In this document: piece by piece, positions 1-64,000 of the stretch | Position numbering within the stretch: the first letter of the stretch is position 1 | How the letters are laid out: each line of letters opens with the position of its first letter | The notes under the pieces: generated by a model | The model's database searches: none | Seen by the model: only the letters and a program-made list of their open reading frames with translations | Told to the model about the DNA's origin: nothing | NCBI GenBank assembly: GCA_019054805.1 | Contig: JAHQIY010000001.1 | Location: 5,036,501 to 5,100,500, forward strand | DNA length: 64,000 nt | From: Brachionus manjavacas | Taxonomy: Eukaryota > Rotifera > Eurotatoria > Ploima > Brachionidae | Direction of reading: 5' to 3' | Made by a program: the position numbers and the translations under genes

Positions 1-1430
1 TAAATCTTATTATTGGTAAAAATGAATCAAAAGTTTGAAAATTCTTTTGAAAATACATTACAAAATACTCAAATTTTACATAATATTTATTTATTAATTT
101 ATTTAATTGAAAACTGTTTCCAATCTTACTTGATTATTGAACACCCATTTCATATAATTTCAATAATGTCATTTCGTAATCGAAAAAAAACAAGACCAAA
201 CGATATTATATTTTGACCGAAAGAAATTACAAAAATGAAAAAAAATTTCAATTATTTCATTAGAATTCAAGTCTTACAAGTCTTAAGTATGTCTATTAGA
301 AAATACAAGTATCCTTTTTTCTCTGCTAACAAAACATAAACCAATTTTTAAGTTTTTTTACTATTTAATTTATATGAAATAATATAAAAAGAAATTGAAC
401 TTAAATTTTTTTATATTTTTTTGTATGTAAAATAATAAGATAAAAATGATGTTTTTTCTAAACAAGATTAAACATTAAATGGTCAATTTTTATCACAAAA
501 AAGTATTTTCAAATTATTTTGTAATTGTTCACTAAAAAAGTTAAGTAAAAATCTATCATAACTTTTGTGATCACATGTTCACAATTTGGGTTAGACTTAA
601 AATTTTTGTTAAGTAAAAGACTTTTTAAATGGTACGTTCTACATTCGATCCCTAAACTAGAGCCTTGAATTTTTTTATCATTGTTTTTTTTTAAATTGAA
701 TCATTAAAAAAATAAAAGAAATTGAGCAAACCAGGCTTGTTTAAGAGTGAAAGTCCTACGACTCACAATAAATCATTTTTTTTTTGATAATGAAAATGGT
801 GAAGTGCAAAATCTCTGCAATATGCACAAAACTAGAACATATTGAAATTTTTAGATTTGATTTATTATTTAATTAAATAATTATTAGGTTTTTTTTTTAA
901 TTGATCTTATTTAAATGATAAAAAAATATCAACTTAAATATTTTCTTTTAATTCTCTAAAGTTAACACTAGAAGCACCAACTAGTCAAGATGACTCTTTT
1001 TTGATAAAAAATGTGGTAATTATTGCGAAGAAAAATACATTTCAAAAAGCAAAAATTATAGACAGCGGATTTTGTATGCAAAAGTTTTGAAGAAGAAGAA
1101 TGAGTTAAATAATTAGTCAATTTTTTCTAAATATTATTTATTAAAATAAAATTTTGAATAATATTTTTATCAAAGCTCCAAAATGAGTCAAATGAAATTT
1201 TTTAACTTTCAAAATCCGTTTAAAGTGTTTGTAAGTTAGCTCACTTTTTTCACTCTTGGATTTTTTTAAATTAAGAGAATGAGTTATCAAAAAACTTTTT
1301 ATTTCTATTTTTTTTGAAAAAGAGTGTTAAAATTTAATGAGTCATCAAATGTCACACCTTCGTCAAATATACTCTTCTTCTTTCAATTGAAATCTTACCA
1401 ACCTAAAGGATATGCAAAAATTTGTATTTT
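1..1430. other. AT-rich gene-free stretch
   Basis: I see no gene here. Open frames are short, low-complexity and without recognisable motifs or splice-compatible partners. Confidence 0.6.
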
Positions 1431-1431
1431 A

Positions 1432-1800
1432 TTATAGAATTAAGGTTGGCGGCGAAGAGAAGCGAGTATTTTTTTTATTTTTTTGATCTTGTTTTGGTAT
1501 ATCATTTATAAAAATGCTGAAAAATACTGCACTTAGGACAAACCTCTGAGGTATCGCTGCTTTTATAGGAAATTTTGGAGTAAGTGCTTTCTTAACTTTG
1601 ACTTTGAATGTCCTGTTCTTTATGAAATTAATAATCCAAAAATTTATACAGCTTAATAAAATGATCATGTGATCACAATATGGTCTAATAATTCGATAAA
1701 TTTTGACAATTTTTCTTTATATATTTTTCAGTATAACATAATCACATTTTATATCAAACAGCTTTTTGGATCAATAATTACCTAATTTCCAAAATTTTAG
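1432..1800 (-). pseudogene. LINE reverse transcriptase relic
   Basis: Reading the minus strand, the frame near 1430-1670 carries a decayed reverse-transcriptase block. The segment IPQRFVLSAVFFSIFINDIP corresponds to the usual G(I/V)PQGSVLSPxLFxIFINDIP of jockey/CR1-type LINEs, preceded by IINFIKNRTFKVKV (the usual FLxNRTFxVKV). Upstream codons to about 1800 look like the region between the first catalytic Asp motif and this block, but contain stops. The glycine-serine core of PQGS is lost (PQRF), and no FADD motif follows in frame. It is a non-functional fragment; the family cannot be settled from so little. Confidence 0.72.
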
Positions 1801-1987
1801 AAAAAAGTATATACTCGATTCGAATATTGTTTACTTAAATAATAAATAAGTCGGAACTTTGTTCATAATGAGCTTAAAAATTAATACTCGATGCCAAATG
1901 CGATCTAAAGCTTTAGAAATGTAAAAGAATTAGACAATGACATTTTTGGCCTATTCTATTGCATATATTTTTTTTATTAATATTCTA

Positions 1988-2315
1988 CGGACTAAATCTA
2001 ATGGACCTCGGAATTTGATCCCTTTTTGAGCCCTCAAATTTGATTGATAAAAATAAGTTTGAATTTTTTGTTAATCATTAACAAAATATTAATAGTATTA
2101 AATAAAAATACAACTGCAACAATTCACAATTTAGTTTTGAATAAATAACAAAACCTTTGAGATTCTATTTCAGTTTTATTTAATTATATTATTTTTTTAT
2201 CTATTGATATTTATATCTATTGATATTTTATGGACTAAATTCGATGGAACCTCAAGTTTTGAACTCTTTGAGCCTCTTTTATTTATAAAAATAAGTTTGA
2301 ATTTTTTGATAATTT
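1988..2315. repeat. Two diverged direct repeats, about 90 bp each
   Basis: Segments near 1988-2080 and 2226-2315 align: both run ggactaaat...atgga...cct, then a gagcc block, then the shared run aaaaataagtttgaattttt. Spacing is about 240 bp. The origin is unknown; no coding content was seen. Confidence 0.55.
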
Positions 2316-2544
2316 TAAAAGAAAAATAATAATGAATTTGAAAAAAGTTTATTTTTGGACTTATATTGACAATTTAAACAATTTTTTCTTTTTTCTGAAT
2401 TTTTAAAATTCTGTTCTGTTCTTTTGCACGATGTTGTGAAGTTCAAATACAAATTGAACAAAAATCTTTTCTTTGATAAATTCGAATAAAAAATAATGCA
2501 ACATTTTAACCTAAAATATTTTTTTCTCATGTGAAAAATTGATT

Positions 2545-2640
2545 ATAGATTTGCTCAAAAAGGTACTAGAAAAGGAGATGAGCACCTCCCTATTATCCAC
2601 TAGGACAGAAAAGGAACAACTATTATTATTGATATGATTT
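2545..2640 (+). mobile_element. LINE family B 3' end (fragment)
   Basis: The block aaggagatgagcacct...attatccactaggacagaaaagg, followed by a short (att)n run, matches on the opposite strand the block at 61431-61490. It aligns more loosely with the 3' end at 16140-16225 (ggtgatgagctc...gctaggtgtcgcagaaag then (act)n). The shared design (conserved 3' UTR, stop, trinucleotide tail) marks it as the 3' end of a non-LTR element called family B here. No coding domain remains. Confidence 0.55.
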
Positions 2641-3555
2641 ACTACAGAGATGTTTAACAGTCTCAGATTAAAGTCCAAGTTGGACTTGAAGACAAATCAA
2701 GTAATTTTTAAGTCAAAATTAATATTTGAATTTTTACCGTTCTGTGCAGTCATGATCACGGCCAGATGATCTTTTTATTGTTTCAAGTAATTATTGTAGC
2801 GGCCTAGTTAAAGAAAAAGTCATAAGTCTGATTTACTAAAAAAAAAAGAAAATAAATATTTTATTTTAAGTCAAAAAGGTGCAACTAAGTATGTTGCGGT
2901 TTATAAATATTTTTTAATATTCTTAATTTCAATTTATCAAAAAAGTAGGATTATTTTTAATTTATATTTTTGAAATGATTTATTTATTTGTTCATCTGAA
3001 CCGAGCTAATGCTTCCTCAGAATATAAAAAATAAAAGTAAATTAAAGTTAAATAAGGTAAAGGTAAAACAAAAACTAATGGAGTTGGATGTTCGAAATAT
3101 CTGGATTCGAAACCTTCTCTATTTTCTTGCACCAGTCTGACTCCCAGTGGAAAGCCCTGAATGTGAGGAGGATAGAAAAATGTTGACGGAGCACAAATCA
3201 AAGATTTTTGTCTGATCGCATTTAATTAAACGAAAGTTTGAAAAAATAAAACAAAGACAAAAATTCGGTCGCCCCTATCTATGTAAAAGTTTACTTTTTA
3301 AAAGATGATGTTGATTTAAAAAAAAAACGAAAATTAATTCAAATATAATACAATGATGAAAATGAACTAACGAGAAAAGCAAGCGATCTATTAGTCAATA
3401 TAACTAAGGCACAACAAATAAATATAATAATAAGTTCAATATTTATTAATATTTCTTTTTATTTGAAACGTAAAAACATAAAAAACTATTAAAGATAGAG
3501 AGATGAGAGAACACATACGAACAATAACAAACAAACTAGCGATTAGAGAATTCTA
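2641..3555. other. No gene seen
   Basis: AT-rich sequence with scattered short open frames. A minus-strand open frame at 2992-3201 has no recognisable domain and I do not call it. Confidence 0.5.
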
Positions 3556-3559
3556 TTTG

Positions 3560-4270
3560 AATTTTGCTAATGGCTGCTTATCTCAAAGTTCAAGGAATTA
3601 TTATCATATACAGAGTTTCATTTTCGTTTTTGTATTCAAAAAAGTTGTTTGATTGGCTCTGCTGTGCTTACCTCTGCGCTCTCTCATTCTAAATTGCTCG
3701 CTTTATCTTCATTTCGCCAGCAACAACAGCAGTAGCTAATCACGATATTTAAAATTAATTACTCTTTTTCTAAACACTGCCTGATTTTGACACTTAATCG
3801 ATTATTCGCCATTCGCTCAAAAACACTCATCATTTAACTAAGTCGGCAAAGACTTAAATATCGATGAAGCAAACAAAACAAAGCTGAAGATTCCAACTCA
3901 TTAAACAAACTGAACACGTCAATCTTAAATTTCATAGACTACCTCCACATCCATAGACTTCTTTAGCTAAACGGCTCTCTATCCAAACACAAGACACATT
4001 TTAATCACCACGAAAAACAACAACAACAAGAGTAGCAATCGTTATCTTAACTTTATGTTTTGTTCATTCATTTAGAGGTGACTCGCGCATCGTTTTCAAT
4101 CAAATTGAAATTATTCACCTAGTAAGTTGGCTCTATTTGAAATGTTTGTGTCCAAGCATAGTCCTCTCTTAGCTTTGCTACGCTAGAAAGCTCAATATTG
4201 ACTATCATCTCTTTATTTGTGGAACTCTTAAAATTAAATTAGGTGCCAGCCGTCCAAGAAAATGAGAATT
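3560..4270 (+). promoter_or_regulatory. Candidate promoter or 5' UTR island
   Basis: This stretch is visibly less AT-rich than its surroundings. It is full of CT- and CAA-rich motifs (ctctctcattct, cagcaacaacagcagtagc, acaacaacaacaagagtagc) and lacks retroelement similarity. It lies 3.6 kb upstream of the first coding exon of the E-protein gene, whose 5' UTR exon has an acceptor at 7811-7812. A distal non-coding first exon or enhancer is therefore plausible but unproven. Confidence 0.3.
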
Positions 4271-4274
4271 TATT

Positions 4275-5950
4275 TTCTCAGGATACATATTTGTATCTTC
4301 AAGTTCTCTATCTGCTCTCGGAAGCGTTTAAACTTGTTGTATCTTTCCAGAGCTGATAGAATACTCGAAAAAACACACATGTATTCTTAAAAAAAAATTT
4401 TCGAAATTTTGTGGGTGTCAGACACCCGAGACCTAAAATTTTGATCGAAATTTTTGGAAAAAATAAAGTGATCATTTAACACCCGAAGAGGCGAGCATTT
4501 TTGTGTCTCTTTTTTCTAAATAAAAGCTATTTTTAAAATTAATTAAAGTACGATAAAGAAAAATCTAAACAATTCAAAAAAGATTTATTTATTTATTTGG
4601 AAAATCTGTTCAAAAGATAATTGTAATTTTTTAAAACGAGTCATAATGGCTTGTTATGGGCTTTTGGTGTCAAAATTTTTTGTTGTTGTTAAGATTTCTA
4701 ATCAATTGCTTGTAAAACCCTAGAAAATATTTCATGAAGTAATTCAGCAATATTTTGAGAATCAAACTGTTTGTAAAGTGTTTTTGAAATAGAGAATTTA
4801 ACTACTGTGTGAAATTTAGTACAAATTGGACAAGAATATTTAATTTTTTAGAAATTTAAAAATAAAAAAATTCTCAAAAATAGTTACAGCATAGAGTGTA
4901 CTCTTTTCGCTGAAAATGAAATTTTAAATTTCTTTAATCAATTATTTATATAACCAAGTTTGTAATTGTTTTGCCTTTTTGGTTCTTACAAACAATAAGA
5001 AAACGAAGCATTTTTTTAATTTTGTTTTTTAGAATTTTTTTTATCTTAAATTTTTTTTTTCAAAAAAATTTCTGAATTTTGCGCTGAATTGAAGCTTGTA
5101 TTTAGATCGTTAAGTTTAAAATTAGCTTTGTGCAACTCGAATTCTCTTTTTGAATAGTCAAAAAAATTAAATGTATCGCAAAGTAAAAAAGAAAAATTTG
5201 TGACAGTAAAATTGGTTTATGAGTCTTAATCTTTTTGGAAAAAAAACAACTACATGAACCAAAAGATAATTTTTTTTTGAAACTACTGAACTCTCATGAA
5301 GGATTTAGATTTGTTCACAGAGATTGAATTCAGATAGTTCTTTGAATTTATCAATTGTGGATTTTTATTTTTTTTAAATTATTTAGTTTTATTATATTTT
5401 CAAATTTTACAACTTAAAAACCAATAGACCTGTTTATATTCATTGTCTATAAATTAAATTTCTTTTTATTTCTAATTTTATAGTTGGAAAAAAATTAAAT
5501 TGTTAATTTCAATTTTTCAATTTTCTTAGGGAATTAATCAATTAAAAAAACTCTGAAAAATTAATTTTTCGCTAAAAATACCGGGTGTTCAATAATTTTT
5601 TAAAAGACATCTGTAGCTAACTGACAGTCTTCTTAGACTAATTAAGTCATTTGAAAAAAATATTGGTTATTATTTTCAGATAAATAAAATGATGAGGCTT
5701 TAAATTAGCTATAAGTCATATTTTTAGATTGTTTATTTATTTATCAATTGAGTTAACTTCCTTTTTAGGAGAAGTAAATTTCAAAAAAAAAATTTAATTA
5801 TTAAGTGAAAATAAAAAAATATTAAAAATCATTTTTAAAATAATTGAATAAAAATAAGAAAGATCTATAAAGTGAGTCTCACTGATTTTTTAAAAGTTCA
5901 TTTAGCATAGTTCTGAAGTGAAAAAGTTAAAGATTGTCCATACAAAGTCT
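4275..5950. other. No gene seen
   Basis: AT-rich sequence with homopolymer runs; nothing recognisable in either strand. Confidence 0.5.
5707..5735 (+). repeat. 29-bp short direct repeat, copy 1
   Basis: The motif attagctataagtcatattt and its continuation tttagattgt recur at about 6851-6880 with one substitution. The two copies bracket the LINE debris and microsatellite between them. Confidence 0.55.
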
Positions 5951-6084
<134 letters not shown>

Positions 6085-6340
6085 GGTTATAGAATAAAGA
6101 TGACTATTAATCAACATTAAACGGAGCAAAAGGATTAGATGCGCTCTAGTAACCTGTAAAAAATGTTCTTAACAAAAAAATGTGTCTAGTTTATTTTTAA
6201 ATCCATTTAAAGTTGTTTGTTCTACTACTTTTCGTGGTAATTTGTTCCAAAAATTTGCAACCCTGTTTGTAAAAAAGTTAACTCTAGTTTTGCAATTTCT
6301 GACAAGCTGTTTTTCAAAACCATAACCGTGATTATGAGGT
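6085..6340 (-). pseudogene. LINE family B C-terminal relic with microsatellite tail
   Basis: On the minus strand the frame reads FTNRVANFWNKLPRKVVEQT, then TLNGFKNKLDTFF and a stop. This is the typical extreme C-terminus of CR1/L2-like LINE proteins (NRVxxxWNxLPxxVVxAxxLNxFKxxLD). The same motif is at 12822-13049. After the stop come about 90 bp of 3' UTR and then the (TTA)n tract. Upstream, the frame decays within about 100 bp. The copy is 5'-truncated, as is usual for target-primed insertion. Confidence 0.82.
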
Positions 6341-6439
6341 CAGAAATTCCATCTCTTGTGGCTAGTGCTCTTTTTAAACTCTTTTTGAATTCTAGAACAT
6401 TTTTTTTTAATCAAAATAATTTGTAAAACAGTTTATATT

Positions 6440-6530
6440 TTTTATTTTTTTAAAGATTTTACACTAAACATTTCTCTTTTGCCTATGAGGCTTTAAACTA
6501 TTAACTATATAAATAATAATAATAATATCT
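6440..6530 (+). mobile_element. Retroelement 3' end with GCCTATGAGGC hairpin
   Basis: The block ttttgcctatgaggcttta contains the small hairpin GCCTATGAGGC and is followed by an A/T-rich tail with (aat)4. The same block occurs inverted at about 9222-9242, followed there by a poly-A run. Repetition plus a poly-A tail suggests a LINE 3' terminus. No coding part is attached. Confidence 0.45.
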
Positions 6531-6654
6531 GCTAAAAAGAATTTTTAATATTAAGATTGTTTTTAATCCCAATATTTAGAGTAAGATTTTCAAGTCTGCA
6601 TGTGAATTGTGAGAGGAAATATGTTTTATATAAGAGTTATTTTGTATTCAAGTG

Positions 6655-6745
6655 TATTCAAGTATTTACCCATTTATTTTTTTAAAAAAATTTTCCCAGG
6701 ACAGTTCCGAATGACTTGGGTCTTCTTTTCAGCCCTCATGATTGA
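6655..6745 (-). mobile_element. LINE family A 3' end (fragment)
   Basis: Minus-strand reading gives gagggctgaaaagaagaccc, then tcattcggaactgtcctggg. This matches the 3' UTR of the LINE at 61330-61385 (gagggctgaaaagaaggcta, tcattcggagctgccctgg) and, more weakly, that of the large LINE (21782-21807, ggggactgaaaagaacagtcctggg). Only the 3' UTR remains. Confidence 0.65.
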
Positions 6746-6850
6746 AAATGCAAAATTAATATTTTTTCTTTTTAAAATAAAAAATTTGAAAATATGATTT
6801 TAAGAAGTTATGAAATCTGAGATTGGAGAAATTCAGATTGAAGGCTGAGA

Positions 6851-6880
6851 ATTAGCTATAAGTCGTATTTTTAGATTGTG
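6851..6880 (+). repeat. 29-bp short direct repeat, copy 2
   Basis: Near-identical to 5707-5735 (attagctataagtcgtattt then tttagattgt). Confidence 0.55.
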
Positions 6881-7812
6881 GTATTCAAGTGATAATCTAC
6901 TACAAATTTTGCCATTTATTTTGAGAGTTATCTAAATATTGGATAACAATTATGGATAAAATACACAAAAAAAATTAAAGAAAATTTTCGATCGAATGAT
7001 ACATAGAACATTTAGGTTTTTAATAAAGTCAATTTTTAATTTTTTTTGATGGAAACTGCTCATTTTTTTTCATCAAAATTCTACATATAGGCTTTTTTGT
7101 GAATTCGGCAGATGTCTCTAGAATTTTGAAGATGCATCCAAAATAGCTTAATTTTGTCCCCATCATTTTATCTATTAAAAAATGAATCAAACTTGAAACA
7201 AGCAATATTTTTTTACCGAAGAATTTTTTAAAGTTTTAGAAGGCTGTCACTATGTTATCTGCAAATGTCCAAAAAATTCAGCTATTTTCAATATTTTAGT
7301 TTGTTCTTTCCTTAAAGATTGTATTAAACTAATTGGCGAATCAGGCTAAATTAGATCTTTCCTTTTGGAATATGAAAATTGAGCCAAGATTCATTGAGCA
7401 CCCGGTGTACAAACTTAAAAATTAGTTTTGACTCTTTCTAAAACCTGCATTTGGCTTAAACAAACGTTTGTTTCTAAAAAAATGTTTCTGAACTAGCTTT
7501 AAATTGCTTAGATATGAACACGGAATATAAATTCTATTTAAAACCTTAAAATAATAATGAAATTTACTAGGTAGATGTTCAAAATTAAAAAAAAAGTTTT
7601 AATTCACCTTGTAACCTTTTAATTGTAACACAGACTTTAGCATCATTTGGATAAAAATATTGGGTCAGACTTGGACCAAAGAATTCAAACCATGAAACTT
7701 GACTAGCAATTAAATATTTTTTCTGTTATATTCAATATTTTTCTATTGTAACTTCTCTCAATATTTATAAGGTATGAAGACAAAAATTTTTGCTACTTTT
7801 TAATTTTTTTAG
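6881..7812. other. No gene seen; upstream flank of the E-protein gene
   Basis: AT-rich sequence ending in a pyrimidine-rich acceptor (ttaatttttttag, AG at 7811-7812). That acceptor could join an upstream non-coding exon to the start-codon exon of the E-protein gene. Confidence 0.45.
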
Positions 7813-7904
7813 ATAATAGGAGCACCGCTCGATCAGTTGTACAAAAAAAAGTACTAAAATTTTGCTAAAGATTTTCAAAATAGGAAAATCGTAAATACAA
7901 CAGA

Positions 7905-10900
7905 ATGTCAAACATGTATTCGCCGACAGTAGCTGCACAGCAGACGTCGACGGCCTCCAACGCTTCCAGCACAAACAACACGACCAGTTCAAACAACGCT
8001 CCGGCTCCGACCAATCCTAATAATTATCCACAACAAACAGACTACTACTCGAGCTACCCGAGCACCTATTCCACCAACCAAGCGTACCACCAATTCCATC
8101 AGCAGCTGAATCCGCACCTGCTTCACGACCAAGGCAATCCAAACGATCTCATTTATTCTAATAATTTGAATGGTAATTGAAAAAAATAAATCCTAAATAA
8201 ATTTTTTTTTACTCTTTTTGTTCCAGGCATCCTGCCCCCTAACGAATATTGGCAATCGCATCAAGCTCCTTATTATGATGAACAGGTTGGAAAATTTTTA
8301 TATTATGACCTTTTTTTTGTCTTATTGCAAGAGCGATTTAATCGAGATTTGAAAGAAAAAAAAATGCATGCCCTACCATCATAAAAAATGAATCATCCTT
8401 TTGCTCTAAATGGGCTGATATAATTTTTATGATTTTTGTAAATTTTTACAAAAAAATTAAAATTATATTTAGAAATATAAAAATTTGAAACATCAGAATT
8501 GATTCAATATTTATGATATTTTTGAAATGTTTAAAAGAATCTTAATTTTTGAACATAAATTTTTTAGGTCATAAATCTTATTTTTTACTTAAATAATGAA
8601 ATTCTATAAGAAATTTTACAAAATAAAATTCATTTATTGTTCACTTAATATTTTTAAAAAAATCAATTATTTATTCATTATAAAAGATTATCTTTTTGTT
8701 TTAGAACTTGATATTCTTAATTTATTTACTATTAATTTTCAAATTTTAAATAATTTTCTTTGAAATTAAAGTTTTTCTTTTCAAAAATTAATCTTTGCAG
8801 TCATCAAATTCGAATAGTTACCAATAGTCACATTTTTCGATTAAAAAAAGAGATAAAATTTTAATATTTTAGCCATATTCCTACAAATTTTTTTAAACTC
8901 TTTACGTTTTGATTAACTTTTGAGTGTTCAATTTCTAGTATTTTTAAAGACAAATTTCACTAAAACTGAATAAAAAAATGTATCTTTTAAGTTTGATTTA
9001 AAAAGAAAAATAGAGTCCGAATTGGTTATCTCCCAAAATTTATCTTTAAATATCTATAATAAATAAAATTTTCTTAATAACTTTTTTGAAGAAAAAAAAT
9101 TCATTCTGAAAACTGTAAAAGCATAAACTTCAGATATTAAATCTTTAATTTAAGTGAGCAAAATAATTTCACATTTTCGTTAAATAATTTCTAGTGTTGT
9201 GTAAATTTTTTTTTTTTTTATTTAATTAAGCCTCATAGGCAAGTTTATAAAGAAAGTAAAACAAATATTAAGGTATAGTTAATTACATAACTACATAAAA
9301 ATTACATATAAAAAAGACTTTTAGTTAGTCATTTAAAATATTTAAAAAAAAAAATGGAAAAAGTTTTGTCCTTGTGACATATTATAACTATTGACAATTT
9401 AGATAAAATTTTGAAAGTCAGTCTGATTAATACACACTTTACAAGCAAATGTATTAATTATTATTATAAACTTTTTCAGTATAAAAACTGTAAGGAAAAA
9501 ATCAAATCGTAATAACAAATTCATAAAAATATTTCGGTTTTCCCATTGAATGAGGGAAAGATGTAATTATTGATGTAATTTTTGACCAGATCAAACCATT
9601 AAAAATAAATTGTTTCTAAAGCTAGATGAGTCTTCATTTTTGGTTCTCTCATCCGAACCTGAAACTAGAAACAAATCATAATCACATGTGAAAATATTAA
9701 ATATTCAAGCATGAGACGCAAAGAATCCATCAAAAACAGTCAGACATAGTATCGTGATTTTGAGTTTGATTTCAGTGCACACACTCAAAATAATAAAATA
9801 AATAGCTTTAAATTTTTTTTATTTTTAAATAATAATTTAGTTGAACTATAAAAATGTTTAGATAGTCAAATTGGAAAAATCTTTGATCAAAAATTTAATA
9901 GAAACATATTTAATTGTTCAAATTTCTCCATTTGAAATATAAAAAAAATTGAAAAAACTTATAAAAATCCATTTGTCAGTTATCAATGAATCTTTTGAAT
10001 AAATAAATTTAAAAAAAGAGAAATAGAAGGAATTTTTTTAAAACTAAAATTGGATATTAAAAAATACTGCGTCCGAATTTATGCCTTAAATTCTAAATTT
10101 TTAAACATTTAATTTTTAATTTCTAAACATTTATATTTTTCTACTAAAGCATTATTTAAAATTTAAAAATAAGAAAATTTTTAAGTTAAATGAGTGTAAG
10201 TCTGAGTGATTCATTTCAAAATAAATCAGATTAAATAAATAATTCTAAATTAAATTTTATTTATTTTATATTTGTAATTTAATAAAAAAAAAAATTTTGG
10301 TTCCATTTAAATATAACCAAAATAAGCGTTTAAATTAAAATTTAAATTATTGATATTGGCTTCTATCCTGATAGATAAATATCATTCAACAGATTTGTAC
10401 TAAATTAATGTGACACATTTGTTGTTTTGTAATTCTATTAAATGTAAAAAACTATTTTAACTCAAACGACCAGAATCATCTTCTTGCAGCCCACTAGTCT
10501 GATGCTCACATTCCTTTCGGTCTCAATTTACAACTAATTTGTAAGACTAATTAAAATTAGTCTTCTGTTTCAAAAGTTTTAAAAAAAAATTCAAAAACCT
10601 TTTAACTGAAAAATTCAAAAAATTAAATATTTTTTAAACAAATATTATATAATTTTTTTAATAATTGAATTAAATTATTTACCATTATTATTAATCATAA
10701 TAATTATTAATTAATCAAGTGTCAATATTTTTTCATAAATTAAGGTCTATTACAATGGTGACTATCTAGCTGCAGCTGCAGTGGCAGCAGCCAGTGTCGG
10801 TTCGCAAATGACACTGCCAGTTGTTGACTCATCCCGGTACCAAAAATCTCAGAATTTAATGTTGAATTCGTCGATGCCCAACTTAGCCAGCCAGACAACA

Positions 10901-11917
10901 TCATCTCATGCATCATCACTATACCCACCACCACCAGCCGAGTTGGCCTCGCAGCCACTGCCCTCGAACATTCACTCGACTTCTAATCCAAACTTGAACA
11001 CATGGACACAAGATCCGGCACTAAGCTATACAGACCCGGCTCTTGTTCACATTAACTACCCGTCAGAGCCCAACTATGCATCATCGTCTTCGTCGTCCGC
11101 CTCATCGGTGACCACCGAGCAAAAAAATCTGATTCAAACTCAGACCAAATCTTCGGCATCGTCTGCCAATGAGGACGACGACGATGACAATGACGAGAAA
11201 AAAATCCAAGCCAGTCTTCAAGCCAAACCACTAGTCTATCAATCTCAGAGTCAAAATTTAGCCATGGCACAAAATATGTCCAATCCGACCACTCCGATAC
11301 CCATACCGTCGCCGTCGATGGCTCCTGGCTGGAGCTCGAACCAGGCCTATTCGGTCTCCGTGCCCCAAACCAGCGCTGGTCTTGTTCTCACACCAAAAGC
11401 CAAAAACAGTAAGAATTCGGGCAAAAATTTGATCGCTCCACCATCATCTGTCGAGAACTCGCCCATTGACGACAACGAGACTCCCGAAGAGCGGGAAGCC
11501 CGCGAAAAAGAAAGAAGGGCGGCAAATAATGCGCGCGAACGCCTCCGAGTCAGAGACATCAACGAGGCGTTCAAGGAGCTAGGCAAAATGTGCGGCATTC
11601 ATCTCAAGTCAGATAAGCCGCAGACTAAATTGAGCATTCTGCAGCAAGCGGTCAATGTCATTACAAGCTTGGAACAACAAGTTAGAGAGAGAAATTTGAA
11701 CCCGAAAGCGGCGTGTTTAAAGCGCCGAGAAGAAGAGAAAACCGAGGACTTGAACCAACCGATAAGTCTGAACCTAACACCGAGTGGTTTAAATACACAG
11801 ATGGGTGGTAATGGATGCATGAATGATGGATTAAGTGCTGCCGGCCTGATGGGTCTACAAGGCCAGACTCAATCCAATCCTCAAATAGATAACTGGTGGA
11901 TGAGCGTAAGTGCTTAA
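7905..11917 (+). CDS. E-protein, class I bHLH transcription factor (daughterless/TCF3-4-12 type)
   Basis: Three coding exons, 7905-8172, 8227-8285 and 10745-11917, join in frame to 499 aa. The bHLH lies near residues 362-425. Its basic region [20 protein letters not shown] and second helix with [20 protein letters not shown] are diagnostic of class I E-proteins, as is the tail [16 protein letters not shown]. These factors bind E-boxes as homodimers or with tissue-specific class II bHLH partners in the nucleus. The N-terminus is rich in Ser/Asn/Tyr and lacks the AD1 motif (LSDLLDF) of long isoforms, so upstream exons may exist or this is a short form. The start ATG at 7905 is preceded by an A-rich leader. 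The last codons sit on a perfect splice donor (agc|gtaagt at 11906), so alternative 3' exons are possible. An AATAAA lies 78 bp past the stop. The second intron is 2.46 kb. Confidence 0.93.
8286..10744 (+). other. Large intron of the E-protein gene
   Basis: AT-rich. On the minus strand, at about 9190-9245, is a retroelement 3' end with the GCCTATGAGGC hairpin followed by a poly-A run (poly-T at 9208-9219 on the plus strand). No other structure was recognised. Confidence 0.6.
9190..9300 (-). mobile_element. Retroelement 3' end with poly-A tail
   Basis: On the minus strand, cttgcctatgaggcttaatt is followed by aaataaaaaaaaaaaa. The hairpin block matches 6466-6486 on the plus strand. It is interpreted as the 3' terminus of a LINE inserted antisense in the intron; the rest is unrecognisable. 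Confidence 0.5.
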
Positions 11918-11994
11918 GGTTTTCAGAAATGAACCCTAAATTGTTTTTTTTAAGAGATAAAGCCACTCGACGCAAACGTTTGATTGTTTATTGC

Positions 11995-12000
11995 AATAAA
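11995..12000 (+). terminator. Polyadenylation signal of the E-protein gene
   Basis: AATAAA 78 bp after the stop codon, followed by a T-rich stretch. Confidence 0.6.
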
Positions 12001-12556
12001 AGTATTATTATTATTTTTGAATTATTTAACTAGTACATATAATTAGATATGGGTTTAATGAATATTTGTGGTTAGTTCTGTTAATGAATATCGGCTAAGC
12101 TCAATTAATGGTTTTTGTTTATTCAATTTTTCAAGTTCTTTTAAACATATGCTCTACTTTGTCATAATCTGATGTTAATAATATTTTTTTTTCTATTCAA
12201 TTATATCAATAAATTAAATTAAATTTTCTAAATAAATTTTATTAAAAATGAGCACTTTTTTTAATTATTTTAATTTATTTTTTTTAAATAACTAGCTCGT
12301 TTTTATTCAAATGGACCAAAAATTAAGAGAAAATTAGAAAAATTTAAATTAATTATAAATTTTTTGCTAGCAAAAGAATTTTTATTTTGAGATTATCATC
12401 TTTTGACAATCAATTTATAAATATACTTTATTAAATCATATTTGAATTTTTACTTTACTGAAAAACTTAAATATTAGACTTCTCACTTTGGGTACAGGAC
12501 TATTCATCAACGGAAGGGGTAAAAAGAAAAATGTACATTGACCCGTCATATCAATA
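12001..12556. other. No gene seen
   Basis: AT-rich spacer between the E-protein gene and the repeat-flanked LINE. Confidence 0.5.
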
Positions 12557-12770
12557 ATTTGACTTTGGAATTTTTATATGAAAATTAATCTATATATTAA
12601 TCGTCATATGGATAATTAGATCAAAGATTTTAATCAATTAATAGTTTAATTATTAAATTTAATTTTAACTAACAGTTCTCTAAATTACAACATACCATAT
12701 TCCCTAAACCATAGCAAAAAAAATAATTTTTTTTATTGGCAATTTAATTATAGATATAAAAGCTTAGTAG
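12557..12770 (+). repeat. About 215-bp repeat R, copy 1
   Basis: From atttgactttggaattttta to ttatagatataaaagcttag this copy is almost identical to 13308-13524, with a handful of substitutions and small A-run indels. Both copies end at tagtag-type sequence. A partial, more diverged third copy is at about 51655-51735 (cgtcatttggataatta, aaagattttaat), which shows that R is dispersed rather than a local duplication only. Confidence 0.85.
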
Positions 12771-13310
12771 TAGTGGTAGTAGTAGTAATTACTGCAACTT
12801 GGAGCTAGTCCAAGCAAAGCTCTAATGAGCTATAGCAGTCGATTCATTGTGTTTCGTCATCCAAACGTCAATCTTAGCTTTAAAGCTGTTAAGACTAGTT
12901 GCACTTACAATTTCTTCTGGCAACTTATTCCAAACATCAACAACTCTGTTAGTAAAGTAATTAAATCGATGACTACAATTCTTTACTCTTTCTCGCACCA
13001 AGAAAGATCTGTGAATCATCCCCAATATACGGTTTGCCTTTGCAGTCACATTTTCAAGTTTTTCTAAGATTTTACTTACTGTTATTAAACTCTCGGGATC
13101 TAGATCGCATTTAGCTGATGTCTTACGTTCAAAAATAGGAATACTTGAAGGATTTTCTGTACTGAAAGATGCTTTAAAATGCTCATTTAAGATTGTAGCA
13201 ATCGACTTGGTATCTGTGATTGTTTCTCCAGAATCTTCTTTTTTTAGAGCTTTTATCGAAGAATTTATTTCTCTGTTACTATTTACATATCTATAGATTA
13301 ACTTTGGATT
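12771..13310 (-). pseudogene. LINE family B copy with reverse-transcriptase domain deleted in frame
   Basis: Minus-strand translation from about 13306 to the stop at 12822 stays open for about 162 codons. It begins SKSNPKLIYRYVNSNREINS and continues through NEHFKASF and ILEKLENV, which is the conserved linker between the endonuclease and the reverse transcriptase of CR1/L2-like LINEs. It then jumps directly to TAKANRILGMIHRSF and FTNRVVDVWNKLPEEIVSAT, the region after the reverse transcriptase. The roughly 300-residue polymerase core, including the FADD motif, is missing, yet the frame is kept. A 3' hairpin (cttgga-ctagc-tccaag) follows the stop, then a (TAC)n-type tail running to copy 1 of repeat R. 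It lacks a start codon and is a defective copy. Confidence 0.85.
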
Positions 13311-13524
13311 TGACTTTGGAATTTTTATATGAAAATTAATCTATATATTAATCGTCATATGGATAATTAGATCAAAGATTTTAATCAATTAATAGTTTAA
13401 TTATTAATTTTAATTTTAACTAACAGTTCTCTAAATTACAACATACCATATTCCCTAAATCAGAGCAAAAAAATAATTTTTTTTTATTGGCAATTTAATT
13501 ATAGATATAAAAGCTTAATAGTAG
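13308..13524 (+). repeat. About 215-bp repeat R, copy 2
   Basis: Direct repeat of 12557-12770; the LINE relic lies exactly between the two copies. Confidence 0.85.
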
Positions 13525-14095
13525 TAAAGGATTTTATCATGTAAATGGAAGTAATTTGAGATATATAATTTGGATCCTGTATCAACATCTCCCGTCAATC
13601 CTGATACTTTTATGCCAGATCCTTGATCATCATTTCTTGAATCAGCTGTTCATGGATGGATATCAAAAGAAACGATTCAACCTTATCAAGCTTCGAAAAA
13701 AAACACCAGAATAGCAAAATAAGTGAGCTTCAAAGTGTTTTTAGAATATTACCTCATTTTTCTTATACTTTTTCTATAATTTTGTTGGCCTTTGTTTTGC
13801 AAATTTAAAAATTATTATAAAATAAGAATATTTTTCAATATTTTTCAATATTTTTTAGTATTTTTTTAAAATAAATATTTAGGAAGCTAGATTTTTTAAT
13901 TTTTTAAAATATGTTTTTATAATTTCAATGTAACGAACAATAAAATTTTCAACCAACTTGCTCATAAAAATTTATAAAATAAAACTAAAAATATTTTTAA
14001 TCAAGAAAATAATCGCATTCTGCATGACCAATCTGTATACATATAATAAGTTTTTGAATCCTTTAGAGTAGTATTCGAATATTGAATAACCAAAT
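13525..14095. other. No gene seen
   Basis: AT-rich, no recognisable structure. Confidence 0.5.
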
Positions 14096-14099
14096 TTTT

Positions 14100-14410
14100 T
14101 ACTTCTTCCAGATCTTTAAGTCTGAAGATCATAGTGCATAAACCTAAACAGATGTTAGTCGGATGGGGTAAGGCCTGGACTATACGGCTTATGTGGTAGG
14201 ACTTTCCAGTTCAGCCTCTCAATCAGCGCTATCATGGATCAATCTAACTTTCATAGGATTGATGTCCGTTTGAACAAGTTGTCGGTTGGCTCGGTCTAGT
14301 TATAGACAAAAGAGCTCACTATCAAGTTTACTCACTATTTGGCAAGTTTTAGAATCTCAAAATGTACTTTGCCACGAGTATTGACCACACACACAGCATT
14401 ACTTCTTTTT
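14100..14410 (-). pseudogene. Mariner transposase relic
   Basis: Minus-strand translation across three frames recovers consecutive mariner blocks. First comes VMLCVWSI, the usual (V/I)MLCVWWD with the first catalytic Asp lost. Next is LVQTDINPMKVRLIHDSAD, the usual LxxxHDNARPH region with the second Asp kept. Last is LNWKVLPHKPYSPGLTPSD followed by a stop and HLFRFMHYDLQ, the usual PHPPYSPDLAPSDYHLF, where the third Asp became Gly. Several frameshifts and stops make it dead. TIRs were not identified. Family identity is firm because the blocks occur in the correct order. Confidence 0.85.
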
Positions 14411-14737
14411 CAAATAGATTAGGATTTAGCACCGCAACAGCAGTTTAATCTTGTACACCATTTATACACCATTTATCAAAAGATTAAATCTAAATTATTT
14501 TTTAGAAAAATTATGCAAAGAACAAGTTGTGATGACGATGATGGTGCACAAGACACTGATGATCGTGTTGATTATAATTCAAATTAGGATGATTTAGAAG
14601 CAAAATGTTTTTTATTCAAAATATATAAAATTGAATAAATAGAGTAGCTTTACAATGAAATATAAATTTGGTTAAAAAAATTTTATTTATTGAAAAATTG
14701 AATGTTTTACCTAGATAAAATACTAAAGAATAATAAT

Positions 14738-15857
14738 TAGGGTTGTGAATCGACTAAGCGTTAATCGATTAAATCGGTTAATTTACATTCGATGAAATTT
14801 TAACTTTATCGAAAATTTCTTATTTTTATCGATCAAAAAATCATTGTTAGAATTTTAGTTTTACTTAATTTGATAAATTTTAAAAAAATCAATGGAACAA
14901 ATTTTGGACAATAGTATCCCTTTGTTTTCGACTAGTTAGTCGAATAGTTAAATCGATTAAATTGTTCGATTTTATAAATTAAATTCAAAAGTGCAAAAAA
15001 AAATGTATTCGATATTTTTAAAAGATAAGTAATTTACGAAACCAAACAAAACTTGAAAAATCATTTAAAAAAATTATTAAATAAGTTACGAAATTAAATA
15101 AAAATTAAAAAATTGTTTAAAAATCTTTTAAATTATTTTTTGTTTTCTAAAACGATTGAATTAAGCTTTATAAAAGTAAATTTTTCCAGATTTTTTGCAC
15201 TCAGTCTGTTTCTTTCTTCATTATGAATAAAGCCAGCAACAGAAAAAATATTTTCTGCAGGAAATGAAGTAGCAATTAAACAAAATAGCTCTTTAATACT
15301 ACTAGTTAGTGTTAATAAATTAATATTGTAATATTTATAAAACAAAAGTGGATCTTTTAGCTCATTTGAATCGGATTCTTTGTAAAATGTCTCGGCGTTA
15401 CATTCATAAGACTTTAATTCTTGAAAAGTGCCATTTTAATTTGATAAAAATGAAATTTTTTTAAAGTTGTTGCTTTTTTTTTAAATTAAATTCTAACTAA
15501 ATAAGTTTTAAAAATCAAGTCTTTATTTTTGAAATATTATTGAAACAAATTTAACATTACTTTCCTTTATAATATTTTCATATCATTGAAGTTTTTTTTT
15601 TCAAAAAAATGTTTCGAACATGAAGCTTGGTCGATTAAAATCGACTAATATATTCGATATCAATATTCGATCAGTTAATTCGAATAAATAAAATAAAAAT
15701 GAACTTGATCGACTAAAGAAGAAATCGATTTATAAAATTATATCGTATATTTTTCGATATAAGTTTATCTTTACAAAAATTTATCGTTTAGTTTAAACAG
15801 GTCGATAATGATTTTTTTTTAATCGATTGGCGAAGTTCCTTTCGATAATCAACCCTA
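14738..15857 (-). mobile_element. hAT transposon remnant, 1.12 kb
   Basis: The ends are tagggttgtgaatcga (14738) and, inverted, tagggttgattatcga (15857). An 8-bp direct duplication ataataat lies immediately outside (14730-14737 and 15858-15865), the TSD length typical of hAT. Inside, the minus-strand frame 15345-15133 contains ATSFPAENIFSVAGFIHNEE followed by RNRLSAKNLEKFTFIKLN, the C-terminal dimerisation motif of hAT transposases. The rest of the transposase is lost. Subterminal regions carry many TTAATCGATT-like repeats on both sides, as expected for transposase binding arrays. The TSD is low-complexity, so the ends rest mainly on the TIR match. Confidence 0.85.
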
Positions 15858-16059
15858 ATAATAATAATGAGAATAATACAAGTGATTACATTAATTGAAC
15901 ATAAATATGATTAATGTTAAAGTTTATAAGGCATCAAAAATTTGGTATTCTAAATAAGTTTTTTATTATTATTAAATAAAGTTGTAAAAGCAATATTTTA
16001 CTAGTAATTTCGACTTCGATATTTTGAAGACTAAATGATGCATGTGCGTTCGCAACTGT

Positions 16060-16230
16060 TCTTCGCAAGCTTAGCAACTTAGTTGTCAACCGTTAATTTT
16101 AAAATGGCTTTAGATAAGTTCAATGGAATCGGCTGCTACAGCTCTACACCGGCAATTGGCGGTGATGAGCTCAGACAATCTACATGCTAGGTGTCGCAGA
16201 AAGAACTACTACAACTACTACTACTACTAC
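16060..16230 (+). mobile_element. LINE family B 3' end with (ACT)n tail
   Basis: The plus-strand block ends ggtgatgagctcagac...catgctaggtgtcgcagaaag and then (act)n, 16202-16232. It has a possible hairpin caccg-gcaattgg-cggtg just upstream. Layout and spacing match the 3' ends at 2545-2640 and, inverted, 61424-61545. A decayed coding end (LDKFNGIGCYSS-like) may precede it. Confidence 0.55.
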
Positions 16231-16232
16231 TA

Positions 16233-16780
16233 TTAACTGTTATTCATCCATAGCTTTTATCTCATTAAAATCAATTTTTAATTATTTAAATATTTTCAGT
16301 TTCAATACAAATGTACATAAAATTTACTTAAAATATTTGCTGGTTTATTTGGAGATCAAGCAAAAAAAATAAACAAACAAATTTTGTTCATAAAATTTTT
16401 AATATTTTTTTGGAAGTAAAAATGCTGAACAATTGTTCATGAATTTTATTTGTAATTTTTATTCGATAAAAAATAAAAAAAGCTGGTAATAAAGTTTATT
16501 GTCTCCATTTATTTTAAAATAATCGTTTGTAGTTTTTAATAAAAAATTCTTACAGCTAACTATTGCGATTATTTTTGAGATTTCAAGTAAATTTTTTGAA
16601 AGAACTAAACTGTGAATCTTTTTTACATTTTAAAAATATTTTTTTTTTATAAAATTTATGCACCCAATTCGATTTTTCAATCATTCAGTCTGTTATTTGT
16701 AAAATTTTGAGCTAAAAAAATTTTATTTTTATCCATTATTGATTTTGTTTCAAAAAATCAAAATGCCAAAAGTTTTGAAA
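16233..16780. other. No gene seen
   Basis: AT-rich downstream flank of the minus-strand gene at 16843-18596. Confidence 0.5.
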
Positions 16781-16785
16781 TTTTT

Positions 16786-16791
16786 TTTATT
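16786..16791 (-). terminator. Polyadenylation signal (AATAAA, minus strand)
   Basis: TTTATT on the plus strand, about 50 bp beyond the stop codon of the adjacent minus-strand gene. Confidence 0.45.
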
Positions 16792-16842
16792 AAAAATTTT
16801 AATCATAAAATTACAAAAAATTCTAGAACAAAAACATCTAAT

Positions 16843-18596
16843 CTATCTATTTAAACAATTACTCGGCGGCTTTCTAATATTTCTCGATGATGACCTGCTC
16901 CTAGAAGAATTGTCACTCTATTACAAAAAATTAAAAAATTTAAATCTCAAGCTTTTTTAATTAAAAAAATAAACATACTCTAGAAAGTAGTGAATTAATA
17001 TTTGACTGTTCATTGACAAAGCGTTCGAGCAGTCCGCTCATATTCGAATAAAGCGTTGTGTAATCATCAATAATTTCATAAATTGTCTTCAAATGGTTTG
17101 ATTTGGAGTATTTAAGCTTCAGCTGTACCAAATCCCAAAACGATATTTTATCGTGTAAACTAGAGCCCAAATATTCAGTGAGTTCTTCCTGGCTGCTGTT
17201 TTCCTTTAACAGACTCCACAAATATGACCTAGAATTTTTATTCTTAAGATCTAGACTTAATGTGGAGTCCGATTGCTCGGTATTTATGTCTAAGTTTTTC
17301 ATGTGCAGAAGAGTGTCATTCTCTAAATTGAGTGAAAAAGTTGAATTCGGAATGCTCGGTTGTTCCAGAGAAATGTAGACTATGGGACTTGACGGAGATT
17401 CGACGACCTCTTTTTTTTTGCGTTTATTCTGAATTTTATGACTGGACGGACTTGGTGGAGAGAGCAGTGAATCCAGTGACTTTTTGGCAGAGCACTCTTT
17501 CTCAGTAGAGTCCAGCGACTTAAAATACTTGATAAATTTGTCCAGCTTTTGTTTGCACTCTCCGTTTCCATCCGATTGTTCATGTGAATTTTGTGTATAC
17601 TTTATGCGTTTGGTAATAATTTCAGACAAATTGTCTGTCTTTGAATTTGTCGCTGCCACTCTGATCGGCATTCTATGTTTTTTAATCAAATTTTTTATAA
17701 AAAAATTTTCTAAATAAAATATTACTTTTTATTGTTCAGGTCATGATGAGAAGAATCATCTTCGGAAGAGTGTAAGTCCAGAAGACTTAGCTCTCCTATC
17801 TGCAAGTCAAATTCATCCCGTTTAAGTGTCACAGGCTGATTCAATCCAAAAATGTCCTTGTCCAGCTCGGTCGATTTTGCACTCACCGAATCACTGACTG
17901 TACCAGAAGAGCTTATTTTATGTGATTTCTTACTTTGCTTTAAATTTTTTGACTGAGTAAATTTTAAAAAATTCTGACCACTACAACTAGAAGCATTGGT
18001 AATGCGGTGCTTAAAATGTTTGCCAACAGGTGCACTTTTGGACAAAATAATCTCCTGATTTGACTTGTTGGTCATTTTTGATCGCTTAACAGATCTCTTT
18101 GATTTGTTAGCTTCAGAATTTTGGCTTGCCGAATCGGTCTTTTTTTTGTTCTTGGTACCATTCACTGTCAAAAAGTCATTTGAAGGTTTTTTGAAAACTT
18201 TGTCATCGTTCTCTTTTGGATCTCGCATGAGCAAATTTTGTGTAGACAGAAGTTCTGGATGGTCCAAGACTGGCTCTTCTAGACTCACAATAGTTAGCTG
18301 ACTGGACAAAGGTTCAGTGGAGCTGGAGTCGTAGTTTAATTGAAGATTGTCGAAGCCAAGACCGAGATCTAAGTCGGTCTTTTCGACCAGGTCGTCACTC
18401 AGTAGCGTGTTGGCAAGCAAATTCTGCAAAAATGTTTCTTCATCTATAAAGGAAAATTTAGGCAAAAAATTTCCAAATTTTTTTTACTACTTTCGTTCCA
18501 TATTATGTTGGGTGTAGAGTCATCGGTGGACACATTTGCCAATGTGGTTATATCATTTAGTTGGTTTGTTTGATCACTATGCTTATTAGGGTCCAT
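16843..18596 (-). CDS. Unrecognised Ser/Asp/Lys-rich disordered protein, 530 aa
   Basis: Four exons on the minus strand, 18596-18491, 18443-17726, 17672-16979 and 16917-16843, join in frame at GT-AG junctions into 530 aa. The introns are 47, 53 and 61 bp. The model is supported because each exon's open frame ends just past its donor and the phases (1, 2, 0) match. The protein is highly polar, with runs such as DDSSHHDLNNKK and KNKKKTDSASQ, basic patches (SKRSVKRSKMTNKS, NKRKKKE) that could be nuclear localisation signals, and SPPSPSS phospho-site-like segments. A possibly folded helical part lies near residues 425-500 (SYLWSLLKENSSQEELTEYL, DKISFWDLVQLKLKYSK). The C-terminus is a short RS-rich tail (SRSRSSSRNIRKPPS). 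I do not recognise a family; a nuclear or RNA-related role is only a guess. Confidence 0.75.
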
Positions 18597-18599
18597 TGG

Positions 18600-19535
18600 C
18601 ACTAATCGAACTGTGTCATTTTATCCTGGATTTTTTTTATCAATTTACGTTTTTTTTTAGTTTAAATTAAAGAATTCAAAGAATATTTTTTATTTTTTTA
18701 GCATAAATAATAATAAAATAAATTGATAGTTGAATATTTAGTTTTTCTCTTTAATTTAATTTGCATTCGCAAACTAACATACGAAATAACTTAGTTTTTT
18801 AAGTTATCTTGAAAGTTGATGAAAATGATTGGAGACGTCTAAATGATAATTAAAAATAACAGTAGATTATGGAGACAATATTTAGTCATTTTAATAAATA
18901 TTCAATTTAAATTTACATTTTTAAATATATTCATAAAAGGATTGATTTTGTAATCTCCATTACAAAATAAACAAAAGGTTAGTTTTATTAAATATTTTGG
19001 CTTTTATTAAAAAAATTTGATTTTAATTTAAAAAAAAACCTAATTAAAGCCAGACTTAGTATTTAAATGGTATGAAAATTTGACTATTTATTTTTAAGAT
19101 ATGATTTTTTTTGTCAATTAAATTGTTGTAAATAGAGAAAATAATTTTTAGCTACAGAAAAAAAAATTAGATAAAAACGTTTACTTTTGATAAATTTTTC
19201 GAAAATTTGAAATTCTAAATATTTATAAAAAAGGGTGATATAGGCTGGTGAGAGTTTCTTCTTTCTAGATAAAAGGTTCAAATAAAGAACCTTGTACATT
19301 TCCTTTTATATTAATTAATTTATTAAATAAATAAAAAATTTTTTAATTTAGTTCATTGCTTAATAAATCAAAATGTTAAATTTTAACACAGACTTTTTTC
19401 AGCAGCACTATGGCTGTGAATTAATTAATTAATTTTTTTTCTTTTAAAATGTAATAAATTAAAATGGAAAAAAGTGTTCATTTACAATTTATTCAAAAGG
19501 TCTAATACCAAAATAATTTAGCAGTGGGCAGTTCA
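18600..19535. other. No gene seen
   Basis: AT-rich; presumably holds the promoter of the minus-strand gene ending at 18596. Nothing else recognised. Confidence 0.5.
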
Positions 19536-19539
19536 AATT

Positions 19540-20215
19540 ATTTATTTTCAATGAAGCGATTCCCGTAAATCATAACCCCAAATATCTGGGCGTCAACTTA
19601 GGCCGTAATTTAAATTTCAAATATCATACCGAACTAGTAAGAGAAAAGTCGTTTAAACTTTTGAATATTTTTAAATGTCTTAGGTTTAAAAATGGTCGTT
19701 GAGCACAGAACGACTAATAAACGTCTATAAAGTACTAATCCGTTCGACCATGGAATATGTTCCTCAATTACTCAAAAATTTTGTAGCATATTTCAATATT
19801 ACGCGGAAAATATTGAAAGACTAAATGGTGTACAATACAAAGCATTACACATATTACTAAAAGAGAGTCCTAGATGTTCACTAGGACTTTTCTACATCAT
19901 CTTAATCAAATTGAAAAAATTCATGATCGCATTTACTCACTTAGTAAAAAGTAGTTTGAAACAATTATATCAAATGCTAGCCCTCTAATTCTTAGAACTC
20001 ATCGAAAATCAAACCGTAACAACCAAAGAAAAACTTCGCTAGAATTACTCAATAGACACGTTTAATCTCAAAAAAATAGTGAAGCTTTTTTAACCTTTTT
20101 CTTATTTTATTCTTTTACTTTTAAATATTATAAACTGAAAAACTAAACTAACAACTAACTTGAAGGCAAAAGAGTTCGCAAAAGCCTTCTAAAATCAATT
20201 AATAAACTATTGAAA
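19540..20215 (+). pseudogene. LINE C-terminal relic (thumb region) with 3' hairpin
   Basis: The plus-strand frame reads PVNHNPKYLGVNLGRNLNFK followed by a stop-interrupted segment LSTERLINVYKVLIRSTMEY. This is the post-catalytic part of a jockey-like reverse transcriptase (YLGVxLDxxLxFxxH ... L..VYKxLIRSxxxY). Further decayed pieces (IERLNGVQYKALHILLKESP) appear after a frameshift to about 19900. The 3' part ends with a hairpin aaggc...gcctt (20164-20191) and a short A-rich run. It has multiple stops and is 5'-truncated. Confidence 0.78.
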
Positions 20216-21739
20216 CTTTTGAATTATTGAATATTTTTGGATTATTGAATAAATTATCTTACTTAAAACAAAACCTCATTTTTTTAAAAAAGATCAAAAC
20301 GATACTGATAAAAAGCCTTTAAAAAATGCTGAATCAATAATATATATAATTTAGGCATGTATGGCAACCTTTCAAATTAAGACCTTTAATTGACAAGGAA
20401 GTAAATAAATTTTAATTAAGAAAAACAATCCTTTTCAATATTTTCTAAAATAATAGATAAAAGAAATTTAAATTTCCAAAAAAAATCTTAAAATTTCACT
20501 CTTTCACAATATTTTTTCTCATAAAAAAATGCTTCGAATACACAGTGGTTTTTTAATTAATTATCAAATATTTCATTTGATTATCGAAGAAAAAATGAAT
20601 AGCTGGAAAGCTATCTTGTAACAGGTTCTGATTACAGGATGAGAAAAATTCAAGAAAACAACTGCCAAAGTTTATTTTACAATACTGACTTTTTGGTCTC
20701 CACAGCTTTTTTTTCTAAAAATAATACACCTAAAGATTGTTTTATCTATTTTAATTACCATTATAATTATTAATTTGAAGTATTTTTTTTTCTTAATTTT
20801 AATTTAATTAAAATATTGAAATTTATTGATAATAATCGTCTAATTTAATTTAAACTAGAACCTTGATTTAGTCATTTTTACCCATTAAACCCTTTTATTT
20901 ATTTAAGTAATTTATTTTGTTGCAATTTAGTTTATTTTAAACAATGAATTTGAGGATTCAAAATCTGTTAAAAAAACTTGATTCAAGTGAATTTAAAGAA
21001 GAGAATCTTGACATCACTGTATTATTAAAATCGAACTATTCAAAAGAAAAATAATAAAAAATTAATTGATACTTTGAATGGAGAAAAAATATTTAGTTTG
21101 ATATTTTTAAGAGCAAAATTAGAACCTGAATATAAATCTTGAATTAAAATAATCGCATTAAATGAGGCTCTTTAAAATAAGAGGTTTAAGCTAATAATTT
21201 TGTTTAACTGTTCTTTATTTAAACATTATAGATTTCTAGTAATTTTTAATTCAATGAAAAAAAATCTTCAATTACCTTTTTTATTAATATTAAAGAAAAA
21301 GTTTGAAAAAATTTTATTAAAAACAAAACAATTTCGTATTATAAAATACTGTATGATATGTATGCATGATAACTCGATACTTAATATTTCGGAAAAGGAA
21401 TTGCGAAGCGTATTTCGTCGAGCAAGTTCGAATAAAAAATTAGATACTTGTTTCCATACATTAAAGATAGCTAAACAAAGTGGACTGGTCTCTACTTAGG
21501 GCTTAAGTTTGGTATCAGGATAAAAATTTTCTTAAAAATTAAAAACCTCTAGTTAATTGATAATTAATTAAAGAAGTTTACATCATCGAACACAAAAAAA
21601 TTAAATGATGGACCTAGTTTTTAAAATTTTTTTAGCACTTTATAGATACCAATCGATTAATCTTCCCGAACTGAGAAAGAATACGACACATGTTTCCACC
21701 CATTACTTTGATCTTGAACCCAAGATAATTTAACTAATA
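20216..21739. other. No confident gene
   Basis: AT-rich. A plus-strand open frame at 21200-21499 (99 codons, including LRSVFRRASSNKKLDTCFHT) has no recognisable motif and no splice partners that I can see, so I do not call it. Confidence 0.5.
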
Positions 21740-21984
21740 TTTTTTTTCTATTTTATTAAAAAATATATTTTTGGGTTTAACCCAGGACTGTTCTTTTCAG
21801 TCCCCATTTAAAAAAAAAAGAAAATTTTATATTTTTTACAATAGGCTTAATTACATAATTATGAAAGAAAAAAGTGATTTTAAATGATCTTTTTTGATTA
21901 ATAGAAAAAGAATAAAAAAAATTGTTAGTAATTAAAAAAGAAAATAAAAGAGTTTAAAGTTTTGGTCTCTTAAAATGATTTGTA

Positions 21985-23535
21985 TTATTGATATAGGTTT
22001 TTATTTTTTAAATCGATTATAACGTCATATGGTGTTTTAAAACGTTTTGGATTGTTGAACTCATTCGTTTTGTAGTTTTCGATTTCTCTTTTAATCAAAT
22101 TGTTGTTCTCGTTTGTTTTGACAAATTTCTGAAAAAGATTACTTAGTCGCGGAGCAATAGGTTCTATTTTGAGGTCGGAGTGAATGCACGTAAGTCTTGT
22201 TTTTAGCGGATATCTCTTGATAGATCTGAGCATTTTGTTTTGTTCTTTTTGAATTTCTTTTATGAATCTTTGAGTTCCAGTGTTTGCAATAACTTGACAA
22301 TAATCGTAAATCGAACGTATTAGTCTTTTGTAAACTATGCTGCAAAGATTTTTGCTGTTTTTAAGCTTGAGTTTTTTGATCGATTTAATAAGATTGAGCT
22401 TCGGGGCTTGTTTTGTTTTGATTTTATTTAGGTGTTTTTTGAAGTTAAGCTTTGGATCAAGGGTGATTCCTAAAAAAGTCAGGTTTGGAACTAATGGAAT
22501 TTCTGTTTGTTCAATTTTGAGATTCAGTTTGTATCTTGTGCTATAGTTTTCCCTAATTCCGGCTGCTGTAAATACCGTATAGTTAGTTTTAGATTCATTG
22601 ATGATAAATTTGTTATTTTTGCAAAAAATAGAAATATTGTTGAAGGAATTCTGAAGAATTTGTTTGAGCTCTTTTTTGTTTTTAGCTGAAGTCCAAATAC
22701 AAAGGTCGTCTGCAAATAAACCAACTTTTACATTGCTTAGTATGCTCTTAATTATGTCGCTAAAAAATATGATGAAAAGGGTTGGCGATAAACAGCTTCC
22801 TTGAGATACACCACACGAAATTTTTCTTGTTAGGGAAGATTCGGATCTGTATTTTACCAGAAATGATATATTCTTAAGAAAATCAATGATCCAGTTTGTT
22901 ATATTAATTCCAATATTTAACGATTTGATTTTTTCCATTATTCCTTGATGGGGTGTCCTATCAAATGCTTTTTAAAGATCGAAGAATACTGCTCCAGTTA
23001 TTTGTTTGTTATTAAAGCCTTGCAGAACTGTTTGAGTAAGTCTCAAGATGTGGTCTTGAGTAGATTTTGATCTTCTGAATCCTGATTGCTCGTCTGGAAG
23101 AATCTTTTCAATTTCAATCCAATTTTGAAGTTTTGTATTTATAATCATTTCGAGAAGTTTCATCAGGCATGGTATCAAAATGATTTTAGAAGTTTTCCAT
23201 TTCTGTGGGATGTGTCCAATTTCGAATGATTTGTTATATAAGTGAAGCAGGCGTTTTTGAAAGTTGATTGGCAAATTTTTAATTGTTTTGTTGGTAATAC
23301 AGTCTAGTCCCGGTGATGCATTTTGGTTGAGTCTGACAATTGAGTCACTAAGATCTTTTTTTCTGATTATATTATCTCTTGGATGTGTATTTAACTCATT
23401 AATTTTTGTATATATTTCAGGGCTAGAATTTTGATAGTTAAATACGTCTTCCAGGTTGTTCCCAAAGCTTTTAGCAATCTCTGATTCTTGGTAATGAAGG
23501 TGTTTGAGCTTGTTTTGAATCTAGTTGATTGACTA
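21985..23535 (-). pseudogene. LINE A reverse transcriptase domain (broken)
   Basis: The minus-strand frame is continuous from about 23490 to the stop at 21985 except for one TAA at 22972-22974. The stop falls in the first catalytic block, FFDL-stop-KAFD, where other elements have a sense codon. The YADD-type box is FADD. All polymerase blocks are otherwise intact, so the copy is quite young. It would reverse-transcribe the element RNA at a nicked target if functional. Confidence 0.88.
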
Positions 23536-23548
23536 CTTGTGTTTTGAT

Positions 23549-24621
23549 TAAGGTTCACGAAATTCAAAACTTTAGTGCTATCTGAATTTCACATTTTCGA
23601 CTCAAAATTCGTAATCTACGCCCTCGAAAATCCCAAAAAAAAAATTTTTTTGAAGGGGGAAAAAAAAAAATTTTTTACACCCAGGGTTCCAAAGATAGCA
23701 AACACTTTAAAAAGTTGTTGTTCTTTTAGACTCAAAATCTCAAAGATAAAACTTAAAAATACTAAAAAAGTATATATATTCTGAAAGAGCATAAAATTCT
23801 CTACATGCTAATGTAATTTAGAAAAAAAAAAGGGTGTGGCGGTTTTTGTGGGCTAAAAAAAGGAAAAAAATGTGTTTTTTCTGGTTTAAATCGTATCTCC
23901 TCCGAAGGATCAATTATGAACCGATTTTTTTTTTTTTTAAATCTAGACAAAATTCTGAACAAATCTATGGTTTTAATTTTTTATTTTATTGCTTTATTTT
24001 TCTTAAAAAATCTCTTTAAATCATGTGATTTTTAACAAATTTTTCAAACTTTAATTCTTTTGATATTTTTTTTCTAAATTTTACTAAAATTGTATCTTAG
24101 TATAAAAAAATTTCGTGAAAAATGCCTAAAAAATCAAAATATAATCAATCTCGTGTAAGTAACCTTGGAGATAAAGCAATAAAATAAAAAATTAAAACCA
24201 TAGATTTGTTCAGAATTTTGTCTAGATTTAAAAAAAAAAAAATCGGTTCATAATTGATCCTTCGGAGGAGATACGATTTAAACCAGAAAAAACACATTTT
24301 TTTCCTTTTTTTAGCCCACAAAAACCGCCACACCCTTTTTTTTTTTTTCTAAATTACATTAGCATGTAGAGAATTTTATGCTCTTTCAGAATATATATAC
24401 TTTTTTAGTATTTTTAAGTTTTATCTTTGAGATTTTGAGTCTAAAAGAACAACAACTTTTTAAAGGGTTTGCTATCTTTGGAACCCTGGGTGTAAAAAAT
24501 TTTTTTTTTGCCCCCTTCAAAAAAATTTTTTTTTTAGGGTTTTCGAGGGCGTAGATTACGAATTTTGAGTCAAAAATGTGAAATTCAGATAGCACTAAAG
24601 TTTTGAATTTCGTGAACCTTA
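23549..24621. mobile_element. Fold-back DNA transposon, two 447-bp inverted arms
   Basis: The segment 23551-23997 is repeated almost perfectly (about half a dozen mismatches) in inverse orientation at 24173-24619, with a unique centre of about 175 bp. The outermost bases are TAAGGTTCACGAAATTCAAA at both ends, and a TA dinucleotide lies at each edge, consistent with TA target duplication (Tc1/mariner-like superfamily); this is weak evidence because TA could be part of the arm. Joining the flanks restores the LINE A linker frame (NKIDNS | NQNTSS), proving insertion into the LINE. The unique centre holds an ATG with 11 codons and a perfect splice donor (24122-24160). A diverged single arm is at 54535-54795. 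Confidence 0.93.
24122..24160 (+). other. Possible relic of transposase exon 1 (11 codons plus donor)
   Basis: Within the unique centre of the fold-back element, aaaaATG starts the peptide MPKKSKYNQSR. It ends exactly at CGT|GTAAGT, a consensus donor. A basic N-terminal start of this kind is common in Tc1/mariner transposases. No downstream transposase remains, because the other arm begins 13 bp later. The function is inferred only. Confidence 0.35.
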
Positions 24622-25790
24622 CTGTTGTCTATTTTATTTAGAAGTTTCCAGTGTTGAGTATTTGATGGGTTAAAATTGTTTAATTCATTGAATTGCTTTG
24701 CGTTTTTTTCGGACTTGATTTTGTTGATTTCTTGTTTGATTTTTCTTTCATACATGTTGTAGAGTTTCTTGTGTTCCTGCGAGTTTGATTTTTGATAAAG
24801 TCGTCTAATTTTATTTTTAGTTTTGATCATATTTATGATATTGGATCATCGATGGATTTTTACATTTCGCATTAATACTGTATTTAATTGTTGATTGATC
24901 AAGAGCTCCATGTATTCGACTTGTAATGTCTGACATTTCCGTTTCTAGCTGGTCTGTGTTGAGTATTGTTTTTGGATCAAATGTAGTATTTAAAATGTTT
25001 TTGAATAGAGGCCAATTAATTCGTTTGTATTTCTTTTTTGCGATGTTTATGTCAATTGAGAAAGATGTTATGGTTGGCTGATGGTCCCCTATCGTATCTT
25101 TTAGAACTTTGTGGTTGTTGAAGAATTTAGAGATTGATTTTGAGCATATACTTAGATCAATGATGCTGTGTCCTTTTTTGAGAGTCGGCTCTTGAGAGTT
25201 TAAAACTTCTAGTTTATGTTGGATTATGAACTCATTTAAAATTTTTCCTTTACTATTTGGTTTGCGACAAAACCAATTGGCGTGTTTTGCATTCAAGTCT
25301 CCGATCAATAAGTGGTTTGTGTAGTTGCATGTGATGAAATTAAGAACGTTTATGTTGAAAGGCTCTCTTGGATGAGAGTAATAACTAAAAATAGCCATTT
25401 GTGTTGAATTATTTATTAAACATTTGAATCCTATTGCTTCACAGTCGAATGGAAAGTAAATTGGTTCACCGGGAATGTTTTTTTTTGATACAAATTGCTG
25501 CACCACCACCTTTCTTTTTTTGCTTTCTTTCGCTTCTATAAATGTTAAAATTATTTATTGCCAATTTGTTATATGGCTGTAGAAATGTCTCATTAATTGA
25601 AATTATATTGATACTATGCAGATTGACTAAATTTTCGATTTCTAGTATTTTTTGGTTATTTCGGATAGATTGACAATTAAGATGTAAAATGTTTAAAGGT
25701 TCTATTTCTTTATTCTTGGTCATTTTCATTTTCTATTTCTGGATTTGTTAGCTCATGAATTAATTTTAAAAAAATAAGGAAAATTTTTAT

Positions 25791-26607
25791 TACTTGAAAT
25801 TGTAAGAACAAATACCGGAAATTTTTGAGTAAAATTACAAGAAATACCATTTTATGATTATAATGTCTATTGAATTTGATATATTATTTATTTAATCTTT
25901 TTTTTGAAAGCCTTAAATAAACAGTGATTTTTATAATTGTAAAAAGTTTTGAAAGATTAATTTAAATTTTTTTTATCCAAAAATTTATTTTGCACCACTT
26001 AGTATTCCACACATTTTATATTTCGATTAAATTTTGTTTAAAATCAAAACAAAAACTTGTTTTTTTAAGCAGTTTGTCTTACATGAATTGATCGTTTGTG
26101 ACAACTTGTTAATGTTTTGATAATTTTTTTTCATTTTTTTAAATTTTTTTTCTAAAAGTATTTTTTTTAATTGATTAAATGGATAAATTAATTTTCATTC
26201 GGTATTCTTACTATTATTTTTTAATAAAAAAATTGACACAAAATCAATATTATTGTTTTTTTTATATATTCATGGGTTTATTACTATTTCTGTGGAATTT
26301 TTACTAAAAATATTGTGCAAAAATATTAAGTCTCTTAAATAAATGATTTTCTATACAAAATTTGAATTATAGGCCTTCTAATTACCTTAAACTTCTATGC
26401 GGGTGTACAAACAATTTAAATATTTTTCAATAGGATATCGCTTTGTCAATTAATTCAATAGAAGTGTATATTCGATTTTTTATAAAAATTGAAATTGATA
26501 GAGTTTATTTAATAAAAAAATATTGAGAAATTTTTATCTAAAAAAGTGCATTATTTTACTGAGGTAGATTGACGTAAATTGAGAATTTAATTTACAATTT
26601 TTCATCT
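25791..26607. other. No gene seen
   Basis: AT-rich spacer between the LINE and the geminin gene. A TTTATT at about 26508 could be the geminin polyadenylation signal. Confidence 0.5.
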
Positions 26608-26610
26608 TAA

Positions 26611-26981
26611 TTAACTCATATATTGATTGCATATTTCTTTTGCCTCGTTGACCAATTTGACAAGTTTTGTGTTTTCTTTATTCAAATCTTGTCCTTCTTC
26701 TTCCATTAAATCTTTAAGTCGGTGTAACTAAATAAAATTAAATTGACCAAAAGTAAAAATATTCAACAAAAGAACATTACTTCTTGATTATCATCAAGGG
26801 CATCCTTCAAATCCGAGCGTAAAGTCTCAGCAACAATTTTCCAAAACGCCTCCTGATTTTCAGTTTTCAACTTAATTTGCTCTTGGGTTAAATTAATTTT
26901 TTTGAGCAAAAATTCGTCATCCTGCGACAACTCGTTCTCTAAATTGCATTCCACCTCAACATCTTTTTGTTGTTTAGACAT
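26611..26981 (-). CDS. GMNN: Geminin-like replication licensing inhibitor
   Basis: Two exons, 26981-26781 and 26727-26611, join in phase 0 to 105 aa. Residues about 38-68 read ENQEAFWKIVAETLRSDLKD followed by ALDDNQELHRLKDL. This matches the geminin coiled-coil signature (xWKxVAExRRxALxxALxENExLH) across the exon junction, then KENTKLVKLVNEAKEI in the position of the KENKELAEVAEHV stretch. Geminin binds CDT1 through this region and prevents re-licensing of origins in the nucleus. The protein is about half the length of vertebrate geminin: only a short acidic N-terminus, with no destruction box (RxxL) that I can see, and almost nothing after the coiled coil. It is head-to-head with PSMB4, 248 bp apart. 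GEMC1/multicilin relatives share the coiled coil but are longer. Confidence 0.82.
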
Positions 26982-27229
26982 TTTTAATTTAAATCAAAAT
27001 GTGAATTTTATTTTGAGCGAAAAGCACAGTATTTTTTTTCATAAAATTCAATGCAACATATCTTTGCAAATAAATGCGAAATTACCACCACGAACAAAAG
27101 CTTGAATGATGCTAGTAAAATTAAAAAAAATTTAAATTTTTATTTAAAATTCGCAAATCAAATTTCTAAAAATCATCATCAAAAGCGCATTTTTTCTTAT
27201 CTATTTTCAGACATTAATTAAATTTAAAT
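26982..27229. promoter_or_regulatory. Shared bidirectional promoter, geminin / PSMB4
   Basis: Only 248 bp separate the start codons of two divergent genes, so both must initiate here. No TATA box is clear in the A/T-rich background. Confidence 0.6.
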
Positions 27230-28701
27230 ATGGAGCACCCAAAGCAACAAACACAGTAAGCTTTTTTAGGTCACAATTTAGAATGTCTACATTTTCCAAT
27301 TCAGAAATCCAATGGTGACAGGAACATCGGTGCTCGGCATCCAATTTGACGGCGGCGTACTGATCGCCGCTGACTTGCTCGGCTCTTACGGCTCAATGGC
27401 CCAAATGAGACAGCTGCAACGAGTGTTCAAAGTGAACGAAAAAACAGTAATAGGTGCTTCTGGTGACTATTCCGATTATCAGTTTTTGCTGGAGAAAATA
27501 ATGCAAAAAGTCAACCAAGACAATTGTTTGAACGATGGCTACGTGTACAAACCAAAACAGTTGTTCTCGTGGTGCACCCGCGTCTTGTACAATAGAAGAT
27601 CAAATTTTGATCCTCTATGGAACCGATTAGTCATCGCCGGATTAGAAGATGAACAACCGTAAGTTGTTATTTAAATTTATAAAATCTTACCTATTTTAAG
27701 AATTCAAAATATTCTTATTTCCTATCACTTAATCATAGACAATATTTAATTTCCACCGTAAAAGATTGTCTTGAACACAAGCTGATTAAATATAAAAGAT
27801 TTTTTTTTATTGATGAAAAAATTTTCCTTATCAGAAAAATATTCAAATTAAATCTTCAAAAAATATTTTGATTAATTATTTGTTTAGTTAAATTTTTTTT
27901 AATTTTAGAGAAAATCAAGTATAACTTTAGCATGTCTATTCTAGAAAAGTAATGATATTGTTGAATACGGTAAAAAAAAGTTTGAAATAATTATTTTGAT
28001 GATTCTTCTTAGTTATTTAAATTTTAAAGGCTTGAATAATTTTTTATTTTTTAAATTATTAATAATACTTGATTAGAATTTAAATAAACAAATAATTAAT
28101 ATAATTTTTTGTGTCTAAATAGCTAAAATTATTTTGAAAGATTATTTTTTTTATTGTTTATTTTTTTTTTATTTTAAAATTTTTAATTTGAATTTATTTG
28201 AATCGTGAAAACTTTAGAATACATTATTCCAACATTACTGAAGCAATTGAAAAAAAAATAAATAATTAAAAAAATGTTATTTTAGATTCCTCGGAAGTGT
28301 TGATTTGCTAGGCAACGCATACCAAGCTCCATGTATGGCAACAGGTTACGGAAATTATTTGGCTGTGGTAAGATTTTTTAAATAAAATGAAATAAAATGG
28401 CAACATTTAAGCAAATTATTTTTGTCAGCCCATTATGCGAGAATTTCTTGATAAGCACAATAACCGCATTACAGAGGCCCAGGCAAGAGATGTTATAGAC
28501 AGATGCATGAAATTGCTTTACTACAGAGATGGCAGAGCTTATGACAAAGTGAGCATTTTTCTTTTAAAATTTTTCTTTTTTCTAATAGAGTATTTTAAGT
28601 ATTCAATTGCAATCGTGACCAAAGAGGGCTCTCGGGTTGAAGAGTGTAAAGAACTGCAGACAAACTGGTCCGTGGCATCACAGATTTCAAGCTATGATTA
28701 A
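27230..28701 (+). CDS. PSMB4: 20S proteasome subunit beta type-4 (beta7 position)
   Basis: Five exons (27230-27255, 27305-27658, 28286-28367, 28429-28548, 28600-28701) give 227 aa. The segments TQNPMVTGTSVLGIQFDGGV, AADLLGSYGSMAQMR, IGASGDYSDYQF, YNRRSNFDPLWN, LGSVDLLGNAYQAP, ATGYGNYLA, EARDVIDRCMKLLYYRD and TNWSVASQIS are diagnostic of PSMB4, a non-catalytic beta subunit that completes the beta ring. It has no catalytic Thr1, as in the family. The start is fixed by the short first exon (MEHPKQQTQ), which completes the conserved TQNP at the splice. The propeptide is therefore only about 7 residues, against about 45 in mammals. AATAAA follows at 28776. The GCN2 start is 199 bp downstream on the same strand. 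Confidence 0.97.
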
Positions 28702-28775
28702 ACAACTTTTTCCTAATAGAATTAATTTATTTTCTGATTTATGTATCAATATGTGTCGATTCGTCAAACATTTAA

Positions 28776-28781
28776 AATAAA
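28776..28781 (+). terminator. Polyadenylation signal of PSMB4
   Basis: AATAAA 74 bp after the stop codon. Confidence 0.6.
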
Positions 28782-28900
28782 GTCTAACTTGAAAAAAAAA
28801 TGATTTTTTTTTATTTCTTGGACATAAAAAGCCAAGAGATTTAGTTTAAAATAGTTGATAAACATTTTATGTTTTGATAAGATGTTAAAATTTTAAATTA

Positions 28901-31900
28901 ATGGATGATTTTCAAGAAAAACAAGAAGATGAGCTCATGGTACTTCAATCGATATACTCTTCAAATTTTTTGGATTTGAGAGAGATGAAAAATGGCAAAA
29001 AAAAGCCAAATCCGATATTCAAGATTACTTTGTTCCCGTTGAATTCCGAGTCCCAGCACGAATTGAACCATTTTTATGTTCAAATAGATCTAAAGATTAA
29101 ATTCGGTTCACAGTATCCGAATGAGCCTCCGACAATCATACTAGAAAACGACAAAGGGTTGTCGCAAGAGCAGGTAAAGAGCCTTCATAAACAATTGGTG
29201 AATAAGGCGCATGAGTTAAAAGGAGGTGAAATGGTCTATCAACTGAGTCAAGTGGTCAGCGAATTCCTTTATGCTAACAACAAACCTCCCGCTAAGTCGT
29301 TTTATGAACAGAGGTTGGAAAATAATATCCAACTCGAAATGCAAAAGCTCCAGGAAAGTTACTATGAGATTGAAAATTCCAAAATCGACGACCAATTGGT
29401 AAAATTGAGAACTTATTGACTGTTTGAAATTTGAACTTATTGAAATTTAATTTTAATATTAAGTTTGCCAAAATACACCAAGCTGTTGACGAAAAGAAAA
29501 AAATGCTCCAACTCGAACGAAAAAAGGAACGAGAACTTGAGAAAAGGGTATTTATTTATTTTCTTTTCATTAGAATCTTGAATTTTGCGAAAAAACCTTT
29601 TCATCAATTAATTAAACTTAAAGTCCAGCCTAATTGAATAAATAAAATTAATTTCTAGAAAAAATTTTTTTAATTTTTGTTTTGAATAAATGAAAAGATA
29701 TTTTTAAAAATGTTGTTAATTCTTTGGTTTCTAAGATTAAACATCAGGTGAAAATCATTCTACGGGATTTAAAAATATTAAAATTTTCTCTGAAGATAAG
29801 CTTTTAACTAAATTTACAGACGATTATTTTTATATATTTTTCAATTGAAAAAAATTACAAGAGTGTAAATTTTAGATTTTGCTGCTTTTTGTCCTTTAAA
29901 TACTTTAAGTACTTTTTGGGAATTAAATATTCTTAATATTTTTATAAAAAAAAATAAAAATTTCCGGCTTTTAAGAGACGATCAGCTAAAACAAATAAAA
30001 AACTGATTTTAGGCTGTTTGATTATTAAAAAATTATTAACTTTTTTTGTTAAAATTATGTTCTTTTGTTTTTATCCTTAATTTAAATTTTTTTCTTATAT
30101 ACAATTTTCAAAGCTACAAAGCCTAAAAGCCATCTACCGATAAGTTTTTTACGGGTTCTTAACATTAAATCTCTATTTTTGATATTCAAGATAATTTTGT
30201 TTTAGATAAGTCTTTAATTTTAGAGAAAATTTAATTTTCAAAATCTTTTAAAGCTAGATTTATGCATATTTATTGACAATTTTAGATCATGACTTCAATT
30301 TTATCTCCTTCTTTATTTAACAATTTTCGTTTTAGGAGCGTTTGTCATCAAACAATTCACCTTCAAGGAGTCGTTCATGCAAAAGCGAACACGAAAAGTA
30401 AAAAAAATAAATCTTAAAGGAATTTTTTTTAAATTAAAATTTTTCAAGTGATATGGGAGATTTGGAAAACAAAAATAACTTTCAATCATTTGTAGTTGAA
30501 TTCAAAGAACCAGTGCAGTTGAAAATTAAATGCTTTAAATTAATTAGAACAGAGCCTCAGCATTCATTTTCATTATACCGTGGCATAGAGACATATTCGG
30601 ACGAAATTTACAACATTTACGAATGGAAGATTTGTTTGGAAAAAAATAAAATATTTGAGCAAAAAAAGTTGGATTTATGTCTCATGGAAATGAATAAAAT
30701 AGAAGCTGAATTTCGACGCTTGTCCCGGTTTAATAGCAATTCACTTGTCAAGTACATTGCTTACAGATATTCAAAAGAAGTCAATCGAAATATTTTTACA
30801 ATTCAGGTAAGGTTTCATCCTAAGATAAAGTTTTGAAGAAATGACTAAAAAGTTTTAAGATTTGTCTCGAATATATTGAAGGAAACACCATTGAAATGTT
30901 CATAAGCAACAAACAATGCTACATTGTATCCGAGTCAATGCTCAAGTCAATCATAAATCAATTGCTGGATTCGCTAGAGTTCTTGCATTCAAATTCATTA
31001 GTACACAGAGATCTAAAGGCTTCGTGTGTTTATATGAAAGATAATAGGCTTGAGGTAAAGCTCAGTGATTACGAAATAGTCAAAAAGTAAATTTTAAATT
31101 TTAAATGAAATTTTCATTTTGTTTTTTTATTAAAAGGTTAAATAATTTAAATGAACTGGTGAGTAATGATGCGGTTAATGTTTCAACTGGAAGTGTCAAG
31201 TGGGACATTCATCAAATGGGTCTCTTGGTTCTATCTTTGTTCATGGGTGAAAAAATCGAAAGCTTTCATACACAAGTGCCCAACAATTTGCCTCCAGAGC
31301 TTAAAAGTTTTATAAACAAGTAAACTATTTAATTTAAATTACAATAACTAGAAAATGATAAATAAAATTTTTTTAAGCTGTTTTAAACAATCAGACAAGG
31401 TTAGTTGTAAATTTTTACGCGAACATCCTTTTATGAAAAAAATATCCGAACCGAGTGCAAGACAAAACAATTCGTCTGTTATCAAACGCACTTCATCAGT
31501 CCATTATCATGATGGTGAGTTGAACTAAATTTACATATACTCAGCTTTTCATTCCATTTTTACTTTTAACCGCTATAACTTTCTTAATAAGTTAAAAAAT
31601 TATAAAAAAAAAAGAATTTTTGAAAAAAAAGTAAAATACGAAACTTAATATTAAGCCTCAAAACAATGAAATAAGTATAACAAACATACTAACATCTAAA
31701 TTATAATGGTTTTGGATTAAAGTTAGTCAACTCGAAACAAATTGAAAATAAACAGGAAGTTAAAATAAACTAGGCCTAAAACAAAACAAAAAAAAAGCTT
31801 ATCAAAAGAATTACAAGAACACTCTCTTCACTTAGTTAATATTTAGACAGTACCAGAATACGATCCCTGATATTAAATATACTCTGATCGAGATCGTATT

Positions 31901-34900
31901 TTCATGTATTCTAATATTTATTTAATTTTTTTGTCCTTAAAAATATAAAATGATTTCCAAACTTTAGAATTAGCAAAAAAAGGTCAAAATATTGTTACAA
32001 AATTGAAGACTAAAACTATCTCCTAAAAAATGTAACTTTACAATATCTCAGGGAATTTCGCTAAAAATCAAAAGAAAAATCGAAATCTTTCTGGTAAAAA
32101 ATTCCATTCAATGATTAAAAATTCGGTCTTTCTTGGAACAAAATTAAACGAAAGTTTATGTTTTAACTCTCAATTAACTTTTTGATCATGATGTCAAGAA
32201 AGACTATATTTTATAAAAATTGTTCAAACAAATCAAGAAAATTAAGAAAAAAAAAAATTACAGTAAAACCTTGGTGTAAGGAAATGGATGAAACTGGGTT
32301 AAGACCATTCGTTTTATCGAATTTTGTTATTTCATAAATTTCATGTTAATGGATTTAGAAAAAGAATGATTTTTTAAAAAATTTTCCATAAAAAATAGTA
32401 GTCAATAAAAAATCTGCATAAACACCACGTCTCTTTTTACTAAAAAAATATTTAGGTATAAGAAGGTATATTATTAAAGAAAGATTATAAACGTTTATCG
32501 TTATTTCAAAGTGTTCGTTAATTCAATTTATTTTTTAAAAATTTTTGACTGTACTAGGTATTTAAAATTCTCTTGTAGGTTCCATGATCAATTTCAGCAA
32601 CTCTTGATTTTAAAACAAACATTTATTAACCCAAAGTATTCCATTAAATCGATTTACCAGCTCTCCTATGGTATATCTCTAAAAAGTATCTTCAGCTTTC
32701 TTAGTAATCAAAAAATTGATACATTCAAAGAAATATTTGAAAATCATTTTGTGAATTTTTTTCATTTACAATTTACAATGATACAATTTGCAGAGCAAAT
32801 TTTGGGCTTTTTAAAAAAAATTTATCAAGTTTTTTTCATTTAACAATTTTCTTTTGTTCTAAAATTAACAATTCCGTAATATTCTTGTTTTCAGCTTAAA
32901 TTAAATTCTTATTTTAAAAAAATTGTCTTTGAAGTCATCTAGAGTTTTTAAAAAAAATTTTCAGTGAACAAAAATTCTAATCATAATTGACAAAAAAGTT
33001 AAATAAAATAATCAAATAAATATTCTTCAATTTATTTTGACTGTTATCCGAAAAAGTTGACTTGATAGATATCTTTCTAAAATCATTTAAAAAAATTCTT
33101 ACAATTTTTTCACTTTTTTATCTTCATCTATATAAATTAACTTTTATTATTGAATTTTAAAAATTTAATAATTTTTATTATTGTAATTTAAAAATATATC
33201 TATTTTATGAAACAACATTTTATTATTCAAATTATTTTTTCATTTAAAAAAACTTTTTTTGAAAAAACTTTTTAAATTCAAGAAGTTATTTTTAAAACTA
33301 TATATTTAAAGAAAAAATATTTATAGAAAAAAACTTCATCTAATTAATACTTAAATCTATATTTAATTCACTTTCTAAATCAGGTATTTTAGAAATTGGT
33401 TAAAACATTCCATTAAATTTCTGGAAATTAAAAAAAAAGTATTTTTACATGCAAAGAGTTTTTTTAAAACATATTTTTTTTTAAAAAAAGTTATTTTAAA
33501 TGTTTGTAGCATTTTTAAAAGGAAATTAATTTTATTTACAAAAACAAGTATCCGACAAAAAAAATAAATTAAAAAAAATGAAAATTTGAAATTTAAATTT
33601 TTTCACTTATTAGATGATGATGAAATAAAATCGTTCACAGACTATTCGTCCCAATCGAGACTAAATAAAGAATTTGATGTGATTGGAATGTTGGGCCACG
33701 GAGCTTATGGTGAAGTTCTAAAAGTAAAAAATAAACTTGATCAGCGTTCGTACGCAATCAAGCGAATTCGAATAAACCCAAACAGCAAACACTACAATAA
33801 GCTAATCACCAGGGAAATAAAACTTTTGTCACGACTGAATCACGAAAATGTTGTCAGGTACTATTCAACATGGGTGGAACAAGACACAGAAGAATATAAG
33901 GAAAATGATGTAGAGTGCGTGCCAATTGATGACGACTTAAAGGATTTGAGTGATTTTAAGGACTTAAGTGATTTTAGTGATGAGGTAGAAGAAGATTCTG
34001 ACTCGAAAAAAGAAGCTTTGACACCTATTGAATCGGAGAGCGATTTTGACTTTGAGCCTGCTTCGTTCTCGTCACAATCGTCCGAAGAGTCTATAGGAAA
34101 AAATTTGCACAATAAAAAAGTAACCTTCTCTCTTAATAATAATGACGAATCGGACGATTCGGTCATATTTGCCGAGAACAGCTCGGAAAATGTGAAAAAA
34201 AAATCCACCAAAAAATCTGTCTCAAAAAAAAGTACCCAGACCAAAAAGCCAGCAAAATGCCGCCAATACATATTCATTCAAATGGAATATTGCGGTGGAA
34301 AAACACTCAAAGACCTAATAGACAATGGACTGTATCGCAACGAGGACAAAGTATGGGTGTTGTTCAGAGAAATCCTGCAGGGCTTGAATCACATACACGA
34401 ACAAGGCATGATACACCGAGACCTAAAGCCAAGCAATGTCCTAATCGATTTGTGTGGTCATGCCAAAATCGGGGACTTTGGTCTAGCTACATCCAGATTC
34501 AAGATTCAAAAAGAGCACATAACAGCACCGGGCATGTGCGACATAGCTCTCGAAGACAATGCTGTTTCGCTCAGTCTCACCCATGTGACCAACCCGACGG
34601 ACTCGCTCCAGCACGACTCTCAGTGTCTGAGCGGAGCGGTCGGCACAGCGCTCTATGTGGCCCCCGAGCTAATGATTCCATACAAAAAAAATAAGTACAT
34701 GTACAGCCAAAAGGTGGACATTTACAGTCTTGGAATTGTGTTTTACGAAATGTGTTTTCCATTCTCGACAATTATGGAAAGAATTTCGGTCCTACAAAAT
34801 TTGAGACTCAAGGATGCGGACATAAAAAGTCACATATGCGATGAGAAAAAGGACAAACAATTGTCTTTGATCAAGCTAATGCTCGATCATGATCCGTCCA

Positions 34901-37900
34901 TAAGGCCGTCGGCAAAACAACTATTGCTGAATGAGTCGATTCCGCGCAAGGAAGACGAAATAGCTTTGGAGGAATTGTTAGAGTATTCGTTCAAAAACAA
35001 GCAGTCCACCAACTACAAGCGAATTTTTAAGGCCATATTTGACCAAAAGTGTTCGTTGATCGACGACGCCTCATTCTATGCCACACATGCAAAGAATTTT
35101 GGCTCCTTGAGACTCCTGCAGATCAGGGAATGTGTTCACACTCAGTTAGTGCGCATTTTTCAGAACCACGGTGGATACATGCTCAATTATCCTTTGTTGA
35201 CACCATGTACAGAATTTTTTGATTACAACAAAGCCTACCGATTGACTGATGACTGTGGTCTTGTATTGTGCCTCGCCTACAATCATAGAGTAAAAAAACT
35301 GTTTGTTTATAATTTTATTAAATTTTGTTTTTTCAGATACCTTTTGCCAAGTGTTTGGCTAGAAATTATCTAACCAACATAAAACGATATCATATTGGCA
35401 AAGTGTTCACCGAAAAAATGAAACTAAGTGGTCAACATCCTAGAGAATATTTAGAGGCATCGTTTGATATAATAAGTTCTACGAATTCAGAGTAAGTTTT
35501 ATTTTAAAAATTATTTTTTTATCTGTACCGATCTAAAGCTTCTTTAGATTAAAACAAAAAATTAAATCATTAAATTTAATGTTAAATTTAAAAATTAAAA
35601 TAAGTTAACACAAAATGTAAAAGAGAATATTGCGACAGGTGCTTCATGTTTAAGTATTGAACGTTTCAGAAAAGAAAGAAGAAATAAAAGGATAGCAATT
35701 AAACAATGGTCAGCTTTTGTATTTATCTTGACTCAAACTCGCTTCCACCAGTCTGACCATCACTGGAACAGAATGACTCAGTTCTGTCCTAACATATCTC
35801 TCACTCAGCTCAAAAATTCGATTCGAAGCTGTTAGTAATTTAAGTTTATCTAGGACCTCGTGATGTAAAATGTTCGAGGAAGTATCATTTTTTTGTTCAA
35901 GAATGTAAAAATAAAATTAAACGTATTCTATTAATATAGGTTTTTGAGAATGAGTTAAAAGTATTGACCGAAATAAATCCAACTAAAGATTGATAAATGT
36001 TTTAAATTCAATTTTTTGTTTGACAAAATCTTGATTAAATACAGCCTTTAATTACAACGTTTCTTAATTTCATCTATTATTGTATAAAATTTAAATTTGA
36101 AATCAAAATTTATACCAAGAGACTTAGTTTCTTTTAAACTTAAAATTTTGAATTCATATTTAAAATATTAATTCTAATTCTAAATTCTAATTTTTAAAAT
36201 TTAGACATTTCGAAAAATCTGGATGAAATATCTATACTTGTTTAAGTTAAAAGCAAAGATCTAAAAGAAATATATAAGAAATATTAAGTTCTGTTTTTTT
36301 ATGATTTAAAGAATTAATTTTTTTAATAATATTTCAGCTTCTGAATAAAAAAAACTCCTTGTGATTAGATTCACGAAATTTAAGTCGAATTCTTTCAACT
36401 TCAATTGAGTGCAAGTAATCAACTGCTGTTTAGGTGAGGCTTGCCAGGATCCATCATAACATTTCTGAGACATACAACCCTAAAAATTTTCGATTGAACC
36501 CGCTTGAAGAACATTTGACGGATTGAAGTCTTTGGCCACAAAATTTTCTTCCATCCAGGTTGTGGTAAGTTTAGAGTAGTGTGTAATTTTTAGGGCAGGC
36601 CAAAAAATTTAGTCAAAGCCCGAATGATAGTTGTGTATGCATGGGACTATTCCCTTATTTTTTGGTGGACAGCAAATTTCTTACCTTACCAAATTTCTAA
36701 GATGTCGTTGACTGATTCCATTTCGGTTATTGACCCCTTTTCAGTTTTTTTTCCTTGCAGCTGTCCAAGTGGTTGGATGGTCCTTTATCGGCTCTCCAAT
36801 TTGAATACGGTCGATTGTTTTATATACTATACCTCCAACGATTCCTTGCTTTGTAAAGTGCACGATAAGATCTAATTTTTTTATTTGTAAAATCACACTT
36901 TTAACTGCTTTTTGAAAAGTTTTTCGTTCGGTAACAGAAACTTACATTTAAAAAAAAAATTGCAATAAAATGGCAAAGGTTTGTAATTTTTAAATATTTA
37001 AAAGTTGATCACCTGATCATTTGCATGATAGAACAAATAAACTTAAATTTAAATTTGCATCAATTGTAAAAGAAAATTTATTATTAGAATAAAAAATAAA
37101 TTTTTCTTTTTTAATTTTTGAAAAAATTTAAAAATAAATTATTTTCAAGAAAGTTCAGTTTTTTTTCACTGAATGCAACCAACATTCAAAACCGATAATT
37201 TTTAGCTTCGTTTAATCTATTTCATTTTTTTTTTAATTAAAATTTGTGATTTTTCAAAAATATTTAAATATTATTATTTATTTTAATAAGCACCTTAACT
37301 GATTTTGGTATAGTAGAAATTTTTTTTTAAGATTTATGACTTTTATTTTTTAATTCCCAACAAAAAAAACCTTTTAATAAAATTTCTAATTTAAATTAAC
37401 TTCAATTAAGTTGCTTACCTGAAATTGAAATCTTGAGTGTAATGAATGATGTCATTAATTCGTTCAATGAATTATCCAGTCAAAGCTATTTATTGGTAAT
37501 AAATAATTCGTTTTTGCTAAATGCCATTCTACATCATTGTCGCATTGCTGAATCCGATCAAAAAAATGTTTATTATCTACTTTCAGAGTATAATAACAAA
37601 TTGATTAAGTCAAGCGTAAGTTGTATTTATTGAATACATTCCAAAAATATATAAAAAAAATAAAAAATTTACCTATGACTTTTTTTTAGAATGCAACTCG
37701 TGAGAACCGGGCTGAATGGCTTAATGGTCGACTGCCACATTTAAACATGAGTGAAAGCACAATTGAAAAATTGCTCAATTTTTTGCTTAAAAGCGGTAAT
37801 TCGGAAGAGATTTTGTCCGAAATGAAAGCATTGACCAAAAGTGATAACAATTGGTCCAAATTAGCTAAAGAAGCCATCAGGCAAATGAAATTAATACTAG

Positions 37901-40677
37901 ATAATATAAAAACAATGGATATTAATATTCCGATCGTATTTTCACCAGCCTTTGTTCTTCCAGTGATTTTGCATCCATCTGATTATTCTGGATTCATTTT
38001 TCAGCTTCAAGTTAGACGCAAGAACAAAAATGAATTTGATATTTTAGCTTCCGGTGGACGCTATGACAGTTTGGTAAATTGAATTAAAAAAAAAAATAAT
38101 GTTTTTTTGAAGTTTTTGCTTTTTCTTGTGTTTATTAAGATATCCTTTTGTCTTTCAAAATAATTTTTTCCTACTGATCAAAAAAATTTAATTGAAGCTA
38201 TTTTACTTTTTATTATTTTAATGTGACTAGAGATTAAGAGAGAGAAAAATCGTTTGGTCATTTCCATTAAAAGTTTTTAACTGTTAAATTGTAGTTTTCA
38301 CTAGGTCTTTAAATTAACTTGATTAACCTTGTTTTGAACATTGTGAATTTTGGAGCAAAAAAAAAAAAATTAAAAATATAAATTATTTTTTAACTAAGGG
38401 TCTAAAACTCGTTATTAAAAATGTATAAGAAGATGCAAACTTAGTATCACCCAAATTAGATCTCTTTTTTAATCCTTGAAGTCTGCAAAGCGCTAAATTT
38501 ATTGACAAATAATTAAAAATAAATTGTAAACTTTTTTCATTGACAACATTTTCAATCTATGGTCACATTAAAATAATAAAAAGAAAAATAATTTATTACA
38601 TAATTATTGTTTTTCGAAAAAAAAATATACAATCATTTTAATCTATAATCTCTGGATTTTGGTGTAAAATTAAAGTTTATTATACAAAAACTGGAATACA
38701 GCAGCTATTCCTGAAGTCATTTGAGTGAATGTTCTAGTGTTAGAAAATGAATATTCTAACCTTTGGTTCATTAAAGGTTTTCTTTTTCTAGTAAAATTAT
38801 AGTTAATAAAAATAATTTGTTTTCTATGACCAAAAATTACTTGACCAAATTTTAAATGATCAAGATTTAATTTTATGTGTATTATTTCATTTTTGGTCAC
38901 AAATAATGTGGTCAGAGGTTAAGATTCGAAATAGATTTTTGGTCACTTAATATCTAACCACATGGTCACGTAACAAGTGAGATCCAGCCATGCTTCATTA
39001 TTAAATTTTTTAGTTCTTTGCAAAATACTCATTTCCTTTCAAACTCATCACTTGAATAATTTTAAGACCAAAAATCAAAAATTTAATTAATTATTGTGAC
39101 AATTTGTCTAAAAAATACTAGTTAAAAAGAAACACAAATCTAACAACCATTCTATTATCAATTATAAAATCAATTATTGTTAATACAGCATTTTTCATGG
39201 CAATATTTTTTATTCGTAAAAGATTTTACAAAAAAACAATTTTCTTTTTTAAAAATATTTTAAATTTCAATCAAAAAAAATAATTAATTTTATCAATTAA
39301 ATTAATTAATTAATTTAATTTCAACTTTCAAAGATATCAAAATTTGCCAATAGACCAACAAACAATCAGCGGGCAGTGGGCATTAGCTTTGATTTTGAGA
39401 AAATAGTGAGCTTAATAAGCGAAAAATCTGGACAAAAAATTTTTAGATCTGAAGTGGCCGTGTGCTCAATTGGAGACATCATCGCCAATCAATCCAATAT
39501 AATGCAATCGAACTCGACCAATTCAATCAACAGCTTGGTCAGGCAAAAAAAAAATACCATTAAGCAAGAAACTTCGGTGGTCAACACCTCAATGCTCGAA
39601 AGCAAAAACAAGCTCCGACTGTACAAACAACTGCTGCTTTTGAACTCAAATTTTGGCATTAGTACCCACATGATTCACGAAAAATTTAGCGTAATCTTTT
39701 CAACCTTTTAATTTCATCTTTAATTTTGGAAAACAATTTTTTTTCAGAATACTGAAGAAATGGACGAGTACTGCAAACAAGCTTGTATCAACTCTTATTC
39801 TTACATTAATGACAACTCAGTCCTGCTTAATTCAAAAAAAGTGGCCAACAATGAACCATCACTAAACAGTCTGGTGAACGATCCGAATGCTATGGAATCC
39901 ACCGGTACCAGTCCCAGTAGCAAAATATTTCTCTCGATCCGCTCATGGATCGATCGAGGCTTCAGATTTATGGAAAAAGAGTTCAATTTGAACGATTTTG
40001 TGGCTCATTCGAACCAAATAATTAACAACATGTCCTCAATTGGGCCAATAAACTTGGCCAACTCAAGCCTTCAGCTGGTTTCATCGCCCATAGCCAACAC
40101 CCTCTTGGGTAGCGGTGGTCTCAATACAACCAGACGAATGAACTCGTCCTCGAACCAATCCTACATGGACTTGGTCAACTCGATGCTGAGCCCACACAAT
40201 TCCTCACTCAACCCGTTGGTATCATCTTCGCCAGCAGCCCCCACTAATTCGGTTTCGGCCACCAACTTGAACTGCATGTCCCAACTAAACGTCACCTTAC
40301 TGCTTAAGCCGGTCAATCGGCAACAAACCAATAACAATGTAAACAAGAAAAAGCTCGAGCAACAGGTGATCGGTAAGCTGGGCCAAGTTTTTTCCATTTT
40401 CAGTTCGAGGACCCGCATCGAACTTATTGTCATTGAAACACACGAAAACGTCATTCAAATTCTTGCCAATCATTTGCACCTTGAGCAAGACAAGACATGC
40501 TTCCGCAATAATTGGAGCATTTGCATGGAAAAAATCAACAATAAAAAGTATGCTCGTCAATTGAGTAATTTTAGACTAGACGAAATTTTATATGAGCTGA
40601 GGTACGTGAATAAATCGAAGGTGTTTATTATTTATGGCTACAATAGTGATCAGTACAAGCTTCTGGTTGCCGCTTAA
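28901..40677 (+). CDS. EIF2AK4: eIF2alpha kinase GCN2
   Basis: Thirteen exons join in frame to 1742 aa: 28901-29398, 29464-29547, 30336-30397, 30449-30806, 30860-31086, 31137-31319, 31378-31514, 33614-35289, 35337-35491, 37438-37615, 37690-38073, 39334-39690 and 39748-40677. Domain order is exactly GCN2. An RWD domain (residues 10-130, ELMVLQSIY, YPNEPPTI) is followed by a charged helix and a pseudokinase that keeps HRDLKAS but has SDY instead of DFG. The active kinase from about residue 533 has GHGAYGEV, YAIKRI, a long acidic insert, HRDLKPSN with catalytic Asp near 786, GDFGLA with Asp near 804, and GTALYVAPEL. A HisRS-like domain (FYATHAKNFGSLRLLQIREC, ASGGRYDSLV) and the C-terminal ribosome/dimerisation domain follow. 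It phosphorylates eIF2alpha when uncharged tRNA or stalled ribosomes accumulate. No key kinase residue is missing. Confidence 0.97.
31515..33613 (+). other. GCN2 intron 7 (2.1 kb)
   Basis: AT-rich; contains a possible pogo/Tigger-type terminal repeat at 32262-32336. The open frame 32511-32843 has no recognisable motif. Confidence 0.75.
32262..32336 (+). mobile_element. Possible pogo/Tigger-like terminal repeat
   Basis: The segment opens with acagtaaaaccttggtgtaa, close to the CAGTAAAACCTCG-type terminus of pogo/Tigger elements, and is preceded by a TA-containing context. I found no matching inverted end, so it could be a solo relic or chance. Confidence 0.35.
35492..37437 (+). other. GCN2 intron 9 (1.9 kb)
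   Basis: Slightly less AT-rich between 36400 and 36880. That stretch has an 83-codon plus-strand open frame without recognisable domains; it could be decayed mobile DNA but I cannot assign it. Confidence 0.6.
38074..39333 (+). other. GCN2 intron 11 (1.26 kb) with clustered GGTCA motifs
   Basis: Contains at least six TGACC/GGTCA pentamers in both orientations between 38826 and 38970 and a few more within 500 bp on either side. Otherwise AT-rich. Confidence 0.6.
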
Positions 40678-40696
40678 ATTTTATTTAAAAATTGTA

Positions 40697-40702
40697 AATA
40701 AA
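40697..40702 (+). terminator. Polyadenylation signal of GCN2
   Basis: AATAAA 20 bp after the stop codon. Confidence 0.55.
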
Positions 40703-41005
40703 TGTGTAAATAGAGATCTAAAATTCCAAGCTAAAACCAGAATTTTTTTCAAGCTTATTTTGATGTTTGTTTTTTAAAAAAAAGAAATTTTTGCTCGATT
40801 TTTGTTAATCTATTAGATGAAAATGATTATAGATAATTTTTTTTTCAATTGCGTAGGGCTTTTTGGTCAGGGAAAATTTTAATATTTTTTTAAAATTTAT
40901 TAATAAAAATTTAGAACCAAATAAAAAAAACTGTTTCATTCCAAGGGCTTAAACTCTCTTAATCAGGATCGAAATTTTGGATCTTGTTGATAGTTTTGCT
41001 TAGAG

Positions 41006-41482
41006 ATGAACGAATCCGAGTCAGTCGAGATAAAAACTAGCGAACAAAGAGACGAAGACAAAACTGTGCTGCACCTTGACAATGAAGAGTACAAGATAAT
41101 TAAAAAGCTTCCGAAAAGATTCCCGTCCAGTTTAAATGATATTTATGTTACCAACAAAACTGATTTTAAGGCTCAGTATGAACGGTGTAAATATTTACTT
41201 TATTCCAAAATAGACAAGCCCGAGCCAAACGAAATAGTTCTTCACGCAATGGGACCGGCCATTAATAGGTAAAAAATATTAAGCTATGATAATTTTTTTA
41301 ACCTAAATTAAAGAGCGATCAATTTGGCCCTTAGGCTCCAGAAAGAGAAAAACTCAAATATAAATTGCTTAACATCTACAATTTTACTAGAGGACGATCT
41401 ATATCCCTTGGTCGATTATTTGGATATTTCCTCACAGCATCGATACATTTCAGCTGTACATATAAAAATTAGAAGCTTTTGA
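41006..41482 (+). CDS. POP7: RNase P/MRP protein subunit POP7 (Rpp20)
   Basis: Two exons, 41006-41268 and 41314-41482, give 143 aa, close to the 140 aa of the human protein. The core SLNDIYVTNKTDFKAQYERC, then EIVLHAMGPAINR joined across the splice to AINLALRLQ, and the C-terminal ISAVHIKIRS match the Alba-fold subunit Rpp20/POP7 closely. It pairs with Rpp25/POP6 on the P3 domain of RNase P and RNase MRP RNA, acting in tRNA and rRNA processing in the nucleus and nucleolus. The first exon adds an acidic N-terminus. The gene is in tandem with GCN2 (328 bp between). AATAAA lies 11 bp after the stop, at 41494. Confidence 0.95.
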
Positions 41483-41800
41483 TTTTTAAATTAAATAAAT
41501 AGATAAAAAAATTTTCTATTTTCGTTAATTTTTATTACAGAGTTGTATAAATGTAACAAGTCCAAATAAAAATAGCCACTTTAATTAGCTTGTATTAAAA
41601 TTAAATAGTGTGGAACTATTAAATAAAAATAAAAATGATTATAGTTTTTATGTATTGACGATCTGAATACAAACCGACAAACTGAAATTTGAGTTTATTT
41701 AGTATTTTGCTCTACGTTGAACCTTCTCTAAAATAGTAACCTCCGATATGTTTGGTGGACTCCATATTGGCACTGTGTATCCATTTCATATCAGGCTCTA
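41483..41800. other. No gene seen
   Basis: AT-rich spacer after POP7, including its polyadenylation signal at 41494-41499. Confidence 0.5.
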
Positions 41801-42187
41801 CAAAGATGCCTAAATCCCTTTCAAAAAGGAATATCCAAAAATTGATGTTTTAAAGTATATTTTGGCTTAAGCCCAATATCTTGATGGTCAATATAAAAAT
41901 TTTATTAAATTTTTGAATAAAATCGCTTTTTTAAAGTTGCTTTTTTAATCTTTTCAATAAAATCTTCTCTGTTAGTAAATTAATGAAAAATAAATGGCTA
42001 GCTAATTCTCCAGATTTAAATCCTCTAGATTATTTCTATTGGAATGAAGTTGTGAGTTTAATGAATCCTTGTCAATTTACTAATAAAATTTTTATATTGA
42101 CCATCAAGATATTGGGCTTAAGCCAAAATATACTTTAAAACATCAATTTTTGGATATTCCTTTTTGAAAGGGATTTAGGCATCTTTG
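41801..42187 (+). mobile_element. Inverted duplication around a Tc1/mariner-like transposase tail
   Basis: The segment 41801-41908 (caaagatgcctaaatccctt ...) is repeated inverted at 42081-42187, with nearly perfect 108-bp arms. The 172-bp centre translates on the plus strand as KNKWLANSPDLNPLDYFYWN then EVVSLMNP. This is the last catalytic block (SPDLNPLDYxxWNxV) of a Tc1/mariner-superfamily transposase, so the third catalytic Asp is visible. The first two blocks are absent, so this is a rearranged relic. The right arm appears to continue the transposase frame (QFTNKIFILTIKI), so the left arm is probably an inverted copy of it. Confidence 0.78.
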
Positions 42188-42289
42188 TTTTAGGCATCCT
42201 GTCATAAATCAAAAATGTATTTTTAAAATATACATTTTTGTTTTGTATTATCTCTTTCTAAATTTTCTATCCGATTTGTAAATAAAAAA

Positions 42290-42393
42290 TTTTAAATTTT
42301 TTTTATTTGACCCCCTCGGGACCCCCATTCCCCCATTTTGACCACAAAACTGAATCTCGCCACACCATTTTAAAAATCCTGGCTACGCCACTG
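42290..42393 (-). mobile_element. Solo terminal repeat of a DNA transposon (CAGTGGCGTAGCCAGG type)
   Basis: On the minus strand the segment begins cagtggcgtagccaggattt at about 42393 and runs into a G-rich tract (tgggggaatgggggtcccga). CAGTGGCGTAGCCAGG is a widespread TIR start, typically of hAT elements. No partner end was found nearby. Confidence 0.6.
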
Positions 42394-42799
42394 GGATCAA
42401 GCAGTACCTTTCCTCTTGATTTTGCATCGGAAGACATTTTATTCCGTTTCTAATTCAAATTATATTTAAAGTAATATGCTATGAAAAGACCATCGAAAAA
42501 GACTTTTCAACTAATATTTTCATCTTCTATTTGCAGAGCCACTGTTCTAGCTCATTTAAGCAGAGTTTTTTAAAAGTCCAACACTTGATTGACCGCCATA
42601 ATATCTACTTGGGAATACAAAAATAAAATTTTGACGCAACAATAACTACCTGGACCGGAAGAAATTTAAATTTGTCCTTTATTCTGACTGATAGATTCTC
42701 CATGCTATTAATTTAAAAAATTAAAAAAAAAAGTCCGGACCTGGACTTGAGACTTGTGACAAGGTTGCCAGCAAAAATGAGGGAGTATTAATTATTTGT
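42394..42799. other. No gene seen
   Basis: Unassigned sequence between transposon relics. Confidence 0.45.
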
Positions 42800-43235
42800 T
42801 TTATTTTTTTTAGGAATATTTTTAATAAAAATGCTGAATGATAATGGACTAATAACTGAGTCTTGAGGCACACCTGCGGTTACTGAAAATTATTCTGTAA
42901 TTTACCATTCTCGTTTGTTTTCAATTTTCTGGAGTCAAGAAAAGAGTTAATACAGTGAATGAGATAGTGTGGGAGGTTCCTTTTTATAAAAGCTTCTTTA
43001 TTTTCTGTCATGCCAGACCCTGTCATAAAAATTCGAAATGTCAAAAAAAAAACGTTGAGTTTTTTCTTTCTATTAAAAGATTCAACAATTTTTTGGAAGT
43101 GATAAAAAATTAATTGTAGTTCGTTTGTGTTTCATAAGAACCCGACTGTTTTTTGAATCAGTAAAGACTTGAGCTCTAAAAAATTTTTAAATCTAAAATA
43201 GATTATGCGTTCAAGAACCTTTGTGTATCACATGA
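42800..43235 (-). pseudogene. LINE reverse transcriptase relic
   Basis: Minus-strand translation over two frames recovers, in order: QSGSYETQTNYN (QSGFRxxxST-like), IVESFNRKKKLN, FFDISNFYDRVWHD (first catalytic motif, normally FLDxxKAFDxVWHD), PTLSHSLY (a PHxLI helix), and SVTAGVPQDSVISPLSFSIF then IKNIPK (normally AGVPQGSVLSPLLFxIFINDIP). The catalytic FADD box is gone. Several frameshifts; a dead fragment distinct in sequence from LINE A. Confidence 0.82.
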
Positions 43236-44660
43236 TTACGCTATATTTTTTCAAATTTGCTAAGCCAAACGACAATTTATTGATTTAGTGAAAAAAAACT
43301 GAATTAGTTGATGATCTATTTATTTTGTTATATTTCTACTTGTTTTTCGATATGTATCAGCTGATTAAAACTTCGTTTCACCAAAGTTAAGTCTCCTCCT
43401 TAACCCTCCAAGTCTGAAAAGTTCTAATTTTTTGTATCAGCTGATACTTTCTGTAAAAAAATTCTTTAGACTCATTAATAAAATTTATTTAAATTTTAAA
43501 TTTTTGTCTTTTTTGTTCCAAAATCACAATTAGTGATGAAACCGAATATGCATATTAGTACCGATATTTGAAAAAGAAGCAATTTTCAAATAAAAATTTT
43601 AAAAATAATATTTGTACATAAAAAAATTGATGAATAAAATTGGAAATTAATTAATTTAAAAATAATTAAAAGTATTATATACTCAAAAATTTTCTAATTT
43701 AAATTTAAATTCAAATTTGTCCTACAAATACAAGACTTATTTTCAAAATTTCATTCGAATATATTAATTTTTGTTTTTTATAGCAATTTGTGTAAAATTT
43801 TGAAAATTTACCTAATTAACCTATTTTTTATCTGGTAAATTTTACTTTTGTAAATTTACGTAAAACTTACAATATTTTACGTAGATTGTTGTAAAAAACA
43901 AAAACAGAACTGTTATATCTTGGAAAAGAGAGAAAAAAACAAATCTTTTTGTTTTAGTCTTTATTTAAAACTAAATAATATGAAATAAAGTCTTTTTATA
44001 GATGATTGCGCGCGTGCGGGTCTTCCTAATTTACAAACAACAACTATCCCTTAACTAAATAAAAATACAAACAACTAAAGTCTTAAGAATAAAGTGTAAC
44101 TAAACATATTTCTAACATTATGATTAGGTATTCAAGGATACTACAGATAACATCACTGAATGTTAAAATAAATCATTACAAAAATTATTTGTCCCCCATA
44201 CATGGAAGAAAACTCCCTATGTCGATGTTGAATTTGCATTCGACTGAAACAAAATCAAAATCTAAAAATTAAAATTCTAGTGTATATTCTCATATTACTA
44301 TATTTTGTAAAATTTTTGTTAGATTAGGAAATATGTAAAAAGTATTGGAAATAAAATAGTTATACTAATCTAAAGTATATTTGTAACTAAACTCATTAAA
44401 ATGAATTTCATTTTTTTAGTTATTTACTCGACAGTTTTTGGTAAAAAGAATAATTTTGCTCAATGTCAAAATTTAATAAATCTTGTTTTGATTTTTATCC
44501 TTAAGTCAAAGTCATTGACTTAAAACTGTGACTTATAAACAAGTCTAATTCCGATTTGTGAAAAAAATAAAATATTTTTTTTATTTTACTTTATTTAAAA
44601 AAAAAAGCCATAAAATATTTAATCCTGCTTTTTTATAGCAATTTAACTAAAAAATAAAAG
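43236..44660. other. No gene seen
   Basis: AT-rich. One short GC-rich island gcgcgcgtgcgggtcttcct at 44008-44027 stands out, but I cannot assign it. Confidence 0.5.
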
Positions 44661-44663
44661 AAA

Positions 44664-44669
44664 TTTATT
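44664..44669 (-). terminator. Polyadenylation signal overlapping a stop codon
   Basis: On the minus strand the stop TAA of the adjacent gene is part of TAATAAAT, so AATAAA starts inside the stop codon. Confidence 0.4.
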
Positions 44670-45927
44670 ATATAAATTGATAGCTAGTTTGATTAAATTC
44701 ATTTCGCTCTCTATAACTATTATTCACAACTTTTTGATGCTCATATTCTTCATACGAATGAAAATTATGATCTACCTCCACATCCGGATGAACTTCTAAT
44801 ATGTTGAGATAATAATCAGGCTGAGCTCTGTAGGCCTTTTGCAATGAAACATTGTTCATATTCGCAGCATGTGTATTAAAACTATTACTAGCTGAATACC
44901 CACTGGAACTATCATTATTATTGGTTACATTAACTGGTATGACAACGCCAGTGTTAGCTTTGGTCACATAATCTTGACTTTTCTTTTTTTGTTTTCGACG
45001 CTTTAGGCAGCAAAAAATTAGCAGAAGCAGCAATAAAAGTAGCAATAGAAGACCGACAACGCCTCCTATGATTCCGGCTATCAGAGGCCAGTTAATGGAA
45101 CTCGGTGTAAAAAATCCTCCATCGACCACTGTCACTTTTTTTGACTGACAAATTGTATTCGATTTGTCGAAATAAGAAGCACATTGGAACTGCAGATAAT
45201 CGACTTCATGAGCAAAAAAATATCTTATAAAATAACTAACAGGCCTATTTTCTCCTGTTTTCTGATTATTAAAAATTTCATAAACATTCTCTCCATTTTC
45301 TTTAGTGTGGTCGACTTTGTTCCAAATTTCTTCTTGGTTAGAAAGTGGATTTTTAAAATAAAGCCAAACAACACGATGCTCGTTTGGGTAATCGAAATTG
45401 TCCACACATTTAAATCTCAATATATCTTGTGGTTGATTCCAGTCATAGCTATCCAAGCTGTTTTTTAGAGATAACGAAGCATGAGTTTCGTTAAGTGGTG
45501 AGTATTTCGAGTTAGAAGGATTACTGGATATGATGATTTCAGTTTTGGCTTGGTCTGAAAACAAAAACAATTTCTAAATAATTTTTTTATTTAAAAAATA
45601 TGAATTACCTATGTAGTCTATTTTCCATTCCTTGATTAATTCAAAATTTTGATTCCTTAAGTATCCGCATTTTACATCACTAAAGTAGTCGTATAAAAGA
45701 ATTTTAGACTGAGAGCTGGCCATCAAATTCATCGGATTTCGATGATCGCCATTAAACCACTTGATTGTGTCGGTCTGCCAGCTGCTTTCCAGAGGACACT
45801 CCAGCTCGAGTCTTGAAGCCAGTGATCGGAGGACTCGAATTGTATCACAAGATGAATAACCAAGCAGAAATAGAAAAATAAAAATCATTTTACTCTTTTT
45901 TGATTTAAACTCAATTGAAATATTCAA
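44668..45927 (-). CDS. Type I membrane protein with two Ig-like domains, 401 aa
   Basis: Two exons, 45927-45609 and 45554-44668, join in phase 1 to 401 aa. A signal peptide is clear (MIFIFLFLLGYSSC, from the second Met at residue 14; the first Met adds a basic leader). Ig-like domain 1 has Cys44, Trp57 and Cys87. Domain 2 has Cys156 (RFKCVDN), Trp170 and Cys231 (YLQFQC). A long leucine-rich transmembrane segment follows near residues 260-288 (WPLIAGIIGGVVGLLLLLLL), then a basic stop-transfer (LKRRKQKKK). The cytoplasmic tail of about 105 residues is Tyr-rich (DYVTK, YYLNILEV, SYEEYEHQ). The domain layout suggests a cell adhesion or recognition receptor, but no orthologue is recognised. The Ig assignment rests on Cys-Trp-Cys spacing only. 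Confidence 0.78.
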
Positions 45928-48396
45928 CTAGATTCAGTTCTTCCAAATATTTGGAATAGCCGGTTATGCAAGTATTAATAAAAATTTACAAATTTAGAAA
46001 TAATTTTTTAATAAAAAAAATCATATACAAAAAATATAAAAATGGTACTAGATTTGACAAATATTACTAATGAAACAACACCAAGAGTGAGAGAGAGAGA
46101 AAGAGTTATTCATAAGAAATTCGTTCAAGTTAAGCTATAGGCTTTATTTGCAATGGGATTAAACACCGTTTTTTGTTTCATTAAAATGTTTATTTTTTAT
46201 TTGAAAATTAGTATCAACTTTTAAAATTGAATTACGTTTTTTTTTCGTATTCAAATTACATCGCATCTTTTTTTAAAACTCACATTGATTTTCTTGGTTA
46301 TGTTTGGCATTTAGATTAGTTTTTTCTTTTTTCTGAATTTCTAAAAGATGAATTTGTATTAATGTCAAATTTTTATATATATATATATATATTGTAAAAT
46401 GTGATATTTAGCTTGTTGCTAAAATGTTTAAAATTAAAAATATTGTGTCAAATTTGATGTCAAAAAGTTTTACTTTTAATCATTCTTGATTCAAAGTGTT
46501 AAAGGTGATTTAAACTTGAAATACAGAAACCAAACAAATATTAAATTATACTGAGATAAATTCTTCAATTTTTTTTTATTTGTTTTTTATTTACGCAGAG
46601 TTAATGAAGCAGAAACTGAATTTCATTTATGTCTTTTTAGTAAATAAATTACATTTGAATTTTTACAAATTAAATTTAAATAAATCTAAATTTTTTATAT
46701 TTTTTTCTTACGGTTTCTAAATCAAAAAAATTAAATAAACATAAACTAAAAATAAATATTTTTATTTATTTATTTTGAATATGAAGTCTTAAAATTTGCT
46801 TTTCAAGTGGCTCTTTCAAACATTTTTCTATGCCAAAAAACTAGTTTCCAAAATTTAGACCAGTTTTTGTCTTTAATAAAGACAAATAATATTTTAGTTA
46901 AAAGGTAGGTGAATAAGTTGCTAGTAACTGGTAAATATTTGACAGTTTCTTAAGAAATTTCTATTAAAAAGCTTCTAAATAAAAAGCTATTTATTGAGAA
47001 AAAAAGCAAATAAATTAACTTTAATAATAACAATGATAGCCAAATCAAATTTTTTTTGTTGTTTTTTTTTTACATAATGATTAATGTGGAACAAAAAGCT
47101 TAAAATTCTTTTTTTTAATTAAGAGCGTAGTTGAAATAAAAGTAAAAAATTTTAATTAAAATTAAAATTAGTCATTTAAAAAATTATGATTTAAATAAAA
47201 TACGTAATTTAAAATGACAAGAAAAAACGAATTTTTGTATTATTTATTTTTTGAAAATTAGTATAATTCTAGTAGCTATCTTATCTGATAAACAAAATAT
47301 TATTTATAAAAAATTACACTAATACTGATTTCCAAAATATAGCTTTTAAATTTATTTATCAAATGAACAAAATTTGTTAGATTTGATTACAAATTTTAGT
47401 TGCAATAATTCTAACTGCGATTTGTTAAAGTTATGTTATTAAGAATTTTTTAAAAATGTGTAATAATGTTTCATAATTAAATTAACATCAAAATGATTGA
47501 TCGCTAATTTTTTAAACAAAAACAAACAATAATTTTAAAAATTCAGGATAAGTTAATTCAGATATTCAAATTCATAATTTTTGAAATCATTGATACAAAT
47601 TAAAAAATAATTTTTTTTTTCACCAAAAAAATTAAATTTTAAAAGCATCAAATTTTTTTGTCTTTAAAATTTTTTAGTAATATCAACTAAATCTTTGAAT
47701 CTATTAAAGTTCAATAAAAAGGGATTTTTTAAAATTTTATTCATGAAAATAAACTTGACATAGCATGTCAACTAATTAGAAATTTTTTTTATTAAAATAC
47801 AATGTGACATTTTATATTTTTTCTATCCTTTGATCTTGATCTCTAACTTCAATTGCCAAAATTGTTTTTAGCAAAAATTTGTTCCAAATCCTTACTAATG
47901 AACAGGAAAGAGTTCAGATTTTTATTAGCGCTGATTACCTTAAAGCAAAATTATTAATTTTGAAATAAAAATAAAAAAAATTAAATTTAATTTCTTTTTT
48001 TAGAGCTTTTTAAAATAATCATTTTGAAAAAAACTAAAATCCAGAGAGCTTTAAGAAACCCTTTTTTTTGCCCGGAAAATGCTACGGGAACTTTTTATGT
48101 ATTCGGTGCACTTTTAAATCTGAATTTTTATGATTATGAAGGCTAAAAATCTTCTACAAAGATTTCCTCCAAAACAACACATTTGATAAGAATATTTTTT
48201 AATATTTCAATAATTTTTATCAATAATTTTTTTTATTAATTAAAAAAGTAAACTAAATTTTAAATTATGAAATGGACTCGAAAAAAAATTACTAGTTTGA
48301 CTTAATCATAATAATCTAGAATAAATAAATTTTTATATCGAATTTAAGATAGATTTTTTTGTCATTTCCACAAATACTTCGACGAAATTAAAATCT
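45928..48396. other. Gene-free AT-rich stretch
   Basis: No gene seen. Contains a (GA)n run at about 46090-46105 and a (TA)n run at 46374-46392. Confidence 0.55.
46374..46392. repeat. (TA)n microsatellite
   Basis: About nine uninterrupted TA units. Confidence 0.85.
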
Positions 48397-50834
48397 TTAA
48401 TTAAAAAGCTTTAATATTTCATTGTCGGTTGTTAATTCTTTTGAATAGCCAAGCCTAATCGTATTACTGGAAGAATTTAAATCGGACTCATCTGTAACAT
48501 AATCAGCCACTTCATTTTTTAAAGCTTCTAAAAGATTATCAATGCTTTCATCAATATCTATTTCAATTGATACCAAATGTTCATCTATGTTCGACAAGTA
48601 CTTATCCAATAAACCCACTACCAAAATTGATTGCTCGTTGTTTCTTTTAATATAAGTTATAATTTATTTTGTCTTAATTAAAAAATCCATTTTTTTTACC
48701 CAGTATAAACTGTAAGCTTCAAGTGATCATTTGAAAAATTAGAAATAAAAAAGCAGTCAGTAATCAATGACTGTTTGTTCAAATAAAAAATGCTTTTTGA
48801 TTCAAAATTAAAAATTTTTTCAAAGTTGAGCTTTTCTGTGATTAATCCGGTGAATAAATTTTCTTCAGTGCCATAAATTTTCAGCTTAACCACTGATCTT
48901 GTTAAACAAGATTCGTAATAATTAAGTACACTGAGATATAATTGTGGACTAAAGTTTGATTTGTTTATCGCCAGATTATCTGTTAAGTTAAATTTAACTG
49001 GAAAGTATTGTCTGAAAAAATCAATTTCATTTTTAAAATTAATTAAAATTGTTGCTTCAAATTCAAAATTTGATATTACTTTTCCAACAAACTCTTCACT
49101 TAGTTCCAAAGTTAATAAACTCAAATTTGAATTTGATTCTTTTTCGATGATTTTTAAAAAATTTTCTGCTTGAAATTGACCATGTTCGAAAACTTTGACC
49201 AAATCTGAATCAAGCTTCATACTAAACTGTTTGCATTCATGATCCAGGATTTTTTGCTCGAATGAGCTATTTTTTACCAAAACAGTAATGGTCAAATTAT
49301 TAAGTTCATACGAAGATTCAATGATAAAATTGAGCAGCAATTTCTGGCTAAGAAAACAGCTCCATTGAGCACACAAATTAAAAGAGGAATTATGTGTAGG
49401 TGCCGAGGTCTGAACTGGTTTGAATTCTTTGGAATAAACATCTACCAATTTGGGAAGAGATAAATTGTGGTTTGTTTGTTGGTAAAACATGTTCGATATT
49501 TCGGCAATGAACGCAAGTTTTTGTCTCAATTTGATAAGTAAGTCTTCGTTTAATAGATCACTCGTCCGATCTTTGTGTTCTAGCACCTTGATCAAATCGG
49601 CCACACAGTTTCCTTCTTTCGCTTCTGCTTGATTTAGACTGACACTCAACTCCATGGAAAAATCATTTGTATCAGAGTTGTGACTGAGGTCAAATCTTGG
49701 TGAAAAATCGAAATTTTTTTTGAGCAAAAACTCCTCATTTGTGTCCTGAATGATCAAAAAATGGTTCGAATCTTCCAAAAAATAGTCAACCAATATTGCT
49801 AATGTTTGGTTCGATTCATAAACTACCTTTAAATCAGGCAGGCTAAAAATTAGATAAAATTTTTTTTCATTTACAATCAAATATTGCCTATCATCTATTT
49901 TGATAAAATTGATTCGTGACACTGCTTGATTTAGTTTTCTGGTAAAAAATCTCATGCCATTTTTTAAGCCGATTATGAAGCTTCTATCATTGAGTACTAT
50001 ATTCAGATAACATGTTCCTTTTAGAAAAAAAACTGAATTGTTCTCACCTATTAGAAAATCTGCTAGACACTGTGATATAACTTGAAGTGGCTTTTTCGAA
50101 TAATTTTTGTTTAAAGAGAAAACATTATCGGTTTCATCCAACAAACTGAGATCTTTATTGATAAACTGTGCATACTCGGAAAGCATTTTTTCATTGTTCA
50201 AAGGCAAAACTCCACCAAAAGGCTCTATTAGATAATTTTGTAGATAAATTTTGTTCTTATTTTCAAAATGTATAGTAGTTAACAATTTAAAATTAAGATG
50301 ATTGAGTGCTTCATCAGTATTCAGCTCAATGCTAGTCCAGTTTAGAACTCTGACTTGATCGAATGAAAATTCGGTCTTGATCGGATAGGTCATGCATTCA
50401 AGTCTGGAGTTAAAGTTATGGTAAATTTTTACTCCAAAATCAGCATTCAGTACATCAATTGAAAAAAAGAAAAAATTTTTCCCGAATAGCTTTATGTATA
50501 TATCAGTACCACTAAGGGCAAAAATCTCAGACAATTGTAGAGAAAGTTGAATATCAAATTTGAATTTTTCCGATATTGAATCAAACACAAGACAAATTAA
50601 TCTTTTGACAGATTTATTTACCAGGCCAGAGAATATAATTGTCTCATTTTGGTTGAAAATTGGATTTTCTTGGTCAAATACAAAGGTCTCAGTCTCCGTA
50701 TTGATAATGTCCTGGTGAATTTGATCCCAAATTTTAGTCAAAGTATTGTACCTGTATTGTTTTACCTCAATACCATTCAGCTCGACTGATAAATTCAACA
50801 GAAAACTTTTTGCACTGGTCACTATTCTATTCAT
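48397..50834 (-). CDS. Divergent FANCB-like protein, 793 aa or longer
   Basis: Two exons, 50834-48700 and 48643-48397, join in phase 2 to 793 aa. I see no motif that names it at once. The architecture fits FANCB (human 859 aa), the Fanconi anaemia core subunit that dimerises the FANCL-FAAP100 module: a long beta-rich N-terminal half and a mid-part LVDYFLEDSNHFLIIQD resembling the LIDDFIGSGTEQVLLLF segment. The C-terminal strand-helix LKLTVYTGNNEQSILVVGLL resembles FANCB's (E)GILIIYSRNQTVMFQ, followed by an acidic helical tail. Open frame continues upstream of the first Met (IYSFSKD) to an acceptor-like tttattttag, so a further 5' exon is likely. The identification is tentative; another beta-propeller scaffold such as FAAP100 is possible. 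Confidence 0.5.
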
Positions 50835-51654
50835 GTCTTTCGAGAACGAATATATTTCTAAAATAAAATTTTTAATATAAGTGTTTTAATTCAAAACATT
50901 TTTTTATAGAGAATATTTTACGAAGGAGATTTTAATCAGATAACTAAATATTAAAAATTGGTTAAATCTAAGTATTTTTTTTTAATTTTATTACTATATC
51001 TGTTTTGAGCTTCAAATAAAAAAATTCAAAAATAAAATAATTTTTCAAAAATGAAATAAAAAAGAAAATAAAAACCCTTTAGTTCAAAGCCCAAAATTAA
51101 TACTAAATAGTATAAAGAATGTTGTAAAGGATTGTAAGAAAAATACAGTTGGGAAAAGAAAGTTTGGATGAAGGATCCTTTATTTAAACGGATTTTAAAA
51201 AGATACCAAAATGAAACCAGGTCTTAAGGTGCTATAAAGGAAAAAACAACAATCCTTGAGTAATTGGCTTGTTTGCATGTTTTTGAGTCAAAATTAATCT
51301 TGCTTGAATTGGCAAAATTGATGTAATTTTTAAAATCAAAATAGATTATAAAAATTGTTAATAAAATCTTTTAAGAGCCACATAAGAACTTTCAGAAATC
51401 TTTAGAAATCAAAATTGAGGTTATTTTTTTTCGAAATTTTATGTTTAAGTCTTAATTCTTGCAAAAAAATCTGCGTCAAGTTTTTTTCAACTTTAGAAAT
51501 AAAAAAAATCCAAAATTTAAATCGAAAAATAGTTAAAATAAATTAGACATTTTTTTATATTTTTTAATTCTTTTAATTTATTTTTGATTTGAATATCGAA
51601 ATGCAAAAAAAATTACAATAGATCAGAATATAAAACAATATTTCACTAATAATT

Positions 51655-51735
51655 AAATTGTCATATGAAAATAAACAAAATCGTCATTTGGATAATTAAA
51701 TTAAAGATTTTAATTCATAGAAAGTTTTTTATTTA
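51655..51735 (+). repeat. Partial, diverged copy of repeat R
   Basis: Shares atatgaaaat, cgtcat(a/t)tggataatta and aaagattttaat in the same order with 12580-12660 and 13330-13405. Confidence 0.6.
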
Positions 51736-52074
51736 TTGTATTAATTCCAAATTAAAATTTATTCTTCCTATTTTATATCTTTTATCAGTTTTTGAAAATA
51801 CAGATGAATTTTTTGTTTTTTTTTAGATTTTTTAAAGATATAAGAATATTCAAGTCATTCGCAGTATTCAAGAGTATATTTTTATTTAATTAAAATCAAT
51901 TATGCATTTTTTTTAAAATATTAAAAAGAATTAAATTTAGATTTTTTTTAATTAAAAAAATTAATCAAAACTTAAAGTGCTTGTTGATTCGATTTTTTCG
52001 TGATTTTTTTTTAGATTAATCTATTTAGACGAAGAAGGATCAATTTCCTCAACTTTTAAAATTAAAATAAAATT

Positions 52075-52080
52075 TTTATT
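52075..52080 (-). terminator. Polyadenylation signal of the acyltransferase gene
   Basis: TTTATT on the plus strand, 33 bp beyond the minus-strand stop codon. Confidence 0.5.
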
Positions 52081-52112
52081 CAATTTAAAAACTTTAATTA
52101 AAATTTAAAAAT

Positions 52113-53378
52113 CTATTTAAATGAGTCGATGATAAAATTGTCAATGTTATTTGACATAAATTGCTGATAAATGTAGAAAGTGAAGCTAAGGCAAAGAAAA
52201 GATCTTACAAAAAGACTATAATAGCTTAAGAGAAAAATTAGAGATAAACTCAGGAACCAAAAAATTGGGTACATTGTCAAATAAAAATTGTTTACAAGAT
52301 CATCATTGGTTTCATAATTTTGTCCAATTTGTTCTTGTTGGTAAAATTTTCTCAAAAAATCCTCCTTCTTTTGCCATCGGTCACAAATCCACTCTTCGAG
52401 TATTTCAGCATTTGGTTTTTCATTTTTGCCTGCAAAAATTTTCTCACAACTGAACTTGTCTATATAAAAGTGAATCTCATTTGGCATGTTTCCTGCCAAA
52501 AAGTCTGTCTCACGCTCGGGCATTTTTCCACCTCGGTAACCAACTGTCACATCATGGATACAATCGATTTGATCATTTGCGTACATTCGATTGAAAATGT
52601 AATTGAAACCGGTGACCCGAGGATGAATGACGTATTCGTATCTAGGCAGGTTTTTTTCATCAGCAAATTTGTTCGACTTTTCGATCGAGTCCTGGGTCAT
52701 ATTAGTGCCTTCAGGAAATATCAATATCTTAAAATAACAAAATATCAATTGAAGTTAAATAAATTTTATACAAACAAACCATAATTTTTTTTTCAATTTT
52801 ATTATAATAGTCTATAAATTTGTTAAATATATTCTGGTCTTCGGTCCACTTTCTTTTTATGAAAATAAACAGAGCTGTTTGCATAGCCCAAGCTGAAATT
52901 CAAAAATTAAAATTAAAGTTCTTGAAAAAAATAGCACTAACCTGGGCCAGGTATACGCTTTAGACTGTCTTTGAGTATTATTTTTATCTGAGATAGCGCT
53001 TTGAGTCTGTAAAGGATGCAAAAATAGAACAGCCAGTCGAGCCTAGTGCGATGGTTCATGACCACAATGGAACTTTTTCTAGATTCATAGTTATTTATTT
53101 TAGACACATGCATGTATATTTTTATGTTACAGAATTTTTCTAATAGATACTAGGAGAAGGTTTTTTATTTATTTAAAATGTTATTTTTGAGAGATACTTA
53201 CCACAGCAAAGCCGAACCAAATTCGTAGCGAAGAGTCACACAAACTGTGGTAGAGTTTTCGATTGAAGAAGAGTAAAATTGTGTATGGAAACAGCAAATA
53301 CAATGTTCCGATTGTACTAGTAACATAAAGCATTAGAATAACCAGCAGATACTTTATCTTTACTCCTTTGATTGCCAT
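52113..53378 (-). CDS. LCLAT1: Lysocardiolipin/lysophospholipid acyltransferase (LCLAT1-like, PlsC family)
   Basis: Four exons, 53378-53202, 53149-52942, 52892-52780 and 52727-52113, join in frame to 370 aa (human 376-414). It has an N-terminal membrane helix (YLLVILMLYVTSTIGTLYLL), the catalytic motif NHRTRLDWLF (NHX4D), and PGPAWAMQTALFIFIKRKW. The glycerol-3-phosphate-binding motif ILIFPEGTNMT follows, then YEYVIHPRVTGF, HDVTVGY and PNEIHFYI, typical of the AGPAT8/LCLAT1 subgroup. The C-terminus has two more hydrophobic segments. It transfers acyl chains to lysocardiolipin, lysophosphatidylinositol or related lipids in ER or mitochondria-associated membranes. The donor of intron 3 (ATG|GTTTGT) is weak but keeps frame. 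It is head-to-head with CARNMT1, 188 bp apart. AGPAT5 is the closest alternative. Confidence 0.9.
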
Positions 53379-53566
53379 TTTTCTTTCGCCAAATCAAAAA
53401 TCAAATCAATTGATTCTAATTTTTTTTTTCATTATATTTTTTAAATAGAAACCAAAGTGTAAATATAGTTTTATAATTTTTGAAAAATTCTTCTATAATT
53501 ATAATAATTCATTACATAGAAAATAATTTAGTATTTTCAATAGACTTTGGTAAGATATATAAAAAT
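53379..53566. promoter_or_regulatory. Shared bidirectional promoter, acyltransferase / CARNMT1
   Basis: 188 bp between divergent start codons; both 5' UTRs and both core promoters must fit here. Confidence 0.6.
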
Positions 53567-56500
53567 ATGAGTGCTGAAAACGAAAACGTATTTCAAGATA
53601 GAAAAGAACTCGAGCATTTCCAACAAGTAGTCAACTCTTTCAAAGCATATCAGTAAGATTTTTGCTAATTATTTGACTGAAAAAATTTAAATTGCATATG
53701 AAATTTTTTAAATATATTTTGGAAAAAATAAAAATTCTGATTTATTCTAATTTATTTCAAAAAGTTAATAAATATTTGTTGGAAAAAATTTTTAAACACA
53801 AAAATATCTTAAATTATATTTTTTGATATTCTACTATAACAACAACAATTTATTTTATTTTTATTTATTAAATAGCTATTGATTTATGCTTTGGGAGTAA
53901 TTTTAAGTTTTTAAGCTAAAATATGAAATTATTTTTATATCTAAAGCCTTCATTCCGTAAATTAATTTCTATACTGTGTAGAAAACATTGTCCTCACAGT
54001 TAGATTTTTGATTTTTGTGGACCAGCCTAGATTACAGTAAATAATTGATTCTTTTTACATTTAATAAAATCTTTAATAAAATAAAATATTATTTTTAGAC
54101 AAAATTAACAGTATTACTTATATTAAATTAGATTACTTAAATAAAATAAATTAATTTTGTTTATTTGAAAAAAAATGAAGAATGATAAAATAATCATGTT
54201 TTTTTTTCTGTTTAACATTATTCAATAAACCAAAAAGTAGAAAAAAACAAAAAAGAATTGGTTTTATCTTTAAAATATCAAAAAGAATAAATCCAAAATA
54301 TCCTTTTTAATAAATTTTAAATCATTTGATAGATTTTCCAGTTATCTTTTTTACAAATTGAAATATCTTTAATGCGCTTTATTATTTTTTTCGTTGTTTT
54401 AGGAACAAATTTTAAAAGAATCTTTAACTAAATAAATTTCAGTTTATTTAAATTATGTTGTTCGATTTTTTTTGATTTAGAAAAGATTTTTTTAATAAGA
54501 AAATTAAGTATAAATCAATATATTTATTTCATTAGGTTGGCGTAGGTAAAAACTACAGCACTATCTGAATTTGACTTTTTCGATCACAAATTCTTATTCT
54601 GCATTTATGAAAAGCCAATTTTTTAGCGGGAGATTTAAATTTTTTTTCGTCTATCTCTTTTAAAATATTAGCTCCAAAATTATTAGTTTTATCTTTTTGT
54701 GTCTTAAAATCTCATGATTTAGTATACATATTTAATTATTATTTTACAGAATCTTAAAGCTCTTTTTCTAATCTACAAAATGCTGCATTCATTTTATTCT
54801 AATAGAATGAAGAGGAAATTAACAAATAAAACTCAAGTAAAAGATTTGTGTGCTAAATATACATGAAAATATGAGAAAGGCATATTTAGAGATTCTTGGA
54901 TTGTGAAATTTTTATGTGATAAAAAAATTTCAAGTTCTCAATTTCAGAAAATTTTTTTTTTCATCTCTAAAAACAAAACTTTTTTATAAATAAATTTTGA
55001 ATAATTCAAAATATTACAATATAAAGTTATCTGTCTATTTATATTGATAATTTTTTTTCTCAATATTATAACATCTGAAAATAAACGTTGGAATTAGTTA
55101 AATAATGAAAAAATATGACTGAAAGTTTTTAAATAAATTGTGAAAATTTTAAAGATTTAATCAATAATGAATTTGAAAAAAAATTATTGCATAAAATTTA
55201 TCTTTTAAAGATATTCTAAAAAATAAATATTTATTAAAAATTCATTTTAATTAATCAGACAAATCTTATTAGAAAATAAACTTAATTAAATAAAAATTTA
55301 AGTTTAACGGAGTTTGTTACATTATATTAAGCTAATAAAGAATTGGTTTGATACAAGTATTTTGATTTTCAACTGTTTGTAGCATTCAGCTAAAGAACTT
55401 CACTTTTAAATTGAGCTATAAAATTAGAATCAGATAATTCGTTCAAAAAACTTATCTAATATTATACTTTATTGTCAAAAATCAATTATTATCTTCATCT
55501 TGATAAAATTAAATTGTCTTTTTATGAGATATGCGTGATTCGACAACAAAACAGCAAGAATCTGACAGATTTTGCATGGCTATTTCAATGTATATTTTTC
55601 TTTTTTACTTATTTTTTTTTAGTTTAGTTATATCCAAATTCGAAAAAATCATAATCATATGACTTAAATGTGAAATTTTTTTTTCTCTAAAATTTTACTT
55701 CTAATAATTTTAACAATTTGCATAATAAAACTTATTTTGTGAAAAATATTTTCGAATGATTTACAGAAAAATCGGCCTTTCAAGTGTTAACAAAATAGAC
55801 CAAAATTTCTCTTTATTTGGCCCTTTTTTTACTTACGTAAATTTTCGAAAATCTTCATGTCATTGAAGTACAAAAACTTTTTTAAATTATTTTTAAAAAA
55901 AGACTACTTTTTACTATTTTGCACTTTTTTTTAATGTTTTAAATTTCACATAGCTTTAATTTATAAATCATATTTTTAAAATAATTTAATAGCAAGATTT
56001 TAAATTTTTTTTTCAAAAACACCTTTATTTTATACATTTTTATATAAAATTGTTGATCGATTGAGTAAAACTTTATATTATTTTTTGTACAAAATGTTAC
56101 ATTTTTTAAAAACTTTGAAAAACCCAAAACGTCTTCCTTGCCAAACGATTTCTAATTACCAAGTACTGAGTAATGGGTAAAATTTTTTAAAAATTTAATA
56201 TTTAGATTTAACAAAATATCAAAGTCTATTAGCATAAATTTCAGTTTTTTTTGCCTTTTTCTCTTCATATGGTTTAGCTTTTGTTTGAGTAAAAGTGTGG
56301 CTAATTCGCTGAACACTTTTCACTCTCTTGACCAAGGACACAAAGATTATTTGTTTGAATTCGAAGACAATTGCAAGCAGCTACTAGAGTGTATAGATCA
56401 TAACAAATTTTTAATCGGTCTTTTTCTGAGGGATGTCGAGTGCATGTTCAGCAATTCTAAAGCTGACGAGGTAAAGTGCTGTGTAGCATTTAATCAAGAG

Positions 56501-57742
56501 TGTTTAATTTAGAAATATTCAGCTGAATGTTTCAGAAGGTAGTTGTCATTCGGCTCAAGACGTTGACCGAGTATGTACCACCCTGAAACAGATATCTAGA
56601 GACTGGTCTTCAGTGGGAGAACAAGAGCGCTCTCTTTGCTACAAACCTTTACTAATTGAGCTAGAAAAACTTTATGCTGAAAAAAAGTAATAGAAAAAAT
56701 ATGTCAAAAAATTTATTTTTCATTCAGAAATAAGTCCTAGTGATGTTAGCGTTTTGGTCCCTGGCAGTGGTTTGGGCAGGCTTGCGTTTGACATTGCGTC
56801 CAAAGGCTTTAAGTGTGAAGGAAACGAGTTTAGTATGCACATGTTAATTGTCTCCAACTTCATAATCAATAAGTAAAGTAACGTTGTGAACTAAAGTACA
56901 AACTGAACAAAAATATTTCCTTTTCTTTTGAAAAATTTAAATTAAAAATTTTTGAGCCTTGAATTATTTTTTTGAAAAAGATAAAAAATGAAACACTAAA
57001 TTGATTTTAAAAAATTTTCTGAAAATTTTTTTATTTTTAATTTCAATTTTTCAAAAGAAAAAAAAGAACTATTATTTTCCAATTTGTACTGAATTTCACA
57101 ATGCCCAAAATAAGAAAATTAAATTCTCTACTAAACCATATTGATGCTTGCTGTTAAGATGCTTTATGAAAAATCAATACAAAGTCTTTCCTTATGTGGA
57201 CTCTTGGTCAAATAATTTAAAATTTGAGAATCAATTGAGAGCTGTTGAATTTCCGGACGTGTCTCCGCAAGAGTTTGTTGAACGATTGAGCAATTTTTCA
57301 ATGGTGGCCGGTGACTTTTTAGAGGTGTACAACGAAGAGAGCACATTCGATTGCATAGTTACGTGTTTTTTTATTGACACGGCTCACAATGTCATCGATT
57401 ATATTGAGAAAATTTGGATGCTGTTGAAAGAAGGCGGCTACTGGATCAATCTTGGACCATTGCTTTATCATTACAGCAAAATAGAAGGCCAAATGTCCAT
57501 CGAATTGAGCTATGAGCAGATCAAACGGGTCATTGAAAAAGTCGGCTTCAACTTCATGGTAAGATCAAAGAAATTGTTGTTGACGCTTTTTTTGTTTCAA
57601 AATTTTATTTTAATTTTTATTCAAGAGAGAAGAGTTCGGACTCGAAACTAAGTACAATTCGGATGATAAGTCCTTGTTGAAGTATGTGTATGAGAGCATA
57701 TTTTTTACAGTACAGAGGCCGAGTCTTATTTGTTCGAAGTAG
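53567..57742 (+). CDS. CARNMT1: Carnosine N-methyltransferase (N2227 family)
   Basis: Six exons (53567-53652, 56290-56470, 56523-56686, 56735-56872, 57159-57558, 57626-57742) join in frame to 361 aa; human is 409. The order of conserved segments matches the family: LEHFQQVVNSFKAY, LLECIDHNKFLI, TLKQISRDWSSVG, the SAM-binding VLVPGSGLGRLAFDIASKGF, CEGNEFSMHM, WSNN, MVAGDFLEVY, then DCIVTCFFIDTAHNVIDYIE with WINLGPLLYHY and IELSYEQIKRVI. It methylates the imidazole of carnosine to anserine and of peptide histidines, using SAM, in cytosol and nucleus. The acceptor of exon 4 was set at aaataag|T because the nearer cag gives a stop. Intron 1 is 2.6 kb and contains a transposon arm. AATAAA lies at 57864. 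Confidence 0.96.
53653..56289 (+). other. CARNMT1 intron 1 (2.6 kb)
   Basis: AT-rich; contains the diverged fold-back transposon arm at 54535-54795. Nothing else recognised. Confidence 0.7.
54535..54795 (+). mobile_element. Solo diverged arm of the fold-back transposon family
   Basis: The run actatctgaattt and the neighbouring (g/c)ac(t/a)ttttcga, caaaattc-like and tctgc blocks align in order with 23571-23625. Later blocks (cttaaaatctc, agaatcttaaagctc, ctacaaaatgct) align with 23729-23812. No inverted partner was found within the intron. Confidence 0.6.
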
Positions 57743-58490
57743 AAATATTTTAAAAGAAAACGCAGCACTTGAGAACTAATTTAAAAGGTGCTATGTTTAA
57801 ATTTTGTTTCAAGAGCTTTTAAATTTAAGAAAAAAAGCAATTTAAATGTTTGTATATAGGATCAATAAAATCAACTTTTATCGTTTTCAAGCTTTTATTT
57901 AAACATATTTTTGTTTACTTCTTAGCTTGGTATTTTAACCTAGAACTAAACGAAGGCAGAGTAATTTAAATAGAACAGCTACACGCTAAAAAAAAAATTG
58001 ACAAGCTTCCCAAGGTTATTTTAATTCAAATGTCCATGTCACTTGATATGTCACACTGGCAATTATCCTAGTTTAAATGGACGCTTTTTCTTCAAGTCTT
58101 AAACCACTAAGTTGACCCAAAGAGTATGGGCCGACCGGTGGCGATTTTAGAGCTAGAACAACTTTTCGTTTTCTAAGCTATCTTAACTCATCCATATTTT
58201 TTGAAATTTTCCAACAAAAAAACTTTTAACCTGGAATAAAAAAAAGGTCTCTTGAAATAAAAATATTCTCCATTTAGCTAAAAATAAATTTAAATGAAAA
58301 CAATTTTATTTTCAAAAATTATAAAATAAAGTCTAAATTAAATGCTTAATGCTTAAATTGCTTTAATCAATTCAAGAATTTTTTAATGATTGCACAATGA
58401 AGTGATTTTTTGGCTCAGATAAATAATTAAATTTTTTCTCTCAATTCTTTCATGTAATCTGATCGATAAGATTTTCAATTTTATTTATCG
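57743..58490. other. Downstream flank of CARNMT1
   Basis: Contains the AATAAA at 57864-57869; otherwise nothing recognised. Confidence 0.5.
57864..57869 (+). terminator. Polyadenylation signal of CARNMT1
   Basis: AATAAA about 120 bp after the stop codon. Confidence 0.55.
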
Positions 58491-58496
58491 CATCAC

Positions 58497-58694
58497 TTGA
58501 GCATGGTTTTAGGGTATCACAACAAAAAAGAAGAATGTCGTGCACAGTATGTCATGAATAGTGATGGATTAATGCAATTGCAAATAAGTGACATTAAGTG
58601 CCAATTGAAAAATTTGCTGAATGTAACGTCTTCGCAAATAAAGAAAAAATCAATAAATGATTCAGTTGATTTTCAAGTACGGCAAGAGTATTAG
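58497..58694 (+). CDS. Possible small protein of 65 aa, unrecognised
   Basis: An open frame with less A/T-biased codons than the surrounding spacer. A Met-rich start (MSMVLGYHNKKEECRAQYVM) is followed by a hydrophilic helix-like part (LQLQISDIKCQLKNLLNVTS). No domain was recognised. A GT (tcaa|gtacgg, near 58677) could be a donor to an unseen exon. It may be a real short gene, a first exon, or chance. Confidence 0.28.
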   Translation: MSMVLGYHNKKEECRAQYVMNSDGLMQLQISDIKCQLKNLLNVTSSQIKKKSINDSVDFQVRQEY

Positions 58695-59730
58695 TTTGGC
58701 AAGCTCAAGTTGGCTTCTTCTCAGTTCGCTACTTTGATACTAAAACCCTTAAAACTGAAAGACAAATTTTTTGTCCAGTCCTTTTTCAATTAGATTCATC
58801 TATTTTTTTTACTTAATTAGTATTTTTGTAATCGAAAAATTACTTCAATTAAAATGAAATTGATTTTTTTTGTCATTTTTTAATTAAAATTTTTCTTTAA
58901 TTGAAAATTAAAATAAAATTGATGCTATAATGATAAAGTAAGTCCCAAAAGTGTGGCGTTACATTTATCAAAACAATAATAAAAGGACCGAGGCCATTAG
59001 TCTCAGGTCGATATGCTGCAAAAATTAAAAGTTGATTTTTTTCTTTCTTATTTTCAATAGACTCTTCATGAACGATTTAAAAATAAATAAAATATGAACT
59101 AATTGAAAGATATTTATAGTCAAAGTTTTTTTTATTAGCGTCTCTAAATACAAATAGAAATTATTCTATAAAATGATAAGAGAATTTTTACATATTAATT
59201 GATAACATTTTATTTGAGATCATGGCTTAAAAAACTTCTGAAATGAAGTTTAAAATTTTTTGCTATTGTTGAACAAAAACGATTCAATATAAGCAATAAT
59301 TTGTTTTCTCACGCATATTACCTTGATAATTTTTTGTCGATTCTTTATTTTATTTTATAAAAAATTTTTTATTTGAATGAGATTAATTTCAAGCAAAAAG
59401 TACAATTTGGACTAAAACCATTCGTTTCCATGGAAACAGCTAAATAAAAGATAAAAAAAAATAAATGAATGATCTTTTGGTAGCATAGACGACACTTTCG
59501 TTTTCATTTCGTTAAGAAGTTTAAAAATTAATTAAAAGCTTTTTGTTTGATTTTTATGATGGCCTTGATATTATCTTTATTCTAATAATGTGGTTGCTTC
59601 TAGGTAAATTCTGATTCTTGGACACTTGCTGAAAATTAGTTCATTCAGGAAAATTATTAAGGGGTAATTAAGAGGCTGATCGCATAGCCTTCGTTTAAGC
59701 CTATTTTGTTAGATTTGACACAATTAAAGA
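58695..59730. other. No gene seen
   Basis: AT-rich; nothing recognised. Confidence 0.5.
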
Positions 59731-60033
59731 TTAAAGAAATAAAAAAACTTGAAATAAAAATTTATTGAGTACATCTAAAGTCTGGCCACTACTTTGAAGT
59801 GTAGATAAAGATAACCAATTTGTTTTGAAATATTTATTGAATGATCTAAGAGTGAATTTTATAAGACAATCGTTTATGCTCATTTTATGATTATTAAGAA
59901 TAGAGCAGCGGATCTGTGAATTACCATAACAAGTGGTGTGCTTATTTAGCCGATCTCTTAGTTGACAAAGAGAATTTCCGCTTTTGTCTGCTGGCTCAGA
60001 GCTTAATGAAGAAAGAGCTAACAATTTAGTCAA
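59731..60033 (-). pseudogene. Possible retroelement C-terminal fragment
   Basis: A 100-codon minus-strand open frame with balanced composition. The segment GNSLCQLRDRLNKHTTCYGN and a later FNKYFKTNWLSLSTLQSSGQ with LDVLNKF resemble the poorly conserved C-terminal tails of some LINE proteins. No diagnostic motif is present, so a real lineage-specific gene exon cannot be excluded. Confidence 0.3.
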
Positions 60034-61070
60034 CTAGTAACATTTCTAGGACTTTATGCAAAATCTATCCAAAATTAAGAAAATTAAGAAATAAAAGCAA
60101 ATTTAAAGAAAAGATAAATTTTATTTCACTTGCCAATGAGTCAAATAAAATCGAATTCTATCACTAACTTCTAATCGAGATTCACATTTGACTTTATTAA
60201 TTAGTTTTATTATTTATTCCAATGGACACCAAAATGGATATGGTGCAAAAATTAGAAATAAAAAAAAAAGTTGAGAGAATTCTTAATAAAATTTAAAAAA
60301 AATGTTAAATTTTATTAAATTATATCATTAATGTTCTATTACTTTTCTAAAAAAATCCAAATCCAAATCATATTTTCAAAAAATAATAAACAAATTAAAC
60401 ACTAGAATGAACAGTGTCAATTTGACATCGTCTTTATTTGTGAATTTTTATCATCATTTTATATTGTTTTTCAATTAAATAAAATCTATTTTATTCAAAA
60501 AAAATTAAAAAATTTAAGACATTTTTCGTTAATTAGTCTTGTAGATTTTTTTTATTGAATTTAAAATAAAGTTTGGGAAATACTCAGTCAGGTTGGAATG
60601 AAGCACTCTTTCTTTCAGCCAAATGCAAATGAAGTTTTGATTTTTTTTATTAAAGTAAAAATAGAAGAGTAAATGTTTCTAAAAATAAATGAGAAAAAAA
60701 AATAAGACGATATTTTTTATAGCCTTTTGAAAAAGGTTTATTTTGGCTTTGTCAGTTCCAGTGTTAATTGAAATACACTCTCTTCTTTAATATTATTTAT
60801 TTAAAAACAAAAAAAAAACTTTTAAAAGAAGAAGTTGAAAATATGAGAAATTTTAAACTGTAGTCAAGAATATCAATTTCTAGTGGAATAATCTGTGTCA
60901 GATTCTATCAATCTTAATGATTTTTGATTTTTTTTAATTAAATGAAGCAAACAGCAATAATTTTTCCTAGGAACATTAACTGTTGGGGACTTTTTTTCTC
61001 CAAAAGAAAAAAAACATGTTTTTTAAAAAATTTTTGGTTACTCTAGAGTGAGACATAATTTCCATCCATA
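60034..61070. other. No gene seen
   Basis: AT-rich; nothing recognised. Confidence 0.5.
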
Positions 61071-61423
61071 TAAATAGCGTGGCAGAACAAAGCAGAACCA
61101 TGAGGAAATATAGCTGAGGAAATAAAGGACTATCTGGTTCATAGCACTAACAGAAACAACTCAAAATACAAAACTCCATTCGATACTATACCTTCCCTGC
61201 CAAGCACATAGCTGAATCTACTTAACAATGTAAATACAAATTATAAAATTAAAAAAAAAAAACAAAACATTCCTAATTTATTTTTATTTTTTTTTTTTAT
61301 AATCTAAATTTTGTAAAATTAAAATTGCTAACAAGAGGGCTGAAAAGAAGGCTATGTCATTCGGAGCTGCCCTGGAAATTCCCCTTTCCTAAATTATCTT
61401 TTAAATAAATAAATAGCGTGGCA
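61071..61423 (+). mobile_element. 5'-truncated LINE family A copy with 14-bp target-site duplication
   Basis: A perfect direct repeat taaatagcgtggca flanks the insert (61071-61084 and 61410-61423). The insert 61085-61409 begins within the ORF2 C-terminus. EEIKDYLVHSTNRNNSKYKT then PFDTIP aligns with REIENYKTNEFNNPKRFKTP then YDVI of the element at 22 kb. It ends with the family A 3' UTR (gagggctgaaaagaaggcta, tcattcggagctgccctgg) and an A/T tail. Length, truncation and TSD are the hallmarks of target-primed reverse transcription. Confidence 0.88.
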
Positions 61424-61545
61424 CAATTATAATTGTCCCTTTTCTATCCTAGCGGATAATAGAGAGGTGCTCATCTCCTTTTCAAAGAATTAGTACCCAG
61501 TCGAAATCGGTCTGTCTATTTTTATCACGAAACATTCGCCAGCAC
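61424..61545 (-). mobile_element. LINE family B 3' end, target of the family A insertion
   Basis: Minus-strand reading contains aaaaggagatgagcacctct then attatccgctaggatagaaa, closely matching 2562-2620. The family A copy inserted just beyond its tail (ataattgtgccacgctattta), which gives a relative age: B first, then A. Confidence 0.65.
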
Positions 61546-61675
61546 TGCAGACATATTTTGAAAATTTTTAGATAGCCGAATGATTTGTGTGTTAGATAAA
61601 CCAAAAGGTTGATTTTCCTCTTCTAAATCGTCACTCTAAATACTCAATCTGAGGCTAAAACACAACATATATATA

Positions 61676-62304
61676 TGTTACCGTAAATTTACAAATTTAC
61701 TGGTATAACAGTAAAAAATTAAAACACAGAAAAATGAATAAATTTTAGATATTTACTGATTTTTTTTATATAAGTAATTTACTGAAACAATTTTAGTAAA
61801 TTACTGAAACGAAACGTATATTTTCTCTTTGAGTTTTAGTAATTTACTAGAATCTTTTTAGTAAATTACTGAAATAGTGTAATCAAAAATTTATTCGTTT
61901 TTGCAGTTTGAATTCCCTCCATTACGTCTTGAATTACATAACAACTGGGATTTTTTGCAACCACACCAATTTGTCATACGTTGTCCAGTGCAGTTGCATT
62001 TTACCATACCTTGACCACCAAACAAGCTTCTGGAATATATTTCTTACTTCTAGTCATCATTTTTTGTGCTTGTTTTTGTTGATAATCACGTACATTTTTT
62101 CTTATACCCAATAAAGAATGAGTTATATCGATAATATCATCAATAGGAAGATCTTCGTTTGATGGCTCTGGTTTGACCATTCTACAAAATTTTCAAAATT
62201 ACTAGTATAAAAGCAAAACTTAATTTTATTCCTATTTGTTTTACATTTTTACTGGTAGACTGGTAAATTTACAAATTAATTTGTTATAGAAATTTACTGT
62301 TGCA
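61676..62304 (-). mobile_element. Ginger/KRBA2-like transposon relic
   Basis: The minus-strand frame from about 62183 reads HSLLGIRKNVRDYQQKQAQK then MMTRSKKYIPEACLVVKVW, the region after the DDE integrase core in KRBA2/Ginger-type proteins. After a frameshift comes GQGMVKCNCTGQRMTNWCGC then KKSQLLCNSRRNGGNSNCKN, the C-terminal Cys-rich motif (CxC...CxCxKxxxxCNSxC...C) of the same proteins. The core integrase is missing. The flanks carry repeated tttactgg/agtaaattactgaaa motifs in both orientations. Possible ends are tgttaccgtaaattt (61676) and, inverted, tgcaacagtaaattt (62304). Confidence 0.72.
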
Positions 62305-62877
62305 TTTATAAAGAGAGAACTGTTTTTTATTTTTTTTTAAATCCTTAATAATCCTCAAAAAGTCCAAAAAAAAATTTATGATATTGTTTATTTTAAAATA
62401 TATATTTAAGAAATAAATCTTTTAAAATAAAAAAACGAAAAAAAAACTTTCTAATTAAACTTTGAATATAAATTGCAACAAATTAAAAAGATAAACTAAA
62501 GAAAAGAAAAAACTAAAAAATGATAAAAAAAAAACGATTGCAATTATTAAATAATAACACTCTCTATTTCTCTCTCTCTCTTTCTATGTGTCTCGTCGTC
62601 ATCGTCATCAATATCCCAAACAATCAGCAGTTCATTTTGCACATATTTATATTTATATAGAATAAAAAAGCCCAAAAAAAAAGAATAGAAAAAAGAAAAA
62701 AATTCTTTTTTCTTTAGAAATTTTTTAAAGTTGGAAACAAAAAAAAAGCAAAAAAAAAAAAAGAGTTTAAATAAATGTACAAGTCGTCACTGTGTATGTA
62801 AGCATGTATGTTTGAATGAATGAATGTATGTATGGAGTCGATTGAGATCAATATTTGGCCGTGGTCACTGCGCGGGT
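62305..62877 (-). other. Probable 3' UTR and flank of the NKX2-1 gene
   Basis: Downstream of the homeobox stop codon; contains a (CT)n run (62570-62583) and gtcgtcatcgtcatc. No coding potential. The exact mRNA end is not visible. Confidence 0.5.
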
Positions 62878-64000
62878 CTATTCACTATTCGAGCTCATGT
62901 CATGACTGAACGACTTTTCCTTGGACGACTTTTTGGTCTTGTATCGGTGATTCTGGAACCAAATCTTGACTTGGGTGGGCGTCAAATTGAGGCCCGATGC
63001 CAAGTGCTCGCGCTCCTGCGCACTCAAATACTTCTGCATTTTGAACCGCTTCTCCAGCTCGTACACTTGAGCCTGCGAGAACAGCACTCGCCTCTTTCGC
63101 TTCGACTGATACGGATACTGGGACAATTGGCTCGAGTAGCTCGAGTACGACTTGATGTTCTCTTGATTCATGCTGTTGGACGATGTGGACGAGCTCGACG
63201 AGGCGGACGACGTCGACGACGAACACTTGGGCACCATCAGCTGACTTGCCGAAGAGTTCGAGGCTGCCGCAGCGGCCGCCGCAGCCGCCGACTGGTACTC
63301 GTCCGCGCTGTTCAAAAACCTCGACACTTGAAGAAAAAAAGAATTAATTTTTTAATCCAGCATGGTCAACTAAAAGAGATGAATTACTGGTGAAGCGGGC
63401 ATCGTTGGGATTTGAGTACCACGTGGAGGTGTTGGCGTACTGTAGGTGAGCGTACGAGTCGGACTCGTTGGCACAGTAGGGCGCCGAGTTGTAGTAGTGA
63501 GAGTAGGAGTTGGCGTAGTGCGGCGTGGTGGCGCCGACCAGCGAGTTGGAGAACTGATTTGAAGCGTAGTTGAAGTAGGGGTTCTGGATGGAGGTGGGCG
63601 ACGGCTGCACTACGCTTGGCGAGAAGGAGTCGGGCGAGCCGGCCGGCTGGTAGCCGCACATGTTGCCGTGAACGCCCAGGCTCAGCGGCGACTCTTGCTT
63701 GACGCTGAGCGACGACGACGACGACGAAGTGGTCGACGACGGCGTGCTAGATGAGCCGCCGCTGCCGCCGCCGCCGCTGCTGCCACCACCACCGCTCCCG
63801 CTACTGTTCATGTTCGTTCTGTTCGTGTACGATTGAAAGTCGAGCTGTTGTTGCTGCTGATGCTGATGCTGCTGCTGTTGCTGGTGTTGGAGAATTTGCT
63901 GGTGTTGCTTGCGATAGGAGTCCTCGAGGACCGGGTTGAGGAGGTTGGTGACGTTGAATGCCGTGTTGTACTTGGGACTGAGGGCGGATATGGCGGCCGC
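62878..64000 (-). CDS. NKX2-1: NKX2-1 class NK2 homeobox transcription factor (5' end outside window)
   Basis: Two exons seen, 64000-63388 (continuing upstream of the window) and 63326-62878, join in phase 1. The homeodomain (about 63107-62928) reads [68 protein letters not shown] and Tyr54 (NHRYK) mark the NKX2-1/2-4 subgroup. The TN-like motif near the window edge, [20 protein letters not shown], and the pre-homeodomain [10 protein letters not shown] spliced to SRFL match NKX2-1 (SPKHTTPFSVSDIL, WYGANPDPRF, SRFM). Poly-Gln/His, poly-Gly/Ser and poly-Ala tracts are present. The protein stops 16 residues after the homeodomain, so the NK2-specific C-terminal domain is missing. The coding DNA is strikingly GC-rich against the surroundings. 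It likely specifies ventral forebrain or pharyngeal endoderm, by family knowledge. Confidence 0.95.

Follow-up and report, generated by a model that had tools for sequence, protein, structure and literature searches.

The window analysed here, a 64,000-nucleotide stretch of the Brachionus manjavacas genome, holds host genes for a bHLH protein (10781-11917; HLH domain, E=1.7e-12) and for a protein kinase whose named matches are the eIF2-alpha kinase GCN2 (33586-35373), together with a microsatellite of 44 perfect ATA repeats (5952-6084) and a 59-nt inverted repeat, perhaps a dispersed one, whose 90% identical halves lie 59 kb apart (2569-2627 and 61425-61483). The feature under study is a palindrome that sits between the endonuclease and reverse transcriptase parts of a minus-strand LINE, a decayed element of the EN-RT type (Table 1). 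Inverted-repeat pairs were detected within the window at 23549-23831/24339-24621 (98% identity), 23822-23940/24227-24345 (99%) and 23926-23997/24171-24242 (100%), and these make up a single palindrome spanning 23549-24621. In a global alignment the two arms are identical at 442 of 447 aligned positions, with five mismatches and internal indels of 3 nt and 1 nt, and they are held apart by a spacer of ~174 bp, which agrees with an earlier note on this DNA that had described 447-bp arms with about half a dozen differences, separated by about 175 bp. The element runs from AGGTTCACG to CGTGAACCT with a TA abutting each end, and inward of the terminal TA both sides start with AGGTTCACGAAATTC. A second, smaller palindrome lies at 41800-42188, where 108-bp arms of 100% complementarity surround 173 bp; translated by eye, this middle reads WLANSPDLNPLDYFYWNEV, which we take, from its motif, to resemble a piece of a mariner transposase, and parts of the arms are present at other loci, some as inverted pairs.

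Table 1. Coordinates of the palindromic element and of the LINE that hosts it (positions within the window).
Feature	Position	Strand	Basis
Left TA target site duplication	23549..23550		TA..TA borders in 15 of 15 two-ended copies; empty sites of siblings L018 and L023
Left terminal inverted repeat (TIR) of the parent family, ~511 bp	23551..24061	+	common sequence of 5'-side and 3'-side arm copies
Part of the left TIR that is mirrored in the window copy	23551-23997	+	
Rest of the parent transposon's 5' leader	24062..24121	+	family sequence in copies of the same orientation
Beginning of the transposase gene (start codon, 16 codons; MPKKSKYNQSRVSNLG), interrupted at the deletion junction	24122..24170	+	frame continues in siblings as VFGQKKFIEEE...
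Right TIR, shortened to ~449 bp by internal deletion	24171..24619	-	inverted-repeat and arm alignments
Right TA target site duplication	24620..24621		two-ended copies; sibling empty sites
Host LINE, endonuclease part	24817..25509	-	Exo_endo_phos_2, E=5.6e-17
Host LINE, reverse transcriptase part	21985..22938	-	RVT_1, E=1.7e-15

The whole element was searched against its own 114-Mb genome, where the best 40 of 457 candidates were scored, and 39 loci were fetched with their flanks to give, together with the window copy, the 40 loci analysed here (L001-L008, repeats of loci counted elsewhere, were excluded). These loci are the top scorers against the entire element, a selection that favours copies in which one arm is complete. 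The best arm set the orientation of each locus; 'left' and 'right' are therefore defined by the window copy and need not agree with the gene. A 32-base pattern of the terminus, starting right after TAAR, has 230 matches in the genome at up to three mismatches and none when reversed as a control. The TA lies at the same terminal base in 36 of the 40 loci (the exceptions being L026, L030, L039 and L046), and the flanking DNA differs among copies. The outcome in which no other copy shares these ends is thereby excluded, and the proposal of the earlier note that a multi-copy mobile DNA element is nested in the LINE is supported by ends that are common to copies across the genome.

The spacer fared differently, as it had been described as unique DNA. 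Yet its 173 bp recur next to the left arm of sibling copies, with 99.4% identity in L009, L010 and L013 and 98.8% in L011 and L012, and the spacer is therefore family sequence; it comprises what remains of the left TIR, followed by the leader and by the start of a transposase with its first 16 codons. The centre is thus not that of a distinct palindromic fold-back element, as had been suggested, and the locus is better described as an internal-deletion derivative of a long-TIR transposon of the Tc1/mariner group.

What the spacer begins, its siblings continue. The open reading frame of the spacer, a start and 16 codons, runs on in these copies as MPKKSKYNQSRVSNLGVFGQKKFIEEE, and L029, which carries the arm at the 3' side of the gene and in reversed orientation, contains a transposase that is frameshifted and shows three catalytic motifs, ILIFHDESTF, FEIVVDNARTH and PKFHCELNPIEGL. 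The C-terminal part of this fragment, in which one in-frame stop was typed as W, matches DDE_3 (PF13358) with E=1e-7 and 32.4 bits against a cut-off of 28.6. Sequence common to both arm orientations extends to position 509 of L009 and position 516 of L025, and since copies of both orientations share an arm of ~510 bp, the parent had long TIRs of ~511 bp. These were closely similar at the two sides of the gene: no printed column of the alignment separates all eight young 5'-side arms from all three young 3'-side arms, although two of the latter are distinguished at column 414. A single large deletion, in which the first part of the gene is fused to its last, is common to L017, L020, L022, L024, L033, L035 and L039, and the deletion in the window copy is larger, passing from the left side through codon 16 directly to ~449 bp of the right TIR.

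An intact autonomous copy was sought with two transposase pieces and with PF13358, for which the best 150 of 410 candidates were scored, and none was found; L029, which carries the transposase, is itself broken. When the catalytic C-terminal part of L029 was used as the query, its sole near-identical match in the genome was L029, the next best standing at 71%. These 150 scored candidates gave 142 DDE_3 matches with E no higher than 0.001, of which many contain stops or have short frames, and DDE_3-type transposases thus form a large and decayed load in this genome. A related transposase fragment, L051, was also fetched.

The earlier note had further claimed that removal of the element restores the reading frame of the LINE. 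This holds in so far as the frame crosses the junction when one TA is kept, but other frameshifts of the LINE lie nearby, and the score is slightly better without any TA (183 against 175 with one TA) because one of these frameshifts is then offset. The insertion point is traversed by five related LINE places at 75-76% identity, three of which were fetched and aligned and show small gaps near the junction. Because the host LINE carries these further frameshifts, the question of the target duplication was moved to empty sites of sibling copies. L018 is inserted in an abundant repeat, where the best 40 of 651 candidates all span the junction (query position 152), and in each of the five empty sites fetched there is exactly one TA and no gap near the junction, a single TA also giving the best score. 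The four empty sites fetched for L023 likewise give their best score with one dinucleotide, which reads TT, TG, CG and TG, respectively. In 14 of the 15 two-ended copies the borders share nothing longer than TA, while L013 shares 4 bp. The target duplication is TA.

The right terminus was tested as 32 bp with at most six mismatches within the fetched DNA. By this test both ends are present in 15 of the 40 loci, namely the window copy and 14 others, which display the TIRs at both ends that characterise the IS630-Tc1-mariner group, and 25 loci lack the right terminus. Contiguous right arms measure ~38 bp (L035), 50, 52, 93, 106, 102 bp plus a piece (L018) and 126 bp (L028 and L045), and continue through 163, 197, 206, 221, 240 and 274 bp to the ~449 bp of the window copy, which is the extreme of a continuum in right-arm length whose other members range from ~38 to 274 bp.

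The one-ended copies are more heterogeneous. A recognisable right-end residue of 6-20 bp occurs in only four of the 25 (L015, L022, L025 and L030). In L015 and L022 it measures 17-20 bp, with two mismatches in L015 and, for the 17-bp stub of L022, a position further from the breakpoint; an exact stub of at least 6 bp at the breakpoint was seen in only two, L025 (6 bp, scan background 0.05) and L030 (12 bp, background 0.00). Stubs as a general feature of one-ended copies were rejected on this count. When L025, which lies in a LINE, is compared with one empty paralogue, the flanks are contiguous with one TA, and between them lie ~545 bp of element sequence plus a stub whose last bases are ACCTTA; the end stubs of L025 and L030 could have been left by incomplete repair or end-joining after excision. 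L021 has a diverged right end with 8 of 32 positions mismatched, and L042 offers only a 17-mer with three mismatches. In L022, positions ~990-1752, between the truncated left part and the stub, give a reverse transcriptase-like reading by eye. No convincing right end was found within the fetched DNA of the remaining 20 loci, which may have been truncated, may contain nested insertions or may have their right end further away. In L009 and L010, two near relatives of the window copy, unrelated sequence follows the break.

Built on direct observation of the palindrome, its family and their ends, the TA site, the transposase remnants and the empty sibling sites, the reading we hold with high confidence is that a cut-and-paste DNA transposon of the IS630-Tc1-mariner group, with long TIRs and insertion at TA, was the parent, and that the element is a non-autonomous copy of it with an internal deletion. 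The parent would have carried near-identical TIRs of ~511 bp around a DDE_3 transposase gene. Nearly all of that gene would then have been deleted, fusing the left TIR, the leader and 16 codons directly to ~449 bp of the right TIR, and the length and near-identity of the TIRs make the remnant read as a palindrome. Deletion derivatives are known in the Tc1/mariner superfamily; here, the deletions may have arisen by incomplete repair after excision, and the shortened copy was presumably mobilised in trans by the transposase of the parent, landing at a TA in the LINE. Two findings count against this explanation: the failure to find an intact autonomous copy, and the absence of a right terminus in 25 of 40 loci, which requires an additional explanation, also for the missing ends of L009 and L010.

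The arms themselves were compared in a set made up of both window arms, 14 left arms taken from the 39 fetched loci and six partial right arms, and the printed columns hold three substitutions private to the window left arm and one private to the right arm. This comparison bears on an alternative in which the right arm is a second copy of the left that template switching or gene conversion would have produced in the course of repair, so that the element would be a true fold-back rather than a transposon retaining the right TIR of its parent. Both window arms carry A at column 365, where the 14 other left arms have G in 13 cases and T in one, and no other two-ended copy (0 of 14) has a right arm contiguous from the terminus for more than ~274 bp; both observations favour such copying. 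However, no fully diagnostic difference distinguishes young 5'-side from young 3'-side arms, so that a normal right TIR would look no different; moreover, the window right arm is nearer to the left arm of the sibling L011 (three differences in 446) than to its own left arm (five in 447). We regard copying of one arm onto the other as unlikely, though deserving of some weight, and retention of the parent's right TIR as the simpler reading. The few differences between the arms and the nearness of the right arm to L011 fit a young insertion.

Long palindromes are in general prone to misassembly, and this proneness would favour an artefact in the form of a collapsed haplotype inversion or a chimeric read, yet the arms differ at five positions and by indels, a TA site stands at both ends, and siblings on other contigs have inverted arms of other lengths, which together leave an artefact very unlikely. 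We assign a similarly small chance to a hairpin locus retained by the host as a source of dsRNA or small RNAs: from the sequence alone, a read-through transcript would be predicted to fold into a long hairpin, but the anatomy is that of a transposon copy.

Matches of the transposase include hypothetical proteins of Brachionus plicatilis (91-92% identity over 14-22% of the query, and 68% over 65%), one fungal protein (Trametes) and one from Brachionus calyciflorus. A profile search returned 335 proteins; among the 120 listed, those with an organism name belong to the bdelloid rotifers Rotaria, Adineta or Didymodactylos, most of those listed being nameless, and some relatives are ~600 aa long. 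The spacing from the second D to the E was counted in 161 relatives, of which 90 lacking an unambiguous motif pair were dropped, and it is 116 residues in 41 of the 71 retained, the others having 112-134 and one 170; in the L029 fragment, pieced together by hand, it is ~118. The profile of relatives matches the Sleeping Beauty transposase in the PDB (E=1.4e-4), and the predicted structure of one relative (P0002) rose from a pLDDT of 33 when folded alone to 87 with 28 sequences.

A DDE_3 transposase and a TA duplication, both hallmarks of the IS630-Tc1-mariner group, are thus present, and together with the TIR anatomy they constitute the likeness to Tc1/mariner elements. The family departs from Tc1/mariner in the strict sense in its spacing, mostly 116 residues and therefore outside DD34-41E/D, as the spacing in those elements is 34-41 (PMC8533490). 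In the same source, the Sailor (DD82E) superfamily is described as spanning DD78E-DD111E, with a consensus HCELNPIEL around the E, predominantly TATA duplications, TIRs that usually begin GT/CC and, in one fungus, extra-long TIRs of 1362 bp; the word 'rotifer' is absent from the main text of that paper. Set against this description, our family has HCELNPIE around the catalytic E in L029 and similar residues in relatives, an enlarged D-to-E spacer and the build of a TIR transposon, with the extra-long TIRs of one Sailor fungus as a further parallel. It differs in a spacing of 112-134, with one of 170, that lies outside DD78E-DD111E, in duplicating TA (only TA in 14 of 15 copies, 4 bp in one) as opposed to predominantly TATA, and in TIRs that begin AGG/AAG and not GT/CC. 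Judged from these sequence features, the family shares one Sailor hallmark and misses two.

A parallel of another kind is Galileo of Drosophila, for which very long TIRs are reported, as are structurally varied copies, including copies with one TIR, the defects being ascribed to inefficient gap repair (PMC4168063). As in Galileo and similar Foldback-like elements, our family has very long TIRs, varied copies and one-TIR copies; however, Galileo encodes a transposase of the P type and duplicates 7-8 bp of its target, in contrast to the DDE_3 transposase and TA found here.

The suggestion of the earlier note that the family may be undescribed is consistent with our failure to find a description in the literature on rotifer, Brachionus, Sailor and mariner-type elements, searched mostly without full texts; nor did literature on the spacings DD112E and DD114E-DD118E yield a matching transposon. 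We tentatively propose, with a confidence that stops a little short of even, that the parent belongs to an undescribed, rotifer-rich IS630-Tc1-mariner lineage (DD116E, TA, near-identical TIRs of ~0.5 kb) that would be a sister or divergent branch of Sailor, and whose copies would degrade mostly by one-sided loss of an end into solo arms, stubs of 6-20 bp and near-perfect palindromes.

The striking palindrome can thus be understood as a transposon with long TIRs of which little more than the ends is left. Through this family the IS630-Tc1-mariner group gains a probable rotifer branch whose D-to-E spacing is unusually large, and the DD116E lineage is apparently undescribed. Long, shortened and stubbed right ends occur next to TA sites, a mixture that may preserve a legible trace of repair that failed once the element had been excised, and the long, near-identical inverted arms distributed across the genome are possible sources of rearrangement and of hairpin RNA.
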